NCBI GenBank assembly: GCA_902537945.1
Contig: CACBDG010000001.1
Span: 186,001 to 250,000, forward strand
Direction of reading: 5' to 3'
Source of the DNA: an uncultured SAR116 cluster alpha proteobacterium
Lineage (GTDB): Bacteria; Pseudomonadota; Alphaproteobacteria; Puniceispirillales; Marisalimonadaceae
DNA length: 64,000 nucleotides
Shown piece by piece: positions 1-64,000 of this stretch (positions are counted from its first letter, which is position 1; each line of letters starts with the position of its first letter). Made by a program: the position numbers and the translations under genes. The notes beneath the pieces were generated by a model. The model was not told where the DNA came from, searched no databases, and worked only from the letters and a program-made list of their open reading frames with translations.

Positions 1-356
1 TGTCTAATGAAGAATTTGGTAAATTAAGAATTAAAAAGATGTTGCCTGAATTGAAAGATAAAGAAATATTCAGTTTCTTATCTATTATTAGTGAAGAAAT
101 TACAGAAGGTTCCATAATGTCAGGTGGAATGGCTATGCAAACACTTGATACTTCAACTAGTTTGTTAAAAGTTGATCAACCATGTCTTATATTAAAAGGT
201 TCAAAAGATATTGTTGTATCAAACGATCGTTCTAATAGATTACAACAATCATTACCTCATGCAAAAGTATTAGAGCTTTCAAATGTTGGCCACGCACCTT
301 ATTGTGAAAACTCATCTGACTTTAACGAAGCTATAGAAACTTTTTTTAATTCATGA
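1..356 (+). CDS. alpha/beta hydrolase, C-terminal part (5' end outside window)
   Basis: The frame is already open at the left edge (first whole codon at base 3) and runs to TGA at 354-356, giving about 118 C-terminal residues. They contain the late members of an alpha/beta-hydrolase triad: an Asp in LKGSKDIVV and a His in NVGHAPYCE, followed by the closing helix. The nucleophile lies outside the window, so the substrate cannot be told. An ATG at 39 exists, but the upstream frame remains coding-like, so it is probably internal. The stop overlaps the next gene's start as ATGA, which suggests translational coupling to the MFS carrier. Confidence 0.75.
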   Translation, partial: SNEEFGKLRIKKMLPELKDKEIFSFLSIISEEITEGSIMSGGMAMQTLDTSTSLLKVDQPCLILKGSKDIVVSNDRSNRLQQSLPHAKVLELSNVGHAPYCENSSDFNEAIETFFNS

Positions 357-1555
357 ATGCGTTATCAAATAGATCATTTAGCTTATATTTTTTTAGTAAT
401 ACGGTTTCTCTTTTTGGGCTCTGGATACAAAAAATTGGAGTTGGTTGGCTTACTTGGGAAATTACAGAATCTACATTTTGGACAAGTTTTGTAACTTTAG
501 CTCTTATGGCACCTGCAGGAGTGTTAGGACCATTTTTTGCTGTATTTGCAGAAAATTGGAATATGAGGGTAGCAAGTGTAATATTAAAAATATTAATGTT
601 TTTAATTGGAATATTAATTTGGTTCTTACAATATTTAGATCAACATACACTATTTACTTTAGCTTTTTTGTCTGTTTTACAAGGTTTATTAAGTGCTTGT
701 TATCACCCTGTAAGATTGGTTTTTGTCTCTATTGTTGTTCCAAAAAATTTACTCTCTAGTGCTGTAGGTCTAAATTCTGCATCCTTTAATGGATCAAGAG
801 TTGTTGGTCCTGCTTTTGCTGGAGGATTGATAGCTTTTTTTAATCTTGAAGTAACTTTTTTGATTGCTGCATTAACTTATCTTCCATTGATTCCAATCTT
901 AATTTATATGCCCTTAAGAACAAGGATTAAGAAAGAAGTTTTACAAGGAAATTTTTTTCATAGATTTTTGGAAGGTGGAAAATTTGCGTTAAGGACCCCC
1001 ATTATTCTAAAAAGTTTATTTGTTGTTTTTGTAAGCGCCTTTTTTGTCAGAGGGATGCTTGAAATTCAACCAACAATTGCGGGAGAAATATTAAAACAAG
1101 GGAGTTTTGGATTATCTTTAATTACAACTACTGCGGGTATTGGGGCCTTATTGGCGTCAATTTGGATAGGTTTTAGAAATAGTAATAAAAGTAAAATTGA
1201 AACTAAATTAGTATCAATGTTAATGCTTGGTCTGATAATAAGCTGCATTATTGGCTTTTTTTCAGAAGTTTATACAATGGCAATATTTTTTACAGTTGTC
1301 GGTTTTACTACAACTGCAGTTGGTATTGGAACTCAAACAATTATCCAATTAGAAGTAGAAGAAGTTTATAGGGCTAGAGTCTTAACTTGGTGGTCAAGCA
1401 TTTCTTTTGGATCATTAACAGTTGGAGGTATAATTTTAGGATTTGTGGGTGAATTCACTCCTTTAAGTAATGGTCTTATAATAATGCCAATTATTGGTTA
1501 TTTCATATTTAAATTGATTTTATACTTTAAATTTAAAAATAATTTATTTAATTGA
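353..1555 (+). CDS. MFS transporter, EntS/MFS_3-like
   Basis: A 400-residue, very hydrophobic protein with about 12 predicted membrane segments, the normal length for a major facilitator. The N-terminal stretch (SNTVSLFGLWIQKIGVGWL) and the glycine-rich helix around residues 140-165 (GLNSASFNGSRVVGPAFAG) resemble the MFS_3 group that includes enterobactin exporter EntS. Direction and substrate are unknown. It is coupled to the preceding hydrolase by an ATGA overlap, so the two may process and export one compound (inference). Its 3' end overlaps the convergent EamA gene by 12 bases. Confidence 0.85.
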   Translation: MNALSNRSFSLYFFSNTVSLFGLWIQKIGVGWLTWEITESTFWTSFVTLALMAPAGVLGPFFAVFAENWNMRVASVILKILMFLIGILIWFLQYLDQHTLFTLAFLSVLQGLLSACYHPVRLVFVSIVVPKNLLSSAVGLNSASFNGSRVVGPAFAGGLIAFFNLEVTFLIAALTYLPLIPILIYMPLRTRIKKEVLQGNFFHRFLEGGKFALRTPIILKSLFVVFVSAFFVRGMLEIQPTIAGEILKQGSFGLSLITTTAGIGALLASIWIGFRNSNKSKIETKLVSMLMLGLIISCIIGFFSEVYTMAIFFTVVGFTTTAVGIGTQTIIQLEVEEVYRARVLTWWSSISFGSLTVGGIILGFVGEFTPLSNGLIIMPIIGYFIFKLILYFKFKNNLFN

Positions 1556-2431
1556 TTTTATTATAGCCTCTCTTTTGAAGATATATATACCTGAAATTGT
1601 TATAATGAATCCTCCTACAATTGTAGAAATTATTGGATGCGAGTTCCATATCAAGTAATCAAAAATAATTGCCCATACAATTCCTGTATAATTAAATGGA
1701 CTTACAATTGAAGCAGGTGCTTTTTGTAATGCGTAAGTCATTAACAATTGTGTTAAAAAAGCTGATACACCTAGTCCAATAAATAACAAAATGACTCTTA
1801 ATGAAGGTTCTTTCCACAAAAATGGTTGAAAAAAAGAAGTTAGAATAAAACTCACTAACATAAAGTAAAAGACTGTTTTCACAGGATGTTCAGTTGTCCC
1901 TAGTAATCTTAAAAAAATAATAGTAGTAGACCACATTAAAGTGCCAATTAAGGCATAAATTGAAGCAATTGCTATGGAGCCAGTTGGATTTATTGCAATT
2001 ACTACTCCACCAAATCCAATTAAAATAGCCAACCATCTTCGCCACCCTATTATTTCGTTAAGAAAGATTATTGCAAAAATACATGAAAAAATTGGTACTG
2101 CTTGAGATATTACTGTGACATCTGCAACAGGTAGTCTTTGAAAGGCTAAAAAAAACATTATGTTCCCAGTAAGTCCCGCTAAACTTCTAAAGAAATGAAG
2201 ATAAGGCTTATTTGTTTTTAAAAATTTTATGCCTCCTAGCTTGTAAATTAGAGGTAATAAAAGAATTATTACTACCATGGCTCTTGCGAATGTAATCTGT
2301 ACAGCATGGTATTCAATACCTACTAATTTAGCTTGAACGCTCATAATAGTTACGCAAAATACAGCCAAAATCATTGCCAGGATGGCTTTAAAATTATTAG
2401 AAGTATTTTTATAAATGGTTACTAAATTCAA
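1544..2431 (-). CDS. EamA/DMT-superfamily transporter
   Basis: A 295-residue membrane protein with ten predicted helices arranged as two EamA repeats (about residues 17-150 and 160-288), the standard architecture of RhaT/YdcZ-type drug/metabolite carriers. Motifs such as FARAMVVIILL and SQAVPIFSCIFAIIFLNE in repeat 1 and SPFNYTGIVWAIIFDYLIW in repeat 2 support this. Family members usually export amino acids, nucleosides or metabolites; the substrate here is unknown. It lies 6 bases downstream of the MFS gene on the same strand, so the two are probably co-transcribed. Confidence 0.88.
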   Translation of the reverse strand: MNLVTIYKNTSNNFKAILAMILAVFCVTIMSVQAKLVGIEYHAVQITFARAMVVIILLLPLIYKLGGIKFLKTNKPYLHFFRSLAGLTGNIMFFLAFQRLPVADVTVISQAVPIFSCIFAIIFLNEIIGWRRWLAILIGFGGVVIAINPTGSIAIASIYALIGTLMWSTTIIFLRLLGTTEHPVKTVFYFMLVSFILTSFFQPFLWKEPSLRVILLFIGLGVSAFLTQLLMTYALQKAPASIVSPFNYTGIVWAIIFDYLIWNSHPIISTIVGGFIITISGIYIFKREAIIKSIK

Positions 2432-2437
2432 TTTAAT

Positions 2438-3715
2438 TTATTTCTTCATTTCTGTAAGTTTTTTACTTTCTCTTAAAAAGAAAAAACATAAAAATGCTGA
2501 GAAAAAAGGATATAATGCAGAAAGTCTTATAGTTGTAATTAGGTCATAACCAAGATCCATTGATATTGCGAACGGCATTGCGCCAATTGATGCCCCTACA
2601 ACTAATATCATTTGACCTGTGCCTTGAATACTACCAACATGTAGTCTTCCAAAATACCTTGGCCAGATATAGCCAAATAAAGATAAATTAAATCCATTAT
2701 TAATTCCAAAAATGATCGCATAAATCATGGAAAAGGTAGAATCACTTGCAAAGGTTATGGATAATAGTGATGCAGTGGTTATTAATAATGCAACTCCAAT
2801 AATATTATGAGTTTCAAATCTGTCTAAAATTTTGCCTGCAATAGGAATAAAGATAATCATCGAAACCATTGTTGGTATGAATAAAGCAGCTGCAGTGCTA
2901 CTCGCCATTCCAAAGTATTGACTTAAAATTGTAACTTGAAAAAAATGAAGCGCAGTTACTAATGAAGATATAGAAAAAAATGAGAATGCAAGTATGTAGA
3001 AGCTTTTTTCCTTTAGGGCTTCTTCAAGATTGAGACCAAAAATTTTTTCACTATTTTTACTTTTTTTATTATTTTCTAAAATTCCATCTGGTTTAATGCT
3101 TACATCTTCAGGTTTATCTATTGCTAAGAAAATTAATGGTGGTAACATGATTAACCATGTAGATAAACCTAGTATAACCCATGCCATTCTCCATCCGTAA
3201 TTTGAAATTAAAAAGTCAGAGATGTATGGATGTAAACCCATAGAAATAGCAAACCCTAAACCCATTAATCCAAGTGCAAACCCTCTTTTCTTATCAAACC
3301 ACTGAGTTATAATATTCGCAGAACCAAGCATTAGAGAGCCTTGCCCAAAAAATCTTAAAAATCCAAATGCGATGGCCAACATTAGAAAGTTTGATGCAGC
3401 TCCAAAAATCATACATCCAATTCCAAGGAGTAAGACGGTATATATTAAAATTTTTCTTGGTCCGTATTTGTCAACTAATTTTCCCATTTTTGGCAATAGA
3501 AAAGCAGCAAATAAAGTTGCTATCATATAAGCAGTAGTAATTGATGTACTGGAAATTTTAAGATCTTGAGATATTACTGGTATAAAAGGACTAAAGGTAT
3601 GAGATTGTCCTGCTCCACTCGTAAAAATACCAAGACTTCCGATTCCAACAATTACCCAGCCGTAGAAGAATTTTTCTTTTGTAGCTTCAAAAAATTTTTT
3701 GTTAACAAGAAACAT
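2438..3715 (-). CDS. MFS transporter, monocarboxylate/oxalate-formate antiporter-like
   Basis: 425 residues with 12 predicted helices and a long cytoplasmic loop near residues 205-230. The loop-2/3 motif GKLVDKYGPRKILI is the classic MFS signature G-x3-D-x2-GRK. The opening FYGWVIVGIGSLGIF is typical of the oxalate/formate antiporter and monocarboxylate-transporter-like group, so an organic acid substrate is likely (family inference). It heads a minus-strand pair with the EamA carrier 6 bases downstream and is separated from the DUF1932 dehydrogenase by 49 bases. Confidence 0.87.
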   Translation of the reverse strand: MFLVNKKFFEATKEKFFYGWVIVGIGSLGIFTSGAGQSHTFSPFIPVISQDLKISSTSITTAYMIATLFAAFLLPKMGKLVDKYGPRKILIYTVLLLGIGCMIFGAASNFLMLAIAFGFLRFFGQGSLMLGSANIITQWFDKKRGFALGLMGLGFAISMGLHPYISDFLISNYGWRMAWVILGLSTWLIMLPPLIFLAIDKPEDVSIKPDGILENNKKSKNSEKIFGLNLEEALKEKSFYILAFSFFSISSLVTALHFFQVTILSQYFGMASSTAAALFIPTMVSMIIFIPIAGKILDRFETHNIIGVALLITTASLLSITFASDSTFSMIYAIIFGINNGFNLSLFGYIWPRYFGRLHVGSIQGTGQMILVVGASIGAMPFAISMDLGYDLITTIRLSALYPFFSAFLCFFFLRESKKLTEMKK

Positions 3716-3764
3716 GTTAATGATTTACTTCATTTGTTAACTAATTTACAAGTGTTTTTATATT

Positions 3765-4646
3765 TTATTTTTTAATTGCATTTACGTACATATCAAGTAC
3801 ATCATTCAAAGATCTTGTTTCATCGACTGTTTCTCTAGTCTCTCTAGCAATTGGTGTTTTATTTGCCAGTGACATTATATCGGCAGCACCTTCGTGAAAT
3901 TTTGAGGTAACTCCAGCATCAGAAAAAGTATTTGCAATTTCAAACATTTCTCCTTCCCATCTTGCTGCGTCAAGAGGAATTCTTGGAACCATTCTTTCCA
4001 TTGCTGATAATATATCAGGTTTGCTATATTCCAATTCAGCAAAATATTCAGAAGTAAGACCTAGTTTATGAGCAGTTGTCAAAACTGCTGCATGAAGTGC
4101 AAAAGTTCCTTTTGTTGCGCTAGCATAAACCATTTTCATTGCAGAAGCTTTACCTATTTCTAAACCTAAATCTTTTATTATAAATCCTTTTTTGTGGAGT
4201 AATTTAACTGGTTGAGTATTAGGTCCAGATATATACAACCTTGTTTGTCCATTTTCTACAATTGGATTGAACCCAATGATACCACCATCTATAAAATTAC
4301 AAAACTTAGAGGATATTGAATCATTGATTTTTAATGCTGTTTCAGGAGATACAGCATTGCAATCAACATAAGTAATGTGTTTTTCTTTTTTTAAAATTAC
4401 ATCGTTGACTATTTTAGCTTGTTGAAGAGCAAATTCAGGAGGCAGTATTGATAATATAATATCAGAATTTTCAACAACATTTTCAATTGTACCTAAATCT
4501 TCAAAACCCGATAATTCAGCCAGTTTTTTTGTTCTAATACTTCTCTGATTTAAACAAGTTACAACTCTAAAATTATTATTTTTAAATGCTTTTCCGCATC
4601 CATGGCCCATATCTCCAGGCATTAATATTGCAATTGTTTTTGACAT
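3765..4646 (-). CDS. NAD-binding dehydrogenase with DUF1932 domain
   Basis: 293 residues. The N-terminal Rossmann part begins AILMPGDMGHGCGKAF, a G-x2-G-x3-G dinucleotide fold related to 6-phosphogluconate and 3-hydroxyisobutyrate dehydrogenases. Residues around 190-260 form the all-helical DUF1932 domain, including a KMVYASATKGTFALHAA helix that carries the conserved catalytic-type Lys. The family is usually annotated as putative phosphogluconate dehydrogenase, but true substrates are mostly unknown. It sits in a minus-strand run after a rhodanese gene (20-base gap) and before two transporters, perhaps a small uptake/catabolic operon. Confidence 0.8.
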   Translation of the reverse strand: MSKTIAILMPGDMGHGCGKAFKNNNFRVVTCLNQRSIRTKKLAELSGFEDLGTIENVVENSDIILSILPPEFALQQAKIVNDVILKKEKHITYVDCNAVSPETALKINDSISSKFCNFIDGGIIGFNPIVENGQTRLYISGPNTQPVKLLHKKGFIIKDLGLEIGKASAMKMVYASATKGTFALHAAVLTTAHKLGLTSEYFAELEYSKPDILSAMERMVPRIPLDAARWEGEMFEIANTFSDAGVTSKFHEGAADIMSLANKTPIARETRETVDETRSLNDVLDMYVNAIKK

Positions 4647-4666
4647 AAAATTTTAAAATAAATGTT

Positions 4667-5044
4667 TTAGTACTTTTTCATTGGGCCACCATTTTTTTCC
4701 CAATCTGGAATACCTCCTACATTAAGTACATTTTTATACCCCATTTCTATAAGTGTCTTACCAGTTAACGCAGCTTGGCCGCCAACTCCACAGATAAGTA
4801 TTATTTCCGCATCTTTTTTAAGGTTATTATTGTAGAGTGGAGTTGCCTCATCAGCGACAAACTCAATTAGGCCTCTTGGAATTTCTAGACCATCTAAAAT
4901 CGTTCCTGTTTTTTTAATATCAGAACTATCTCGTACATCTATAAAAATTGCTGATTTTGATTTATGCTTTTCAATTGCTTCCTTTACGTCAATTTTTTTC
5001 ACAACTTCGTTAGCTTCTTGAAGGTAATCTTTTGCTGTTTTCAT
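4667..5044 (-). CDS. rhodanese-like domain protein
   Basis: A single rhodanese domain of 125 residues. IFIDVRDSSD is the CH2A-type motif, and the active-site loop ICGVGGQAAL puts the candidate sulfur-carrying Cys at about residue 85. The tail NVGGIPDWEKNGGP is typical of single-domain rhodaneses. Members move sulfane sulfur or act as phosphatase-like folds; the acceptor is unknown. I chose ATG at 5044 because a GGAG sits 6 bases upstream; a GTG at 5056 would add MEKN and leave that site inside the gene. The Sox genes at the other end of the window make sulfur handling relevant, but no direct link is shown. Confidence 0.82.
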   Translation of the reverse strand: MKTAKDYLQEANEVVKKIDVKEAIEKHKSKSAIFIDVRDSSDIKKTGTILDGLEIPRGLIEFVADEATPLYNNNLKKDAEIILICGVGGQAALTGKTLIEMGYKNVLNVGGIPDWEKNGGPMKKY

Positions 5045-5062
5045 ATTTTTCTCCACTTTATT

Positions 5063-5527
5063 TTAGTTCAACTGCCCTATGAATTGTGGTTGTGTAACCG
5101 CAGTCGTCATCCAACAATTTTTGCAATCTTTACTTACAGATGCTTTTTCTAAAAGCCATGTTAAATTGTAGCGTTTATTATCGTATGCGTCTACATTAAC
5201 TGAATACGCAGCTTTGTTTTTATTTTCTTCTATTAATTTAATTTTGAATTTAGTTGAATTTAACAATATTTTGTAAGAAGTATCAGAAATCATTTTTTTG
5301 AAATTACCAAATGGTCCTGTATATCTCTTATTTTCTGGATGTGCAAACAGCCAACATTGGTAAATGCCAGAATTATTTTTAATTGAGTTTGTCTGAAGGG
5401 AGCTCATTTGAAGTTCAACAACTTCCACTGACGAAAATAAATCATTTGGCAAAACGTCGCTAATAGCTTTATTTATGTTGATTAAAATAAAAATAAAAAT
5501 AAAAGAAAATATAAAAAATAATCGCAT
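5063..5527 (-). CDS. secreted DUF4864-like protein
   Basis: 154 residues with a clear Sec signal peptide (hydrophobic residues 3-20, likely cleavage after the AIS-type site near 22). The mature part opens DVLPNDLFSSVEVVELQMSSLQ and contains an AHPENKRYTGPFGNFKKMI block, which resembles the DUF4864 family of small alphaproteobacterial periplasmic proteins; the C-terminal TWLLEKA and Cys-x2-Cys (KDCKNCW) also fit. Function is unknown. It lies just upstream of the rhodanese gene on the same strand (18 bases to its ATG), so the two are probably one transcript. Confidence 0.65.
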   Translation of the reverse strand: MRLFFIFSFIFIFILININKAISDVLPNDLFSSVEVVELQMSSLQTNSIKNNSGIYQCWLFAHPENKRYTGPFGNFKKMISDTSYKILLNSTKFKIKLIEENKNKAAYSVNVDAYDNKRYNLTWLLEKASVSKDCKNCWMTTAVTQPQFIGQLN

Positions 5528-5595
5528 GTTTATCCTAGAAAAATTTAAAGTAATTTATATATAAGGTTATATTTCTTAAATTAAATGGAGCATTA

Positions 5596-6096
5596 ATGTT
5601 TTATCAAAACTTTTTCAAAAAATTCATAAAATTTTTTACAATAATTTCTTTAAGTCAATTACTAGTGGTATCTTCCTTTGCTGCTGGAGGTGGTGGAGAT
5701 GACAGTAAAAAGATGGATGTTAAATCAAATTATTACTATAAAGCGGTTAAATTAATTAATAAAAAATCATATGAAGCGGCTATAGATAATCTTCTTAAGG
5801 CTCAGAAAGCCAATAAAAAAGATGCAGACATATATAACTATCTAGGGTTCTCATATAGAAAAATGGGTAATCTTGATAAAGCTGCCCAATATTATGATAA
5901 AGCTCTTAAAATTTCTCCAAAGCACAAGGGTGCTCTTGAATATCAAGGAGAAATGTTTCTTACTCAAGGAAATTTGAAAAAAGCCGAAGCTAATTTAAAA
6001 AAACTCAAAAAGATATGTTTTCTTGGGTGTAAAGAAGAAAAAATGTTAAAAGAATCAATAATGAAGTATAATAAGGGTCAGAAGAGCTCATATTAA
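5596..6096 (+). CDS. secreted tetratricopeptide-repeat protein
   Basis: 166 residues. An N-terminal hydrophobic segment (about residues 14-29) ending SSFAAG looks like a Sec signal peptide, followed by a glycine/aspartate linker. Three TPR units follow at roughly 46-79, 80-113 and 114-147; the middle one (NYLGFSYRKMGNLDKAAQYY) is the cleanest. TPRs are protein-binding scaffolds, so a periplasmic assembly role is likely, but no partner is visible. The C-terminal KKICFLGCKEEK contains two Cys. It is divergent from the DUF4864 gene across a 68-base spacer that should hold both promoters. Confidence 0.8.
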   Translation: MFYQNFFKKFIKFFTIISLSQLLVVSSFAAGGGGDDSKKMDVKSNYYYKAVKLINKKSYEAAIDNLLKAQKANKKDADIYNYLGFSYRKMGNLDKAAQYYDKALKISPKHKGALEYQGEMFLTQGNLKKAEANLKKLKKICFLGCKEEKMLKESIMKYNKGQKSSY

Positions 6097-6127
6097 ACAT
6101 TATTTTTAAAATAAGGGAGAATATATA

Positions 6128-6949
6128 ATGAAACAATTTGATGAATTATCTCTCTTAGAAATTGTTGATGAAGTTAAAGATGGAGATTTAATTGGAATTC
6201 CAGCAGACTATTCTGGAGTTCCAATGGAGTTCACAAAAGAGCTAATAAAAAAGGGTGTAAAGGACTTAAAATTATATTGCCTTCCATTGACAACTATTCA
6301 AGGTGATATGTTAATAGGTAGCGGTTGCGTTTCTGAAGTTGAAGCAGCGGCTGTAACTTTAGGTGAATTTGGTTTAGCACCTAGATTTTCAGAAGCTGTA
6401 GAGTCAGGTAAAATAATTATAAAAGATTCCACATGTCCAGCATTACATGCTCAACTTCAAGCTACTGAAAAATCAGTTCCATTTATGCCATTAAGAGGAG
6501 TTATTGGTTCTGACATACAAAAATATAGAAAAGACTGGCAAGTAATTGAAAATCCGATGAAATTTTCAGGTAACAAGAATGAACCAATCTTGTTACTTCC
6601 TGCGGTCCAATTAGATATATTAATATTTCATGCACCTTGTGTGGATAAAAATGGAAATATTCAAATTGGAAGGAGACGGGAATTAGCAACTCTTGCACAC
6701 GCCTCAAAAAATGTATTTGTTACAACTGAAAAAATTCTAGATATTGATTTCTTTGATGACGAATTATCTGCGGCGACTTGCTTGCCGGCATTATATGTTG
6801 ATGGAATATCGGTTGTTGAAAATGGAGCGTGGCCATGCGCTTTACCTGGAGTTTATGGTCCAGATAATGATGAAATCAAAAAGTACTCTATTGCTGCAAA
6901 GACAAAAAAAGGCTTTGATGATTATATGAAAAATTACTTATCTAATTGA
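6128..6949 (+). CDS. CoA-transferase family alpha subunit (IpdA-like)
   Basis: 273 residues, the usual length for an alpha subunit of class I CoA-transferases or IpdA-type hydrolases. It shows an N-terminal IGIPADYSGVPMEF segment in place of the glycine-rich GxGG loop, then FMPLRGVIGSDI, which resembles the corresponding IpdA block. A strong ribosome-binding site AAGGGAG lies 12 bases before ATG. The beta subunit follows after 17 bases. An ENG tripeptide occurs near the C-terminus, but on the wrong subunit and position for the catalytic glutamate. Substrate unknown; a ring or carboxylate CoA-thioester is plausible. Confidence 0.75.
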   Translation: MKQFDELSLLEIVDEVKDGDLIGIPADYSGVPMEFTKELIKKGVKDLKLYCLPLTTIQGDMLIGSGCVSEVEAAAVTLGEFGLAPRFSEAVESGKIIIKDSTCPALHAQLQATEKSVPFMPLRGVIGSDIQKYRKDWQVIENPMKFSGNKNEPILLLPAVQLDILIFHAPCVDKNGNIQIGRRRELATLAHASKNVFVTTEKILDIDFFDDELSAATCLPALYVDGISVVENGAWPCALPGVYGPDNDEIKKYSIAAKTKKGFDDYMKNYLSN

Positions 6950-6966
6950 CTTAAAGGTTAAATTTT

Positions 6967-7704
6967 TTGGTTGAACTTAAGAGAGAAGAGTTATTAATTA
7001 GTCAATTAGCAGATTTGCTTGTTAATGATAAACATATAGCTGTAGGTGCAGCGTCCCCAATTCCTGGTGCAGCATCTCTGTTAGTAAAAGAAGAAGCTAA
7101 ACTTCTAAATAATAGAATAAGAGTTACAATATTACATTCAAATAAATATAATAATTTCACTGATGGCGCTAGAGAACTTTTTGATTGCGCTGCTCAAGGC
7201 AGAATAGATACTTTCTTTCTAGGAGGTGTTCAAATTGATGGTGCGGCTAATATAAATTTAGTAGGCACTGGAAGTTATGAAAAAATACAAAAAAGATTTC
7301 CAGGTTCATTTGGATCTGCTTTGATGTATTTTGTAGTTCCACAAATTATTTTATTTAGAGAAGAACACTCACCAAGAACTTTAGTTGATAAAGTAGACTT
7401 TATTTCTGCTCCTGGATTTTCTGATGAAAATATCTACAGACCTGGGGGACCAAAATTTCTATTAACGAATAGAGCTCTATTCAAATTTAACAAACAAAAG
7501 AAACGTTTTTGTCTTTTAAAAATTCATAATAATGAAAGTATAGAAAATATAATTAAACTTACAGGATTCAAATTTGACGTTGATGATAAAATAACGAATA
7601 TGTCTATTCCAGATAAAACTCGTATAGATATATTAAGAAATAAGATTTCTTATATGGTCTCAGAGTTTTATCCAGAGTTTGCCGACAGAATTTGGGGTGT
7701 TTAA
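6967..7704 (+). CDS. CoA-transferase family beta subunit (IpdB-like), no catalytic Glu seen
   Basis: 245 residues. Starts at a TTG (no later start fits), with AAAGG about 11 bases upstream. The segment AVGAASPIPGAASLL matches the N-terminal phosphate-loop region of IpdB-like beta subunits, and DTFFLGGVQIDGAANINLVG is the conserved core GxxQID..GN.N block. In true class I CoA-transferases a (S/E)ENG motif supplies the catalytic glutamate; here the equivalent stretch reads RVTILHSNKYNNF and has no Glu. That is also the situation in IpdAB, the actinobacterial hydrolase of steroid ring CoA-thioesters, so this pair may be a hydrolase. Confidence 0.75.
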   Translation: MVELKREELLISQLADLLVNDKHIAVGAASPIPGAASLLVKEEAKLLNNRIRVTILHSNKYNNFTDGARELFDCAAQGRIDTFFLGGVQIDGAANINLVGTGSYEKIQKRFPGSFGSALMYFVVPQIILFREEHSPRTLVDKVDFISAPGFSDENIYRPGGPKFLLTNRALFKFNKQKKRFCLLKIHNNESIENIIKLTGFKFDVDDKITNMSIPDKTRIDILRNKISYMVSEFYPEFADRIWGV

Positions 7705-7710
7705 CTCATA

Positions 7711-8391
7711 ATGAGAAGACCTGCATTATTACTATTTATTTTAATTATTACTTTTCTACTATCTTACATATATCTTCAAGAAATTTTCAATTTAGATAAA
7801 TTAAAGGAACATATTACCTTTTTGAAAACATGGGTTAATGAAGAAGTTTATATATCAAGAATTTCATTTTTTACTTTATATGTAATATTTTCAGGTTTGT
7901 CTTTCCCATTTGTTCCTTCAATTTTGACCATTGCCGCTGGAGCCTTGTTTGGAGTTATTGAAGGTGTAATTATAGTTTCATTTGCCTCTACGATTGGGGC
8001 ATGTATTTGTTTTTTATTATCGAGATATCTTTTAAAAGATTTCATTAATAATAAATTTGAAAAAACGAAAATTATTATAGACAATAAATTTAGCAAAAAT
8101 GGTATTTATTATCTTCTAAGTCTTAGATTAATACCTACTATTTCTTTTGTATTAATAAATTTAATTATGGGAATATTACCTATTTCGCTTTTTAGGTTTT
8201 ACTATATAAGTCAATTAGGAATGCTTCCTGCAACAGTAATTTATGTAAATGCTGGCTCAGAAATCTCGAAAGTTAATAGCGTTAATGACATTATGTCGTT
8301 TACACTAATAGTAAGTTTTATATTAGTAGCTACTCTTCCAATTTTGATAAAGTTTTTAATAAATTATTTCATCAAGCTAAATAATACTTAA
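7711..8391 (+). CDS. TVP38/TMEM64-family (VTT) membrane protein
   Basis: 226 residues with about six predicted membrane segments. The [18 protein letters not shown] segment followed by [19 protein letters not shown] is the typical VTT/SNARE-associated domain pattern (re-entrant loops with G-x-R-x-P-type residues). Family members are DedA-like and are linked to membrane lipid flipping or envelope homeostasis. It starts 6 bases after the beta-subunit stop and is likely co-transcribed with that pair. The 3' end overlaps convergent acs by 4 bases. A second, only distantly similar VTT-type protein is encoded at 54500-55099. Confidence 0.83.
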
Positions 8392-10328
8392 GTGTTTTTT
8401 CTGTTTTGCACTAAATTTTGAACAACTTGTGGATCAGCCAGTGTCGATACGTCACCTAACTCTTCATGTTCATTTGCAGCTATTTTCCTTAATATTCGTC
8501 TCATTATTTTACCTGACCTTGTTTTAGGAAGACCTGGCGCAAATTGAATTAAATCTGGTGTAGCAATGGGACCTATATCTTTTCTTACCCATTGTTTTAA
8601 TTCTGTCAATAATTCTTCTGATGTTTTTACGCCAATATTCACAGTAACGTAGGCATAAATGCCTTGCCCCTTAATTTCATGCGGGTAACCAACAACTGCT
8701 GCTTCAGCTACATCTGTGTGAGCTACGAGAGCAGACTCTACTTCTGCTGTACCCATCCTGTGACCAGATACATTTATTACATCATCAACTCTTCCTGTTA
8801 TCCAATAATATCCGTCTTCATCTCTTCTACATCCATCACCAGAAAAGTATCTTCCGGGAAAAGTTGAAAAATATGTATCTATAAAACGTTGGTGGTCACC
8901 AAAAACTGTCCTCATTTGACCTGGCCAAGACATATTAATACATAGATTTCCTTCAGTGGCTCCAGTTAATTCTTTGTTCTCACTGTCAACAATGACTGGC
9001 AATATTCCAAAAAAAGGTTTTGTGGCAGAACCTGGTTTTGTATCAGTGGCTCCTGGTAAAGGAGTGATTAATATCCCTCCAGTTTCAGTTTGCCACCAAG
9101 TATCCACTACTGGACACCTTCCATCACCAACAACATTGTTATACCAATTCCATGCTTCTGGATTAATTGGTTCTCCAACACTACCTAAAATTCTTAGGCT
9201 GTCTCGTTTTGTTTTTTTTACTGGTTCACTGCCTTCAGCCATCAATGCTCTTATTGCTGTAGGAGCAGTATAGAATATATTAACTTTATGTTTATCCACT
9301 ATTTCCCAGAATCTACTTACAGTAGGGTAGTTTGGTACACCCTCAAACATTAATGTAGTAGCGCCATTTGATAATGGTCCATAGACTATATAAGAATGTC
9401 CTGTTACCCAGCCTACATCTGCAGTACACCAATAAATTTCATTTTCTTGATAATCAAAAACATAATGATGCGTCATAGAAGCATAAACCATATATCCTCC
9501 AGTTGTATGAAGAACTCCTTTAGGTTTACCTGTCGATCCTGAGGTATATAATATAAACATTGGATCTTCGGCATTTATTTCAGCGGGTGGACAATTAGCT
9601 GATGCCTTTTCCATTTCTTCATGATACCAAATATCTTGGCCGTCTATCCAATTAATTTCAGCTCCTGTTCTTTTAACTACAATTGTAGTTTTGCACATTT
9701 TAGCTTTTGATATAGCCTCATCAGTATTAGATTTTAAAGGTATCGTTTTTCCACCTCTTATACCCTCATCCGCAGTAATAATTATTGTTGAATTACAATC
9801 CTCAATTCTTCCAGCTAAAGCGTCTGGAGAAAAACCACCAAAGACAACTGAATGAATAGCTCCTATTCTAGTACATGCTAACATTGCAACTGTTGCTTCT
9901 GGGATCATTGGCATGTAGATTGTTATTCGATCACCTTTTTTTGCACCAGCATTTAATAATACATTAGAAAATTTACATACCTGTTCATGAAGTTCATTAT
10001 AGCTAATATGTTTGGAGTCATTTGGGTCGTCACCTTCCCAAATAATTGCTGTATTATTACCTTTGGTTGCTAGATGTCTGTCTAAACAATTATAACTAGC
10101 GTTTAGTGTTCCATCCTCATACCATCTGATATGAAGATCTTCTTTATTGTAGGACACATCCCTAATTTTTGTGTATGGCTTCATCCAGTCAATTCTTTTA
10201 CCATGTTTTTCCCAAAATTTTTCAGGAGAAGAAATAGATTCTTCATACATTTTTTCATATTCTGCTTTATTTACATGAGAATTTTTAATTATATCAGATG
10301 ATGGTACATACAAATCTTTATTAGTCAT
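8388..10328 (-). CDS. acs: acetyl-CoA synthetase
   Basis: 646 residues, full length for AMP-forming acetyl-CoA synthetase. Present are the N-terminal ACS extension, P-loop-like [11 protein letters not shown] near residue 265, the WWQTETGG substrate block, SGHRMGTAE in the C-terminal lid, and [11 protein letters not shown] with the conserved adenylation/acetylation Lys at about 607. It activates acetate with ATP and CoA, feeding the TCA cycle. It is distinct from the propionate-type synthetase at 25873 in having the acetate-type GVLHTTGGY stretch. It lies 18 bases after recX on the same strand and may share its transcript. Confidence 0.96.
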
Positions 10329-10346
10329 TTTCTAATCCTTTTATTT

Positions 10347-10919
10347 CTATAGATTATCTTCTAAAATTAAATTAGCTTTTTCAACATCTTTAATTTCAAA
10401 AACCTTTTTAACAATATCTAATGAGAAACCTCTTCTTGAGAGAGCTCCATACCATTTATTTTTTAACTCAAATTCATCAATTTTATGTTTTAAATTCTTT
10501 TTATAATATATACCTATATTTTTTTTCTTAATAAAATTTATTGCCGCGATCATTTCTGCGTTTTCATGGCCCTCGTCTACTGTATTAATAGCACATTTGA
10601 TTATATCATTTGATATTCCTTTTTCGTTTAATTTTGCATAAATAAATCTTTCTGAACCACCTTGACGTCTGATTGAACGAATTTTTGTCTCAGCAAAACG
10701 CTTATCATCAATAAATTTAGCTAATAGCATCTCATTTTTTAAATTTCTTATTATTTTAATTTTATCTAAGTCATTTGAACTAGCTTTTAAATTAGATAGC
10801 TTTCGTTTCATTGTGTTTTCAAATTGTTGAACTGAAACTTCATATCGAGCCAAATAAGACATTGCAGATTTTCGTAGTTTCTTGATTATTTTTTCTTCTT
10901 CATTCATGTCAAATTTCAT
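10347..10919 (-). CDS. recX: RecX-family regulatory protein
   Basis: 190 residues. It is basic and helical with the RecX repeat pattern: an N-terminal AMSYLARYEVSVQQFENTMKR helix pair, a central DDKRFAETKIRSIRRQGGSERFI block, and a third repeat in the C-terminal half. RecX proteins bind RecA filaments and limit recombination. recA itself is not in the window, so the gene is detached from it as in many alphaproteobacteria. Two in-frame ATGs (10919 and 10907) are possible; I kept the first. It is divergent from the ABC-2 permease. Confidence 0.85.
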   Translation of the reverse strand: MKFDMNEEEKIIKKLRKSAMSYLARYEVSVQQFENTMKRKLSNLKASSNDLDKIKIIRNLKNEMLLAKFIDDKRFAETKIRSIRRQGGSERFIYAKLNEKGISNDIIKCAINTVDEGHENAEMIAAINFIKKKNIGIYYKKNLKHKIDEFELKNKWYGALSRRGFSLDIVKKVFEIKDVEKANLILEDNL

Positions 10920-11000
10920 TTATTTTTACTAAATATAATTACTAACTAATATATATAGATTATAAAAATTATAAATATTTATATTGTTGGAGAAAAGCTT

Positions 11001-11810
11001 TTGAAAAATAAAAATTTTAGACTTGGTGTTAAAAGAGAAATTGGAAAGGTAAATTGGACGGGTTTATTTACTTTATACATTAAAGAAGTAAAGAGGTTTA
11101 CGAATGTTTTCTTGCAAACTATTACAGCTCCAATGGTAACTACTCTACTTTTTGTAATTGTATTTTCAATTGCAATTGATAGAAATGCTGGTTTTCATCA
11201 GGTCCCATTCATAACTTTCTTAGTTCCAGGATTAATCATGATGAGTGTTATCCAAAATTCTTTTGCTAATGTTTCTTCAGCCTTTATGACCGCAAAGGTT
11301 CAAGGATCTATAGTCGACCTATTAATGTCTCCATTAGGGCCCATAGAAATTTTAATTGCCCATACTTTAGCTGGAGTTACTAGAGGGTTATGTGTTTTTA
11401 CAGCTTCTTTTGCATTATTATGGATTTTAGGAATTATTGATTTCCCGAAATATTTTATTTGGATGATGTTATACTTAATTCAAGGAGGCATAACATTAGC
11501 AATAATAGGGATGCTTGCTGGGATTTGGGCTCAAAAATTTGATCAATTGTCAATTATTTCAAATTTTGTAATTCAACCACTAGCATTTTTATCTGGTACT
11601 TTTTATTCAATAGAAAGACTACCTGAATCTCTAAAAATTTTAGCTTACAGTAATCCAATTTTTTATGCTATTGATGGGTTAAGATTTAGTTTTATTGGAT
11701 TAAGTGATGCATCTCCTATATTGGGAAGTTCAGTTTTACTTTGTTGTAACTTTGCACTAAGTATATTTGCTTGGTATATACTAAAAACAGGTTATAGACT
11801 AAGGTCTTAG
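11001..11810 (+). CDS. ABC-2 type transporter permease
   Basis: 269 residues with six predicted helices and the ABC-2 signature near the C-terminus (NFVIQPLAFLSGTFYSIERLP then YSNPIFYAIDGLRF), as in YadH/NodJ-type exporters. The start is TTG with a strong GGAGA 7 bases upstream. Partners of this family (YadG-like ATPases) normally sit next door, but the upstream neighbour is divergent recX and the downstream one dcd, so the ATPase must be elsewhere. Cargo is unknown; polysaccharide, lipid or heme-type export is typical of the family. Confidence 0.88.
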   Translation: MKNKNFRLGVKREIGKVNWTGLFTLYIKEVKRFTNVFLQTITAPMVTTLLFVIVFSIAIDRNAGFHQVPFITFLVPGLIMMSVIQNSFANVSSAFMTAKVQGSIVDLLMSPLGPIEILIAHTLAGVTRGLCVFTASFALLWILGIIDFPKYFIWMMLYLIQGGITLAIIGMLAGIWAQKFDQLSIISNFVIQPLAFLSGTFYSIERLPESLKILAYSNPIFYAIDGLRFSFIGLSDASPILGSSVLLCCNFALSIFAWYILKTGYRLRS

Positions 11811-11834
11811 TTAAAATAATTTTGGAAATCTAAA

Positions 11835-12983
11835 ATGAATAAAATTCAAAAAATTGCAGGTGTTTTATCAAGCCAAGAAATTTTAGAATTGATCAATAAA
11901 AATGTAATTACTAGTGAAAATGGTATTGAAAAAGATCTAATCCAACCAGCCTCTATTGATTTAAGATTGGGTATAAAAGCGTGGAGAGTGCCAGCCTCCT
12001 TTCTTCCAGGTAAGGGAAATAAAGTATCTAGTAGATTAAAAGACCTTGCAATGCACGAATTTAGCCTAATAGATGGTGCTGTTTTAGAGTGTGGATGTGT
12101 GTATATCGTCAAGTTGTTAGAGGAAGTAAGTTTAACTGATAATTTAACTGGAATTGCAAATCCCAAAAGTTCTACTGGAAGACTAGACGTTTTCACCAGG
12201 TTAATTGTAGATGGTGCAATGGAATTTGAAGAAGTTCCAGCTGGATATCAGGGACCTTTGTATGCAGAAATATCTCCTAGGACATTTTCTGTTTTGGTAA
12301 GAACTGGTTCCCGACTTAATCAATTAAGATTAAGAAGAGGACAGTCATTTACTTCAGATAAAGAAATGGAAATATTGCAAGAACATGTTGGATTGGTTAG
12401 AAATCAAGATAATATCAATCTCCTTGATAAAATAAAAAATGGTGTTCCTTTATCCGTAGATTTAGTTGGTGAAAATGGTCTAATTGGCTACAAGGCGAGA
12501 AAACATTCTATGCTGATTGATATAGATAAAATAAACCATTATAAACGTGAATTGTTTTGGGAAAAAATAACTGTAGAAGATCTTTTGTACCAAAGTGGTG
12601 ATTATCATAATAAAAAGAATGAAGGAAGTTTGATACTTAGTCCTGATGCATTTTACATATTAGCTAGTAAAGAATACGTTTCTGTTCCATCAAAGTATGC
12701 TGCAGAGATGAGAGCTTATGATACCAAAGTTGGCGAGTTTAGAGCTCATTATGCTGGTTTTTTTGACCCTGGATTTGGTTTGACAGAACTTGGTGCTTCT
12801 AAAACCAAAGCAGTATTGGAGGTAAGATCTCATGATGTACCTTTTTTAATAGAACAAGACCAGACAGTGTGTAGACTTGTTTATGAACCAATGGCAAATG
12901 TACCAAGTGTTTTATATGGTGAGGCTGGAAGTTCAAATAATTATCAAGCGCAAGGTCTTAAATTAGCTAAGCATTTTATTTAA
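11835..12983 (+). CDS. dcd: 2'-deoxycytidine 5'-triphosphate deaminase, two-domain form
   Basis: 382 residues, about twice the length of ordinary dCTP deaminase, matching the DCD_C-type alphaproteobacterial family in which two dUTPase-like folds are fused. The first half holds PASIDLRLG near residue 40, NPKSSTGRLDVFTRL near 110 and a GYQGPLYAE strand; the second half repeats the fold from about residue 190 with SPDAFYILASKEYV and HYAGFFDPGFG. It makes dUTP for dTMP synthesis. It follows the ABC-2 permease by 24 bases. Confidence 0.92.
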   Translation: MNKIQKIAGVLSSQEILELINKNVITSENGIEKDLIQPASIDLRLGIKAWRVPASFLPGKGNKVSSRLKDLAMHEFSLIDGAVLECGCVYIVKLLEEVSLTDNLTGIANPKSSTGRLDVFTRLIVDGAMEFEEVPAGYQGPLYAEISPRTFSVLVRTGSRLNQLRLRRGQSFTSDKEMEILQEHVGLVRNQDNINLLDKIKNGVPLSVDLVGENGLIGYKARKHSMLIDIDKINHYKRELFWEKITVEDLLYQSGDYHNKKNEGSLILSPDAFYILASKEYVSVPSKYAAEMRAYDTKVGEFRAHYAGFFDPGFGLTELGASKTKAVLEVRSHDVPFLIEQDQTVCRLVYEPMANVPSVLYGEAGSSNNYQAQGLKLAKHFI

Positions 12984-13047
12984 AATTTCTTATTTATTTC
13001 TTTTTAATTATTATTGTATATTCTTATAAATTTATGAAAGTTTTAGT

Positions 13048-14244
13048 ATGACAATAAGCCCATCTATAATGACAACATATGGAAGAATTGATATAGCCTT
13101 TACGCATGGTGAAGGTAGTTATTTATTCTCAGAAGATGGAAAAAAATATTTAGATTATGCAAGTGGTATTGCTGTTAATGCATTTGGACATTGTCATCCA
13201 AAGTTAGTGGAGGCTTTAAAAGATCAAGCTTCAAAATTATGGCATACATCTAATCTTTATAGGATCCCAGAACAAGAAATGGTTGCAGAAAAACTAGTTG
13301 AAAATTCATGTGCAGATAGAGTCTTCTTCTGTAACTCTGGTGCTGAAGCAACGGAAGGAGCTGTTAAAGTTGCTAGGAGGTTTGCATGGGCCAATGGTGA
13401 AAAAGATAGGACAGAAATTATTTGTGCTACTGGAGCTTTTCATGGCCGTACTTTAGCAATGTTGGCTGCAAATGATAGACCATTGTTTAGAGAAGGATTC
13501 GGACCATCTGCTCAAGGCTTCACACATGTTGAATGGGGAGATATTGAAAGTTTAAAAAATACAATAGGTAAACATGTCGCTGCTATTTTAGTAGAACCAG
13601 TTCAAGGAGAAGGTGGTGCTAGAAAAGCTCCTAAAGGTTACCTTAAATTGCTGCAAGATATTGCTAATGAAAATGGATCTTTGTTAATTTCAGACGAAGT
13701 TCAAATTGGAATGGGTAGGTCAGGAACCCTTTTTGCGTATCAACAAGAAGATATTGAACCAGACATAGTAGCGCTAGCTAAGGGTCTTGGTGGAGGGTTT
13801 CCAGTAGGAGCAGTTATGGCAAAAGCTAAAGTAGGTGACGCAATGATACCAGGTACTCATGGTAGTACATTTGGAGGTAATCCTTTAGCTATGCGATCTG
13901 CCAATGCTGTCCTAGATCTTCTTTTAGAGGATGATTTTTTTAAAAATTTAAGAGAAAAGATTATTTACTTTGACAACAAAATGGATGCCTTAATAAGTGA
14001 TGATAAAAAAGAAACTCCTATAATATTGTATAAAAAAGGCTCAGGAATGTTACGTGGTTTTCAGTTAAAAGAAAATGTTGTTGCTGGTGATTTTGGTAAT
14101 ATTTCAAGAAAAAATGGCTTATTATTAGTAGGTGCTGCGGAAAATACTATTAGATTACTTCCACCACTAAATACTTCTATAGAAGAAATAGACTATGCTT
14201 TTGAAATTTTGAATAAAGTTATAAAAGAAATTAAAAAAAACTAA
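13048..14244 (+). CDS. argD: acetylornithine aminotransferase
   Basis: 398 residues, class-III PLP aminotransferase. The cofactor lysine is in VALAKGLGGGFPVGA at about residue 245, with the LISDEVQIGMGRSG aspartate strand before it and the NSGAEATEGAVK phosphate loop near residue 96. Length and these motifs fit ArgD/AstC. Immediate linkage to argF (6 bases) and then hslO is the common alphaproteobacterial arginine arrangement, which supports acetylornithine over 4-aminobutyrate as substrate. Confidence 0.94.
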   Translation: MTISPSIMTTYGRIDIAFTHGEGSYLFSEDGKKYLDYASGIAVNAFGHCHPKLVEALKDQASKLWHTSNLYRIPEQEMVAEKLVENSCADRVFFCNSGAEATEGAVKVARRFAWANGEKDRTEIICATGAFHGRTLAMLAANDRPLFREGFGPSAQGFTHVEWGDIESLKNTIGKHVAAILVEPVQGEGGARKAPKGYLKLLQDIANENGSLLISDEVQIGMGRSGTLFAYQQEDIEPDIVALAKGLGGGFPVGAVMAKAKVGDAMIPGTHGSTFGGNPLAMRSANAVLDLLLEDDFFKNLREKIIYFDNKMDALISDDKKETPIILYKKGSGMLRGFQLKENVVAGDFGNISRKNGLLLVGAAENTIRLLPPLNTSIEEIDYAFEILNKVIKEIKKN

Positions 14245-14250
14245 AATATT

Positions 14251-15138
14251 ATGCCTAATTTTATTGATTTAAAAGATCTAACAAAAAATCAACTTATTGA
14301 TTTAATTTCATTATCTTTAAAATGGAAAAACAATAATTATGTTCAATTTATGAAGAATAAAAATGCTGTTCTTATCTTTGAAAAACCCTCTTTAAGAACT
14401 CGTATATCCTTTGAAGTGGGAATAAATCAATTAGGTGGAAAAACTTATCTTTTAAATGAAAAAGAAATGCAACTAGGAGAAAGAGAGACTATTGAAGATA
14501 CTGCAAGAGTTCTTGAAAGATACGCTGATATGGTAATTATAAGATGTTTTGGACATGGCCAGTTAATCAAATATGCAAATATATCTAATGTTCCAGTAAT
14601 CAATGCTCTTACTGATTTTAGTCATCCATGCCAAGTAGTAGCAGATTTAATTACAATTAAAGAACATCTAAAAAATTTTGCAAATAAAAAAATTTCTTGG
14701 TTTGGTGACTGTAACAATGTATTACAAAGTTGGATAGAAGCTTCTGCTCTGCTAAATTTTGAATTAACTATAGCATGTCCAGAGGGTGTAAAACCAGATG
14801 CGAAAATAATTTCGTGGGCTCGCGAAAGAAACAATAATATTTCTATAACCAATAATCCACACGAAGCGGCGGAAGGCGCTAATTGTATAATTACTGATAC
14901 ATGGAGATCAATGGGTGATAAAAATCCATTTCCTGAAGATCAATTTATGCCATTTCAAGTAAACAAAAAAATAATGGAACTAGCCGACAAAAATGCAATT
15001 TTTATGCATTGTTTACCTGCTTACAGAAATAAAGAGGTAAGTTCTGAAGTACTAGAAGGAAGTCAATCCGTTGTTTTTGATGAAGCTGAGAATAGACTAC
15101 ATGCACAAAAAGCAATCATGCACTTTTGTCTTAAATAA
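14251..15138 (+). CDS. argF: ornithine carbamoyltransferase
   Basis: 295 residues; slightly short but complete. The carbamoyl-phosphate motif reads KPSLRTRISFE (Ser-Leu-Arg-Thr-Arg variant of STRTR), followed by DFSHPCQVV, and the ornithine motif MHCLPAYRNKEVS at about residue 252. It converts ornithine and carbamoyl phosphate to citrulline. It starts 6 bases after argD and is followed by hslO at 27 bases, so a three-gene operon is likely. argG (29113-30339) supplies the next step, but argH is not in the window. Confidence 0.95.
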   Translation: MPNFIDLKDLTKNQLIDLISLSLKWKNNNYVQFMKNKNAVLIFEKPSLRTRISFEVGINQLGGKTYLLNEKEMQLGERETIEDTARVLERYADMVIIRCFGHGQLIKYANISNVPVINALTDFSHPCQVVADLITIKEHLKNFANKKISWFGDCNNVLQSWIEASALLNFELTIACPEGVKPDAKIISWARERNNNISITNNPHEAAEGANCIITDTWRSMGDKNPFPEDQFMPFQVNKKIMELADKNAIFMHCLPAYRNKEVSSEVLEGSQSVVFDEAENRLHAQKAIMHFCLK

Positions 15139-15165
15139 AATATTTGAGTAATTTATATTTCTGAA

Positions 15166-16041
15166 ATGACTTTTAATAATCACGTAATTCCATTCCAATT
15201 AGGTAATAATACAATTAGGGGTAATATAGTAAGGCTTCAAACAGTTGTATCTCAAATAGTAAAGCGCCATGAATATCCAACAAATGTTGAAAGTTTATTT
15301 GCTGACATACTTACCATTACCGCATGTTTAGGATCTAGAATGAAGCATGATGGCGTTTTTACTATTCAAGCAAAAGGTACTGGAGATGTTAATACTTTAT
15401 TTTCTGACATAACAAGCGATGGATTTCTTAGAGGGTATGTTGGTTTATGTTCAGATTTTACAAATAAAGAAACTAACTTGAATTCTTTAATGGGGTCAGG
15501 ACATGTTTCATTCACTTTAGATCAAGGAAAACACACTAAAAGATATCAAGGTATAGTTTCTATTGAAGAACCAAGTATGTCAAAATTATCAGAACTTTAC
15601 TTTAATAATTCTGAGCAACTAGAAACAAAATTTCTTACATTTAATTATTATGACATTAATGAAAGTAATAGAAAAAAATTATTTTCAGCTGGTCTTATAA
15701 TGCTTCAAAAAATGCCAGATAAAAATATTTTTGACGAAGAAACTAATGAAGAAGTTTGGCAAAATTCGTTAAATTTTTTGTCCACATTAGGAAAAGAAGA
15801 GTTTTTGTCAATTAATATAACTTCAGAAGAAATTCTTTATAGATTATTCAATGAGTTAGAGATTAAAGTATACAATAAAATAATTATCAAAGATCAATGT
15901 AGGTGTTCGGAAGAAAAGATAAAAATTGCTATTAAAAATTTGAGTAAAAAAGAATTGAAAGAAATTGCAGATAAAGATGGAAATGTGAAAGTGGTTTGTG
16001 AGTTCTGTAAAACAGAAAGAATGTTTTCTGGTTTTGATTGA
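15166..16041 (+). CDS. hslO: Hsp33 redox-activated chaperone
   Basis: 291 residues. The C-terminal zinc centre is clear: Cys245-x-Cys247 and Cys278-x2-Cys281 (C-x-C-x30-C-x2-C), as in Hsp33, which is activated by oxidative unfolding. The body has the usual N-terminal TVVSQIVKRHEYP stretch and GxGxV..NTLF region. It is the third gene of the argD-argF-hslO cluster. Its stop lies 7 bases from the convergent trkH stop, so the two ends share almost no spacer. Confidence 0.94.
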   Translation: MTFNNHVIPFQLGNNTIRGNIVRLQTVVSQIVKRHEYPTNVESLFADILTITACLGSRMKHDGVFTIQAKGTGDVNTLFSDITSDGFLRGYVGLCSDFTNKETNLNSLMGSGHVSFTLDQGKHTKRYQGIVSIEEPSMSKLSELYFNNSEQLETKFLTFNYYDINESNRKKLFSAGLIMLQKMPDKNIFDEETNEEVWQNSLNFLSTLGKEEFLSINITSEEILYRLFNELEIKVYNKIIIKDQCRCSEEKIKIAIKNLSKKELKEIADKDGNVKVVCEFCKTERMFSGFD

Positions 16042-16048
16042 GTTGTAC

Positions 16049-17494
16049 TTAATTTTTCCAAAATAATGGCGAGAACATTACTAAGATAGCAAAAATTTCT
16101 AAACGACCTAATATCATTCCAGCACATAAAAATAACTTTCCTAGATCCGGAATAGATTGATAAGACCCTGATGGGCCAATGACATCTCCCAAACCAGGGC
16201 CAACGTTTCCAATTGCAGAAGCAGCACCTGAAATTGCAGTAATTAAATCAAGGCCTAAACCTCCTAATAAGCAAGCAATTATTGCAAAAGATATGATATA
16301 TAAAAAGAAAAAGCCCATTACAGACTCAGCAACATTTTCTGGTATTGGTTTTTGGTTGTAATAGGAAACTACAACTGCATGCGGTCTTATAAGTTTAGAA
16401 ACTTGTGCTTTTGCATTAGCAATCAAAACTTGTATCCTTGCCATTCTTAGACCACAAGTGGTAGAACCCGCGCAACCTCCTACAAACATTAGAATGAGCA
16501 AAATTGTTGTAGGAAAACCACCCCAAGTATTAAAATCAGATGTCCCAAAGCCAGTGCCAGTAATAATTGAAATTACATTAAAAGAAGCTAACCTTAAAGC
16601 GTCAATATATGGTATATTATTTATACTTAAATATAATGACATAATCAAAACTACAAAGAAAACCAGAGTCAAAAATAGTTTTACTTGGTCATCTTTAACT
16701 AGATTTCTAATACCATTTTTTGTTAAAGTTAAGTAATGAACAAATGGAAGTGATCCAACCAACATTCCAAAAATAATTATTATTTCGATAGTTGAAGAAT
16801 TAAATGCTGCCAAAGATTGAGATTTTGTTGAGAACCCTCCTGTTGCCAGAGTTGTCATTGCATGAGCAACTGAGTCAAATATTGACATGCCAGCACCCCA
16901 CAACATAAATGCCCATATAATAGTTAAAGATATATAAACAATACTAATTCCTGCAGCAAAACTTGCTGCTTTAGGGACTACTTTATCTGGGGTTTCATAT
17001 GACTCAGTTTTAAAGAGCTGCATGCCACCAATTGATAACATTGGTAACACAGCTAAGGCCATTACAATTATACCAACTCCACCAAGCCATTGAAGAAGGG
17101 CTCTCCAAATCAAAATTCCATGTGATTTTGCATCTAAATTTTCAATTACAGTTGCACCAGTTGTTGTTATTCCAGACGTTGACTCAAAAAAAGCATCAAC
17201 AAAACTCATATCAATATCTGACAATAAAAAGGGTAATGAACCAAATAGAGCAATTGATATCCATGCGCTATTTGTCAATAGAAATGCTTGTCTCAATTCT
17301 AAATGTTCGGTTGCACTTCCTTTATTGGAAAGGAAAAGTATGGATCCTATAAATAATGTTGCCATTGAGGACCCAACAAATGCAGGCCAATTTTTACTAC
17401 CATAAAACCAATCCACTATAGCTGGTATTAACATAAATACAGAAAGAATGCATAACAACATTCCTATGAGATAAATTATTGGTGAAAATTTCAT
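16049..17494 (-). CDS. trkH: Trk-type potassium uptake membrane subunit
   Basis: 481 residues with four M1-P-M2 channel repeats. All four selectivity-filter loops are recognisable: SGITTTGATV, ATGGFSTKS, ITGTGFGTSDF and IGNVGPGLGDVIG. These mark a TrkH/KtrB-type K+ translocating subunit of the inner membrane. Regulatory partner TrkA is not in the window. The gene is isolated on the minus strand between hslO and folE. Confidence 0.94.
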   Translation of the reverse strand: MKFSPIIYLIGMLLCILSVFMLIPAIVDWFYGSKNWPAFVGSSMATLFIGSILFLSNKGSATEHLELRQAFLLTNSAWISIALFGSLPFLLSDIDMSFVDAFFESTSGITTTGATVIENLDAKSHGILIWRALLQWLGGVGIIVMALAVLPMLSIGGMQLFKTESYETPDKVVPKAASFAAGISIVYISLTIIWAFMLWGAGMSIFDSVAHAMTTLATGGFSTKSQSLAAFNSSTIEIIIIFGMLVGSLPFVHYLTLTKNGIRNLVKDDQVKLFLTLVFFVVLIMSLYLSINNIPYIDALRLASFNVISIITGTGFGTSDFNTWGGFPTTILLILMFVGGCAGSTTCGLRMARIQVLIANAKAQVSKLIRPHAVVVSYYNQKPIPENVAESVMGFFFLYIISFAIIACLLGGLGLDLITAISGAASAIGNVGPGLGDVIGPSGSYQSIPDLGKLFLCAGMILGRLEIFAILVMFSPLFWKN

Positions 17495-17540
17495 GATTTA
17501 TTCTTTGAGCTTAATTAAAGACAATTAAATTTAAATTTCC

Positions 17541-18155
17541 TTAAGTTGCCATTTTCAAAAATCTATCTTGTAAATTTGTATCCTCTAAAAAACAACCACT
17601 AAAAAGATTAGTTGTCATTGTAACATCATTTTTCAAAACGCCTCTAGTGCTCATACAATGATGTTCTGCATTAATAAATACTGCAGTTCCTTTAGGTAAA
17701 AGTGTTTTGTCAATACAATTTAAAATCTGGGCGGTCATTGTCTCTTGAGTTTGAAGTCTTTTAGCGTAAAGATCTAGCACTCTCGCTAATTTTGAAATTC
17801 CAACAACTCTTTTGTTCGGATAATAACCTATAGAAGCTTTTCCAATAATAGGTACCATATGGTGTTCGCAATGACTTTCAAAATTTATATTTTTCAACAA
17901 AACAATATCGTTGTAACCCTCAATGTCTTCAAAAGTCTTGGATAAAAATATTTCAGGATCTTGGCTATAACCTCTATAAAATTCATTAAATGATTTTATT
18001 ACTCTTTTTGGAGTTTCTATCAAGCCCTCTCTTTCAGGATCTTCGCCTATGTAGCGTATGAGTGTTTTAACTGCCTCTTCAGCATCTGTTGTTGATATAA
18101 TTTTTTCATCTTCATTATCAACTATGATTTTTGAAGCATTTATAGACGAATTCAT
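17541..18155 (-). CDS. folE: GTP cyclohydrolase I
   Basis: 204 residues. The zinc-binding motif is complete: Cys96 and His99 in SHCEHHMVP, and Cys167 in AEHHCMSTRG. The QTQETMTAQI helix and PKRVIKSFNEFYRGY N-terminal helix are standard for FolE type I. It makes dihydroneopterin triphosphate, the first step of folate synthesis. Upstream (18156-18244) is a short AT-rich spacer toward the same-strand ABC ATPase. Confidence 0.96.
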   Translation of the reverse strand: MNSSINASKIIVDNEDEKIISTTDAEEAVKTLIRYIGEDPEREGLIETPKRVIKSFNEFYRGYSQDPEIFLSKTFEDIEGYNDIVLLKNINFESHCEHHMVPIIGKASIGYYPNKRVVGISKLARVLDLYAKRLQTQETMTAQILNCIDKTLLPKGTAVFINAEHHCMSTRGVLKNDVTMTTNLFSGCFLEDTNLQDRFLKMAT

Positions 18156-18244
18156 TGTACACCTTTAATTTTAAAATTAATTCTTAACAAATATTATCAT
18201 TTAAGCAATGTATTATTAATAATTATTCAGAGGTATAGAAATAT

Positions 18245-18892
18245 TTACTGTATAAACATATCTAGATCTATGGGTTGATCATCACTTATCATTTTATCAC
18301 TTTCGTCATGAGTAACTAATAAACAAGGAATATCGATTTCTTTAACTTTATTAGTCACAAATTTTTTGAATGTATTTCTGTGTTCTGGGTCTAAAGATGA
18401 AAATGGTTCGTCAAGTAATAGCACCTCTGGTTCTGATAAAATTGCTCTAATACAAGCTATTCTGGCTTTTTGCCCTCCAGAAAGAGTATGAGGATATCTA
18501 TCTTGAAAGCCCTCCAAATTTGCCTTTTTTAAATTTTCATTTATTAAGATTAATTTTTCTTTATATTTAATTTTTTTATTCATACCAAAATATAAATTTT
18601 GTTCAACTGTCAAATGAGGAAATAAAGTACCATCTTGCAGCAAAAGTCCAATTTTTCTTTTTTCAGTTGGAATATTATTTAATGTTTTCCCATTTAAAAC
18701 TATTTTACCATCAAATAACAAGTTATCTTCAGCAACACCTGCTATTAGATTAATTAAAGACGATTTTCCAACACCACTTTTTCCAAAGACACATAAAATA
18801 CTACCGTTTTTTATCTTAAGATTAAGATTTTTGATAAATGGTTTTCCTTTGGGAGAATTCCATTTCAATGATATGTTAATTAATTCAAGCAA
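18245..18892 (-). CDS. ABC transporter ATP-binding protein, ThiQ/YnjD-like
   Basis: 215 residues, a lone nucleotide-binding domain. Walker A GKSGVGKSS at 37-45, Q-loop LLLQDGTLFPHLTVEQNL, signature LSGGQKARIA, Walker B EVLLLDEPFSSLDPE and switch His in LVTHDESD are all present, so it should be an active ATPase. The short length and sequence style resemble thiamine-type ThiQ or YnjD import ATPases. No permease or binding protein is adjacent, so it must work with components encoded elsewhere. Divergent from the SprT-like gene across 39 bases. Confidence 0.82.
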   Translation of the reverse strand: MLELINISLKWNSPKGKPFIKNLNLKIKNGSILCVFGKSGVGKSSLINLIAGVAEDNLLFDGKIVLNGKTLNNIPTEKRKIGLLLQDGTLFPHLTVEQNLYFGMNKKIKYKEKLILINENLKKANLEGFQDRYPHTLSGGQKARIACIRAILSEPEVLLLDEPFSSLDPEHRNTFKKFVTNKVKEIDIPCLLVTHDESDKMISDDQPIDLDMFIQ

Positions 18893-18931
18893 TTTCTTAT
18901 AACCTAATGTTAAAAATACTAAAATAAATAA

Positions 18932-19495
18932 ATGATAAAAGAATTTTTAAAAATAAAAAATTTGTTTCATTCAAATAAAAGTGATTCGTCTATAACAACT
19001 AGACAGCCTAAAGACTTTGAAGCTTTTAGGAAATTTTTGAATTTAGCAAGGTCTGAGATGGATAAAAATGGTCTATGTGATTGGAAATTAGATCTTGATC
19101 ATGCAAAAGTAAGGGCAGGCGCATGTTTTTTTAGAGAAAAAAAAATCTCGTTTTCAAGGAATTTCATTAAAAATTCAAATGAATTAGAAATTTATGACAC
19201 AATCCTTCATGAAATAGCTCATGCCCTTGTGGGTCCTAAGCATGGTCATGACATTGTGTGGAAAAATATGGCTAAAAAACTTGGGTGTTCAGCAAAGACG
19301 TACCATACTTTAGAATTTTCAGATTACAAGTGGATTAAGTATTGTGAAAATCAATGTTGGGAACAAAAAACACATAGGCGAAAGTCAAATTTAATTTGTC
19401 GTAAATGTGGAGCTTCAGTCTTTTATAAAAAAATAAATAGTAACTACTCAACTTGTTCTAATTCAATGAGAGTGCCCGAAAAATCAGACGGTTGA
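18932..19495 (+). CDS. SprT-like zinc metallopeptidase-fold protein
   Basis: 187 residues. The SprT signature is ILHEIAHALVG with HExxH at residues 93-97 and a third ligand likely in GPKHGHD. A C-terminal zinc ribbon is indicated by Cys pairs YCENQCW and ICRKCG. SprT-like proteins range from DNA-protein crosslink proteases to poorly characterised bacterial YcgR-neighbour proteins; the role here is not known. Its last 17 codons overlap the convergent methylmalonyl-CoA epimerase gene by 52 bases; the tail NSMRVPEKSDG is therefore constrained by the other frame. Confidence 0.8.
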   Translation: MIKEFLKIKNLFHSNKSDSSITTRQPKDFEAFRKFLNLARSEMDKNGLCDWKLDLDHAKVRAGACFFREKKISFSRNFIKNSNELEIYDTILHEIAHALVGPKHGHDIVWKNMAKKLGCSAKTYHTLEFSDYKWIKYCENQCWEQKTHRRKSNLICRKCGASVFYKKINSNYSTCSNSMRVPEKSDG

Positions 19496-19869
19496 AGAAA
19501 TATTACAGGATTTCCATGAGCTCCAATCTTTGGATTACCATCTCCTAAAATTCTTGCCCCTACTGCTTGAAGTTTTCTTGAAGCAGATTTTAGATCACTA
19601 ACCTCATAACAAATATGATGCATACCTCCATTTGGATTTTTTTTAAGAAAGTTGCTAATTGGGCTATTCTCATTTAACGGTTCAATAAGTTCAACTTTTG
19701 TGTTTGGTGAATTAATAAACACTACTTTCACCCCGTGCTCATGCAAAGTTTGAGGTTTGCTGACACTAGCGCCTAGAGCCTTTTGCCACATATCAGAAGC
19801 TATTTTTATATTAGGAACAGCAATAGCAACGTGATTAAGTCTTCCGATATTTGAATAAACTTCCTCCAT
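19444..19869 (-). CDS. mce: methylmalonyl-CoA epimerase
   Basis: 141 residues, a two-module vicinal-oxygen-chelate (glyoxalase) fold. Metal ligands are visible in RLNHVAIAVPN (His), GGMHHICYEV (His) and the terminal LIELEQ (Glu). It interconverts (S)- and (R)-methylmalonyl-CoA. Position next to divergent pccB, pccA and mcm confirms the assignment against other VOC proteins. The start at 19869 has AGGAG 6 bases upstream. Its 3' end overlaps the SprT-like gene by 52 bases. Confidence 0.93.
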   Translation of the reverse strand: MEEVYSNIGRLNHVAIAVPNIKIASDMWQKALGASVSKPQTLHEHGVKVVFINSPNTKVELIEPLNENSPISNFLKKNPNGGMHHICYEVSDLKSASRKLQAVGARILGDGNPKIGAHGNPVIFLQPSDFSGTLIELEQVE

Positions 19870-19995
19870 AGAATACTCCTAAACACACTTTATTTTCCAA
19901 TACAAGTTATATTTAATTTAAATAATTATCAATTATCATAGATTGATTATTACTAGTTAATTCTGTCAAATTTTGCTAAATATTAAATATTAATC

Positions 19996-21561
19996 ATGCT
20001 CGAATGGAGAAACGTTATAAAGAAATCAAGTCGAGAAATAATTTCTGAGTTACAGTCAAGAAGAGAAAAAGCACGTCTTGGTGGCGGAAGAAAAAGAATA
20101 GAAAAACAACATTCAGTTGGAAAACTTACTGCAAGAGAAAGAATAAATACTCTATTAGATGAAGGTTCATTTGAAGAAACAGATATGTTTGTTATCCATC
20201 GCATAAGAGATTTTGGAATGGATGGGAAGACTATCCCAGGGGACGGTGTTTTAACGGGATCTGGAAAAGTTAATGGGAAATTAGTTTATATTTATGCGCA
20301 AGATTTTACTGTTTTTGGAGGCTCATTATCATCAGATCATGCAAAAAAAATTGTAAAAATAATGAAGCTAGCAATACAAAATAAAGCACCAATCATTGGC
20401 TTGAATGATAGTGGTGGGGCAAGAATTCAAGAAGGTGTCGAATCTTTAGGTGGTTACGCTGATGTTTTTCTGCAAAATGCTCTAGCTTCTGGAGTAGTCC
20501 CACAAATTTCTATGATTATGGGGCCATGTGCTGGAGGAGCTGTTTATTCACCAGCTATGACAGATTTTACATTCATGGTTAAAGGAACAAGCTATATGTT
20601 TGTTACAGGTCCTGATGTAGTTAAAACTGTTACCTCAGAAGAAGTTACTGCGGAGGAACTAGGGGGAGCTGACACTCATACAAAAATTTCTTCAGTAGCA
20701 GACGGATCATTTAATAACGATATTGAAGCTTTAAATGTATTAAGAAAATTTCTAAGTTTTTTACCATCTAGTAATGAATATCAATATACTAAAAGAAAAA
20801 CTCATGACCCAAAAAAAAGAATTTCTTTTGCATTAGATACATTGATACCTGAGAATCCAAATTTACCCTATGATATGAAAGAGCTTATTGTATCAATTGC
20901 TGATGAATACGATTTTTTTGAGTTACAAGAAAATTTTGCAAAAAACATACTTATTGGTTTTATAAGGTTGGATGGCCAAACTATTGGAGTTGTAGCAAAT
21001 CAACCAATAGTTTTAGCAGGTTGTTTGGACAATGATTCTAGTAGAAAAGCAGCCAGATTTGTAAGATTTTGTGACGCTTTCAATATTCCTATTCTGACAT
21101 TAGTAGATGTGCCAGGGTTTATGCCAGGAACTGCTCAAGAATATGGTGGTATAATTAAGCACGGAGCGAAACTATTATTTGCATACGCAGAAGCTACAAC
21201 ACCAAAGGTTACCTTAATTACTAGAAAAGCATATGGTGGAGCATATGATGTCATGAGTTCAAAACATTTAAGAGGAGATGCTAATTATGCATGGCCTACT
21301 GCTGAAATTGCAGTTATGGGAGCAAAAGGAGCAGTAGAAATTCTTTTTCGAAATGAATTAAATGATCCAAAAAAAATAGAAACCAGAACATTAGATTATG
21401 AGGAAAGATTTGCAAATCCTTTTATTGCTGCAGAAAGAGGTTTTCTTGATGATGTCATTATACCTAGCAATTCCAGATATAGGTTGATACAAGCATTCTC
21501 TAAATTAAAAAATAAGACACAAAAAAATCCAGATAAAAAATTTGGAAATATTCCACTTTAA
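19996..21561 (+). CDS. pccB: propionyl-CoA carboxylase beta subunit
   Basis: 521 residues, the usual length of the carboxyltransferase subunit. Typical elements are [14 protein letters not shown] near residue 27, [25 protein letters not shown], the oxyanion loop [12 protein letters not shown] and [18 protein letters not shown] second-half motifs (here [13 protein letters not shown]). With pccA it carboxylates propionyl-CoA to (S)-methylmalonyl-CoA. The N-terminus has about ten more residues than many homologues and no strong ribosome-binding site, so the exact start is uncertain. First gene of pccB-pccA-mcm-prpE. Confidence 0.96.
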
Positions 21562-21579
21562 TAATAACAGAAGAATAAT

Positions 21580-23649
21580 ATGTTTAAAAAAATTTTAATT
21601 GCAAATCGTGGAGAGATAGCTTGCAGAATAATCAAAACTGCAAAAAAAATGAAAATTAAAACTGTTGCAGTTTTTTCAGATGCTGACAGATATGCAGAAC
21701 ATGTTCGTTTAGCAGACGAAGCTGTTTACTTAGGACCATCACCAGCTTCAGAAAGTTATCTTAGAGTGGATTTAATAATAAAAGCTTGTAAAGAAAAAAA
21801 ATGTGATGCTTTACACCCAGGATATGGATTTTTATCTGAAAACTCTAATTTTGCTGAAGCTTTAAGTGAAGCAAAGATTACTTTTATTGGCCCCTCAAAA
21901 TCATCAATAGCATCAATGGGTGATAAGATTGAGTCAAAAAAAATTGCTAAGTCAGCAAATGTTAATACTGTTCCTGGTCATATAGGAATAATAAAAAGTA
22001 AAAATGAAGCAATAAGGATTGCAGATGAAATAGGCTATCCAGTAATGTTAAAGGCTAGTGCTGGTGGAGGCGGTAAAGGTATGCGTATTGCTTTTTCAAG
22101 CGACCAGGTAGAAGATAATTTTGAAAGAGCTTCAAGTGAGGCTCTTAAGAGTTTTGGCGATAAACGCATTTTTATAGAAAAATTTATTACTGAACCAAGA
22201 CATATTGAGATACAAGTATTAGCTGATAATTTTGGTAATGTGATTTATTTAGGTGAAAGAGAATGTTCTATCCAAAGAAGAAATCAAAAAGTTATTGAAG
22301 AGGCTCCTTCACCTTTTTTAGATGAACAAACAAGAAAACAGATGGGTAATCAAGCCGTTCAATTATCAAGAAAAGTTGGTTACAGTAGCGCTGGAACAGT
22401 TGAATTTATAGTTGATAAAGATAAAAATTTTTATTTTTTAGAGATGAATACACGTCTTCAAGTTGAGCATCCTGTTACTGAATTAATCACGGGAATAGAT
22501 TTAGTAGAGCAGATGATAAAAATAGCATACGGAAAAAAACTAGAAATTACCCAAAATGATGTTCGTTTAAATGGTTCAGCAATTGAAACTAGAATATATG
22601 CAGAAAATCCGTACAAAAACTTTCTACCCTCGATTGGAAGATTGACTAAATATGACCCACCTAAAGAAAAGCAACATTCGGATGGCACAATTACCAGAAA
22701 TGATACTGGCGTAAGAGAAGGTGATGAGGTATCAATGTTTTATGATCCTATGATTGCAAAACTATGTTCTTGGGGTAAAACACGTGAATTATCTATTAAT
22801 AGAATGGAGTCTGCTTTAGATAATTTTTTACTCGAGGGTATAGATCATAACATATCTTTTCTTTCAGCTATTTTAGCAAACAAAAGATTTAAATCTGGAG
22901 ACATAAGTACTGCATTTATAGAAGAAGAATTTAAGGAAGGATTTCAAGGAATAATTCCAAACAAGAAATTGGAATGGACCATAGGATCTTTAATTTTAGC
23001 ATATCATATCTGTGAAATTTCAAAAAATTTTGAAATTTTTGAAACTGATCAAATTTCTGATAAGTGGGATGTTTATTTTCATTACAAGCAATTCTCACAA
23101 AATCCTTCAAAATTAAAATATATGATCAATAAAGATAATTTAAATTTGCCTTTTGTTTCTATTAAGCCTATGCACAATCAAATAACAAAGGGTCTAAATG
23201 ATGATTTTTTTACAATTGAAGTACGCCAAGATTTTATTAAAAAATTAGTTACATTCAAAATATACTCACAAGATTTATTAAATGACCCTCAAAATATTCA
23301 ATGTAGACTAAATAACAAAAATACTAATATCGAGTTTCAATATAGAGGAATTACAATGTCGGCAAACGTGTTTCCTAAACACGTGGCTGATTATCATAAA
23401 TATATGAAACCAATAAAAAACTTAGATAAATCAAATTTATTAATCTGCCCAATGCCAGGAAAATTAATTAAAATACTAGTTAAAGAAAATCAAATTATTG
23501 AAGAAGGACAATCCTTATGTGTTGTAGAGGCAATGAAAATGGAGAATACATTAGTTGCTCCAAAACAATGCACTATTAAAAAAATCTATTATAAAGAAGG
23601 TGACACGTTATCTGTTGATGAAGTCATTATGGAGTTCTCATTAAAATAA
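21580..23649 (+). CDS. pccA: propionyl-CoA carboxylase alpha subunit (biotin carboxylase/BCCP)
   Basis: 689 residues. Residues about 1-450 are biotin carboxylase: FKKILIANRGEIACRI at the start, the ATP-grasp loop KASAGGGGKGMR near 160 and EMNTRLQVEHPVTE near 290. A BT-like linker region follows, and the C-terminus is a biotin-carrier domain with VVEAMKMEN, biotinyl Lys at 653. It follows pccB by 18 bases. The central region (about 460-600) is less conserved, as is normal. Biotin supply may come from the BioY importer at 44525. Confidence 0.96.
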   Translation: MFKKILIANRGEIACRIIKTAKKMKIKTVAVFSDADRYAEHVRLADEAVYLGPSPASESYLRVDLIIKACKEKKCDALHPGYGFLSENSNFAEALSEAKITFIGPSKSSIASMGDKIESKKIAKSANVNTVPGHIGIIKSKNEAIRIADEIGYPVMLKASAGGGGKGMRIAFSSDQVEDNFERASSEALKSFGDKRIFIEKFITEPRHIEIQVLADNFGNVIYLGERECSIQRRNQKVIEEAPSPFLDEQTRKQMGNQAVQLSRKVGYSSAGTVEFIVDKDKNFYFLEMNTRLQVEHPVTELITGIDLVEQMIKIAYGKKLEITQNDVRLNGSAIETRIYAENPYKNFLPSIGRLTKYDPPKEKQHSDGTITRNDTGVREGDEVSMFYDPMIAKLCSWGKTRELSINRMESALDNFLLEGIDHNISFLSAILANKRFKSGDISTAFIEEEFKEGFQGIIPNKKLEWTIGSLILAYHICEISKNFEIFETDQISDKWDVYFHYKQFSQNPSKLKYMINKDNLNLPFVSIKPMHNQITKGLNDDFFTIEVRQDFIKKLVTFKIYSQDLLNDPQNIQCRLNNKNTNIEFQYRGITMSANVFPKHVADYHKYMKPIKNLDKSNLLICPMPGKLIKILVKENQIIEEGQSLCVVEAMKMENTLVAPKQCTIKKIYYKEGDTLSVDEVIMEFSLK

Positions 23650-23672
23650 AATTATAAAAGTAAGAGATTTGT

Positions 23673-25847
23673 ATGGGCAAAAAAGACAATTTAGAAAACT
23701 GGAAGAATAACGCTAAAAATGAGTTAAAAACTTCAAATGTTGATGATATCTACATTAACACATCAGAAGGAATTAATATAAAGCCATTATACACTTCAGT
23801 AGATAATGAAAATATTAGTCATCTTGATAGCTATCCTGGTGAACCTCCATTTTTAAGAGGCCCAAAAGCCACAATGTATACAGGTAGACCTTGGACAATT
23901 CGGCAATATGCTGGTTTTTCAACAGCTTCAGAGTCGAATAAATTTTATAAAAAAAATCTGGCTTCTGGACAAAAAGGTTTGTCAGTTGCTTTTGATTTAG
24001 CAACTCATAGGGGCTACGATTCAGATCATGAGAGGGTATATGGTGATGTAGGTAAAGCAGGTGTTGCTATAGATAGTGTAGAGGATATGAAAACTCTTTT
24101 TGATGGTATCCCTCTTGATAAAATGTCTGTGTCAATGACAATGAATGGAGCAGTTCTTCCTGTGTTAGCAGGTTATATAGTTGCGGCTCAAGAACAAGGT
24201 GTAAGTACTAGAGAACTTAGCGGGACTATACAAAATGACATACTTAAAGAATTCATGGTTAGGAACACTTATATTTATCCCCCAGAACCGTCTATGAGAA
24301 TTGTCTCTGATATTATCAATTTTACATCAAAAGAAATGCCAAAATTTAATTCAATATCTATTTCAGGGTATCATATGCAGGAGGCAGGTGCCTCTCTCGT
24401 TCAAGAATTAGCTTTTACAATTGCAGATGGATTAGAATATATTAGAGCAGCAATAAAAAGTGGGTTATTGGTTGATGATTTTGCACCAAGATTATCCTTT
24501 TTCTTTGCTATAGGAATGAATTTTTTTATGGAAGCTGCTAAATTGAGAGCGGCGAGATATTTATGGTCTCAATGGACAAAAAAGTTATTTAATTGCCAAA
24601 ATCCAAAATCACAAATGCTTAGAACCCATTGCCAAACTTCTGGGGCAAGTTTACAAGAGCAAGATCCTTATAATAATATTATTAGAACAACTATCGAGGC
24701 ATTGGCCGCTACTTTAGGGGGCACGCAATCTTTGCATACAAATTCATTTGATGAAGCAATAGGTTTGCCTACTGAATTTTCTGCTAAAATAGCCAGAAAC
24801 ACCCAACTAATTCTGCAACATGAAACGGGTATTACAGATACAGTGGATCCGCTTGCTGGCAGTTATTTTGTTGAGAATTTGACAAAAGAATTAATTGATA
24901 AATCTAATGAACTAATTGAAAAAATTGAAGAAATGGGAGGTATGACAGTAGCCGTAATTAATGGTTTTCCAAAATCAGAAATAGAAATTTCTGCGACAAA
25001 ACGTCAAGCAAAAATTGATTCTGGAGAACAAGTTATTGTAGGAGTAAATAAATATAAGTCAGATCAAAATGAAAATGTTGATGTTCTAAATATTGATAAT
25101 AAAGCGGTTCGTGAAGAACAAATTAAAAAATTAAATCAAATAAAAAAAGCTAGAAATTCAAAAGAAGTAAAAAAAGCATTACAAAAATTAAAAGAAGTTG
25201 CAAAAGAAAATAAAGGTAACTTGTTAAATTTGACAATTGATGCAATTAAAGCAAGAGCAACAGTTGGTGAGGTGTCTTATGCTCTTGAAGAAGTCTATGG
25301 TCGTTATGGAGTAAAACAAGATATAATTAAAGATGTATACAAAAGTTCTTATCAAAATGAAGAAGACTTTAAAAAGGTAGATATTGCTCTATCTAATTTT
25401 AAAAATATTGCAGGTGAAAATCCAAAAATCTTTATGGCTAAACTTGGACAAGATGGTCATGACAGAGGAGCAAAAGTAATTGCTTCTGCTTTTACAGATA
25501 TTGGTTTCTCAGTCGAAATTGGTACTTTGTTTCAAACTCCGAAAGAGGCTGTGGATCTTGCTATAGATTTAGGGGTTCATGTCATTGGTATATCCTCTTT
25601 AGCAGCGGGTCATAAAACATTGATACCTGAATTAATAGATGAACTTAAAAAAAGACAAGCTGATGATATTCTTATAGTTTGTGGTGGTGTAATCCCTGTA
25701 CAAGATTATCAATTTTTATATGATGCTGGTGTTGCAGCTATCTTTGGACCTGGCACACCTATTCCTGATGCTGCATCAACAACTATAAATAAAGCAGCTG
25801 AACAATTAATGAGAATGCATAATTTTAGAAAAGCTAGAACGAAATAA
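23673..25847 (+). CDS. methylmalonyl-CoA mutase, single large chain
   Basis: 724 residues, the full fused length: a TIM-barrel substrate domain ([20 protein letters not shown] near 50, then [13 protein letters not shown] near 360) and a C-terminal cobalamin domain with D594-x-H596-x2-G in [12 protein letters not shown], where His replaces the lower axial ligand of B12. It isomerises (R)-methylmalonyl-CoA to succinyl-CoA. No MeaB-type G-protein chaperone or cobalamin adenosyltransferase is nearby. It lies 23 bases after pccA. Common symbols include scpA, mutA/B and mcm. Confidence 0.97.
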
Positions 25848-25872
25848 TTGTTATTTTTTTGGGGGGGTAAAT

Positions 25873-27759
25873 TTGGGAAATTACAAAAAAATTTATGATA
25901 ATTGGCAAAAAGACCCAAAAATATTTTGGAAAGAACAATCTGAAAATATTGATTGGGAAAAAAATCCTAAAAAGATTTTAGATGATGATAACAAACCATT
26001 TTATAAATGGTATCCAGATGGAAGTTTAAACACATGTTTCAATGCTATCGACAGACACGTCATAAATGGGAGAGGAGAACAAGATGCAATATTATATGAT
26101 AGCCCTGTCACAAATACAAAAAAGAAAATTACCTATTCCGAACTTCAATATCAAGTTTCCATTTTTGCTGGAGCACTTAAAAAATTAGGAGTTTTAAAGG
26201 GGGATCGTGTAATCATTTATATGCCAATGATACCTGAAGCGTTGGTGGCTATGCTAGCTTGTTCTAGACTAGGAGCAATCCACTCTGTAGTATTTGGTGG
26301 TTTTGCTTCAAATGAACTAGCTGTGAGAATTGATGATTGTAAGCCAAAAATAATAGTGTCTGCATCGTGCGGGCATGAGCCAAATAGAATTGTTGAGTAT
26401 AAACCTTTACTTGACAACGCAATTAAAATTGCTAGTCATCAAGTAGAAAGATGTATAATTTATCAACGTCAAGCCTTAAATGTTGAGCTTATTCCAGACC
26501 AAGATATAGATTGGAATGAGGTTGTTAAAGGTGTTTCATTGACTGATCCTGTTGAAGTTAAAGCAAACGACCCTTTATATATTTTATATACATCAGGAAC
26601 AACTGGAAAACCGAAAGGAGTTGTCAGGGATAATGGAGGACACGCAGTATCTCTAAAATGGTCAATGAAAAATATTTATAATGTAGAACCTGGGGATGTT
26701 TATTGGGCTGCGTCGGACATTGGATGGGTAGTTGGTCATTCTTATATCGTTTATGCACCTTTGCTTCATGGCTGCACGACAATTTTATTTGAAGGGAAAC
26801 CTGTTGGAACACCAGATGCTGGGACATTTTGGAGAATTATTTCTGATTATAAGGTCAAGGTGTTATTTACAGCTCCAACAGCTCTAAGAGCTGTTAAGAG
26901 AGATGACCCAGATGGTGAGTTTATTAAAAAATTTGATTTAACATCCTTACAGTCTCTATTTCTTGCTGGAGAAAGAGCTGATCCTGATACGGTTTTGTGG
27001 CTGGAAAGAAAATTAAAAGTTCCTATAATTGATCACTGGTGGCAAACTGAAACTGGATGGCCTGTTGCAGCAAACCCTTTAGGTATAGAATCGCTTCCAA
27101 TTAAAACTGGTTCTCCAACTTTAGCTATGCCAGGATATGATGTAAGGGTTTTATCAGAAGATGGCAATGAGGTTCCAAAAGGAACATTAGGAGCAATTTC
27201 AATAAAATTACCTTTGCCACCAGGATCTTTACCTAGTTTATGGAATGCAGATGATAGATTTATAGAGGCTTACTTATCAACTTTTGAAGGTTTTTATGAA
27301 ACAGGAGACGCAGGTTATCAAGATGAAGATGGTTATTTATACATTATGTCAAGAACTGACGATGTAATAAATGTTGCAGGTCATAGGCTTTCAACAGGCG
27401 CAATGGAAGAAACTTTATCTAATCATGTAGATGTAGCTGAATGTGCAGTTGTTGGCGTTTCAGATGATTTAAAAGGACAAGTTCCATTAGGATTGATATG
27501 CTTGAATAAAGGATGTAATAAAACTCATGAGGATGTGTGTAAAGAAGTTGTAGATTTAGTTCGAAATGAAATAGGGCCAGTTGCTGCATTTAAATCCGTG
27601 GCTGTTGTTTCTGCTCTTCCAAAGACAAGATCAGGAAAAATTTTAAGAGCCACTATAAGAAAAATAGCTGATAAAGTTGAATGGGAAATGCCTGCCACAG
27701 TAGATAATCCAAAAGTATTTAAAGAAATTGAAGAAGCTTTAGAACCATTAGGCTATTAA
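25873..27759 (+). CDS. prpE: propionyl-CoA synthetase
   Basis: 628 residues, AMP-forming acyl-CoA synthetase. YTSGTTGKPKGVVRDNGGH is the PrpE/ACSS3-type P-loop (acetate enzymes have GVLHTTGG here); WWQTETGWPV and AGHRLSTGAMEE also match, and the reactive Lys is at about 589 in PKTRSGKI. It activates propionate for the carboxylase encoded upstream, 25 bases away. The start is TTG at 25873, preceded by a run of seven G residues (25861-25867) that can pair with 16S rRNA but is striking in this AT-rich DNA. Confidence 0.93.
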   Translation: MGNYKKIYDNWQKDPKIFWKEQSENIDWEKNPKKILDDDNKPFYKWYPDGSLNTCFNAIDRHVINGRGEQDAILYDSPVTNTKKKITYSELQYQVSIFAGALKKLGVLKGDRVIIYMPMIPEALVAMLACSRLGAIHSVVFGGFASNELAVRIDDCKPKIIVSASCGHEPNRIVEYKPLLDNAIKIASHQVERCIIYQRQALNVELIPDQDIDWNEVVKGVSLTDPVEVKANDPLYILYTSGTTGKPKGVVRDNGGHAVSLKWSMKNIYNVEPGDVYWAASDIGWVVGHSYIVYAPLLHGCTTILFEGKPVGTPDAGTFWRIISDYKVKVLFTAPTALRAVKRDDPDGEFIKKFDLTSLQSLFLAGERADPDTVLWLERKLKVPIIDHWWQTETGWPVAANPLGIESLPIKTGSPTLAMPGYDVRVLSEDGNEVPKGTLGAISIKLPLPPGSLPSLWNADDRFIEAYLSTFEGFYETGDAGYQDEDGYLYIMSRTDDVINVAGHRLSTGAMEETLSNHVDVAECAVVGVSDDLKGQVPLGLICLNKGCNKTHEDVCKEVVDLVRNEIGPVAAFKSVAVVSALPKTRSGKILRATIRKIADKVEWEMPATVDNPKVFKEIEEALEPLGY

Positions 27760-27767
27760 TTTTAACT

Positions 27768-28781
27768 TTATGAAACTTTCATAATAAATTTTCCAACATG
27801 ATCTCCTTTTTCAAGAGCCTTATGTGCTTCACTAGCATCGCTTAATAGAAATTCTCTTTGAATTATTGGTTTAATTTTACCTTTTTCTAGATATTCCCAA
27901 GCATTTTTAAATAAACTATTTACATATTCTGTTTTTTTTGTTGATGGTTGAGGTCTCAATGTTGATCCAGTTATTGTTTGTCTTTTTATCATGATATTTG
28001 CAAAATTAACTTCATCCTTAATACCACCTTGGACAGCAATAATGACTAGTCTTCCATTAATACTTAAACATTTTAAATTTCTTGAAATATATGGTCCAGC
28101 AACCATATCCAAAATTACATCTACACCTTGTTTATTTGTAAGGTGATTTATCTCTTTCTCAAATTCTTTTGTTTTATAGTTAAAACATTTTATAGCTCCT
28201 AGTTTTTCTACGACTTGACATTTTTCATCACTTCCAGCAGTTGCATAAACTTTAGCACCAAAATGTTTAGCCAACTGAATTGCAGTTGTACCTATACCAC
28301 TTGCACCACCATGAATTAGGACTTTTTCATTCTTTTGTAATTTCCCTCTCATAAATAAATTGCTCCAAACTGTTATAAAAGTTTCTGGTATACATGCTGC
28401 TTCCGCCATCGAATAGCCCTTAGGTAATGGCATACAGTGACCCTCGTCTACAACCACATATTCGGCATATCCACCACCATGACAAAGTGCGCAAACTTTA
28501 TCGCCAACATTAAATTTTACATTTGAACCTTTTTTTTCAACAACTATACCAGAAACTTCTAAACCAGGTAAGTCTGAGGCATCTTCAGGAACTTTGTAAT
28601 TACCTTGTCTTTGCAAAATGTCTGGTCTATTAACACCAGCAAACGATACTTTAATTAAAATTTGATTATTGGAAATTTGAGGAGTTGGTCTAATGCAAAG
28701 TTTTAAATTATCAGCTTTCCCAAATTCTTCTATTTCTATAGCGTGCATGTTTTTTGGTATGTTTAAAAATTCTTTTTTCAC
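27768..28781 (-). CDS. NAD(P)H quinone oxidoreductase, PIG3/zinc-independent MDR family
   Basis: 337 residues, medium-chain dehydrogenase fold. It lacks the catalytic zinc ligands and has the quinone-oxidoreductase pattern: FAGVNRPDILQRQGNY near residue 50, GLEVSGIVVEKG, and the cofactor motif IHGGASGIGTTAIQL with GAKVYATAGS after it. NADPH is the likely donor and a quinone or enal the acceptor (family knowledge). Convergent with prpE (8-base gap). Upstream is the 99-base divergent spacer shared with a small secreted-type protein. Confidence 0.88.
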   Translation of the reverse strand: MKKEFLNIPKNMHAIEIEEFGKADNLKLCIRPTPQISNNQILIKVSFAGVNRPDILQRQGNYKVPEDASDLPGLEVSGIVVEKKGSNVKFNVGDKVCALCHGGGYAEYVVVDEGHCMPLPKGYSMAEAACIPETFITVWSNLFMRGKLQKNEKVLIHGGASGIGTTAIQLAKHFGAKVYATAGSDEKCQVVEKLGAIKCFNYKTKEFEKEINHLTNKQGVDVILDMVAGPYISRNLKCLSINGRLVIIAVQGGIKDEVNFANIMIKRQTITGSTLRPQPSTKKTEYVNSLFKNAWEYLEKGKIKPIIQREFLLSDASEAHKALEKGDHVGKFIMKVS

Positions 28782-28880
28782 TTTTATCTCCTAAAAAGAT
28801 TTTTGCCCCAATTCAGTCGTATTTTGTCATACTATGGCCATCTAATAATGTAAAAAATATAACATAAAAAGGAGAGAAAG

Positions 28881-29108
28881 ATGATATTTTTAATTGTAAT
28901 TTTTTCAATATTTGCACTTCAAGAGCCTCATGTAAAAGAATATTTAGTAGAGGCTTCTAAATCTGGTCCAGCAAATTATAAATTTGTTAAACCAGTAGAT
29001 TGTTCATCCGGCAAATTAAAAGACAGTTATGTACTAGCACAAAATGGAAAAGTCGTTCTAAAGCAAATTTCTGAAGATGGTTCGATAGGACCTATTTGTA
29101 TTAAATAA
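28881..29108 (+). CDS. small exported or membrane-anchored protein, unknown
   Basis: 75 residues with a hydrophobic N-terminus (residues 1-13) and a polar remainder with two Cys (41 and 73) that could form a disulfide outside the cytoplasm. A very good ribosome-binding site (AAGGAGAG about 7 bases before ATG) argues that it is a real gene. I do not recognise a family. The hydrophobic stretch is short and lacks basic residues before it, so either a membrane anchor or a shortened signal is possible. It is convergent with argG, 4 bases apart. Confidence 0.6.
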   Translation: MIFLIVIFSIFALQEPHVKEYLVEASKSGPANYKFVKPVDCSSGKLKDSYVLAQNGKVVLKQISEDGSIGPICIK

Positions 29109-29112
29109 TCTC

Positions 29113-30339
29113 TTATTTGTGGTTTTCAATCATTTTTTTAACTCTTAATCTCAATGCATTTAATTTAATAAAACCTTCTGCATCTGAATGATTATAATCC
29201 GCTGTACCTTCTTCAAAAGTTACTAAACTTTCTTTATATAGTGAAAAGGGTGACTTTCTACCAGTTATTATAACATTACCCTTATAAAGTTTTGCTCTTA
29301 CAGTGCCAGAAACATTGATTTGACATTTGTCAATTGCTGATTGTAGCATTTCTCTTTCAGGAGAGAACCAGAAACCATTATATATTAATGAAGCATATTT
29401 TGGCATCAATTCATCTTTTAGATGAGCGGCACCTTTATCTAAAGTTATTGATTCCATAGCTTTTCTCATATGAAAAAGAATAGTGCCGCCAGGAGTTTCG
29501 TATACACCTCTAGACTTCATTCCAACAAATCTATTTTCAACTAAATCTATTCTTCCTATTCCATTTTCTCCACCTAAAATATTTAGCTCATGAAGCATTG
29601 TTGCAGGAGATAAATTTTTTCCGTTCAAACTTACTGGATCTCCATTCAAAAACTCTAATATTATTTCAGTTGGTTTGTTTGGGGCTTCAAATGGTGATTT
29701 GGTTCTAGAATAAACAAATTCTTCAGGCTCTACCCACGGATCTTCTAAAATTTTTCCTTCTGCAGAAATGTGTAACAAATTTGCGTCAACACTAAACGGA
29801 GCTTCACCTCTTTTATCCTTAGGTACTTTTATTTGATTTTCTTCGGCGTATTTGATTAGGTTTGTCCTACTAGAAAGATTCCATTCTCGCCAGGGAGAAA
29901 TCACGTTTATATTTGGCTGTAAACTATAATACCCTAATTCAAACCTAACCTGATCATTACCTTTGCCAGTAGCTCCATGTGATACAGCATCGGACCCAGT
30001 TTTATTAGCAATTTCAATTTGTCTCTTTGCTATAAGAGGCCTTGCTATAGATGTACCTAGCAAATATACGCCCTCATATAAAGCATTTGCTCTAAACATT
30101 GGAAAAACAAAGTCTTTAACAAATTCCTCTTTTAAATCATCAATAAAAATTTCTTTTACACCCAACAATTCTGCATTTTTTCTGGCAGGCTCAACCTCTT
30201 CACCTTGTCCAATGTCAGCTGTAAAAGTTACTACTTCGCATTGATAATTGTCTTGCAACCATTTTAAAATTACAGATGTGTCAAGCCCCCCCGAATAAGC
30301 TAAAACTATTTTTTTGATTTTAGAATTTTTATTTAGCAT
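29113..30339 (-). CDS. argG: argininosuccinate synthase
   Basis: 408 residues. The N-type ATP pyrophosphatase loop AYSGGLDTS is at 14-22. Further motifs are [26 protein letters not shown] and the [10 protein letters not shown] block, all diagnostic of ArgG. It condenses citrulline with aspartate. It is far from argD-argF and transcribed alone. The 260-base region upstream, shared with a divergent IalB-like gene, is one of the longer spacers in the window. Confidence 0.97.
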
Positions 30340-30599
30340 TCTTTTTCCTTAATTAAGTAAAATTATCAAAGATCATGACTTTATGTATAACCTCAAATTA
30401 TAATTTTGTAATTATGTTAAATAATCTTTTTAAAATTCTCACCAAAGTAAACTTCTTTATTAAAAGGTTGTCACTATTTATAAATATAGTATGTTATGAA
30501 TAATAAGTTTACTAAGAATAACTATTTATTTCTTTAACAATAAATCAATATGGTCATAGATTTGCATTAATTGTGATTATATTAAAGAGATTTGAGATA
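30340..30599. other. divergent intergenic region, argG / IalB-like gene
   Basis: 260 bases, strongly AT-rich, between the divergent starts of argG and the IalB-like gene. I find no additional ORF. A possible sigma70-type promoter toward the plus-strand gene is TTGTCA at 30468-30473, a 16-base gap and TATGTT at 30490-30495. A candidate only; nothing else, such as a clear riboswitch or ARG-type operator, could be supported by eye. Confidence 0.3.
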
Positions 30600-31112
30600 A
30601 TGATTATTAATTTTTACAAATATTTTATTTTTATATCTCTATTATTTTTTTTTATAAACCCAGCTTTAAGTGAAACAAAATTGTTGGGAACTGAAAAATA
30701 TTGGAAAGCCTATTCAACTAAATCAGATAAAATTAAAACTTGTTTTATAACTTCTGAACCAATAAAAACTGAAGGTAAATTTAAAAAAAATAATAGAGGG
30801 AAACCCTACGTTTTTGTTACAAATATTAAAAATGGAACACATCATGAAGTGTCTATTAAAGCTGGATTTAATTTTAAAAAAAATAAAGATGTAATTTTTG
30901 ACATTGATGGAAAGAAAACAAAATTATTTCCAGTTGATGACAGGGCTTGGTCAGAAAGTTCAAAAATTGACAGATACTTAGTTCAATCTATGAGGAAGGG
31001 ACAAAAATTATTTGTTACTGGTACTTCAACTCCTGGCAATAAAATTACTGATACTTATTCATTGTCGGGTTTTACAAAAGCACTTCGATTAATTGACAAA
31101 AGTTGTTCTTAA
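30600..31112 (+). CDS. invasion-associated locus B (IalB)-like secreted protein
   Basis: About 170 residues. From the ATG at 30600 the protein has a good Sec signal (YKYFIFISLLFFFINPALS). A GTG at 30573 would add nine residues ahead of it and is less likely. The mature part has the IalB pattern: an early ..WKAYST..KTCFITSEP with Cys, a DDRAW segment and the ending YSLSGFTKALRLIDKSC with a second Cys. IalB-like proteins are common in free-living alphaproteobacteria and are not evidence of virulence; the molecular role is unknown. Confidence 0.8.
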   Translation: MIINFYKYFIFISLLFFFINPALSETKLLGTEKYWKAYSTKSDKIKTCFITSEPIKTEGKFKKNNRGKPYVFVTNIKNGTHHEVSIKAGFNFKKNKDVIFDIDGKKTKLFPVDDRAWSESSKIDRYLVQSMRKGQKLFVTGTSTPGNKITDTYSLSGFTKALRLIDKSCS

Positions 31113-31140
31113 TTAAAAACAATAAACTGAGAAAGTTAAA

Positions 31141-32238
31141 ATGATTAAACAAGATCTTTTAGATTTTAGTTTTGATGAATTACAAGATTTTTGCAGAGAT
31201 AATAATATTCCAAAATTTAGAGCATCTCAAATTTGGAGTTGGATGTATTGTTTTGGACTTAAATCTTTTGAAAATATGAATAATGTATCAAAAATATCTA
31301 GAGAATTCTTTAATAATATTTCTTTTATTTCAAGACCAGAAATATCCGAAATGCAGAAAAGTAAAGATGGTACAATAAAATGGTTATTAAAATTAAATGA
31401 TAATTCTGAGGTTGAAACTGTTTACATACCACAAGATGATAGAGGAACAGTTTGTTTGTCTAGCCAAGTCGGCTGTACTCTAAACTGTTCATTTTGTCAC
31501 ACTGGAACACAAACACTAGTAAGAAATCTTACTTCTGGTGAAATTGTTGGACAGTTGATGATTGTTATGGACCATTTAAATGATTGGCCCTCTGGAAAAA
31601 ATAATAGAAAAGTAACTAATATTGTTATGATGGGTATGGGTGAACCATTACTTAATTATGATCAAGTTTGTAAAGCAATTAAGATTATGATGTCTGAAGA
31701 TGGTATTGCTATTTCAAGAAGAAGAATTACTTTATCAACATCAGGAATTATTCCAAACATTGAAAAAACTGGAATTGACCTAGGTGTTAATTTAGCTATC
31801 TCGCTACATGCAGTTAATGATGAATTGAGAAACAAATTGGTTCCAATTAATAAAAAGTATAATTTAGAAAATTTGATAAACTCTTGTAAAAATTATCCTA
31901 AATTATCTAATTCCAGAAGAATTACATGGGAATATGTAATGTTAAAAGATGTGAACGACAATTCAGAAGATGCCATTAATTTGATAAAGTTAATACGTGG
32001 CATTCCATCAAAAATTAATTTAATTCCTTTCAATCCTTGGCCAGGTTCTTTTTTTGAGGCATCAACTCAGAAAAAAATTGATAACTTTGCAAAAATTTTG
32101 ATGTGTGCAGGATTTGCCTCTCCAATAAGAAAGCCAAGGGGACAAGATATTTATGCTGCTTGTGGACAGTTAAAGTCAAATAGTGAAAAAATAAGAAAAT
32201 CACAAATTAATAAGCTTGTGCCAATTCATAATTTTTAA
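31141..32238 (+). CDS. rlmN: 23S rRNA/tRNA adenine-C2 methyltransferase RlmN
   Basis: 365 residues, radical-SAM enzyme. Its cluster Cys are C112-x3-C116-x2-C119 in GCTLNCSFCH. GMGEPLLN is the SAM-binding GEP motif, and the C-terminal Cys in IYAACGQL is the methyl-carrying cysteine expected for RlmN/Cfr. It methylates A2503 of 23S rRNA and A37 of some tRNAs. It follows the IalB-like gene by 28 bases; that order is common in alphaproteobacteria. Confidence 0.96.
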   Translation: MIKQDLLDFSFDELQDFCRDNNIPKFRASQIWSWMYCFGLKSFENMNNVSKISREFFNNISFISRPEISEMQKSKDGTIKWLLKLNDNSEVETVYIPQDDRGTVCLSSQVGCTLNCSFCHTGTQTLVRNLTSGEIVGQLMIVMDHLNDWPSGKNNRKVTNIVMMGMGEPLLNYDQVCKAIKIMMSEDGIAISRRRITLSTSGIIPNIEKTGIDLGVNLAISLHAVNDELRNKLVPINKKYNLENLINSCKNYPKLSNSRRITWEYVMLKDVNDNSEDAINLIKLIRGIPSKINLIPFNPWPGSFFEASTQKKIDNFAKILMCAGFASPIRKPRGQDIYAACGQLKSNSEKIRKSQINKLVPIHNF

Positions 32239-32331
32239 AATATTAAATTTTTGTCAAACTATTGCTTTAGGTCACATTAAGTATTACATTATAAATAACT
32301 TAAATTAATTATTTAAAAGGATAATATTTTC

Positions 32332-33060
32332 ATGAATGATAATCGTTTTATGTCAAGCTCAAATGCTCAAGCTACCCAAATTGATTTGGGACTAAGATCA
32401 TATATGCTTGGTGTTTATAATCATATGACAACTGCCCTAGCTTTGACAGGATTAATGGCTATGGGATTAAATTTTCTTGCCATTTCAAATGGTGCATTAA
32501 CACCCATTGGTGAATTATTTTTCTTAAGTCCACTGAAGTGGGTTGTTATGTTAGCACCTTTAGGGATGGTATTCTACATTTCAGCAAAGTTAAATAGTAT
32601 TTCTGCTGAAAAGGCTAGGAATTTATTTTATATTTATGCTGGTCTAATGGGTCTATCATTATCATCATTGTTGCTAATTTATACTGGTGCGTCAGTAGTT
32701 AAAGCTTTCTTTGTTACAGCTGCGGCTTTTGCAGCATTGTCTATCTATGGTTATACGACTAAAAAATCTCTTTCTGGATTAGGTTCATTCCTTATGATGG
32801 GTGTGTTTGGACTAATAATAGCGCAGATAGTCAATATTTTTATGGCCTCAACACAATTAGATTTTATGATATCTATTGTCGGAGTATTAATATTTGCTGG
32901 CTTAACTGCTTATGATACCCAAAAAATTAAAAATATGTATTTAGCTGGTGATAATAATGAAGTAGCTGGAAAAAAGTCTGTATTAGGTGCTTTAACTTTA
33001 TACTTAGATTTTATCTTAATGTTTCAGTTTTTATTAGCTTTTTTAGGAAACAGAGAATAA
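32332..33060 (+). CDS. Bax inhibitor-1/YccA family membrane protein
   Basis: 242 residues with seven predicted helices and short loops. The last helix region FAGLTAYDTQKIKNMY contains the conserved Asp of the BI-1 pH-sensitive diaspartyl latch, followed by ALTLYLDFILMFQFLL. Members are proton/calcium leak channels or modulate membrane proteases (YccA). The N-terminal 30 residues are cytosolic. It stands alone, and a bidirectional terminator follows at once. Confidence 0.93.
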   Translation: MNDNRFMSSSNAQATQIDLGLRSYMLGVYNHMTTALALTGLMAMGLNFLAISNGALTPIGELFFLSPLKWVVMLAPLGMVFYISAKLNSISAEKARNLFYIYAGLMGLSLSSLLLIYTGASVVKAFFVTAAAFAALSIYGYTTKKSLSGLGSFLMMGVFGLIIAQIVNIFMASTQLDFMISIVGVLIFAGLTAYDTQKIKNMYLAGDNNEVAGKKSVLGALTLYLDFILMFQFLLAFLGNRE

Positions 33061-33077
33061 ATTCTACAAATCAATTC

Positions 33078-33106
33078 AAAAAAAACCATCGAAAGATGGT
33101 TTTTTT
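33078..33106. terminator. bidirectional intrinsic terminator
   Basis: A perfect hairpin: eight A then CCATC, a GAAA tetraloop at 33091-33094, then GATGG and seven T. The A-run on one side and T-run on the other let it act on both strands. It lies between the stop of the BI-1 gene (33060) and the stop of the convergent glutathione peroxidase gene, whose TAA (33105-33107) overlaps the end of the stem. It is the clearest terminator in the window. Confidence 0.9.
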
Positions 33107-33647
33107 ATTGTAATATTACTTTATCAATTTCTTTTGTAATTTTATTCGAACTTGGCTGTGTTGTACTGGCAAACCATTTTACTAATAAACCTTCTTTATT
33201 AATAAGATATTTATAGAAATTCCATTTTGGAAAAGCTAAAAATCCAGCTTCTTTTTTTATCCATTTAAAAAAGGGGTGTCCTTTCTCCCCTTTTATATCA
33301 GTAATTTCAGTAAGCAAAAAAGAAACGTCAAAATTTATGGTACAAAATTCTTTGACCTTTTGATTTGATGATAACTCTTGATTTCCAAAATTATTAGAAG
33401 GTATACCAAGAACAATTAGTCCATCTTTCTTATATTTCTGATGAAGAGATTCTAAATCGCTGTATTGATAAGTAAAGCCGCAAAGCGAAGCTGTATTAAC
33501 AATGAAAATAGGTCTGCCTTTGAAATCATTCAAATTAATGTTTTTTCCATCTATTGAATTAAAACTAAATTGATAAACATCTGCTTCAACGTTAGAAGTC
33601 ATTGATACACCTATAATTGTTATTATAAAGATTAAAATTTTATTCAT
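33105..33647 (-). CDS. periplasmic glutathione-peroxidase-family protein (Cys type)
   Basis: 180 residues. A signal peptide (residues 1-22, cleavage near VEA) precedes a GPx thioredoxin fold. The peroxidatic residue is Cys56 in NTASLCGFTYQY, the middle motif is GIPSNNFGNQE, and KWNFYKYLINKEG is the Trp/Asn triad strand. The Cys is encoded by a normal codon, so it is not a selenoprotein. Family members usually draw electrons from thioredoxin-type partners. Export is unusual for this family and suggests defence of the periplasm. It overlaps the upstream FAD hydroxylase gene by 8 bases. Confidence 0.88.
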   Translation of the reverse strand: MNKILIFIITIIGVSMTSNVEADVYQFSFNSIDGKNINLNDFKGRPIFIVNTASLCGFTYQYSDLESLHQKYKKDGLIVLGIPSNNFGNQELSSNQKVKEFCTINFDVSFLLTEITDIKGEKGHPFFKWIKKEAGFLAFPKWNFYKYLINKEGLLVKWFASTTQPSSNKITKEIDKVILQ

Positions 33648-34755
33648 AACTCTCTGTTGTCCAAATAGGACTCAAAATTTTATTCAATAAATTATTCCCA
33701 TTTAACTTCAAGCTATAATCTCTAAAATATTTTGCAATATTTTTTGCATTAAGTATCTCACCAACCATTTTTGAATTTTTAGCCAACATATCTTTTTTTG
33801 TATATTTTTCTTTAACAAACATACTTACAATTTCATAAAAGTCATAATTTTCGTTCAATAATTTCTTGATGTAAACAGCATCTTCTAATATTTGATTGCC
33901 TGCTTGGGCAGTATGTGGAGGGATTGCAAAAGCAGCATCTCCAAATAGAAATAATCCGTTCTTATAAATTGAAGTTTTTTCTCCATCATTAAATGAGGCA
34001 TATGTAATTCTCCAATCTAAATTTTCAGGAATAAGATAATTCAAAATCTTATTCTTTAAGATTGGAGGTTTAGTCTCATTATTTTGTGGAACAAAAATAT
34101 AATTTGTTGTTTTTTTATTATTAATAATTGTGGGATAAATTACATAATAACCATTTTCATGAATTAAAACCTGTAAAATTGTTTTTGATAAATTGTAGGC
34201 ACTGTTATTAAATGAGACTGCTCTAAAAATTTTTTTCTTTTTCGTATAACTATTTGTTCCAACTACAAACTTTCTACTAACTCCTTCAATACCATCAGAA
34301 CCAATCATTAAACTAGCTTTGTATATGTTGCCTTCATCGTCAATTAATTCTTTACAATTATTACTAGAAATTATGTTTGTCACATTTGAATTATGTATTT
34401 TTATAGTATTGTTTTTAAGGGCATGATTTTTGAAAAAACTAATTATTCTTTTTCTTTCAATAGAACCATAATTGTAATTATGTTGTAATAAGTTATGATG
34501 GTATAAAAGTTCTAAATTATTTTTTGAATTTAATTTTTTTATGTAAATATTATAAAATGGTTCCAAATATTTTTGAATATTTTTGAATTCTATAAGATTT
34601 GATAAAGCTTCCCAGCCATTGGGAGTAATCTGTTGGGATCCAAAACTTTCGTTTCTTCCTTCAAAGATATCTATGGAGTAACCGCTGTTAGCAAAAACAC
34701 TTGCAGCTATCCAAGAAGAAAATCCTCCACCAATTATAGTTAAATGCTTTTTCAT
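33640..34755 (-). CDS. FAD-dependent monooxygenase, UbiH/salicylate-hydroxylase-like
   Basis: 371 residues. The N-terminal dinucleotide motif is LTIIGGGFSSWIAA, and the second FAD motif LFGDAAFAIPPHTAQAGNQ near residue 280 has the GD-(x)-P pattern of group-A flavoprotein hydroxylases. The usual His after GDAA is Phe here, a mild oddity. The substrate is an aromatic or polyprenyl ring in relatives. It is coupled to the glutathione peroxidase by an 8-base overlap. Upstream is a 207-base AT-rich divergent spacer shared with pckA. Confidence 0.85.
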   Translation of the reverse strand: MKKHLTIIGGGFSSWIAASVFANSGYSIDIFEGRNESFGSQQITPNGWEALSNLIEFKNIQKYLEPFYNIYIKKLNSKNNLELLYHHNLLQHNYNYGSIERKRIISFFKNHALKNNTIKIHNSNVTNIISSNNCKELIDDEGNIYKASLMIGSDGIEGVSRKFVVGTNSYTKKKKIFRAVSFNNSAYNLSKTILQVLIHENGYYVIYPTIINNKKTTNYIFVPQNNETKPPILKNKILNYLIPENLDWRITYASFNDGEKTSIYKNGLFLFGDAAFAIPPHTAQAGNQILEDAVYIKKLLNENYDFYEIVSMFVKEKYTKKDMLAKNSKMVGEILNAKNIAKYFRDYSLKLNGNNLLNKILSPIWTTESYE

Positions 34756-34962
34756 CTATTTATAAAATATTTTTAATATAATAAGAATAAAACCTTGAAA
34801 TCAAATAGTAAAATAGTATATGGCTAATATATTAGAAAAAACTAATAATTTACATCATTTTTTTGATTTTTTTAATATAACTTTATTAATTATAATTAAC
34901 TTGAACTTTAATCAAAAATACTAAACATTAATTTACACGCATAATTAAATTTTGAGAATTTT

Positions 34963-36579
34963 ATGAATACAAAAGTGCAAAAACAATTATCTGACATTGG
35001 AATAAATAATATTTCTGAAATAGTTTATAATCCATCTTATGATCTTCTTTATGATGAAGAAAATTCTAAAAGATTAACAGGTTTTGAAAAAGTGCAGAAT
35101 ACTGAATTTGGAGCTGTTAATGTAATGACGGGCATTTATACTGGCAGATCCCCAAAAGATAAGTATATTTTAAAAGATGAAACAACTAAAGATAATTTAT
35201 GGTGGACTTCAGAAACTTCTAAAAATGATAATAAACCAATTGATAAAAAAATATGGAAAGATCTATACGATATAGTTAGTAAACAGCTTTCAAATAAAAA
35301 ACTGTATGTAGTTGATGCATTGTGTGGAGCTAATAATGAAAGTTGCCTTAGAGTAAGATTTGTGATGGAAGTTGCTTGGCAAGCGCATTTTGTAAAAAAC
35401 ATGTTTATCAGACCATCTGAAGAAGAACTCAAAGATTTTGAACCAGATTTTCACGTTTTAAATGGGTCTAAATCAATTAATAAAAACTTTAAAGAACAAG
35501 GTTTAAATTCTGAAACATTCATAGCTTTTAATTTAACCGAAAAAATTCAGATAATAGGTGGTACTTGGTACGGCGGTGAAATGAAAAAGGGAATGTTTTC
35601 TGTGATGAATTATCTTTTACCACAAAAAAATATAGCATCAATGCATTGTTCTGCTAATAAAGGTCGTGACGGGTCTGTGGCATTATTTTTTGGTCTCTCA
35701 GGCACAGGAAAAACAACTTTATCTACAGACCCAAAGAGGCAATTAATTGGTGATGATGAACATGGCTGGGATAATGAGGGTGTATTTAATTTTGAAGGTG
35801 GTTGTTATGCAAAAACTATCAACCTTGATAAAGATAAAGAACCAGATATTTTTAAAGCAGTTAGAAGGGACGCTCTTCTTGAAAACGTTACTGTTAACGA
35901 AAATGGGATTGTTGATTACAATGATACTTCGGTTACTCAAAACACTAGAGTTTCATACCCAATTCATCACATTGAAAATATTGTTAAGCCTATCTCAAAA
36001 GGGAAACATGCCTCTAAAATTATTTTTTTAACGGCTGATGCTTTTGGAGTTCTTCCACCAGTATCAAAATTATCATATGATCAAGCTGAATATCATTTTC
36101 TATCAGGATTTACAGCAAAATTAGCTGGTACAGAAAGAGGTGTGACGGAACCTCAGCCTGCTTTTTCAGCATGTTATGGAGCGGCTTTTTTAATGTTACA
36201 TCCAACAAAATATTCAAATGTTTTGTCCAAAAAAATGAAAGCTTCAAATTCAAAAGTTTTTTTAGTTAATACAGGTTGGAATGGTAAAGGTGATAGAATT
36301 TCTTTGAAGGATACAAGATTAATCATAGATGCTATATTAAATGATGAATTAAATAACATAGAAACTGAAGTTATACCTTATTTTAACTTAGCAATCCCTA
36401 AAAGTTTAAAGAGTATTTCGCCAAATGTAATTGATCCAAGAAAATCTTGGAATACAAATGTTGAATGGGAAATAAAGGCGAAGGAATTAGCTAAATTATT
36501 TATCAATAATTTCCAAAAATTTTGTGATAACGATCATGGGAAAAAACTACAAGTTTCTGGCCCCCAAATTTTAGAATAA
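34963..36579 (+). CDS. pckA: phosphoenolpyruvate carboxykinase (ATP)
   Basis: 538 residues, full length. The phosphate-binding loop [10 protein letters not shown] is at 243-252 with [10 protein letters not shown] just after. [13 protein letters not shown] near 58 and [15 protein letters not shown] near 200 are the oxaloacetate and Mn-binding regions. It makes PEP from oxaloacetate and ATP, the first step of gluconeogenesis. This fits a cell that enters the TCA cycle from acetate and propionate (acs, pcc-mcm modules in this window). Confidence 0.97.
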
Positions 36580-36604
36580 TATTTTGTTTTTATATATGGA
36601 AAAA

Positions 36605-37714
36605 ATGAAAATTTTATTTGCTATATTAGTTAATCTATCAATTTTTATTTCATTTCCTTTATTTGCTCAATCTTCTTTAAAGAACAAGGGTAAAAGAGTA
36701 TCTTTAGTTAATGTAAATAAAGTTCAATATTTTGATCAAGCAGAAAAAACTGAATCTATAGGTATATTAGTAGCTACTAATCCAACTATTATTTCGTCTA
36801 AGATTAATCAAGAAATTTTAAAAATTCACTTCAACATTGGGGATAATGTTAAGAAAAATGATGTTTTATTCACTCTTGATTCAAAAGATATTTTGAGAAA
36901 TATTGAACAAATTTATGCTGAAATGAAATATGAAAGACAGATACTTGATATTTTAGAAAAAAAACTATCATTAAGACTTTCAAAGGTTGAAAATGCTAAA
37001 AATTTAAAAAAACAAAATATAATTACTCAAGATAACTTAGATGGGATTAATATTTTACTTCTTGAAAATCAACAACAAATTACTCAAAGAAAATATAATA
37101 TTAAAAGACTTGAAATCTTACTCAGAGAAAATACAGAAAATTTAAGTTTCTCTAAGGTCTTATCACCAGTTAATGGAAATATTGTCAATATAGATGTACA
37201 AGTTGGAGCTTTGGCATCCAAAGGAAAAGTTTTAGCATCTATCCTTAACAATAAATCATATGAAATAGAAACTGATTTAAGATCTGATTTGGTCTCTAAG
37301 GTTAAACTTGGATCAAATGTTGATATATTAAAAGATAATCAAATCTTTTTAGGAAAAGTTAGAGGTATTGTTAATCTTGAAAATATAAGAACTGGAACAA
37401 GGAAAATACGAATTAGTTTAAATGACATCTTGCCAAATAACCTAAACGCATCTGGTACTAGATTTACATTATATATTTCAGTTGGAGATAAAATTCCAAG
37501 ACTACTTATACCAAAAGACGCGTTAATACCTATTGGTAATAAAAAAATTGTATATGTAGTTGATAAAGGTTTAGCACAAAAAAAGTTTATTGAAACTGGG
37601 GTGTCTGTTGGAGATAAAATAGAGATTTTAAAAGGGGTGGAAGAGGGACAATTAGTCGTTACAAAGGGAAACGAAAATTTAAGACCCAACCAAGAAGTTA
37701 AAATAAAAAGATAG
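36605..37714 (+). CDS. RND efflux periplasmic adaptor subunit
   Basis: About 369 residues. A signal peptide with LFAILVNLSIFISFPLFA is followed by a HlyD/AcrA-type body: lipoyl half-motif INQEILKIHFNIGDNVKKNDVLF, a coiled-coil hairpin (about 90-160), the second lipoyl half KVLSPVNGNIVNIDVQVG and a beta-barrel domain. I chose the ATG at 36605 because GGAAAAA lies just before it and it leads straight into the signal peptide; ATG 36596 and TTG 36584 are alternatives. It bridges the RND pump encoded 30 bases downstream to an outer-membrane channel not present here. Confidence 0.9.
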   Translation: MKILFAILVNLSIFISFPLFAQSSLKNKGKRVSLVNVNKVQYFDQAEKTESIGILVATNPTIISSKINQEILKIHFNIGDNVKKNDVLFTLDSKDILRNIEQIYAEMKYERQILDILEKKLSLRLSKVENAKNLKKQNIITQDNLDGINILLLENQQQITQRKYNIKRLEILLRENTENLSFSKVLSPVNGNIVNIDVQVGALASKGKVLASILNNKSYEIETDLRSDLVSKVKLGSNVDILKDNQIFLGKVRGIVNLENIRTGTRKIRISLNDILPNNLNASGTRFTLYISVGDKIPRLLIPKDALIPIGNKKIVYVVDKGLAQKKFIETGVSVGDKIEILKGVEEGQLVVTKGNENLRPNQEVKIKR

Positions 37715-37744
37715 AAAAAACAATTTTAGATTTAGCTACATGAT

Positions 37745-40700
37745 ATGGATAACTTAATCAAATTTGCAATTAAACAGCCTATAGCCATTGTTGCAATGGT
37801 AATTTTAATTTTTGCTTTTGGTTTTATTTCTTTACAAAAAATACCAATACAAATGACACCTGATATAGATAAACCCATTTTACAAGTGAGAGTTTTATGG
37901 CCCGGTGCATCACCAAAAGACGTAGAAAGGGAAGTAGTTACTAGAGTTGAATTAGCAGTTAGTTCACTTATAGGTGTTGAAAACGTTGAATCAGATAGTC
38001 GCTTTGGATCAGCAAAAGTAACACTTACATATTCTCTTGGCCAAGATATGGATGTAGCACTTGTTAAGCTTCTTAATAAAGTCTCCTCAATTGATGGTTT
38101 GCCCCTTGATGCAAAACGACCCACTGTTAGAACCTCTAATTCAGAGGATAGCCCAATCTCTTATCTAGCAATGATTAAATTACCAGAATCTAAAATAAAA
38201 GATTTATGGAGATTAGGTGACTTTGTTGAATATGAAATAATTGAAAAATTGTCTAAAATTGAAGGTATCTCAGAGATATCATCTCGTGGGGGACAAAGAA
38301 AAGAGTTAAAGGTTTCATTAGATATTCAAAAATTATCCAAATATTCAATTTCAATTCCAACAGTTTTGAATGCGTTAAAAGCTAGTTCTGCGCAAGTGAC
38401 TGTGGGTGAAATAATTGAAGGAAAAAGAACATATTCTGTAAGAGCAGAAGCTATATCATATACACCTTCAAGTGCTAAAAACATTATTTTGAGATCTGAG
38501 ATTGGATCAGATGGCATTCCAGTAAACATTAGACTTAAAGATGTAGCAAAAATTTATATGTCTTACAAAAAACCAACTAGTTTCAGAAGAATGAATGGAC
38601 AAGATGCTATTACTTTTAGAGTTATTAGAGAAGCAAACTCAAATGTAGTAAAAATAATTGAAAATTTAAAAGCAGAAGTTGAAAAACTAAATAAAGGTAT
38701 TCTTGCAAAAAATGGACTTGACCTAAAAATTGTTTATGACGAAACCGTATATATTAATGCAGCTATTAAACTGGTTCAACAAAATATTATAATTGGTGGA
38801 ATTTTGGCTGTTTGTATGTTGATGCTTTTCTTAAGAAATTTCAGGCCCACATTTATAATAATGTTGGCTATTCCTATTTCGATCATTGGAACCTTTGTAG
38901 TAATTTCGTGGTTAGGTCTATCTGTAAATGTTATTTCACTTGCTGGATTAGCATTTGTAGTAGGAATGGTTGTTGATGCTTCAATAGTAAGTCAAGAGAA
39001 TATCTTTAGATTGAAACAGGCCGGGATGTCTTCCACTTTAGCATCTTACAATGGTTCAAGACAAGTTTGGGCTCCTATATTAGGATCAGCTCTTACTACT
39101 GTTGTGGTGTTTATTCCAATTTTATTATTAAATTTACCAATTGGACAATTATTTAGAGATATTGGCATAGCAATCTCGGTATCAGTTTTAATTTCAGTAT
39201 TAATTTCTATAACATTAATACCTTCAGTTTCTGCAAGAATATTAAGTGATTCCTCTAAAAAACAATCTAAAAAATTTTCTATTAAATATATAGATAATTT
39301 CGCAAGTAAATTTGCTTCAGTAATACTGAAATATGCTTCTTGGTCAACTAGCTCCATAAAAGCTGGTTTGGTAGTTGTTTTTGGATTAATAGTAACCTCT
39401 ATAATAATAATAATATCTCTTCTTCCTCCACTTGATTACTTACCAGATGGTAATAGAAACTTTGTCTTTGCGCGTATATCAGTCCCACCAGGTTATAATA
39501 AAGAAGCAACTCTTGAAATATCTAAAGCAATGGAAAGAGCAGCAAAACCACTTTGGGAAGCAGAAATCGACGACCCTAATGACAAACCAAAGATTGCACG
39601 TTTCTTCTTCATAGCTTACTCTGGCGGGGCATTTGCAGGAGCTGCTGCTGAAAATCCACAAAGAGTGAGAGAAATTTTACCTGTATTGACAAAACCAATT
39701 AGAACTCAACCAGGAGCAAGAGCTTTTGCTCAACAAGCTTCATTATTTGGAAGATCTGTTGGTGGATCAAGAGTGATAAAATTAGAAATTACAGGACCTT
39801 CTTTGGATTTGATTCAACCTATTGCACAGAAAATTTTAATCAATATTAAAAGTGAGTTTCCTCAAAAAAATGGACATCAAGTACGGGCAGTACCTCAAAT
39901 GGGAACAGGGTCTCCACAGGTTATAATAAGACCAATTACTGAAAGGTTAGCTGATGTTGGAATATCGGCTAGAGAGTTAGCGCAAACTTTGGATGTTTAT
40001 AATGATGGGATTAGGGTTATTGAGATACCTTTTGAAGGTAGGTTAATAGAACTAGTTTTAACCTCTAATAAGGCTGAGACAAATAAAATTGATGATCTAA
40101 AAAATTTACCTTTAATCCTTCAAACTGGTGAATTAGTAAGATTGTCGCAAGTTGCTGATATTAATTTGATTGGGGCTCCTGAACAGATTAAAAGATTATT
40201 TGGAAAAAGAGTAATAACTCTACAACTTCGACCACATGAAAGTGTTTCTTTAGAAAATGCTGTTTTAAAATTACAAACTTTAGTCATTAAACCTTTAGTG
40301 AAAGAAATACCTAATAATATTTCAATTAATTTATCTGGTGCAGCTAGTGAATTAGAACGCACATGGATGTCAATGAAAAATAATGTAATGATTGCATTTG
40401 TTGTTATTTTTTTATTACTAACTGTTTTAATGAAATCGTTTATACTTCCTTTTGTTATAGTTATAACTGTTCCAATAGCTGGCGCAGGAGGAGTATTGGG
40501 GCTAGTAATTTTAAATCAATTTAGTGCTCAATCAATGGATATGCTAACTATGTTAGGTTTTATAATTTTAACTGGAATTGTTGTTAACAATTCTATTTTA
40601 ATGGTAGAACAAACTCTTTGGCATTTAAGACACGAAACCAAGAAGATTTCTGATGCTATTACAGAGGCTACTAGGAATAGGATAAGACCGATCTTTATGT

Positions 40701-40912
40701 CAACTTTAACAAGTCTGTTTGGATTGATACCGCTTGTAGTTTTCCCAGGTTCTGGATCAGAATTGTATAGAGGTATAGGTATAGTAGTTTTTGGCGGTTT
40801 ATCTACTTCTGCTGTTTTAACTTTGCTTATGGTTCCACCATTACTGGCATTAGCATTGAAATTTGAAAAAATAAATCCAATGTCTCAAGTGAAGCAAGAA
40901 GAAATTTTATAA
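37745..40912 (+). CDS. RND efflux transporter permease
   Basis: 1055 residues, the AcrB/MexB/CzcA size. Twelve helices and two large periplasmic loops are apparent. The start IKFAIKQPIAIVAMVILIFAFG and IPIQMTPDIDKP are the classic N-terminus. The TM4 proton-relay region reads GLAFVVGMVVDASIV with a single Asp, closer to hydrophobe/amphiphile-type than metal-type pumps. The second half has NQFSAQSMDMLTMLGFI and NSILMVEQ. Substrate unknown; drug, bile or lipid export is typical. Operon with the adaptor. Confidence 0.93.
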   Translation: MDNLIKFAIKQPIAIVAMVILIFAFGFISLQKIPIQMTPDIDKPILQVRVLWPGASPKDVEREVVTRVELAVSSLIGVENVESDSRFGSAKVTLTYSLGQDMDVALVKLLNKVSSIDGLPLDAKRPTVRTSNSEDSPISYLAMIKLPESKIKDLWRLGDFVEYEIIEKLSKIEGISEISSRGGQRKELKVSLDIQKLSKYSISIPTVLNALKASSAQVTVGEIIEGKRTYSVRAEAISYTPSSAKNIILRSEIGSDGIPVNIRLKDVAKIYMSYKKPTSFRRMNGQDAITFRVIREANSNVVKIIENLKAEVEKLNKGILAKNGLDLKIVYDETVYINAAIKLVQQNIIIGGILAVCMLMLFLRNFRPTFIIMLAIPISIIGTFVVISWLGLSVNVISLAGLAFVVGMVVDASIVSQENIFRLKQAGMSSTLASYNGSRQVWAPILGSALTTVVVFIPILLLNLPIGQLFRDIGIAISVSVLISVLISITLIPSVSARILSDSSKKQSKKFSIKYIDNFASKFASVILKYASWSTSSIKAGLVVVFGLIVTSIIIIISLLPPLDYLPDGNRNFVFARISVPPGYNKEATLEISKAMERAAKPLWEAEIDDPNDKPKIARFFFIAYSGGAFAGAAAENPQRVREILPVLTKPIRTQPGARAFAQQASLFGRSVGGSRVIKLEITGPSLDLIQPIAQKILINIKSEFPQKNGHQVRAVPQMGTGSPQVIIRPITERLADVGISARELAQTLDVYNDGIRVIEIPFEGRLIELVLTSNKAETNKIDDLKNLPLILQTGELVRLSQVADINLIGAPEQIKRLFGKRVITLQLRPHESVSLENAVLKLQTLVIKPLVKEIPNNISINLSGAASELERTWMSMKNNVMIAFVVIFLLLTVLMKSFILPFVIVITVPIAGAGGVLGLVILNQFSAQSMDMLTMLGFIILTGIVVNNSILMVEQTLWHLRHETKKISDAITEATRNRIRPIFMSTLTSLFGLIPLVVFPGSGSELYRGIGIVVFGGLSTSAVLTLLMVPPLLALALKFEKINPMSQVKQEEIL

Positions 40913-41019
40913 TTTAAATAAAATTTTCAAATCTTTGTTTTTTATTTAGTGACAAAAGACTTAATAAAAAGCTATATAAGCATCATTTTATAATATCGTT
41001 TAAAAATTGAAGATAAAAA

Positions 41020-42864
41020 ATGAAAAAAAATAATTCTGCTGAAGAAAAAATAAAATTAATTAGAAATATAGCAATAGTTGCACACGTGGATCATGGCAAA
41101 ACAACTTTGGTTGATACTCTATTGCAACAATCAGGTACGTTTGCTGCGCATACAGAATTAGTTGAAAGAGTAATGGACTCAAATGATTTAGAAAAAGAAC
41201 GTGGTATTACTATTTTATCCAAAAACACAGGATTAAGATGGAAAGATTGGAGGATTAATATTGTAGATACCCCAGGACATGCAGACTTTGGAGGAGAGGT
41301 CGAAAGAGTGCTCTCAATGGTAGACTCCGTGTTATTATTAGTCGACGCTGTAGAGGGTCCTATGCCACAAACGAGTTTTGTAACTAAAAAGGCCCTCGAA
41401 GCAGGTCTTTGTCCTATAGTGGTAATAAATAAAATTGATAGAGACGGTGCTAGACCAGATTGGGTATTAAATCAAACATTTGATCTTTTTGATAAATTAG
41501 GCGCAGATGAAAATCAACTTGATTTTCCTATTGTTTACACTTCTGCAATTCAAGGTTGGGCAACTAATGATTTGATAGATAAAAAAAATAATATGGATGT
41601 AATTTTTGATACAATTATAAATAACGTCCCTTACCCCAACGTAGATCCAAATGGAAATCTTCAAATACAAATATCTGCTTTGAGTTACTCTAATTATGTT
41701 GGTTTGATTGGAACTGGAAGAATTAGAAGAGGACAAATAAAAAAAGGTCAAAATGTTTCTGTTGGAGATGAAAATGGTAATATGCGCCAGGGAAAAATTT
41801 TACAAATAATGAATTTTCATGGCTTAGAACAGAAAGAAGTTGATGAAGCTAATGCAGGAGACATAGTAGCAATAAGTGGCCTTGGTGACTTAAAAATTTC
41901 AGATACTATTTGTGAGATTGGAAAATTTGAAGCATTGGAAAAACTTTCAGTTGATGAGCCTACAATTAGTATGATGATACAAGTAAATGATAGTCCATTT
42001 GCTGGCCAAGAAGGAAAATTAGTTACAAGTAGATCAATTCGTGAACGATTGCATCAAGAATTAAAAACCAATGTTGCTCTTAGAGTTGAAGACACAGACA
42101 ATCCAGATAAATTTAGAATTTCTGGTCGTGGTGAACTCCATTTATCAATTCTCATTGAAAATATGCGAAGAGAAGGTTTTGAATTGGGTGTTTCTTCTCC
42201 AGAGGTTATTACAAAAATTATAGACAACTTAAAAAGTGAACCATTTGAAAACTTAACCATCGACATAGAAGAAATTCATCAGGGCAAAATAATGGAAAAA
42301 TTGGGTGAAAGAAAAGCCCAATTAATGGATATGGTACCTGACAGCAATGGAAGAGTGCGCATGGATTATAGCATTGCTAGTAGAGGCTTAATAGGTTTTA
42401 GAACAGAATTTTTGACGTTTACCTCAGGTTCAGGTCTTATGTATCATACTTTTGACAAGTATAGACCTATTATAGAAGGGTTAAAGACTGGAAGAAGAAA
42501 TGGAGCTTTAATTTCAATTGGTCAAGGAAAAGCTCTTCCATATGCTTTATTTAATCTTCAAGAAAGAGGTAAAATGATAATAAAAAATGGTGTTGAAGTT
42601 TATGAGGGGATGATAATTGGTATACATAGCAGAAATAATGATCTTGTTGTAAATCCTCTCAAAGGTAAACAACTTACAAATGTTAGGGCTTCAGGTAGTG
42701 ATGATGCTGTTTTATTAACAACTCCTATAAATGTTACCTTAGAATTTGCATTGCAATTTATTAACGAAGATGAGCTTATTGAAGTAACCCCAAGTAGTCT
42801 TAGGATTAGAAAGAAATTTTTAAAAGAACACGAGAGAAAAAAGGCTGCAAGGACTGCATCTTAG
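41020..42864 (+). CDS. typA: translational GTPase TypA/BipA
   Basis: 614 residues. G1 is AHVDHGKTT at 21-29, G3 is DTPGHADFGGE, and G4 is NKIDRDGA. Domains II, III, V and the BipA-specific C-terminal domain (about 490-600, including GRRNGALISIGQG and YEGMIIGIHSRNNDL) are all present. It binds the ribosome and is needed for assembly or stress growth. The C-terminus overlaps the convergent MobA-like gene by 4 bases. Confidence 0.97.
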   Translation: MKKNNSAEEKIKLIRNIAIVAHVDHGKTTLVDTLLQQSGTFAAHTELVERVMDSNDLEKERGITILSKNTGLRWKDWRINIVDTPGHADFGGEVERVLSMVDSVLLLVDAVEGPMPQTSFVTKKALEAGLCPIVVINKIDRDGARPDWVLNQTFDLFDKLGADENQLDFPIVYTSAIQGWATNDLIDKKNNMDVIFDTIINNVPYPNVDPNGNLQIQISALSYSNYVGLIGTGRIRRGQIKKGQNVSVGDENGNMRQGKILQIMNFHGLEQKEVDEANAGDIVAISGLGDLKISDTICEIGKFEALEKLSVDEPTISMMIQVNDSPFAGQEGKLVTSRSIRERLHQELKTNVALRVEDTDNPDKFRISGRGELHLSILIENMRREGFELGVSSPEVITKIIDNLKSEPFENLTIDIEEIHQGKIMEKLGERKAQLMDMVPDSNGRVRMDYSIASRGLIGFRTEFLTFTSGSGLMYHTFDKYRPIIEGLKTGRRNGALISIGQGKALPYALFNLQERGKMIIKNGVEVYEGMIIGIHSRNNDLVVNPLKGKQLTNVRASGSDDAVLLTTPINVTLEFALQFINEDELIEVTPSSLRIRKKFLKEHERKKAARTAS

Positions 42865-43475
42865 ATTAAAAGTTTGTTTTTGTTTACTAGCTCGTCTCTT
42901 GTGTCAATGTCAATAATTGTTCCAACACCAGTGTTAAAAGTAATTATATCTTTGTCTCTAATTAGTGACTTTGCACCAAAGTCATCTTTGAGGCTTTTTA
43001 AAGTGTTAAAATAAATTCTTGGAAGTATAACAGGATTACCAGTTCTTGAATTATGTTGAGGTATAATAACTTTTTCACAGTTGTATTCGAAAAACTTTTT
43101 TTGCAAATTAATTAGATCTATAGAAGTTATGTATGGCATATCTGCTGGTATAATCATTGCTCCTTTAATATCTGTTTCTAAATTTTTAATTGCTAATGAA
43201 ATTGAAGTTCCAACACCTCTTTTATAGTTAACATTTTCTAAAATTTTAATTTTTTCATTATTAATTAAATTTTTAATTGTTTTTTGCTCATATCCTACAA
43301 CTATTATTAATTCTGAAGGGTCAAATATTTTTAATAATGTGTCTAAAATATTATTTATTATAGGTTTGCCATTTAAAATTACTGAAAGTTTATTTTTCTT
43401 TCCAAAACGGTTACTTCTACCAGCGGCTAGTAAAATTTTTTTAATTACTTGATTATCTTTTTTTTTATTTGTCAT
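42861..43475 (-). CDS. MobA-like nucleotidyltransferase (molybdenum cofactor cytidylyl/guanylyltransferase type)
   Basis: 204 residues, NTP_transf_3 fold. The N-terminal nucleotide loop is ILLAAGRSNRFGKKNKL, the metal-binding region is MIIPADMPYITSIDL and the substrate loop is RTGNPVILPR. Members (MocA, MobA, CoxC-like) add CMP or GMP to molybdopterin for xanthine-dehydrogenase-family enzymes. Overlap of 11 bases with the upstream XdhC gene points to such a role. The catalytic subunits are not in this window. Confidence 0.87.
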   Translation of the reverse strand: MTNKKKDNQVIKKILLAAGRSNRFGKKNKLSVILNGKPIINNILDTLLKIFDPSELIIVVGYEQKTIKNLINNEKIKILENVNYKRGVGTSISLAIKNLETDIKGAMIIPADMPYITSIDLINLQKKFFEYNCEKVIIPQHNSRTGNPVILPRIYFNTLKSLKDDFGAKSLIRDKDIITFNTGVGTIIDIDTRDELVNKNKLLI

Positions 43476-44418
43476 AATAAGATCGTCTATAATATATTAT
43501 CTCTGCTAATATTGATGTAGCAATCTCACAAGGTGTTTTTGCATTTATATTTAGGCCAACTGGGCCATGAATTTTGGCTAATTCATTTTGTTTGAAGCCT
43601 TTTTGAATTAATCTTTCACATCTTTTATGGTGTGTTTTTTTACTACCCAATGATCCTACGTATCCAAGATTCTTTTTTATACAATACATTAAGGCTAAGT
43701 CATCAATTTTAGGGTCATGAGTAAGAGTTACTAGATGTGAGGATTTGTCTAGATCAAAATTTAAGAGTGCTTCATCTGGCCACTCATTAATTATTTTACA
43801 GTTTGGAAACCTATCTTTCGTTGCAAAATGTTCTCTGGGATCAATCAATATTATTTCATAATCGGCCACATTAGCTAATTTAACAAGTTCTTGGGCAATA
43901 TGTACAGCTCCAACAATAAATAATCTAGGTTTAGGGTCAATAATATGAATGAATTCATTCTTTGATTTATCAAAATAACTTATCTGTTTATCTATTGTGT
44001 TATCTATTTTCCTATTCCCAGTTGCACAATCAATTCTTAATTTAACAGTTTTTCTTTTTTCTATACTCTTTACTATTGAATAAACAATATTATCTTCCAG
44101 ATCTAAAGGTTGGATAAGTACTTTTAGTTCACCACCACATGCTAATCCAACCTCCCAAGCCATATTATTTGAGATACCGTAATCTTTTATTATTGATTTA
44201 CCGTTTTGAATAGAATTAATACCCTCAGAAATTACTGCTCCTTCAATGCAGCCACCAGAAACAGAACCTATTATCTCACCATTTTCATCAATTGCCATTT
44301 GTCCACCTACAGGCCTTGGTGAGCTTCCCCATGTTGATATTACAGTAGCCAGGGCAATTCGTCTTTTTTGTTTCAACCAAATACTTGTAGGTGTAAGAAT
44401 GTCATCGACATTATTCAT
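43465..44418 (-). CDS. XdhC/CoxI family protein
   Basis: 317 residues with the two XdhC parts. The N-terminal XdhC_CoxI domain includes ALATVISTWGSSPRPVGGQM and the GSVSGGCIEGAV loop; the C-terminal Rossmann domain includes LFIVGAVHIAQELVKL and YEIILIDPRE. Such proteins bind molybdopterin and insert (often sulfurated) Moco into molybdenum hydroxylases. Paired here with a MobA-like transferase by an 11-base overlap. The CoxG-like genes at 59.7-60.8 kb and moaA at 51 kb belong to the same cofactor theme but are not adjacent. Confidence 0.9.
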   Translation of the reverse strand: MNNVDDILTPTSIWLKQKRRIALATVISTWGSSPRPVGGQMAIDENGEIIGSVSGGCIEGAVISEGINSIQNGKSIIKDYGISNNMAWEVGLACGGELKVLIQPLDLEDNIVYSIVKSIEKRKTVKLRIDCATGNRKIDNTIDKQISYFDKSKNEFIHIIDPKPRLFIVGAVHIAQELVKLANVADYEIILIDPREHFATKDRFPNCKIINEWPDEALLNFDLDKSSHLVTLTHDPKIDDLALMYCIKKNLGYVGSLGSKKTHHKRCERLIQKGFKQNELAKIHGPVGLNINAKTPCEIATSILAEIIYYRRSYYDK

Positions 44419-44524
44419 TTTATAACCCCATAAAATATAATTTTTATAAAAAAATTATTTATGATATATACACATATTATATTAATATTAATAAGTTAAT
44501 CTTTATTTTAAAAGGGATTTTGTT

Positions 44525-45109
44525 ATGAATGACATCAAAATATCAAGAGTAAGTTGGTTAGAGAGTTTTGTCTTAAAAACGAAAACTAAAGAAAATTTTT
44601 CCCAACTCACGACTTTTGTAACTATTGTTATTTGTAGTTTTTTATTAATATTATCTGCAAAAATTAAAGTAGACTTGTACCCGGTTCCAATGACTTTGCA
44701 ACCTTTAGCTGTTCTTATGATATCAATGTTATGTGGTAGAAATATATCTGTTGCTGCAGTGAGTTTATATTTATTTCAAGGGATGATTGGTATCCCAGTA
44801 TTTGCTTATGGTGGAGGATTGCCATATTTACTGGGACCAACAGGTGGCTTTTTGTTTGGCTTTTTATTTTCTTCAATCATAATAGGAGAATTTGCAGATA
44901 GAGGATGGGGAAAAACTTTACATAAATCTATCTTTGCAATGTTAATTGGAATGTTAGTAATTTATTGTTGCGGTATACTTCAATTAAGCATTCTAAAAGG
45001 TTTTGATTTTGCCATTATAAATGGTTTACAACCTTTCATAATTGGTGACTTCTACAAGCTTATTTTAGCTGCTCTTCTATTACCACAAATTTGGAAATTT
45101 GCTAAATAA
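44525..45109 (+). CDS. bioY: biotin transporter BioY
   Basis: 194 residues with six predicted helices. YPVPMTLQPLAVLM and the YLLGPTGGFLFGF loop near residue 105 are the substrate-binding signatures of BioY, the S-component of the biotin ECF importer. No BioM/BioN genes adjoin it, as with solitary BioY. It may support the biotin enzyme PccA. AAAGGG lies about 8 bases before the ATG. I saw no convincing BioR operator upstream. Confidence 0.93.
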   Translation: MNDIKISRVSWLESFVLKTKTKENFSQLTTFVTIVICSFLLILSAKIKVDLYPVPMTLQPLAVLMISMLCGRNISVAAVSLYLFQGMIGIPVFAYGGGLPYLLGPTGGFLFGFLFSSIIIGEFADRGWGKTLHKSIFAMLIGMLVIYCCGILQLSILKGFDFAIINGLQPFIIGDFYKLILAALLLPQIWKFAK

Positions 45110-45163
45110 GTTAAGTAAAGTAATTCAAAATTAAATTTTTAATAAAATACTAAAGCAATTTAT

Positions 45164-45439
45164 TTAAGCATCATTTAACGCACTATTTTGAGCATCCAGA
45201 GATGTAAGTCCTGCGTAGTTATTATCAAGTGCATCTTCAAAAGCTAGCATCTCAATTTTTTCGATTGCTTCAATTTCATTAATAAAAAAATCCTCAGGAG
45301 TAATATCTGATGGGTGTTCAATTTTTATTGCAATTATAGCTGCTATTGTTGATGAAACTCTCTTTATTTTCTTATCTTTATAATTTTCAAAAAAAATTAC
45401 CTTACACGGTGTTTTATCAGCACCAGGTTTCTGCTTCAT
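45164..45439 (-). CDS. hypothetical protein, 91 residues
   Basis: A small, mildly acidic protein of unknown family. The N-terminal part is basic (MKQKPGADKTPCKVIFFENYKDKKIKR) and the remainder is helix-prone, with an ITPEDFFINEIEAIEKIEM segment. There is no signal peptide or recognisable motif. It starts 33 bases after the Ig-like repeat protein on the same strand and is probably in its transcript. GGAG lies upstream of the ATG. It is called from length, ribosome-binding site and absence of anything else in the stretch. Confidence 0.5.
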   Translation of the reverse strand: MKQKPGADKTPCKVIFFENYKDKKIKRVSSTIAAIIAIKIEHPSDITPEDFFINEIEAIEKIEMLAFEDALDNNYAGLTSLDAQNSALNDA

Positions 45440-45472
45440 GAAATATACTCCATAAAATATATATTTTTTTTA

Positions 45473-46642
45473 CTATTGGCCAACTCTTCTAATAACGATT
45501 CTACCTGATGGCTTGTTATTTACGTTTTCAACTGTTCTAGTAGCTTGACTATATAAATTTGTTTCTATACCAAAATTATCAACAACTGCTACTCTAGCTC
45601 TTACTTGAGAACCTACCAATGTTTGAGTCAAAGGAAGAATAGGTCCACTAAGGCTGTTCAAACCAATCCAATTTCTACCATCTTTTGATGTTTCCCAGCT
45701 AATAGATATTGAGGCAATTCCATCTTCATCTGAGAGAGAACCAGATAGAGCTCTGAGAGTTACACCTTCTTTTGGTTCACCAATAATACTGACTTCTCCC
45801 TGCACAGGATCATCTAAGTTATCAATTGTTTCTGAGGGGCTCGTATAAAGAACTTCTCTTGTACCATGTGAATCAATATATGAAACAACTGCTCTGTACG
45901 AATATCCTACTTGACTTTGTGTTAGTCTTAACACTTCATTTTGGCCAGCTGGATATGCTTCCCAAGAAGATTTTGAAGATGACCTTTGCCATGTAATATC
46001 AAAACCACCAATTCCATCCTCATCTGCTATACTTGAGGTATCTACTACTAAGGCACTATCTTCGACAGCAGAACCAATTAGCCTTGCTGATCCAGTAGGT
46101 TTATCATTAACATTTCTTACAGGAGTAGATGGCGGACTAGTAAGTGGTTCTAGATTGCCTTGACCATCAACGTAAGAAATCGAAACACGTAATCTGCTTC
46201 CAACATGGATTTCTCTTGGGGTGAATGATTGATTGGTTGCACCACTAATATTCGTCCATTTTTTATTATCATTTGAAATTTGCCATTGTACACTTACTGA
46301 ACCCATTCCATCTGAGTCAGTTACTGATGAAAGATCTATAATCAAGGGAACGTCTTCAATAGCGGCAAATCCAGCTGTTTCTACATTTTCACTTTTTTCT
46401 AAATTTTTGGAAGAATCAGATTTATTAATTTCATTTTTCTTATTGGGGGAAGATAATTTTTTTTGTTTATCAACGTAAAGCTTACTGTGATCATGCTGTT
46501 TGATGTTACTTTTAAACTTTTTAACTTTACTATCCTTTACTGAGGGATCTCCACCTGCTAAAACATCTTTGGAATCAAGCGTTGCAATACCAACTACCAC
46601 ACACAATGTTAATAGTAAGAGATTGTCTTTTATTAAACGCAT
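45473..46642 (-). CDS. secreted protein with three Ig-like/cadherin-type repeats, likely C-terminally truncated
   Basis: 389 residues. The N-terminus is a signal peptide (hydrophobic 7-21), then a low-complexity Lys/Ser/Asp-rich linker to about 86, then three repeats of about 95 residues (88-177, 178-276, 277-373). Each has a D(S/E)DG turn, a W-based strand (VQWQISNDNKKW, DITWQRSSSKSSW, ISWETSKDGRNW) and a VG(S/Y)xxR(V/A) strand, the pattern seen in giant RTX-type adhesins. NVNNKPSGRIVI at 372-384 looks like the opening of a fourth repeat, then the protein stops. No anchor, RTX or secretion signal is seen, so it may be a relic or a soluble binder. Confidence 0.75.
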   Translation of the reverse strand: MRLIKDNLLLLTLCVVVGIATLDSKDVLAGGDPSVKDSKVKKFKSNIKQHDHSKLYVDKQKKLSSPNKKNEINKSDSSKNLEKSENVETAGFAAIEDVPLIIDLSSVTDSDGMGSVSVQWQISNDNKKWTNISGATNQSFTPREIHVGSRLRVSISYVDGQGNLEPLTSPPSTPVRNVNDKPTGSARLIGSAVEDSALVVDTSSIADEDGIGGFDITWQRSSSKSSWEAYPAGQNEVLRLTQSQVGYSYRAVVSYIDSHGTREVLYTSPSETIDNLDDPVQGEVSIIGEPKEGVTLRALSGSLSDEDGIASISISWETSKDGRNWIGLNSLSGPILPLTQTLVGSQVRARVAVVDNFGIETNLYSQATRTVENVNNKPSGRIVIRRVGQ

Positions 46643-46782
46643 TTAAGCCTCCACTAACTTAATTACTAGCACTCAATATATATCACACAACTAAAAAAGA
46701 AACAGTTTTTTTAACACTTACACTTCATTTAATAAGATAAATTAAAAAACTAATAAAAAAACAACTTTTTTAAATTAAAATT

Positions 46783-47082
46783 TTATTTAATTTTTAACAA
46801 TATTTCTCTAAGTAAATTTTCTTGGTTAGATATTGTAGATTTTAATAATTTTAATTCATTTTTAATCTCATTTAAGGCATCATTATTATAAATCTCATCT
46901 TCTTTTGGTACAATTTTTGTTAATGTAAGAGTATTATTCAAATTACTTTTAAAATCGACTGGATCCTTGTCTGCAGAAATTTCTAAATTATTATTTGATA
47001 CTAAAACATTTTTTATTTCCTCAATTTCGGATTTAATTGAATTTAGTTTTTTCTCTCTTATTTTGCTCAATTTTATTCCCAA
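46783..47082 (-). CDS. hypothetical coiled-coil protein, 99 residues
   Basis: Two strongly helical, charged segments (about 5-30 and 66-99) flank an extended middle, suggesting a coiled coil. There is no signal peptide. The middle LTLTKIVPKED slightly recalls the LxLTxxV motif of alphaproteobacterial DUF2497/PopZ-type proteins, and the end LLREILLKIK is also suggestive, but this is weak and I do not assign it. It is upstream of the Ig-like repeat gene on the same strand (140-base AT-rich gap). Confidence 0.45.
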   Translation of the reverse strand: MGIKLSKIREKKLNSIKSEIEEIKNVLVSNNNLEISADKDPVDFKSNLNNTLTLTKIVPKEDEIYNNDALNEIKNELKLLKSTISNQENLLREILLKIK

Positions 47083-47200
47083 TTCTTATTTCATTAAATT
47101 TATTCTATAAAGAAATATATTCTTATATTATAACATTTTTTTGAATTCATGCTATAATATATTAATTTTAATTATTTCATATTAAATCTACAGGAAAAAA

Positions 47201-47926
47201 ATGAACATTCTTGATTCTATCAAATCGTCTATTTTAACTCCAATACACCCGGCTGGTATACCTTTTATCGCAATTTTTTTCATTTTGACTATCATCATAG
47301 GTTGGATTTGGAGCCCTTTATATTTTGTTGGTATTACGTTGACACTATGGTGTGTATATTTCTTTAGGAATCCTAGAAGAATTACTCCAATTTTGTCTGG
47401 TTCAAACAAAAATAATCTTATAATTTCACCTGCAGATGGAAAAGTAATAGAAATTTCAAATATAATCCCATCTGAAGAAATAGGTTTGCCTAAGGGAAGT
47501 TGGACAAGAGTATGTGTTTTTATGAATGTATTTGATGTTCACGTAAATCGATCACCCATGACAGGACAAATTTCATATAAAAAATATTTTCCAGGTTCTT
47601 TTTTAAACGCAAGCTTAGATAAAGCATCAGATGAAAACGAGAGGCTTATCCTTAATATGGATACTGAAAATGGAAAAAGAATAGCTTTTGTTCAAATTGC
47701 AGGCTTAGTTGCTAGAAGAATTATTTGTGATGTTGATATTGGGAATTCACTAAAAGCTGGGGAAATATTTGGTCTAATTAGATTTGGAAGTAGAGTTGAT
47801 ATTTATTTTCCATCTGAGGTCTCTATTATGGTTTTGAAAGGACAAAAAATGATAGCTGGCGAAACAATAATTGGTGATTTTAGTAAAAATGCAAAGTCTG
47901 TAAAGGAAAATTCAGATGAAAAATAA
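47201..47926 (+). CDS. psd: phosphatidylserine decarboxylase, short (Psd-B) type
   Basis: 241 residues. A hydrophobic N-terminal region (21-55) is followed by ISPADGKV with Asp79, the catalytic FDVHVNRSP His114, and the self-cleavage site RFGSRVD, where Ser197 becomes the pyruvoyl group (GS in place of the longer LGST). It makes phosphatidylethanolamine in the inner membrane. Its 3' end overlaps pssA by 11 bases, the standard two-gene lipid operon in alphaproteobacteria. Confidence 0.95.
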   Translation: MNILDSIKSSILTPIHPAGIPFIAIFFILTIIIGWIWSPLYFVGITLTLWCVYFFRNPRRITPILSGSNKNNLIISPADGKVIEISNIIPSEEIGLPKGSWTRVCVFMNVFDVHVNRSPMTGQISYKKYFPGSFLNASLDKASDENERLILNMDTENGKRIAFVQIAGLVARRIICDVDIGNSLKAGEIFGLIRFGSRVDIYFPSEVSIMVLKGQKMIAGETIIGDFSKNAKSVKENSDEK

Positions 47927-48707
47927 AGGCATTAAACTTGCCAAAAAAGCATTTCAATCAAGACCCAGACGTTTTTCAGTTATTTGGATGCTTCCAAATT
48001 TTCTTACAGTATGTGCTTTAATTTTTGGATTGCAAGCTATGTATCAGGCAATTTTCAATAATTGGGATAATGTTATTATAATGATAATTATTGCGTCTGT
48101 TTTTGATATGTTGGATGGGAGAGTTGCAAGGTTATTAAAATCTACAAGTGAATTTGGTATGCACCTTGACTCTCTCTCTGATTTTGTTGTTTTTGGAGCT
48201 GTTCCAGCATTTTCAATATATTTATGGATGGAAAAGCCACAGGGGAATTTTTTTTGGATTATAATCGTTTTATATGTAATCTGTTCTGCACTTAGATTGG
48301 CAAGGTTTAACTCTGAACTATCTGATAGACCAAATTATGCTAAAAATTATTTTACTGGAGTTCCTACGCCTGCTGCAGCTTTTTTAATGTTGTTTCCTAT
48401 TGCTATAAATGATTTTTTAATTTTTCACGATTTAAAATCATTTGATATAATTGGGTTTTGGATTGGGTTTATTTCGATTGCAATGGTTAGTAATTTACCC
48501 ACTTTTTCTGGGAAAGTTTTTCAAATTCCAAAATCTTTTGTTATACCTTTATTGATAATTTTAGCCATTTTGAGCAACGCAATAATTAGTAATCCAATAA
48601 AAGGTTTTATTATCTTAGTATTATCATATTTGGTAAGTATTCCTTTTGCATCGATTTTTTATTTGCGTTTAAAGAAGAAAGCAGAGGCTTTGAATCAAAA
48701 AGCTTAA
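47916..48707 (+). CDS. pssA: CDP-diacylglycerol-serine O-phosphatidyltransferase
   Basis: 263 residues with about eight helices. The CDP-alcohol phosphotransferase signature is intact: DMLDGRVARLLKSTSEFGMHLDS in two pieces, i.e. D-x2-D-G-x2-A-R followed by G-x3-D-x3-D, residues about 63-85. It supplies phosphatidylserine to Psd encoded upstream; the overlap of 11 bases implies translational coupling. Type II, membrane-integral form. Confidence 0.95.
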   Translation: MKNKGIKLAKKAFQSRPRRFSVIWMLPNFLTVCALIFGLQAMYQAIFNNWDNVIIMIIIASVFDMLDGRVARLLKSTSEFGMHLDSLSDFVVFGAVPAFSIYLWMEKPQGNFFWIIIVLYVICSALRLARFNSELSDRPNYAKNYFTGVPTPAAAFLMLFPIAINDFLIFHDLKSFDIIGFWIGFISIAMVSNLPTFSGKVFQIPKSFVIPLLIILAILSNAIISNPIKGFIILVLSYLVSIPFASIFYLRLKKKAEALNQKA

Positions 48708-48717
48708 AAAATTAATT

Positions 48718-49773
48718 TTACAAAAATAAGTTTTTCCATCCAGGTTTAGAGGCCCCAATTGATTCAGCTTCATAGATAGCTCTATTGCAAGCTCTAGCAA
48801 CGCAATCACTTGCTCTAGCACCTAAAGCTAGTATATCTGTATTTTCTAATACTTGTTCTTTGATATCCTGATATGTTGTTATTGAAAAAATTGTGTCTCC
48901 ATCCATCGGTGTATGGGAAGGACTTAATGATCTTGCTATGCCATCATGTGCCATAATAGACAATCTTTTTAAATTTGAACGAGTTAGTGGTGCATCCGTA
49001 GCTACCACACCAATAACTGTATTACTTGAAATATCATTAAAAATTTCTGTTTGACCTATAGATGATGGTAACCTTTTTGCCCTTAAAACATTATCATAAA
49101 GATCATTAGAAACACCATATCCACCATATTCATTACCAAATTCTAGGTTAGCAGATAAGAAGTGGGGTCCATTATTAAGCAATGGATTTCCTACAGCATT
49201 ATTTACTACAATTGCTCCAACTGTATATTTTTCTCCATTGGAAAAAGTTTGGGTCCAGGATGTTGAGCCTTGCCCTCCTTTAAGGGTGGCAGTTGTTGCA
49301 CCACATCCAGCTCCAAAAGAACCTAAAAGAAAATCTGTGTTAGCTGATTTATATGCTTTATTAGCCAGTTTTCTCCATGGGGAATGTTCTCCGATAATGT
49401 TTATGTGTGGATTGTCATTTATATTTAGATCAAAAATTACTGCTCCAGGAACAAGAGGAACAACTGCCTTGCCTACTTTATACCCCTTATTATCTTGTCT
49501 TAACAAATCTTGAACTTCTGAGCAAGCATCTAGCCCAAATGCAGAACCACCTGAAAGCACAATTGCATCAGCACGTCCAATTGAGTTTTCTAAACTTAAC
49601 ATATCTGTTTCTCTGGTACCTGGCCCTCCCCCTCTTACATCTACAGCGGCTGAAAAAGGTTTGTCTCCAGTTATGACTGTTACACCAGTACCAATTTTGT
49701 TATCTTCAGCATGACCAACTTGAATTCCTAGAATATCTGTAATAAGGTTTTTATTTCCGGGGGCAGGATCCAT
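48718..49773 (-). CDS. P1-family (DmpA/NylC-like) self-processing hydrolase
   Basis: 351 residues. N-terminal-nucleophile family: the opening ITDILGIQVGHAED, VLSGGSAFGLDA, SFGAGCGATTATLKGG and VVNAVGNP-type segments fit the P1/S58 group. HTPMDGDTIF at 288-296 is the self-cleavage site, with Thr294 as predicted nucleophile, as in NylC-like and aminopeptidase/esterase members. It probably hydrolyses small peptides, amides or esters. It lies convergent to pssA (10-base gap) and divergent from an MFS carrier. Confidence 0.85.
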   Translation of the reverse strand: MDPAPGNKNLITDILGIQVGHAEDNKIGTGVTVITGDKPFSAAVDVRGGGPGTRETDMLSLENSIGRADAIVLSGGSAFGLDACSEVQDLLRQDNKGYKVGKAVVPLVPGAVIFDLNINDNPHINIIGEHSPWRKLANKAYKSANTDFLLGSFGAGCGATTATLKGGQGSTSWTQTFSNGEKYTVGAIVVNNAVGNPLLNNGPHFLSANLEFGNEYGGYGVSNDLYDNVLRAKRLPSSIGQTEIFNDISSNTVIGVVATDAPLTRSNLKRLSIMAHDGIARSLSPSHTPMDGDTIFSITTYQDIKEQVLENTDILALGARASDCVARACNRAIYEAESIGASKPGWKNLFL

Positions 49774-49855
49774 TATAGACCTTTCTTCATCACTGTTTAT
49801 TAAGAATGACTATTAAATGAAGTTAATATTATCTACTTATAAAGACAACAAGTAG

Positions 49856-51028
49856 TTGGAAATTGATAAAAGAAATATTTTAGTTCTTTCAGTTGCACAA
49901 GGCTTATCTATTACTACCACGAATATTAACATGATTAATACTGGTTTAGTTGGGTCTGTGTTAGCAACAGATCCATCTTATGCAACACTTCCATTGTCAC
50001 TTCAATTTTTGACAATAGCTTTAACTCTTATACCTGTTTCATTATTAATGGGCAAAATAGGAAGAAGGCCAATGTTCTTAATTGGGGCATTGGCAGCTTT
50101 AATTGGTTGCTTGATAATAGCTTGTTCAATTTTATATAAGGTCTTTTCCTTATTTATAATTGGATCAATTTTATTAGGTTTTTCTCAAGCAAATCAACAG
50201 TTTTATCGCTATGCTGCAGCTGACAACATCACTATAAAACTAAAAAGTAAAGCTATATCCTTAGTTTTAGCAGGAGGGCTAATCGCTGCTATAATAGGAC
50301 CAGAGATTTCCAAATACTCTTTTGATTTTTTTCAGGATTATATATATTTAGCAACTTATTTATGTGCTGCTCTTATACAAATATTCAATTTTGTAATTTT
50401 AATCTTTGTTAAAATAAAAAAACCAAAGCTAATAAAAATTTCAATTAGACCATTAAGTAAAATTTTAATGCGCAGAACTGTCATTATAGCAATTTTAGCT
50501 GCTTCAGTTGGATATTCTTTAATGAGTTTTATTATGACTGCAACTCCCCTTCAGATTGTAAATGTTTGTAAATTAGGAGATAGCGCAAGTGCAACTGTAA
50601 TTCAGTGGCATGTCATTGCTATGTTTGCACCTTCATTTTTTACAGGATCAATTATTAATTTTTTGGGTAGTCGTAAAGTTATGATGATGGGAGTTATCTT
50701 ATACATAATGTCAATTTGTTTTGGTGTTAAGGGTCAAATCATTGAATACTTCTGGATATCACTGTTTTTATGTGGTTTAGGTTGGAATTTTCTTTATGTA
50801 GGAGGAAGTGACATAATAGCAAAATCTGCTTTACCTGAAGAAAGAGCTAAAGTACAGGGTGTTACGGATTTCATTATCTTTATATTTGTTGCCTCGGGAT
50901 CTTTTTTAGCAGGTAGTTTACATAATACACTCGGTTGGGAAGTAATGTTATTTTATACGTCAATACCCATATCACTTTTATTTTTAAGTATAGTGTTTAT
51001 TAACCCCAGAGAAATAAAGGCATCTTAG
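49856..51028 (+). CDS. MFS transporter
   Basis: 390 residues, 12 predicted helices. The loop-2/3 signature is LLMGKIGRRPMFLIGAL, and the second-half counterpart reads INFLGSRKVMMMG. The start is taken at TTG 49856; an in-frame ATG upstream is cut off by a TAG at 49853, and no good ribosome-binding site is visible, so the true start is uncertain. Substrate unknown. It diverges from the P1-type hydrolase gene across 82 bases and could import or export that enzyme's substrate or product (inference). Confidence 0.85.
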   Translation: MEIDKRNILVLSVAQGLSITTTNINMINTGLVGSVLATDPSYATLPLSLQFLTIALTLIPVSLLMGKIGRRPMFLIGALAALIGCLIIACSILYKVFSLFIIGSILLGFSQANQQFYRYAAADNITIKLKSKAISLVLAGGLIAAIIGPEISKYSFDFFQDYIYLATYLCAALIQIFNFVILIFVKIKKPKLIKISIRPLSKILMRRTVIIAILAASVGYSLMSFIMTATPLQIVNVCKLGDSASATVIQWHVIAMFAPSFFTGSIINFLGSRKVMMMGVILYIMSICFGVKGQIIEYFWISLFLCGLGWNFLYVGGSDIIAKSALPEERAKVQGVTDFIIFIFVASGSFLAGSLHNTLGWEVMLFYTSIPISLLFLSIVFINPREIKAS

Positions 51029-51030
51029 AG

Positions 51031-52047
51031 TTATCCCCCTGTCAAGGACATATGTCTATTCACAGATATATTTGGTGACTGACGTGAAATTTCAAAATCA
51101 TGTCCTTTTGGTTTTCTTTCAATTGCTTTTCTAATGGAATCTTCAAGCGCGTTTAAACCTTTTTCTCTTAATACAGTTTTTAAATCAGCGTTATCATCTT
51201 GACCAAGACACATATAAAGAATTCCAGTGCAAGTAAGCCTTACTCTGTTACAACTTTCACAAAAGTTATGAGTTAAGGGGGTAATAAATCCTAGTTTGTT
51301 GTTAGTTTCTTTTACATAAACATATCTTGCAGGCCCGCTTGTTTTTTCTGGAATATCTTTTAGTGTGAAATTTCTTTCAAGTTGTTTTCTTACCTGAGAT
51401 AAAGGTAGATACTGTCCATATCGTTTATCACCACCTATATCGCCCATTGGCATTACTTCAATTATTGTCATGTCAAAATTTTCTTCTCCACACCATGTCA
51501 ATATATCGGGTAAATGATTCTCATTGAAATTACTTATAGCAACTGTATTGATTTTAATTTTAAGACCAATCTCGCGAGCTTTTTTAAGTCCTTTTTTAAC
51601 TTTTTCTAAGTCTCCCCATCTGGTTATTTCTCTAAACTTTTCTGGATCAAGATGGTCTAACGATACGTTAATTCGTCTAACTCCAGCATTATATAATTCT
51701 TCAGCTTTTGCTTCTAGTTGGCTACCGTTTGTTGTAATTGTTAATTCATCTAGAGAACTTCCTACTTCATTACCAAGATTATTAATAACTTGCATTATAC
51801 CTTTTCTTACCAAAGGTTCGCCACCTGTTAATCTTATTTTTCTTGTTCCAAGTTTCATAAAAACCCTGCAGACATCCTCAATTTCCTCAAGGCTTAAAAT
51901 ATCTTTTTTAGGTAAGAACTGCATATCTTCAGCCATACAATAGGTACATCTGAAATCACACCTGTCAGTCACAGATACTCTTAAATAATCCACCGTTCTT
52001 CCGAAGGGATCCACTAATTTATTTGTATTTTTGATTATTTCATTCAT
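51031..52047 (-). CDS. moaA: GTP 3',8-cyclase
   Basis: 338 residues. Radical-SAM Cys30-x3-Cys34-x2-Cys37 in [13 protein letters not shown], the second cluster in [16 protein letters not shown] with a third Cys in LYMCLGQD, and the C-terminal Gly-Gly (SLTGG) that is needed for activity. First step of molybdopterin synthesis. It supports the molybdenum enzymes implied by SoxC and XdhC. The gene is monocistronic here; moaC, moaD and moaE are not nearby. Confidence 0.96.
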
Positions 52048-52178
52048 AGAAATCTTTCTTACATATCTCCCAAAGAGTGTGTATTATACTCTAATTTTTT
52101 AAATTTAAGTAACAATTTTTTTTGAAGCATATATAATGCGTCTGGTAATGTGTTTGAAAACAATAATCTTAGGTAAAA

Positions 52179-52835
52179 ATGGATAATTATAAAATTTATA
52201 GACAAAATCCAGCTGCTGGGGGAAATGCAAATAAGTTAGTAGTTTTTCTTCATGGGTATGGCGCAGATGGAAAAGATTTAATTGACTTAGCCAATCCTTT
52301 TGGAATGGCTTTGCCAAATGCAGCTTTTATATCCCCAGATGCTCCTTATGAATGCGCAATGTCTCCTCAAGGTAGGCAATGGTTCCCAATAGAGGAAATT
52401 CCAAAAGGTGCTATCAAAGCGTCAATAGATTTACTTGATTTAATCAAAAATGAAGCAAAAAAATTAAATCTTACTTTCAAAGACGTAATATTAATTGGGT
52501 TTTCACAAGGTGCTATGATGAGTATGCAGTGTTTATTAATTAATCACACACAACTTGGGGCAATTATTGGTTATTCTGGTGCATTGAGAGAGGAAAATAT
52601 AGAGGCTGCAAATGATCAAATTTTAAATGGTAAACATAATTTTTCAGATACCCCAATATTACTTATTCACGGAGAAGAAGACGAAATTGTACCATTTCAA
52701 TCATTAGAAAGATCAAAAAATCTCCTAAATAACATTGGGTTCAATGTTCAGACTTTATCTAGAAAAAACCTTGGTCATGGAATCGATCCCGAAGGAGTAA
52801 GCAAAGGGATGGAATTTTTAAAATCACTAAATTAA
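52179..52835 (+). CDS. phospholipase/carboxylesterase family hydrolase
   Basis: 218 residues, alpha/beta-hydrolase of the acyl-protein-thioesterase/YpfH group. Nucleophile Ser109 in LIGFSQGAMM, Asp in IHGEEDEIVPF and His in LGHGIDPEG make a full triad; VVFLHGYGADGKDLIDL near residue 21 is the oxyanion strand. It hydrolyses short acyl esters in relatives. The 131-base region between moaA and this gene is AT-rich and probably holds its promoter. Confidence 0.88.
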   Translation: MDNYKIYRQNPAAGGNANKLVVFLHGYGADGKDLIDLANPFGMALPNAAFISPDAPYECAMSPQGRQWFPIEEIPKGAIKASIDLLDLIKNEAKKLNLTFKDVILIGFSQGAMMSMQCLLINHTQLGAIIGYSGALREENIEAANDQILNGKHNFSDTPILLIHGEEDEIVPFQSLERSKNLLNNIGFNVQTLSRKNLGHGIDPEGVSKGMEFLKSLN

Positions 52836-52920
52836 TCCATATAAAAAAAAATTTTGTTTAATTAAATTTTAATATTGTTTAAGGTATAAATATTAAACTA
52901 GTATTAAACAATAAATTTTT

Positions 52921-53478
52921 ATGACTGCTTTTTCATTTTCTCCTACTTTAGTTTTAAATGCTGACTATCAACCCTTAAGTTATTTCCCATTATCATTGTG
53001 GTCATGGCAGGATACAATAAAAGCTGTTTTTCTTGATAGGGTAAACATAGTATCTGAGTATGATGAAATTGTAAGATCACCAGGGTTTTATATGAAAGTG
53101 CCAAGTGTTATCTCTCTAAAAGAATATGTAAAAAATCAAAAATCACCTGTTTTTACAAGATTTAATGTTTTTTTAAGAGATAAATTCTCTTGTCAGTATT
53201 GCGGCGTAGTTAAACAGTCACATGATTTAACTTTTGATCATGTAATACCTAGATCTAAGGGTGGAAAAACAAATTGGACTAATGTGGTAGCTGCGTGTAG
53301 GCCTTGTAATTTCAAAAAAGGAAGTAAAAATGCCAAGGAAATAAATATGTTTCCAATAATTAAACCCGAAGCTCCAACAACTAATTTGCTAAAAAGAAAT
53401 GGGAGACATTTTCCTCCAAATTATTTACATGAATCTTGGCGAGATTTTTTGTATTGGGATACTGAATTAGAAAGTTAA
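52921..53478 (+). CDS. HNH endonuclease-family protein
   Basis: 185 residues. The HNH core is FSCQYCG with two Cys, TFDHVIPRSKGGKTNWTNVV with the catalytic His, and ACRPCN with the second Cys pair, forming a zinc-stabilised beta-beta-alpha nuclease. The N-terminal 80 residues (NADYQPLSYFPLSLWSWQ) are typical of a widespread chromosomal HNH family in alphaproteobacteria, not of a restriction enzyme. Role unknown. It is convergent with coq7. Confidence 0.88.
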   Translation: MTAFSFSPTLVLNADYQPLSYFPLSLWSWQDTIKAVFLDRVNIVSEYDEIVRSPGFYMKVPSVISLKEYVKNQKSPVFTRFNVFLRDKFSCQYCGVVKQSHDLTFDHVIPRSKGGKTNWTNVVAACRPCNFKKGSKNAKEINMFPIIKPEAPTTNLLKRNGRHFPPNYLHESWRDFLYWDTELES

Positions 53479-53495
53479 GTTAAGTTTATTTTCAA

Positions 53496-54020
53496 TTATA
53501 TTTTTTCTGAAATCTTTATAGCAGTCCTACAGCCAAGTTGAACAATAGCTTTCATTATTCCATAACCAGGTGCGTTTTTCCCATCATGTTCTACACCTGT
53601 TTCTAGATGATCTAACTCATCATCTCTGAATTTCATTAATGTTGATTTAAGTTCTTTATGATCATCATTTAAGGTTTCTGCTTGCTGCGCATAATGCTCC
53701 CCAATGACTTCTTCTACTGCAATAGTACAAGCCATAGCTGCTTTTTCTCCCATTACAGCACTGGCAACTCCAAGGCCAAAGCCCATGATATTCCAGAGTG
53801 GAAGTAATGCCGTGGGTCTGGTATCATTTTCAAATAGTAGTTTATTGAATGTATCTAGATGTTCTTGTTCTTGGTCTTTCATATGTTGAATTGTTGGACC
53901 AACAGGAGTGTTTTTTAATATTGCTAATTGACCATCATATATTTTAGCAGCTGCAGTTTCTCCAGCGTGATCTACTCTTAAAATAGAATCAATATGATTT
54001 TTGTTTAATTTTTTGTTCAT
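53496..54020 (-). CDS. coq7: demethoxyubiquinone hydroxylase Coq7
   Basis: 174 residues, di-iron carboxylate fold with two helix pairs. Ligands are visible in RVDHAGETAAAKIY, KDQEQEHLDTF, VEEVIGEHY and RDDELDHLE (E-x2-H pairs). It performs the penultimate hydroxylation of aerobic ubiquinone synthesis. It overlaps dsbB by 4 bases (ATGA) and is followed upstream by the YqaA-like gene, an arrangement seen in other alphaproteobacteria. Confidence 0.95.
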   Translation of the reverse strand: MNKKLNKNHIDSILRVDHAGETAAAKIYDGQLAILKNTPVGPTIQHMKDQEQEHLDTFNKLLFENDTRPTALLPLWNIMGFGLGVASAVMGEKAAMACTIAVEEVIGEHYAQQAETLNDDHKELKSTLMKFRDDELDHLETGVEHDGKNAPGYGIMKAIVQLGCRTAIKISEKI

Positions 54021-54499
54021 ATTTTCATTAACCTTTTGTTTAATAATAAAATATTAATTAATAAGAATATAGAAAATGAAACTAGCGCGTTCCAACCAGC
54101 AAGAGATAACCCAAATATTTCAAACATTACTTCGTCACACTTCAAAGGAGACTTGTTAAGTAAATATGTAAGTATATCTTTTGAAAAATCAATATTTGAT
54201 GAACACCCATCAGGACCTGTCCAAAAATTCATCTCTATTCCAAAATGGTATAATCCTGCTGAAGAGCTTGAAAGCCATAGAATAGCGCCACCTAATAGTA
54301 GAAGTTTTTTAGAAATTATAGTTTTGTTAATAATAAAAATAATTATGAAACTATAAGCAATGATTGCACCATGAAACCATCTTTGTGTTATACAAAGATC
54401 GCATGGCAAAGCTCCATGAAAATATTCTAAATAAAAGGCTGAGATTAGCATTAAAGAGGATATAAGAAATGAAATTTTAAAAATATTATATATGAGCAT
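54017..54499 (-). CDS. dsbB: disulfide bond formation protein DsbB
   Basis: 160 residues with four predicted helices. The first redox pair is CDLC in LPCDLCITQRWFHG, and the second pair is GCSSNID (one Cys) and LKCDEV in the long periplasmic loop. Reoxidises DsbA using ubiquinone, which links it functionally to the coq7 gene it overlaps. No DsbA is encoded in the window. It directly abuts the YqaA-like gene (stop to start 0 bases). Confidence 0.93.
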   Translation of the reverse strand: MLIYNIFKISFLISSLMLISAFYLEYFHGALPCDLCITQRWFHGAIIAYSFIIIFIINKTIISKKLLLLGGAILWLSSSSAGLYHFGIEMNFWTGPDGCSSNIDFSKDILTYLLNKSPLKCDEVMFEIFGLSLAGWNALVSFSIFLLINILLLNKRLMKI

Positions 54500-55099
54500 T
54501 TAAAAAATATAAATCGAAATCATGATAATTGCTATTCCTAAAATGCTAGAAGATAAAAGAAGATGTTTCTGAAAAAATTGTAGAGCAGGCATGCCAAAAA
54601 ATTTTGTTACATATGCAACTATGAAAAACCTTATACCCCTACCAACAAGAGACATTAATATAAAGCCAATTATGTTTATTCCAGCCATGCCACTTGTAAT
54701 AGTTATGATTTTGAATGGTAGTGGGGTAAATGCTCCTAAAAAAATTATAAGCATACCATTTTCATTATAAGCTAATTTTACTGCATTAAATTTTTCTTCA
54801 GTAAACCAAGGTATATTCAATAGTATATTCTCAATTGAGGGTCCTACAAAATATCCAAGAAACCATCCAATAACTCCCCCAATTACAGAACCAACTGTAC
54901 AAAATAATGCAAATTTAAATACTTTTTTTGGGGCAGCTAACGTCAATCCAGCAAGCAATGGGTCAACTGGTATAGGAAAAATTATTGATTCTATCAAAGA
55001 AATAAATCCAATAATTTTTTGTGCTACAGGTTTCGTAGCATTATGCTTTGCTTTTTCAATTAAACGATTAATCTTAGTTTTTACATTTAAGAATTTCAT
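54500..55099 (-). CDS. YqaA/DedA-like (SNARE-associated/VTT) membrane protein
   Basis: 199 residues with about five helices. ESIIFPIPVDPLLAGLTLAAP and TPLPFKIITITSGMAGINIIGF are the paired re-entrant P-x-P motifs of YqaA-like DedA-family proteins. Such proteins support envelope integrity or lipid flipping. First gene of a minus-strand operon with dsbB and coq7. Its start is 90 bases from the tRNA-Leu gene, which is divergent. Confidence 0.85.
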   Translation of the reverse strand: MKFLNVKTKINRLIEKAKHNATKPVAQKIIGFISLIESIIFPIPVDPLLAGLTLAAPKKVFKFALFCTVGSVIGGVIGWFLGYFVGPSIENILLNIPWFTEEKFNAVKLAYNENGMLIIFLGAFTPLPFKIITITSGMAGINIIGFILMSLVGRGIRFFIVAYVTKFFGMPALQFFQKHLLLSSSILGIAIIMISIYIF

Positions 55100-55189
55100 G
55101 TTGCTTCTTATACATGAAAAAAATTATATTGATATTTTAAATTTAATAACATTGTTATATGTATTAAAAGTCAATAAATATAATAATGC

Positions 55190-55274
55190 GGGGATATGGT
55201 GAAATAGGTAAACACGCTGGTCTCAAAAACCAGTGCCGCAAGGCTTCCCGGTTCGATTCCGGGTATCCCTACCA
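55190..55274 (+). tRNA. tRNA-Leu (CAA)
   Basis: 85 bases including encoded CCA. The acceptor is GGGGATA paired with TATCCCT (first pair G-U), the anticodon stem is CTGGT/ACCAG with loop CTCAAAA giving anticodon CAA, a long variable arm follows (GTGCCGCAAGGC), and the T arm is CCCGGTTCGATTCCGGG. The long class-II variable arm and anticodon identify leucine. Its 3' 51 bases are repeated imperfectly at 59613-59663 and mark an island boundary. Confidence 0.95.
55224..55274 (+). repeat. island left repeat (tRNA-Leu 3' part)
   Basis: This 51-base stretch, from the anticodon loop through CCA, is the intact tRNA copy of a direct repeat whose partner is at 59613-59663. The two agree at 48 of 51 positions (by hand). 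Integrases of many islands use exactly this part of tRNA genes as an attachment core. Confidence 0.8.
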
Positions 55275-55349
55275 AACTTCACAAATTTATGTAGGTAAGG
55301 ATTTTAGAAGATTATTCGTGATTTCGAATTCAACCAACATTCTTAAAAT

Positions 55350-56723
55350 TTAACTTTTAGAAAACGCTAACTCTTCTGATCGCGCTCGGTGCCATAGCGC
55401 AGCGGCTGCAGTTTCTGCAGCTTCTAGAACAGCCGATTTGTCCACTCGCAGTGGCTCTCCACCAGAAACAACTACTTCCCCTTCCACAATGACTGTATCT
55501 ACGTCTCGACCCTGTCCTGTGTGTACAAGTGTTCCCAATACGTTTGTAAGCGGTCTCAAATGTGGGCGCCTAAAGTCAAACATTACTAAATCAGCGCGTT
55601 TACCAACTGTTAAAGAACCAACCTCGTCTTCCAGACCAAGCGCCCGCGCACCTCCAATTGTAGCAGCCTCAAATACATTGGCAGGTTGCCAATCGTTAGT
55701 AATTTTACCATCTTGTAAACGACCCGAAGCTAAAGCCCATCTCATCAATTCCACCATATCAGCATGCATGTTGTCGGTTGAAAGTGTCAAATTCATACCC
55801 GCGCGACGCAGAGCACTGGTCGGCGCCACATGACCGTGTGTTTGATTGCCCTTAGCTATATGAGCCAGATGTGCGCCTGCGCGTCCAAGACGCTCTATAT
55901 CTGTTTTCGAGACGTGTATACAATGCGCACCAATTAAACGATCATCTAGAAGTCCGACATCTTCCAATAATTCAGGTGGACTCATCTTGTCACGTTCTCG
56001 AATGAAGTCAACCTCAACTTGACTTTGTGAAACATGAGTATTGATCCGCAACCCTTTGTCATCGCGCATATTACGTACTTGTCGCAATAGATCTGGCGAA
56101 CAAGTGTCTGGCGCGTGAGGTGCTAGGACCACCCCAGTGCGTAGACTAATTGGATCGTGGTTTTCTTCAATCAGCTCCGAGGCTTCCCTGAGAGTCTGCT
56201 CTCCTATTTCTGTGTTATAGGTCCACTCACCGAGATGTACGCGTGTAAAATCAACATCGTGGATTCTTCCACAGCCCCATGCTCTGATCCCCGTTTCAGC
56301 CATCGCTGGAAGTGCAATATTCTGGTGTGTAAAGCTATCGTTTATTATCGTTGATCCGAAGAGGAGTGCTTCTAAACCGCCCAGCTGAGCCATAGCATAT
56401 GCTTCTTCTGGGTTTGGATCATGTCCATGAGGCACACCAATGGTATAAGCCGGCGCAAACCCCATGTCTTCTGCCACTCCGCGAACCATACTAAGGATAG
56501 CATGGGTGTGGACGTTAACGAACCCAGGTGTAATGACAAACCCCTTCGCATCAATTACTTTTGTTGCCGGGTTAATCCTGTCCGGCTTTTCGTCTTGAAT
56601 TGACTGTATTCGGCCGTTATCGATAACTACCCAACCTTCTTGGACGTAAGGTTTACTGGGATCTGAGGTAAGCAGAGTGCCACCTGCTACGATCATATCT
56701 GGTATTGCAAGAGCCTCACTCAT
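55350..56723 (-). CDS. metal-dependent amidohydrolase/deaminase (TRZ/ATZ-like)
   Basis: 457 residues, the length of the TRZ/ATZ/MTA-deaminase branch. TIM-barrel metal ligands: NVHTHAI (His72, His74), a His in INTHVSQS, a His in IGAHCIHV and an Asp in LSTDNMHAD. The usual E after the third His (HxxE) is replaced: HVSQSQVEV. That changes the substrate pocket, so guanine/cytosine/MTA specificity cannot be assumed; atrazine-, hydantoin- or guanidine-like compounds are possible. The C-terminal [18 protein letters not shown] is a family hallmark. It overlaps the ABC ATPase gene by 8 bases and clearly shares the island's higher G+C. Confidence 0.85.
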
Positions 56724-57462
56724 GGGTTAAATGCCTAAGAAACCGCTGTGCACCAGGCGATTTTGGTTTTCTGAACAGAATTTCTGGTGGACCCTCCTCA
56801 GCAATCCTTCCATTCTCCATATAAATTACGCGGTCTGCAACTTCACGCGCGAAATTCATTTCATGGGTAACTACTACCATAGTCATACCTCCGTTTGCTA
56901 ATTCTTTCATTACATCTAGTACCTCTTGAACCAATTCAGGATCCAGAGCCGAAGTTGGTTCATCAAACAGCATAACTCTAGGCTTCATTGCTAGTGCTCG
57001 TGCTATTGCTACTCTTTGCTGTTGCCCGCCAGATAGTTGTACTGGACGCTTCATTGCGTGATCAGACATATGAACCCGTTTAAGTTCAGCTCCAGCGAGA
57101 GCTCTTGCATCCGACTTAGACATCCCACGAACCTTTTCAGGCCCGATAGCTACATTATCGAGGGCAGAAAAATGCGGAAATAGATTGAACCTTTGGAAAA
57201 CAAAGCCAAATTGACTGCGTTGGTCTGCGATTTGTTTTTCAGAACCACTATTCACCACTGGGTTTCCATCTAACCGTACAATACCAGCGCTAGGCTCTTC
57301 CAACCTATTCAGGCAGCGTAGAAAGGTGGTCTTACCTGAACCAGAGGCTCCAATTATTACAACAGTTTCACCAGTAGCTACATCCATAGATACACTACGT
57401 AACACAGAATTATCCCCAAAGCTTTTGTTAAGGTCTTGCACCTGGATTACCGGAGTTACCAT
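56716..57462 (-). CDS. polar-amino-acid-type ABC transporter ATP-binding protein
   Basis: 248 residues, GlnQ/HisP-like. Walker [10 protein letters not shown] at 38-46, Q-loop [18 protein letters not shown], signature [15 protein letters not shown], Walker [16 protein letters not shown] and H-loop [12 protein letters not shown]. The EEP..GIV..DG segment and FxRFNLFPH are typical of amino-acid importers. It overlaps the permease by 7 bases and the amidohydrolase by 8, so the three are translated in one transcript. Confidence 0.95.
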
Positions 57463-58109
57463 GTTGGAAGCCTCTGTTCAAGTCGACCCGACAACCAGCT
57501 TAATACTTTAATAAGAACATAATAATACAGCGCCAGCAGAGTATAAATCTCAAATGGCACAAAGTGCACTGAGATTATCGCCTGACCTGCTCTTGTTAGT
57601 TCATAAACTGATATTACTGAGAGCAAAGATGAATTTTTTACTAAGCTTATTAGCTCGTTTGTAAGTGGCGGAACCATTTGTCTATAAGCTTGTGGAAGTA
57701 AAATATATACAAGGATTTGTCTATGTCGCATGCCTACGGCAGTGGCTGCTTCGGATTGGCCCCGCTCAATAGACCCAACGCCACCACGCACAACTTCTGC
57801 TACGAATGCTGCAGAGTTCAAAGAAAGTGCAACTACACCGGCCCAAAATTCATCAAATCGAATACCAAGCGCAGGGAGTGCAAAAAAAACTAGAAAAATT
57901 TGAATCAGCAACGGTGTACCGCGTATAAAATCAACATAACCTGCAACAATCCAACGAAGGGGCCTGCTATGCGACAGTGAGCACAAACCTAAAGCTACAC
58001 CGAGCGCCAAACCTAAGACAGATGCTAGCGCTGAGACTTGCAACGTTACCACTACACCATGACCAAGGAGTGGCATGCTTTTTAATATAATGCCCCAATC
58101 AATAGTCAT
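57456..58109 (-). CDS. polar-amino-acid-type ABC transporter permease
   Basis: 217 residues with five to six helices, HisM/GlnP size. The EAA loop is [17 protein letters not shown], followed by [21 protein letters not shown], the ATPase-docking region of the family. [16 protein letters not shown] near residue 65 is typical. A single permease gene implies a homodimer. Upstream in the transcript is the binding-protein gene, separated by a stable hairpin. Confidence 0.94.
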
Positions 58110-58125
58110 ATAAACACCTTTTCAA

Positions 58126-58156
58126 CCTTGTCCCCTAAGCTATTAAAGGGACAAGG
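58126..58156 (-). promoter_or_regulatory. stem-loop between binding-protein and permease genes
   Basis: A perfect 9-bp inverted repeat: CCTTGTCCC (58126-58134) and GGGACAAGG (58148-58156) around a 13-base loop, within the 63-base gap between the binding protein and permease. On the transcribed (minus) strand it is not followed by a T-run, so it is more like an mRNA-stabilising or attenuating hairpin than a terminator. Such elements commonly keep binding-protein mRNA in excess over the permease in ABC operons. Confidence 0.7.
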
Positions 58157-58172
58157 TAAGTTAAACTAGTAA

Positions 58173-59027
58173 TCACGCAAACGACGGAATTGTGTCGGAC
58201 AGTTCCATTTTGAACCCAAACCACTTTTCTTGCAACTCGTAAATCTCTCCGCTATCTTTCAGCCTTGTCAGTTCAGCATCCATCCAATTGACAATTTCTG
58301 TATCTTCTTTACGCGCCGCTATCCCTGCCCAATTCAACTTTCCGACTGGGCGTACCAATGCGTATGCACCTGGACGGTCCTTCATCACTTTTCCTAATGT
58401 TGGCAGAGTGTTAAGCACACCATCAACTGTTCCTTGACTGAGCGCAAGGTAAGCAGAAGGATGATCATCATAAATTTTTACGTCAGAAAATCCAGTTCCT
58501 TTGGCGGCTACGATTTCTTTTTCAAGAGCTGGCTTCATCATTTCACCAGGTGATCCAAGTTTAACTCCAAGTACTTTCCCAGAAAGATCCTTCACTGACA
58601 TAATTTTTGATGCATCATCTGCTCGAATAAGCATAGCTTGGCTTGCTTCAGCATACGGAATAGAAAAAGCAACTTTTTCTAAACGCTCTTTACGGTAACT
58701 CATAGACGACATAATCACATCGAACCTTCCAGCGTAGAGCGCTGGAATTACACCTGACCATTGCGTGTCAATAAATTCTGGCTTAACTCCCAATGAAGAA
58801 CACATCAAAGCTGCTAAGTCCACATCATAGCCCACTATCTTACCTGCGTCCCGAAAAGTAAAAGGCGGATACGTTGCTTCACATCCTATTTGCAATACTC
58901 CCGACGCTTTCACATCAGACAAAGTTTTACTCCCTGCTCGAGCTAAACTAGGTGTCAACATTGATACTGCCAAACCCGAGGCAGCAGTTACTAAAACTTG
59001 ACGACGTGTAAATTTAGTTGTTTTCAT
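58173..59027 (-). CDS. periplasmic amino-acid-type binding protein (Tat-like signal)
   Basis: About 284 residues from the ATG at 59027, which has AGGAG 11 bases upstream; an in-frame ATG 75 bases earlier gives an implausible N-terminus. The signal peptide KFTRRQVLVTAASGLAVSML carries twin arginines, so export may be by Tat. The mature protein has SBP family 3 motifs: GCEATYPPFTFRDAGKIVGYDVDLA, LGVKLGSPGE and WTDAELT-type end (here NWMDAELTRLKDSGEI). It is the capture component for the ABC system. First gene of the island operon. Confidence 0.93.
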   Translation of the reverse strand: MKTTKFTRRQVLVTAASGLAVSMLTPSLARAGSKTLSDVKASGVLQIGCEATYPPFTFRDAGKIVGYDVDLAALMCSSLGVKPEFIDTQWSGVIPALYAGRFDVIMSSMSYRKERLEKVAFSIPYAEASQAMLIRADDASKIMSVKDLSGKVLGVKLGSPGEMMKPALEKEIVAAKGTGFSDVKIYDDHPSAYLALSQGTVDGVLNTLPTLGKVMKDRPGAYALVRPVGKLNWAGIAARKEDTEIVNWMDAELTRLKDSGEIYELQEKWFGFKMELSDTIPSFA

Positions 59028-59102
59028 ATTACTACATACTCCTATATTTGCTTTTTCATTAAATAATTGTCGGAAGGTATTGTTTTGAGTTATATAGTAC
59101 AA

Positions 59103-59583
59103 TTTTTATCCGGCTTTTTTGTACTGAAAACACGGGGTGCTAAAAAATTAAGCTAAATCAGCAATCATTTTAATCAATGTTTAATAAAACAGCATAAATC
59201 GAATTTACTTATATATCGAAAATACAAACTCAATTTAAGCATTTTAGTACAATCACTTTACAACTTGAATCTCAAAACTTATTGGATATTTGAAATCCTC
59301 TTAATGTTAAATCTAGTTGTGTCATTCGTATATTGACACCTATTTATCAACAAAATGACGTGACAGTCCAATGTGAATAAAGCAATTAAATAGAAAATTT
59401 AAAGTAATTATCAATATCGCTAAAGCTATAATGATGAGTGCCGTCAAGTTATTCTCCATAACTGTTTAATAAGTGTGACGATAAATGATACAAAAATCAA
59501 ATAAACTGGCTTGACTGTGTTTACAATACAGAATAACAATTGACCTATAATTGTGGGAATACCTAGAATTACTTGACTATATT
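59103..59583. other. non-coding AT-rich end of island
   Basis: About 480 bases after the binding-protein gene's promoter region with no ORF of gene size in any frame. I find no integrase remnant that can be recognised. A weak TATAAT at 59546-59551 on the plus strand stands upstream of the tRNA-like remnant, but the spacing to any -35 is poor. The upstream part should contain the promoter of the minus-strand island operon; no single site stands out. Confidence 0.5.
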
Positions 59584-59612
59584 GGTTATACATAAGTTGT
59601 AATCAGGTAACC

Positions 59613-59663
59613 CAAAAACCAGTGCCGAAAGGCTTCCCGGTTTGATTCTGGGTATCCCTACCA
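59613..59663 (+). repeat. island right repeat / tRNA-Leu remnant
   Basis: A 51-base copy of the 3' part of tRNA-Leu(CAA), from the anticodon loop through CCA, with three mismatches to 55224-55274 (48/51). The substitutions fall in the variable arm and T stem. Preceding bases 59584-59612 weakly resemble the 5' half of the tRNA with about 10 bases deleted, so this may be a tRNA pseudogene rather than a bare attachment site. It cannot fold into a functional tRNA because the 5' anticodon stem is missing. Confidence 0.78.
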
Positions 59664-59697
59664 CAATTCCTAATTAAGTGTAGGCAGAAATTTTAAA

Positions 59698-60162
59698 ATG
59701 GAACTTAATGATGAGGTCAAAATACCAGCAAAATTAGAATACGTTTACAATTGTTTGAACGATCTTGAAGTTTTACAAAAATGTATTCCAGGATGCGAAG
59801 AATTATTAGAAGATACAGATGGTTCTTTGTCAGCTAGGGTAGTTTTAAAAATTGGACCAATAAAAGCAAATTTTAAAGGGAAAATTGTGTTAGATTTATC
59901 AAATGGCCCTGAAAAGTATTCGCTAAATGGTGAAGGGGATGGTGGCATGGCAGGTTTTGCAAAAGGAGGTGCTGATGTCGAACTAATTGCAGATGGTAAT
60001 GAGACAATTTTAAAATACGTTGCTAAGAGTTCTGTAACAGGTAAGATTGCTCAACTTGGAAGTCGCTTAATTTTAAACACAGCTAAAAAATTATCTAAAA
60101 CTTTTTTTGAAAATTTCAGAGAATATATCCACAATGAAAAAAATGAAAATGTTCAAGTATAA
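59698..60162 (+). CDS. CoxG-like SRPBCC protein, copy 1
   Basis: 154 residues with the CoxG/carbon-monoxide-dehydrogenase-subunit-G domain: IPAKLEYVYNCLNDLEVLQ, CIPGCEEL, LKIGPIKANFKGKI, a GEGDGGMAGFAKGGADVEL loop and KIAQLGSRLI helix. Such proteins are START-like hydrophobic-ligand folds that recruit CO dehydrogenase to the membrane; many distant homologues have unknown roles. It lacks the C-terminal membrane helix found in some CoxG proteins. Its ATG is 35 bases after the tRNA-like repeat. It is paralogous to the next gene (about 109 of 150 residues identical by hand). Confidence 0.82.
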   Translation: MELNDEVKIPAKLEYVYNCLNDLEVLQKCIPGCEELLEDTDGSLSARVVLKIGPIKANFKGKIVLDLSNGPEKYSLNGEGDGGMAGFAKGGADVELIADGNETILKYVAKSSVTGKIAQLGSRLILNTAKKLSKTFFENFREYIHNEKNENVQV

Positions 60163-60386
60163 CTAATTGTAATTATTGTTTTCAATGTTAGATCTATACA
60201 ATCAATAAATTCTTAAAATCTTAATAACACTTAGCTTGATATTTTGTAAGTTAATGTGCTAAAGAATTTTACAATAATTAGGTAATTGATCTACATTTAA
60301 GCTATGTAAAATAAGTCTTAATTGTTTACATGTGTGATTAAATTTTTAAACCCTAATATAAGGATTTCAAAAAGAGAAGTAAATCT

Positions 60387-60839
60387 ATGGAATTGAATGA
60401 CGAAATAAGAATCCCTGCAAAATTAGATTTTGTTTATAAATCTTTAAATGACTTACATATATTGCAGACTTGTATTCCTGGGTGCGAAGAATTAATAGAA
60501 GGTCAAGATGGCACATTGAGTGCTAAAGTTATTTTAAAAATTGGCCCTATAAAAGCTGGCTTTAAAGGTAAAATAAACTTAGATCTTTCAAAAGGTCCTT
60601 CAAGATACTCGCTAACTGGTCAAGGTGATGGAGGTGTGGCAGGCTCAGCTTCTGGCGGTGCTGATGTTGAGTTGATAGAAGATGGTAATGAAACAATTTT
60701 GAAATATGTCGCTACAAGTAATGTTAAAGGAAAAATTGCTCAATTGGGTAGTAGATTGGTTTTGAGCACTGCTAAAAAGCTTTCAAGAGCATTTTTTGAA
60801 AATTTTAAGAATTATGTTACAGAAGAACAAAAAAATTAG
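60387..60839 (+). CDS. CoxG-like SRPBCC protein, copy 2
   Basis: 150 residues, a tandem paralogue of the preceding gene: the same start MELNDE, CIPGCEEL, ILKIGPIKAGFKGKI and KIAQLGSRLV. Most differences are conservative, and both keep the glycine-rich GADVEL loop, so both are likely functional. The ribosome-binding site AAGAGAAG precedes the ATG. The 224-base spacer between copies is AT-rich and probably contains a separate promoter. No CO dehydrogenase large subunit is nearby. Confidence 0.82.
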   Translation: MELNDEIRIPAKLDFVYKSLNDLHILQTCIPGCEELIEGQDGTLSAKVILKIGPIKAGFKGKINLDLSKGPSRYSLTGQGDGGVAGSASGGADVELIEDGNETILKYVATSNVKGKIAQLGSRLVLSTAKKLSRAFFENFKNYVTEEQKN

Positions 60840-60875
60840 ATAAATATAAAAATTTCATTGTTGATAAACCTTAAA

Positions 60876-61397
60876 ATGGATCATCACTTAAAACTTCCAA
60901 TATCATCTAATCAACTATTAAAACAATTAGATGATTGGAAAATCATTTATAAACACTTTACCCATAAACCATTGATTTCAGTGAATGAATCTAAATTAAT
61001 TCAAGAAAAACTTTTTGGTAATAATAAAGAAAATGGTCATATAAAGAATCTTTATCTAAGAGATAAAAAGAAAAAAAATATATTATTTGTAGCTCATCAA
61101 GATGCAGTTATCGACTTAAAGCTACTTGCAGAAAAAATGAACATGGGTCGTTTAAGTTTTGGTTCTAAAGAAAGATTAATGGAAAATTTAGGTGTATTAC
61201 CAGGAGCTGTCTCTCCATTCGCCATGATTAATGGAGTTAAAAATAACGTTACTATTTTTTTAGACACAAAGCTTAAATCTTATAAAAGGATTTTTGCACA
61301 TCCACTGGAAAATAATCAAACTCTTGAAATAAAATTTGATCAACTTGAAAAATTTTTTAAGAAAATATTTGTGACAACTTATTGGATTGATTTATAG
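60876..61397 (+). CDS. prolyl-tRNA editing protein ProX/YbaK-like
   Basis: About 173 residues from ATG 60876 (a TTG at 60858 would add six). YbaK/ProRS-INS fold of aminoacyl-tRNA deacylases: IIYKHFTHKPLISVNES at the start, FVAHQDAVIDLKLLAEKM, RLSFGSKERLMENLGVLPGAVSPF, and a C-terminal IFAHPLENNQTLEI. The GVxPGxVSPF motif and lysine of the NLYLRDKKKK strand are family marks. It deacylates mischarged Ala-tRNA(Pro) in relatives. It is on the same strand as CoxG2, 36 bases apart. Confidence 0.9.
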   Translation: MDHHLKLPISSNQLLKQLDDWKIIYKHFTHKPLISVNESKLIQEKLFGNNKENGHIKNLYLRDKKKKNILFVAHQDAVIDLKLLAEKMNMGRLSFGSKERLMENLGVLPGAVSPFAMINGVKNNVTIFLDTKLKSYKRIFAHPLENNQTLEIKFDQLEKFFKKIFVTTYWIDL

Positions 61398-61467
61398 ATA
61401 TAGTTTTATTGATTTTGAATCATAACTTTATTTATTAATTATCCCAAAAATATATTATAGTAAAACA

Positions 61468-61842
61468 ATGTTCTATAAATTAATAAAAATGTATTTTAAG
61501 TTCATTATTTTTATTATTTTTGTATTTAATTTAACAGTAAGTTCTTGTTACGCGAAAGATAATTCTCTGTTGTTGATGATAACTGATAAGACATGTTTAA
61601 TTTGTATGGTATGGGAAAAGCAAATAGGTAAAATATATCCCAAAACTGAAATTGCTAATAAATTTCCTCTTTCAAGAATTGAAATGAAAGATTTTGTGAA
61701 TTACTCTAAACATAAAATAAAAAAAACAAATATAACCCCAACATTTATTTTTATAAAAAATAATAATGAGCAGGGTCGATTTGAAGGATACACAAGTCCT
61801 GAAATGTTTTGGTGGCAAGTTGACGAAATAATTGGTGACTAA
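61468..61842 (+). CDS. soxS: SoxS-like thioredoxin
   Basis: 124 residues. A signal or anchor segment (10-28) precedes a short thioredoxin fold with Cys43-x2-Cys46 in DKTCLICMVWEKQIG, ITPTFIFI (cis-Pro region) and the ending GRFEGYTSPEMFWWQV, which closely follows the SoxS pattern. SoxS keeps SoxYZ in its active reduced state in Paracoccus-type systems. It starts the sox cluster here, 36 bases before soxY. Confidence 0.85.
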   Translation: MFYKLIKMYFKFIIFIIFVFNLTVSSCYAKDNSLLLMITDKTCLICMVWEKQIGKIYPKTEIANKFPLSRIEMKDFVNYSKHKIKKTNITPTFIFIKNNNEQGRFEGYTSPEMFWWQVDEIIGD

Positions 61843-61878
61843 TATAATATAATAAGTAATTATTAAACTATTAATTTT

Positions 61879-62352
61879 TTGGAGATTTCTATGAAACGTC
61901 AAAAAATGATTATGATTTCAAGAAGAAATATTATGTATCTATTAGGCGGGGTTGCAAGTACTGCATTATTTTCAAATTATGCATTAGCTAAACCCAACTT
62001 AGCTCTTAAAAGAATCAAAGAAATAAGTAAAAACAATGTTGAAGAAATTGATTTATTTTTAGATGTTCCTGAAATTGCTGAAAATGGAAATCAAGTAAAA
62101 GTTAGCTTTGATATTGATAGTCCTATGACTAATGATGATTTTGTTAAAACAGTTTATTTATTAGCAGATGGTAATCCAGCTCCTAATGTAGCAAAATTTT
62201 CTTTTAGCACAGATATGGGAGCATGCTCAGCAACAACTAGAATGAGATTATCTAAAACACAAAATGTTTATCTTTTAGCAGAATATAATAATGGTAAATT
62301 TGCCATGACAAAATCAAAAGTAAAAGTAACAATTGGTGGTTGTGGCGGTTAG
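61879..62352 (+). CDS. soxY: sulfur carrier protein SoxY
   Basis: 157 residues. A twin-arginine-like signal (ISRRNIMYLLGGVASTALF) precedes an Ig-like domain. The swinging-arm motif is at the very C-terminus, TIGGCGG, with the sulfur-binding Cys at 155. This is diagnostic of SoxY. It carries thiosulfate-derived sulfur through the Sox cycle with SoxZ. GGAG lies 6 bases before ATG. soxZ follows after 15 bases. Confidence 0.96.
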   Translation: MEISMKRQKMIMISRRNIMYLLGGVASTALFSNYALAKPNLALKRIKEISKNNVEEIDLFLDVPEIAENGNQVKVSFDIDSPMTNDDFVKTVYLLADGNPAPNVAKFSFSTDMGACSATTRMRLSKTQNVYLLAEYNNGKFAMTKSKVKVTIGGCGG

Positions 62353-62367
62353 AAGGAGAGATACGTT

Positions 62368-62694
62368 ATGTCTAAAATTAAACCAAGAGGAAAAGTACCA
62401 AAAAAAGCCTCTGTTGATGAAATAATAGAGATAAAAACACTTATTAGGCATCCAATGCATAGTGGACGTATGAAAGATAAAAATGGTAAAAACATCCCAA
62501 AACGTATAATTAACAAATTTTTAGTCAAGTTTAATGGCAAACAGGTTTTTGTGATGAATTTAGAACCTTCCATATCAACAAATCCATATATTGCATTCCC
62601 TTATAAGGCAAAAGAAACAGGAACTTTTGACTTCGAGTGGACTGATGATAATGGTGAGAAATATACAATGTCCAGAAAAATGACAGTATCCTAA
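62368..62694 (+). CDS. soxZ: SoxY partner SoxZ
   Basis: 108 residues, the usual size. IKTLIRHPMHSGRMKDKNGK and FDFEWTDDNGEKYT are conserved SoxZ strands. No signal peptide is needed, as it is exported in complex with SoxY by Tat in other bacteria. GAAGGAGAG precedes its ATG by about 8 bases, the best ribosome-binding site of the cluster. soxC starts 13 bases downstream. Confidence 0.96.
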   Translation: MSKIKPRGKVPKKASVDEIIEIKTLIRHPMHSGRMKDKNGKNIPKRIINKFLVKFNGKQVFVMNLEPSISTNPYIAFPYKAKETGTFDFEWTDDNGEKYTMSRKMTVS

Positions 62695-62707
62695 ATAAGG
62701 TTTTACA

Positions 62708-63985
62708 TTGAAAAAAAACAAAAAGAAAAAAATAAAGATAAATCGCAGAGAATTGCTTGCAGGTACTGCCTCATTCGGTGCTATCGCTCTTACAACAAAG
62801 GTAGTTAATTCTCAAGAAGCAAACCCCAATAATTTACCACCTAATGTTCCGGAGTGGACTGCTGAATTAGGAGCTGGGGTTGACGCTAATCCTTATGGAA
62901 TGCCATCTGAATTTGAAAAAAATGTTATTCGAAGAAATGTAGAATGGTTAACAGCTAGTACTGAGTCCTCTGTTAATTTTACTCCTATACAAGATTTAGA
63001 AGGAATTATAACACCTAATGGTTTATGTTTTGAAAGACATCATGGTGGAGTATCTATAATAAACCCTAAAGATTATCGACTAATGATTAATGGTTTGGTT
63101 GATAGAGAAATGATCTTCACATTAGATGATTTGAAAAGATTTCCACAAACTAATAAATTTTATTTTTTAGAATGTGCTGCTAATGGAGGCATGGAATGGA
63201 AAGGATCACAACTTAATGGTTGTCAATATACTTTTGGTATGGTCCATAATGTCCAATATACTGGAGTAAAATTATCAGATTTAATTCTTGAAACTGGTCT
63301 AAAACCCAAAGCTAAGTGGGTCCTTGCAGAAGGTAGCGATTCATCAGGTATGACAAGGTCAATTCCTATTGAAAAAATTCTTGATGACTGCATGATTGCG
63401 TGGGCCATGAATGGTGAGGCATTAAGATCTGAACAGGGATATCCTGCTAGGTTAGTTGTTCCAGGTTGGGAAGGAAATATGTGGGTAAAGTGGTTAAGAA
63501 GGCTAGAATTTGGCGATATGCCTTATATGACAAGAGAAGAGACTTCAAAATACACAGATTTACTACCTGACGGAAAAGCAAGAATGTTCACTTGGGTTAT
63601 GGATGCTAAATCTGTAGTTACCTCTCCAAGTCCAGAAAAGGCAATTTTTAAAAAAGGAGTTCATCAATTAAGGGGGCTTGCATGGTCTGGCAGAGGTAAG
63701 ATCAAAAGGGTTGATGTTTCTTTAGATGGTGGAAAAAACTGGGAAACTGCAAAATTACATGATCCTGTATTGAGTAAAAGCTTAGCCCGATTTACCTTAC
63801 CATTTGAGTGGAATGGTCAAGAGCTTTTGGTTCAATCAAGAGCTATTGACGAAACAAATTATGTACAACCAACTATTCAAGAACTTCAAAAATTGAGAGG
63901 TGTTAATTCAATTTATCATAATAATTCCATTGCAACTTGGAAAGTTAACAAAGATGGAACAGTAGACAATGTTCGACTTGGTTAG
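62708..63985 (+). CDS. soxC: sulfur dehydrogenase molybdopterin subunit SoxC
   Basis: 425 residues, sulfite-oxidase-family molybdoenzyme. A Tat signal NRRELLAGTASFG at 12-24 is preceded by a Lys-rich n-region. The Moco-binding cysteine is Cys156 in FLECAANGGMEW; GYPARLVVPGWEGNMWVKW is the conserved dimerisation/Moco region, and the C-terminal GKIKRVDVSLDGGKNW domain is the Mo-co dimer fold. Start is TTG with AAGG 7 bases upstream. With SoxD (beyond the window, if present) it oxidises the SoxY-bound sulfane. The stop is 15 bases from the window edge. Confidence 0.95.
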   Translation: MKKNKKKKIKINRRELLAGTASFGAIALTTKVVNSQEANPNNLPPNVPEWTAELGAGVDANPYGMPSEFEKNVIRRNVEWLTASTESSVNFTPIQDLEGIITPNGLCFERHHGGVSIINPKDYRLMINGLVDREMIFTLDDLKRFPQTNKFYFLECAANGGMEWKGSQLNGCQYTFGMVHNVQYTGVKLSDLILETGLKPKAKWVLAEGSDSSGMTRSIPIEKILDDCMIAWAMNGEALRSEQGYPARLVVPGWEGNMWVKWLRRLEFGDMPYMTREETSKYTDLLPDGKARMFTWVMDAKSVVTSPSPEKAIFKKGVHQLRGLAWSGRGKIKRVDVSLDGGKNWETAKLHDPVLSKSLARFTLPFEWNGQELLVQSRAIDETNYVQPTIQELQKLRGVNSIYHNNSIATWKVNKDGTVDNVRLG

Positions 63986-64000
63986 AAAACTAACAATATT

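Follow-up and report, generated by a model that had tools for sequence, protein, structure and literature searches.

The four genes behind the tRNA-Leu(CAA) gene of this SAR116 cluster genome are best read (at a probability of roughly 0.7) as a cargo-only cassette that carries the 3' part of the tRNA and the ends of integrase-bearing elements, and that was likely moved in trans by the tyrosine recombinase of those elements. The block in the window (the whole stretch analysed: 64,000 nt, positions 186,001-250,000 on the forward strand of contig CACBDG010000001.1, assembly GCA_902537945.1) probably belongs to a large number of cassettes that use a borrowed integrase to pass from species to species. 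This reading draws on features of the sequences themselves: a displaced tRNA copy, empty sites, arms common to different elements, stacking in variable order and relationships that are not those of the host.

A tRNA-bounded block of four genes

The original prediction described four genes of elevated G+C, none of them an integrase, lying between an intact tRNA-Leu(CAA) and a copy of its 3' part, and all of this was borne out. ARAGORN called the tRNA, and the repeat search returned the copy in direct orientation (59613-59663, 48/51 identical); the tool's output was 86 nt at 81%, of which only the tRNA part was used and the 86-nt extension was left aside. When the count begins at tRNA position 33, where the anticodon loop starts, the comparison covers 53 nt (Table 1), for which 300 trials with AT-rich random 53-mers gave a best match of 33/53. 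Just these two copies of the tRNA-Leu 3' part were present at three or fewer mismatches in the genome's own assembly (75% complete). The four-gene block measures 4.3 kb, and the element proper extends from about 55222, in the anticodon loop, to about 59610. G+C was 0.43-0.48 in the four genes and 0.317 ± 0.030 in 11 neighbours, GC3 was 0.33-0.38 versus 0.206 ± 0.019, and the difference persisted in a sliding-window calculation. A tblastn search with the tRNA-Leu integrase as query gave no match inside the element at E 0.01. Among the marks of a tRNA-targeted genomic island, the intact tRNA and the displaced 3' fragment in direct orientation are present, and an integrase gene inside is absent.

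The four genes (amidohydrolase, ABC ATPase, permease and SBP_bac_3 binding protein) all lie on the minus strand and have a predicted role in nutrient uptake and degradation; together they would take up and hydrolyse a nitrogen-containing solute, and their source was probably a Rhodobacteraceae-like donor operon. No NCBIfam model scored above its cut-off for the amidohydrolase among the matches listed (best 25), and the best NCBIfam match of the ATPase was GlnQ-like and below its cut-off. The start given for the binding protein in Table 1 is the one used for the NCBIfam comparison.

Table 1. Features of the tRNA-Leu(CAA) locus, with positions in the window
Feature	Position	Strand	Evidence and remarks
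VTT-domain protein (yqaA-like), left chromosomal flank gene	54500..55099	-	VTT_dom E 1.4e-12; same neighbour in relatives
Intact tRNA-Leu(CAA), integration target	55190..55274	+	ARAGORN; sole tRNA called in the window
tRNA-Leu(CAA) part, anticodon loop to 3' end	from 55222 on	+	Predicted element-derived half; repeats in other genomes start at tRNA position 33
Left arm, predicted attP arm	55275..55345	+	E 9.5e-12 (profile without the window element); E 1.6e-7 (profile from four integrase/remnant elements)
Amidohydrolase, TRZ/ATZ kind, 457 aa	55350..56723	-	Amidohydro_1 E 2.9e-49
ABC transporter ATPase, polar amino acid type, 248 aa	56716..57462	-	ABC_tran E 3.9e-35
ABC transporter permease, 217 aa	57456..58109	-	BPD_transp_1 E 1.1e-23; HEQRo_perm_3TM above its cut-off
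Periplasmic solute-binding protein, 284 aa	58173..59027	-	SBP_bac_3 E 6.9e-40, obtained with the longer frame 58173-59102
Right arm, predicted attP arm	59470..59609	+	E 8.1e-32 (profile without the window element); E 6.2e-30 (profile from four integrase/remnant elements)
Displaced 3' part of tRNA-Leu	59611..59663	+	49/53 identical to tRNA positions 33-85
coxG, right chromosomal flank gene	59698..60162	+	COXG E 2.6e-26; next to the tRNA where the site is empty

A shared docking site in related genomes

The four genes were found in 10 of the 37 genomes of the genus that were searched, many of which are incomplete assemblies. All ten copies sit at this tRNA-Leu, each behind a tRNA-Leu copy, either alone (the window, G002, G012, G023, G025 and G022) or behind other cassettes, and all known copies (10/10) are free of an integrase. 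The same cargo occurs at differing array positions, stacked with other cassettes in varying order. Alignment of relatives across the tRNA, proposed as a check in the original prediction, showed yqaA, tRNA and coxG to be contiguous in four genomes (L034, L053, L057 and L038), where the tRNA adjoins coxG without a scar; L045 (G028) was rejected as an empty site because its tRNA copy is distal and preceded by a right arm. This tRNA-Leu is a shared docking site in related SAR116 genomes, and the window element is one cassette of a larger set shared there. Another integrase-free cassette with other cargo (Bmp/2OG/Hyd, here the Hyd cassette) is common to G021 and to G070, a genome from another genus, with 98.06% DNA identity across 6,889 nt, and the match stops at the tRNA copies with no similarity beyond them. 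Such exact transfer of an integrase-free unit between genera indicates that these cassettes are more than relics.

Judged by their divergence, the element copies have relationships that are not those of their hosts. Element pS ranged from 0.083 to 0.169 in 45 pairs, so that the copies are about equally close throughout, and host yqaA ranged from 0.060 to 0.716 in 36 pairs; the element was the closer of the two in 35 of these 36, the exception being G023-G003. For G022, pS was 0.106-0.134 in the element, 0.643-0.716 in yqaA and 0.51-0.72 in the other flank gene (five pairs with data). The right flank of the pair G000-G017 (0.095) is closer than the element (0.132) and, together with yqaA in G023-G003, indicates that homologous exchange of flanks also happens, a point against movement in trans. 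Element presence on the yqaA tree (597 nt) was no more clustered than in 143 of 500 shuffles, which argues neither for nor against. The outcome named at the outset as contrary evidence, carriage by all close relatives with matching phylogeny, did not occur: carriage is limited to the 10 of 37 genomes, and divergence and trees are unlike those of the host.

Arms common to cassettes with and without an integrase

The junctions between cassettes consist of tRNA 3' copies with arms. Among 25 elements bounded by tRNA copies, the right arm lies ahead of the distal copy in 24 and the left arm follows the proximal copy in 24, many of these rows also being part of the profile models, so that the window element itself is the independent test. 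It was excluded from the first models (17 right and 14 left rows), from which the name filter also removed an amidase-Liv element and two diverged left rows (c19) were taken out by hand; two of the 17 right rows came from elements with their cargo off the contig, and the right model was rebuilt with 15 rows. Second right and left models were built solely from four integrase or remnant elements, the right arm of G017 and its integrase, which a contig gap separates, having been paired by inference. Both sets detected both arms (Table 1), and the reversed window gave at most 5.1 bits against the arm models. A tRNA-Leu copy followed in 31 of 33 right-arm matches (32 distinct places, since L200 and L204 overlap). 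The integrase elements have att arms in common with the cassettes.

Repeats of GGTACGAAAA stand at fixed offsets in the arms across elements. The right arm in the window retains a single repeat site with two mismatches, GATACAAAAA at 59487-59496, and its left arm lacks the GGTACGAAAA sites that other elements have further in (+86, +97). Two findings here count against a cassette moved in trans. A left-arm GGTACGAAAA site (two or fewer mismatches) is absent in nine of the ten four-gene copies, among them that in the most divergent host, and present in G025 alone, so that either the left sites are dispensable or these copies travelled otherwise; and G022 has neither the right arm nor the distal tRNA copy. 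For G025 the element identity (0.949) was used, since its longer left arm puts the after-core comparison (0.848) out of register.

Integrase-bearing elements at the same tRNA

One of the 25 bounded elements has a full integrase, five have C-terminal remnants, one is marginal and 18 have none. Full-length integrases at this tRNA-Leu are found in G017, which also has the four-gene element, and in G024. Among the ten four-gene carriers, all judged from incomplete assemblies, only G017 has a full tRNA-Leu integrase and only G006 a truncated form, which again weighs against movement in trans. The integrase elements encode the tRNA-Leu integrase (370 aa), an Xis-like HTH_17 protein (64 aa), HTH_36 and AAA_25, with weak matches to replication families; this set (integrase, regulator/Xis, replication) is, on gene content, that of a phage satellite. 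No conjugation family was found among the subset of their genes tested, and the integrase scored 26.5 against the integron-integrase model TIGR02249, whose cut-off is 265.

A search of the rest of the genome for a tyrosine recombinase, as had been advised, gave six Phage_integrase matches outside the element, two of them near tRNA-Arg or tRNA-Val with a displaced copy and a third near tRNA-Ser without one. The tRNA-Leu integrase finds a single weak match there (E 1.6e-4), and an integrase of the own genome was rejected as the driver. Carriage by viruses or plasmids was likewise rejected: viral contigs, in a search that reaches close relatives only, held no relative of the amidohydrolase or the integrase and no match to two exact arm patterns; phage records held relatives of the integrase below 60% identity only (the best among the matches listed at about 28%, in streptococcal satellites), and plasmid records held relatives of the amidohydrolase below 60% only.

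How the cassette may move

Whether the integrase had been lost or the element moved in trans was left undecided in the original prediction. Movement without an integrase of its own is favoured: none of the ten copies has an integrase, and their ends match those found on integrase-bearing elements. The two tRNA copies would recombine in the anticodon-loop sequence, releasing a circle whose right arm, core, tRNA 3' half and left arm make up an attP. Once in another cell, the tRNA-Leu integrase, supplied by an integrase element with its Xis-like gene, would insert the cassette at the intact tRNA, which the cassette's 3' half would restore, and older cassettes would be pushed outward, their arms decaying.

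An unlikely alternative account is that an integrase-bearing island lost its integrase by deletion, is now fixed and has spread solely by homologous recombination across its flanks. The remnants in 5/25 elements show that integrase erosion is real, and both the left-arm sites missing from 9/10 copies and the close right flank common to G000 and G017 would fit; however, such spread accounts poorly for G022, where the element is near and both flanks are far, for a Hyd cassette that crossed genera with no similarity outside the tRNA copies, and for the same cargo at different array positions. Less probable still is travel in cis, solely in a composite with a neighbouring integrase element that would use the left end of that element and the cassette's own right end (accretion, as for CIMEs). 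Some arrays do start with an integrase or remnant element (G024, G006 and, by inference across a contig gap, G017), and in the four-gene element the right arm is better preserved than the left, but this element stands alone behind the tRNA in the window and the five genomes listed with it above, and between G021 and G070 the Hyd cassette moved by itself. That the four genes are ancestral at the site and were lost from relatives without them is very improbable: the common position of all ten copies is what would be expected, but their divergence is independent of the host (G022 against the other carriers already contradicts it), G+C and GC3 differ from the neighbours, the empty sites are scarless and the arms are common to elements with other cargo.

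Beyond the single cassette moved in trans, the locus may, with somewhat better than even odds, represent an integron-like exchange in SAR116 at one tRNA-Leu. A single integrase family on rare, defence-bearing, satellite-like elements would mobilise a shared stock of integrase-free cassettes of operon size (several for uptake and amide or ring hydrolysis) with standard arms, moved as exact units across species and genera.

Comparison with known systems

Precedents exist in Dehalococcoides ssrA islands, additive islands, CIMEs and tycheposons, compared here with the cited accounts as far as these go. Of the Dehalococcoides islands, 16 have an integration module and 15 do not, the latter being suggested as perhaps cis-mobilizable (PMC3146451). 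They too stand in tandem behind a single RNA gene, every island closing with a direct repeat of that gene's 3' end, and carry nutrient cargo (for respiration), but they use ssrA and a serine recombinase where tRNA-Leu and a tyrosine recombinase are found here (PMC3146451), and the long arms common to cassettes with and without an integrase set the SAR116 locus apart from the islands as described there. Marine additive flexible islands (Methylophilaceae, PMC10872708; Actinomarinales, PMC7771536; Alteromonas, PMC5217437) likewise hold cassettes at tRNA genes with tRNA-end repeats, vary in content among close relatives and bring transport cargo to streamlined plankton; the parts of these accounts used here describe no common cassette arms or matching integrase. 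The mark of such islands, cassettes gained and lost at a tRNA, is reflected in presence, order and empty sites, from which we infer the recombination itself.

Like a CIME, the window element keeps attL and attR and has neither integrase nor transfer genes (PMC3146451); in contrast to one as outlined there, no conjugative or mobilizable helper was found for it among the genes tested, the helper looks satellite-like and lone cassettes appear to move. Prochlorococcus tycheposons are described as tRNA-bounded, 4-200 kb long and laden with nutrient cargo in plankton, and their autonomous form has a tyrosine recombinase (PMC10872708), which the window element lacks and the G024 and G017 elements possess. 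Integron cassettes and CALINs, as summarised in PMC11389934, work in a similar way, as arrays of cargo units with a recombinase supplied from elsewhere, whereas here the target is a tRNA with attP-like arms in place of an IntI platform, and the units are operon-sized. Cassettes at tRNA-Leu in SAR116 were not described in the titles and abstract starts among the matches listed, drawn mostly from non-subscription literature.

Marine bacteria are known to vary in gene content through additive tRNA islands, and the accounts cited link the cassettes of marine additive islands to no enzyme. For the SAR116 cassettes, a candidate integrase and shared ends can now be named, which makes the passage of nutrient genes between uncultured, streamlined ocean bacteria testable, and the 140-nt arm provides a search key for cassettes regardless of their cargo.

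Composition, distribution and likely donor of the four-gene element

The four genes of the element, all on the minus strand, encode an amidohydrolase, an ABC ATPase, a permease and a solute-binding protein. Their bracketing by an intact tRNA-Leu(CAA), the sole tRNA gene of the window, and a direct copy of its 3' part was confirmed, 48 of 51 positions being identical (49 of 53 if counted from the anticodon loop), and these two were the only tRNA-Leu copies in the genome's own assembly (75% complete). The higher G+C of the original prediction held for each gene (G+C 0.43-0.48 and GC3 0.33-0.38, relative to 0.317 and 0.206 for 11 neighbouring genes), and a search of the element for integrase sequence found none, as had been claimed. 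The comparison of relatives across tRNA-Leu also agreed with an acquired segment. The tRNA copy was located, and the locus mapped, in 28 of 40 genomes of the genus, and coxG, the right flank gene, directly followed the tRNA in four (G014, G019, G031 and G063; empty sites). An amidohydrolase match of at least 95% was obtained in 10 of the 37 genus genomes searched (own genome counted; within 61 relatives), and a tRNA-Leu copy preceded the element in each of these 10 carriers. Between tRNA and coxG, several relatives carry genes resembling those of CO dehydrogenase (FAD, iron-sulphur and molybdopterin subunits); these genes are missing in the window, where two successive coxG genes encode proteins that are 74% identical.

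The whole operon, in the same gene order and at 76-86% identity, was present in three of the four Rhodobacteraceae loci examined (L067, L068 and L076, the last with the binding protein cut by the contig end), the fourth (L069) containing the amidohydrolase alone. A roseobacter-like donor of the operon is likely.

Coordinates of features in the window and in other stretches (L numbers)
Feature	Stretch	Position	Strand
tRNA-Leu(CAA)	window	55190-55274	
Displaced tRNA-Leu 3' copy	window	59613-59663	
coxG, first	window	59698-60162	
coxG, second	window	60387-60839	
Right arm before decayed tRNA copy	L199 (G033)	2311-2451	
1806-aa open frame	L037 (G007)	1110-6530	
Defence-like genes (DpdF-like helicase; MkoC-like helicase with nuclease domain)	L039	3584-5275; 6208-9519	
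tRNA-Arg(ACG)	L209 (contig C7)	5447-5523	
62-nt tRNA-Arg copy	L209 (contig C7)	12545-12606	
tRNA-Val(GAC)	L208 (contig C3)	7105-7179	minus
53-nt tRNA-Val copy	L208 (contig C3)	808-860	

Shared ends and stacked cassettes

Irrespective of cargo, the ends of elements at this site could be aligned over approximately 140 nt on the right, before the distal tRNA copy, and 70-110 nt on the left, after the proximal copy. These arms were present in 18 of the 28 genomes with a tRNA copy, the remaining 10 giving no arm match except a weak, partial one of 46 nt (L046). Across the order, 22 of 136 genomes gave a right-arm match; they represent three of 20 genera, all of one family. Right- and left-arm models, in whose training many of the elements were included, each matched 24 of 25 elements bounded by tRNA-Leu copies on both sides, the exceptions being the right end of a Bmp/2OG element in G006 and the left end in G067. 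The window element, which was not used in training, matched with E-values of 8.1e-32 (right) and 9.5e-12 (left), and models built only from four elements with an integrase or its remnant still gave 6.2e-30 and 1.6e-7; the reversed window, as control, reached a maximum of 5.1 bits. A tRNA-Leu copy followed 31 of 33 right-arm matches. The exceptions were the weak L046 match and that in L199, where a strongly decayed copy follows (36/53), apparently a relic of an old cassette.

The arms contain a repeat, GGTACGAAAA. On the right side it lies around -135 and -123; on the left it occurs at +86 and +97, in some cases also at +109. Lambda-type arm sites have this kind of layout. With at most one mismatch, the repeat occurred zero times on the plus strand and three times on the minus strand of the other 54 kb of the window examined. 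The window element retains one right site (2 mismatches) and has lost its left sites; among the ten four-gene copies, only that of G025 has kept a left one.

In G021, G017 and G003 the four-gene element was outermost among several elements between tRNA copies, and in G006 it also lay behind others, the contig ending inside it. Among the other cargo were hydantoinase A/B (in some units accompanied by a Bmp binding protein and a 2OG oxygenase), a branched-chain-type ABC transporter together with an amidase, a polysaccharide lyase and TPR-methyltransferase proteins, and these units varied in order and partners among genomes. An 1806-aa open frame stands immediately behind the tRNA in G007, with no arm match on its left side and a relative in the G024 array.

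A candidate integrase

Of the 25 bounded elements, eight of which were the four-gene one, 18 had no integrase, one had a marginal match (E 0.006), five had C-terminal remnants and one (G024) had a full integrase. A second full integrase, in an element cut by the contig end, was found at tRNA-Leu in G017, giving two of 40 genus genomes. The protein has Phage_integrase and SAM-like domains, is distantly similar to Int (entry 6en0), and has seven full-length relatives (74-98%). In an alignment of 16, its R207, H317, R320 and H343 were invariant and Y353 nearly so. Beside it, the G024 element carries McrBC-like genes and encodes a 64-aa HTH_17 protein weakly similar to excisionases, as well as HTH_36 and AAA_25 proteins, the AAA_25 one weakly matching primase-helicases. 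A remnant-bearing element of G026 encodes a DpdF-like helicase (654 bits); the defence-like genes of L039, for a DpdF-like helicase and an MkoC-like helicase with a nuclease domain, lie in an element with an integrase remnant. This integrase of G024 and G017 is the likely driver of the cassettes, on which, to judge from the shared ends, it would act in trans.

The own genome contains a second tRNA-bounded island, in L209, with a tRNA-Arg copy (97% identical) near an integrase gene. In L208 a tRNA-Val copy (91%) likewise lies near an integrase gene, and L211 has a further integrase near tRNA-Ser, with no displaced copy within the stretch.

Mobility between genomes

Element pS was 0.083-0.169 across all 45 carrier pairs, relative to 0.060-0.716 for yqaA, the left flank gene, in the 36 pairs for which it was available; in 35 of these the element was closer than yqaA. 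Comparing G022 with the other carriers gave 0.106-0.134 for the element (9 pairs) and 0.643-0.716 for yqaA (8 pairs). The single pair with the closer yqaA (G023-G003), together with a right flank closer than the element in G000-G017 (0.095 and 0.132), indicates that homologous exchange also occurs. On a yqaA tree from a short alignment (597 nt), element presence required four changes, and 143 of 500 shuffles needed no more.

The sharpest evidence of mobility is another integrase-free cassette, common to G021 and G070, which belong to different genera. The match (6,889 nt at 98.06%) starts at the anticodon loop and ends 2 nt beyond the distal tRNA copy, and the 300-nt flanks (0.40 and 0.30) are different sequences in each genome. 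Its neighbours in G070 are the yqaA, dsbB and coq7 of G070 itself (48%, 44% and 64% identical to those of the window), which argues against contamination.

Relation to known elements

This class of element is already known. The nearest precedents are the ssrA islands of Dehalococcoides, among them 15 without an integration module (PMC3146451), the additive islands of Methylophilaceae (PMC10872708), Actinomarinales (PMC7771536) and Alteromonas (PMC5217437), CIMEs and tycheposons. Among the literature matches listed, there was nothing on the tRNA-Leu site in SAR116. What is added to the known class is a candidate integrase, conserved arms and the exact transfer between genera of a unit without integrase.
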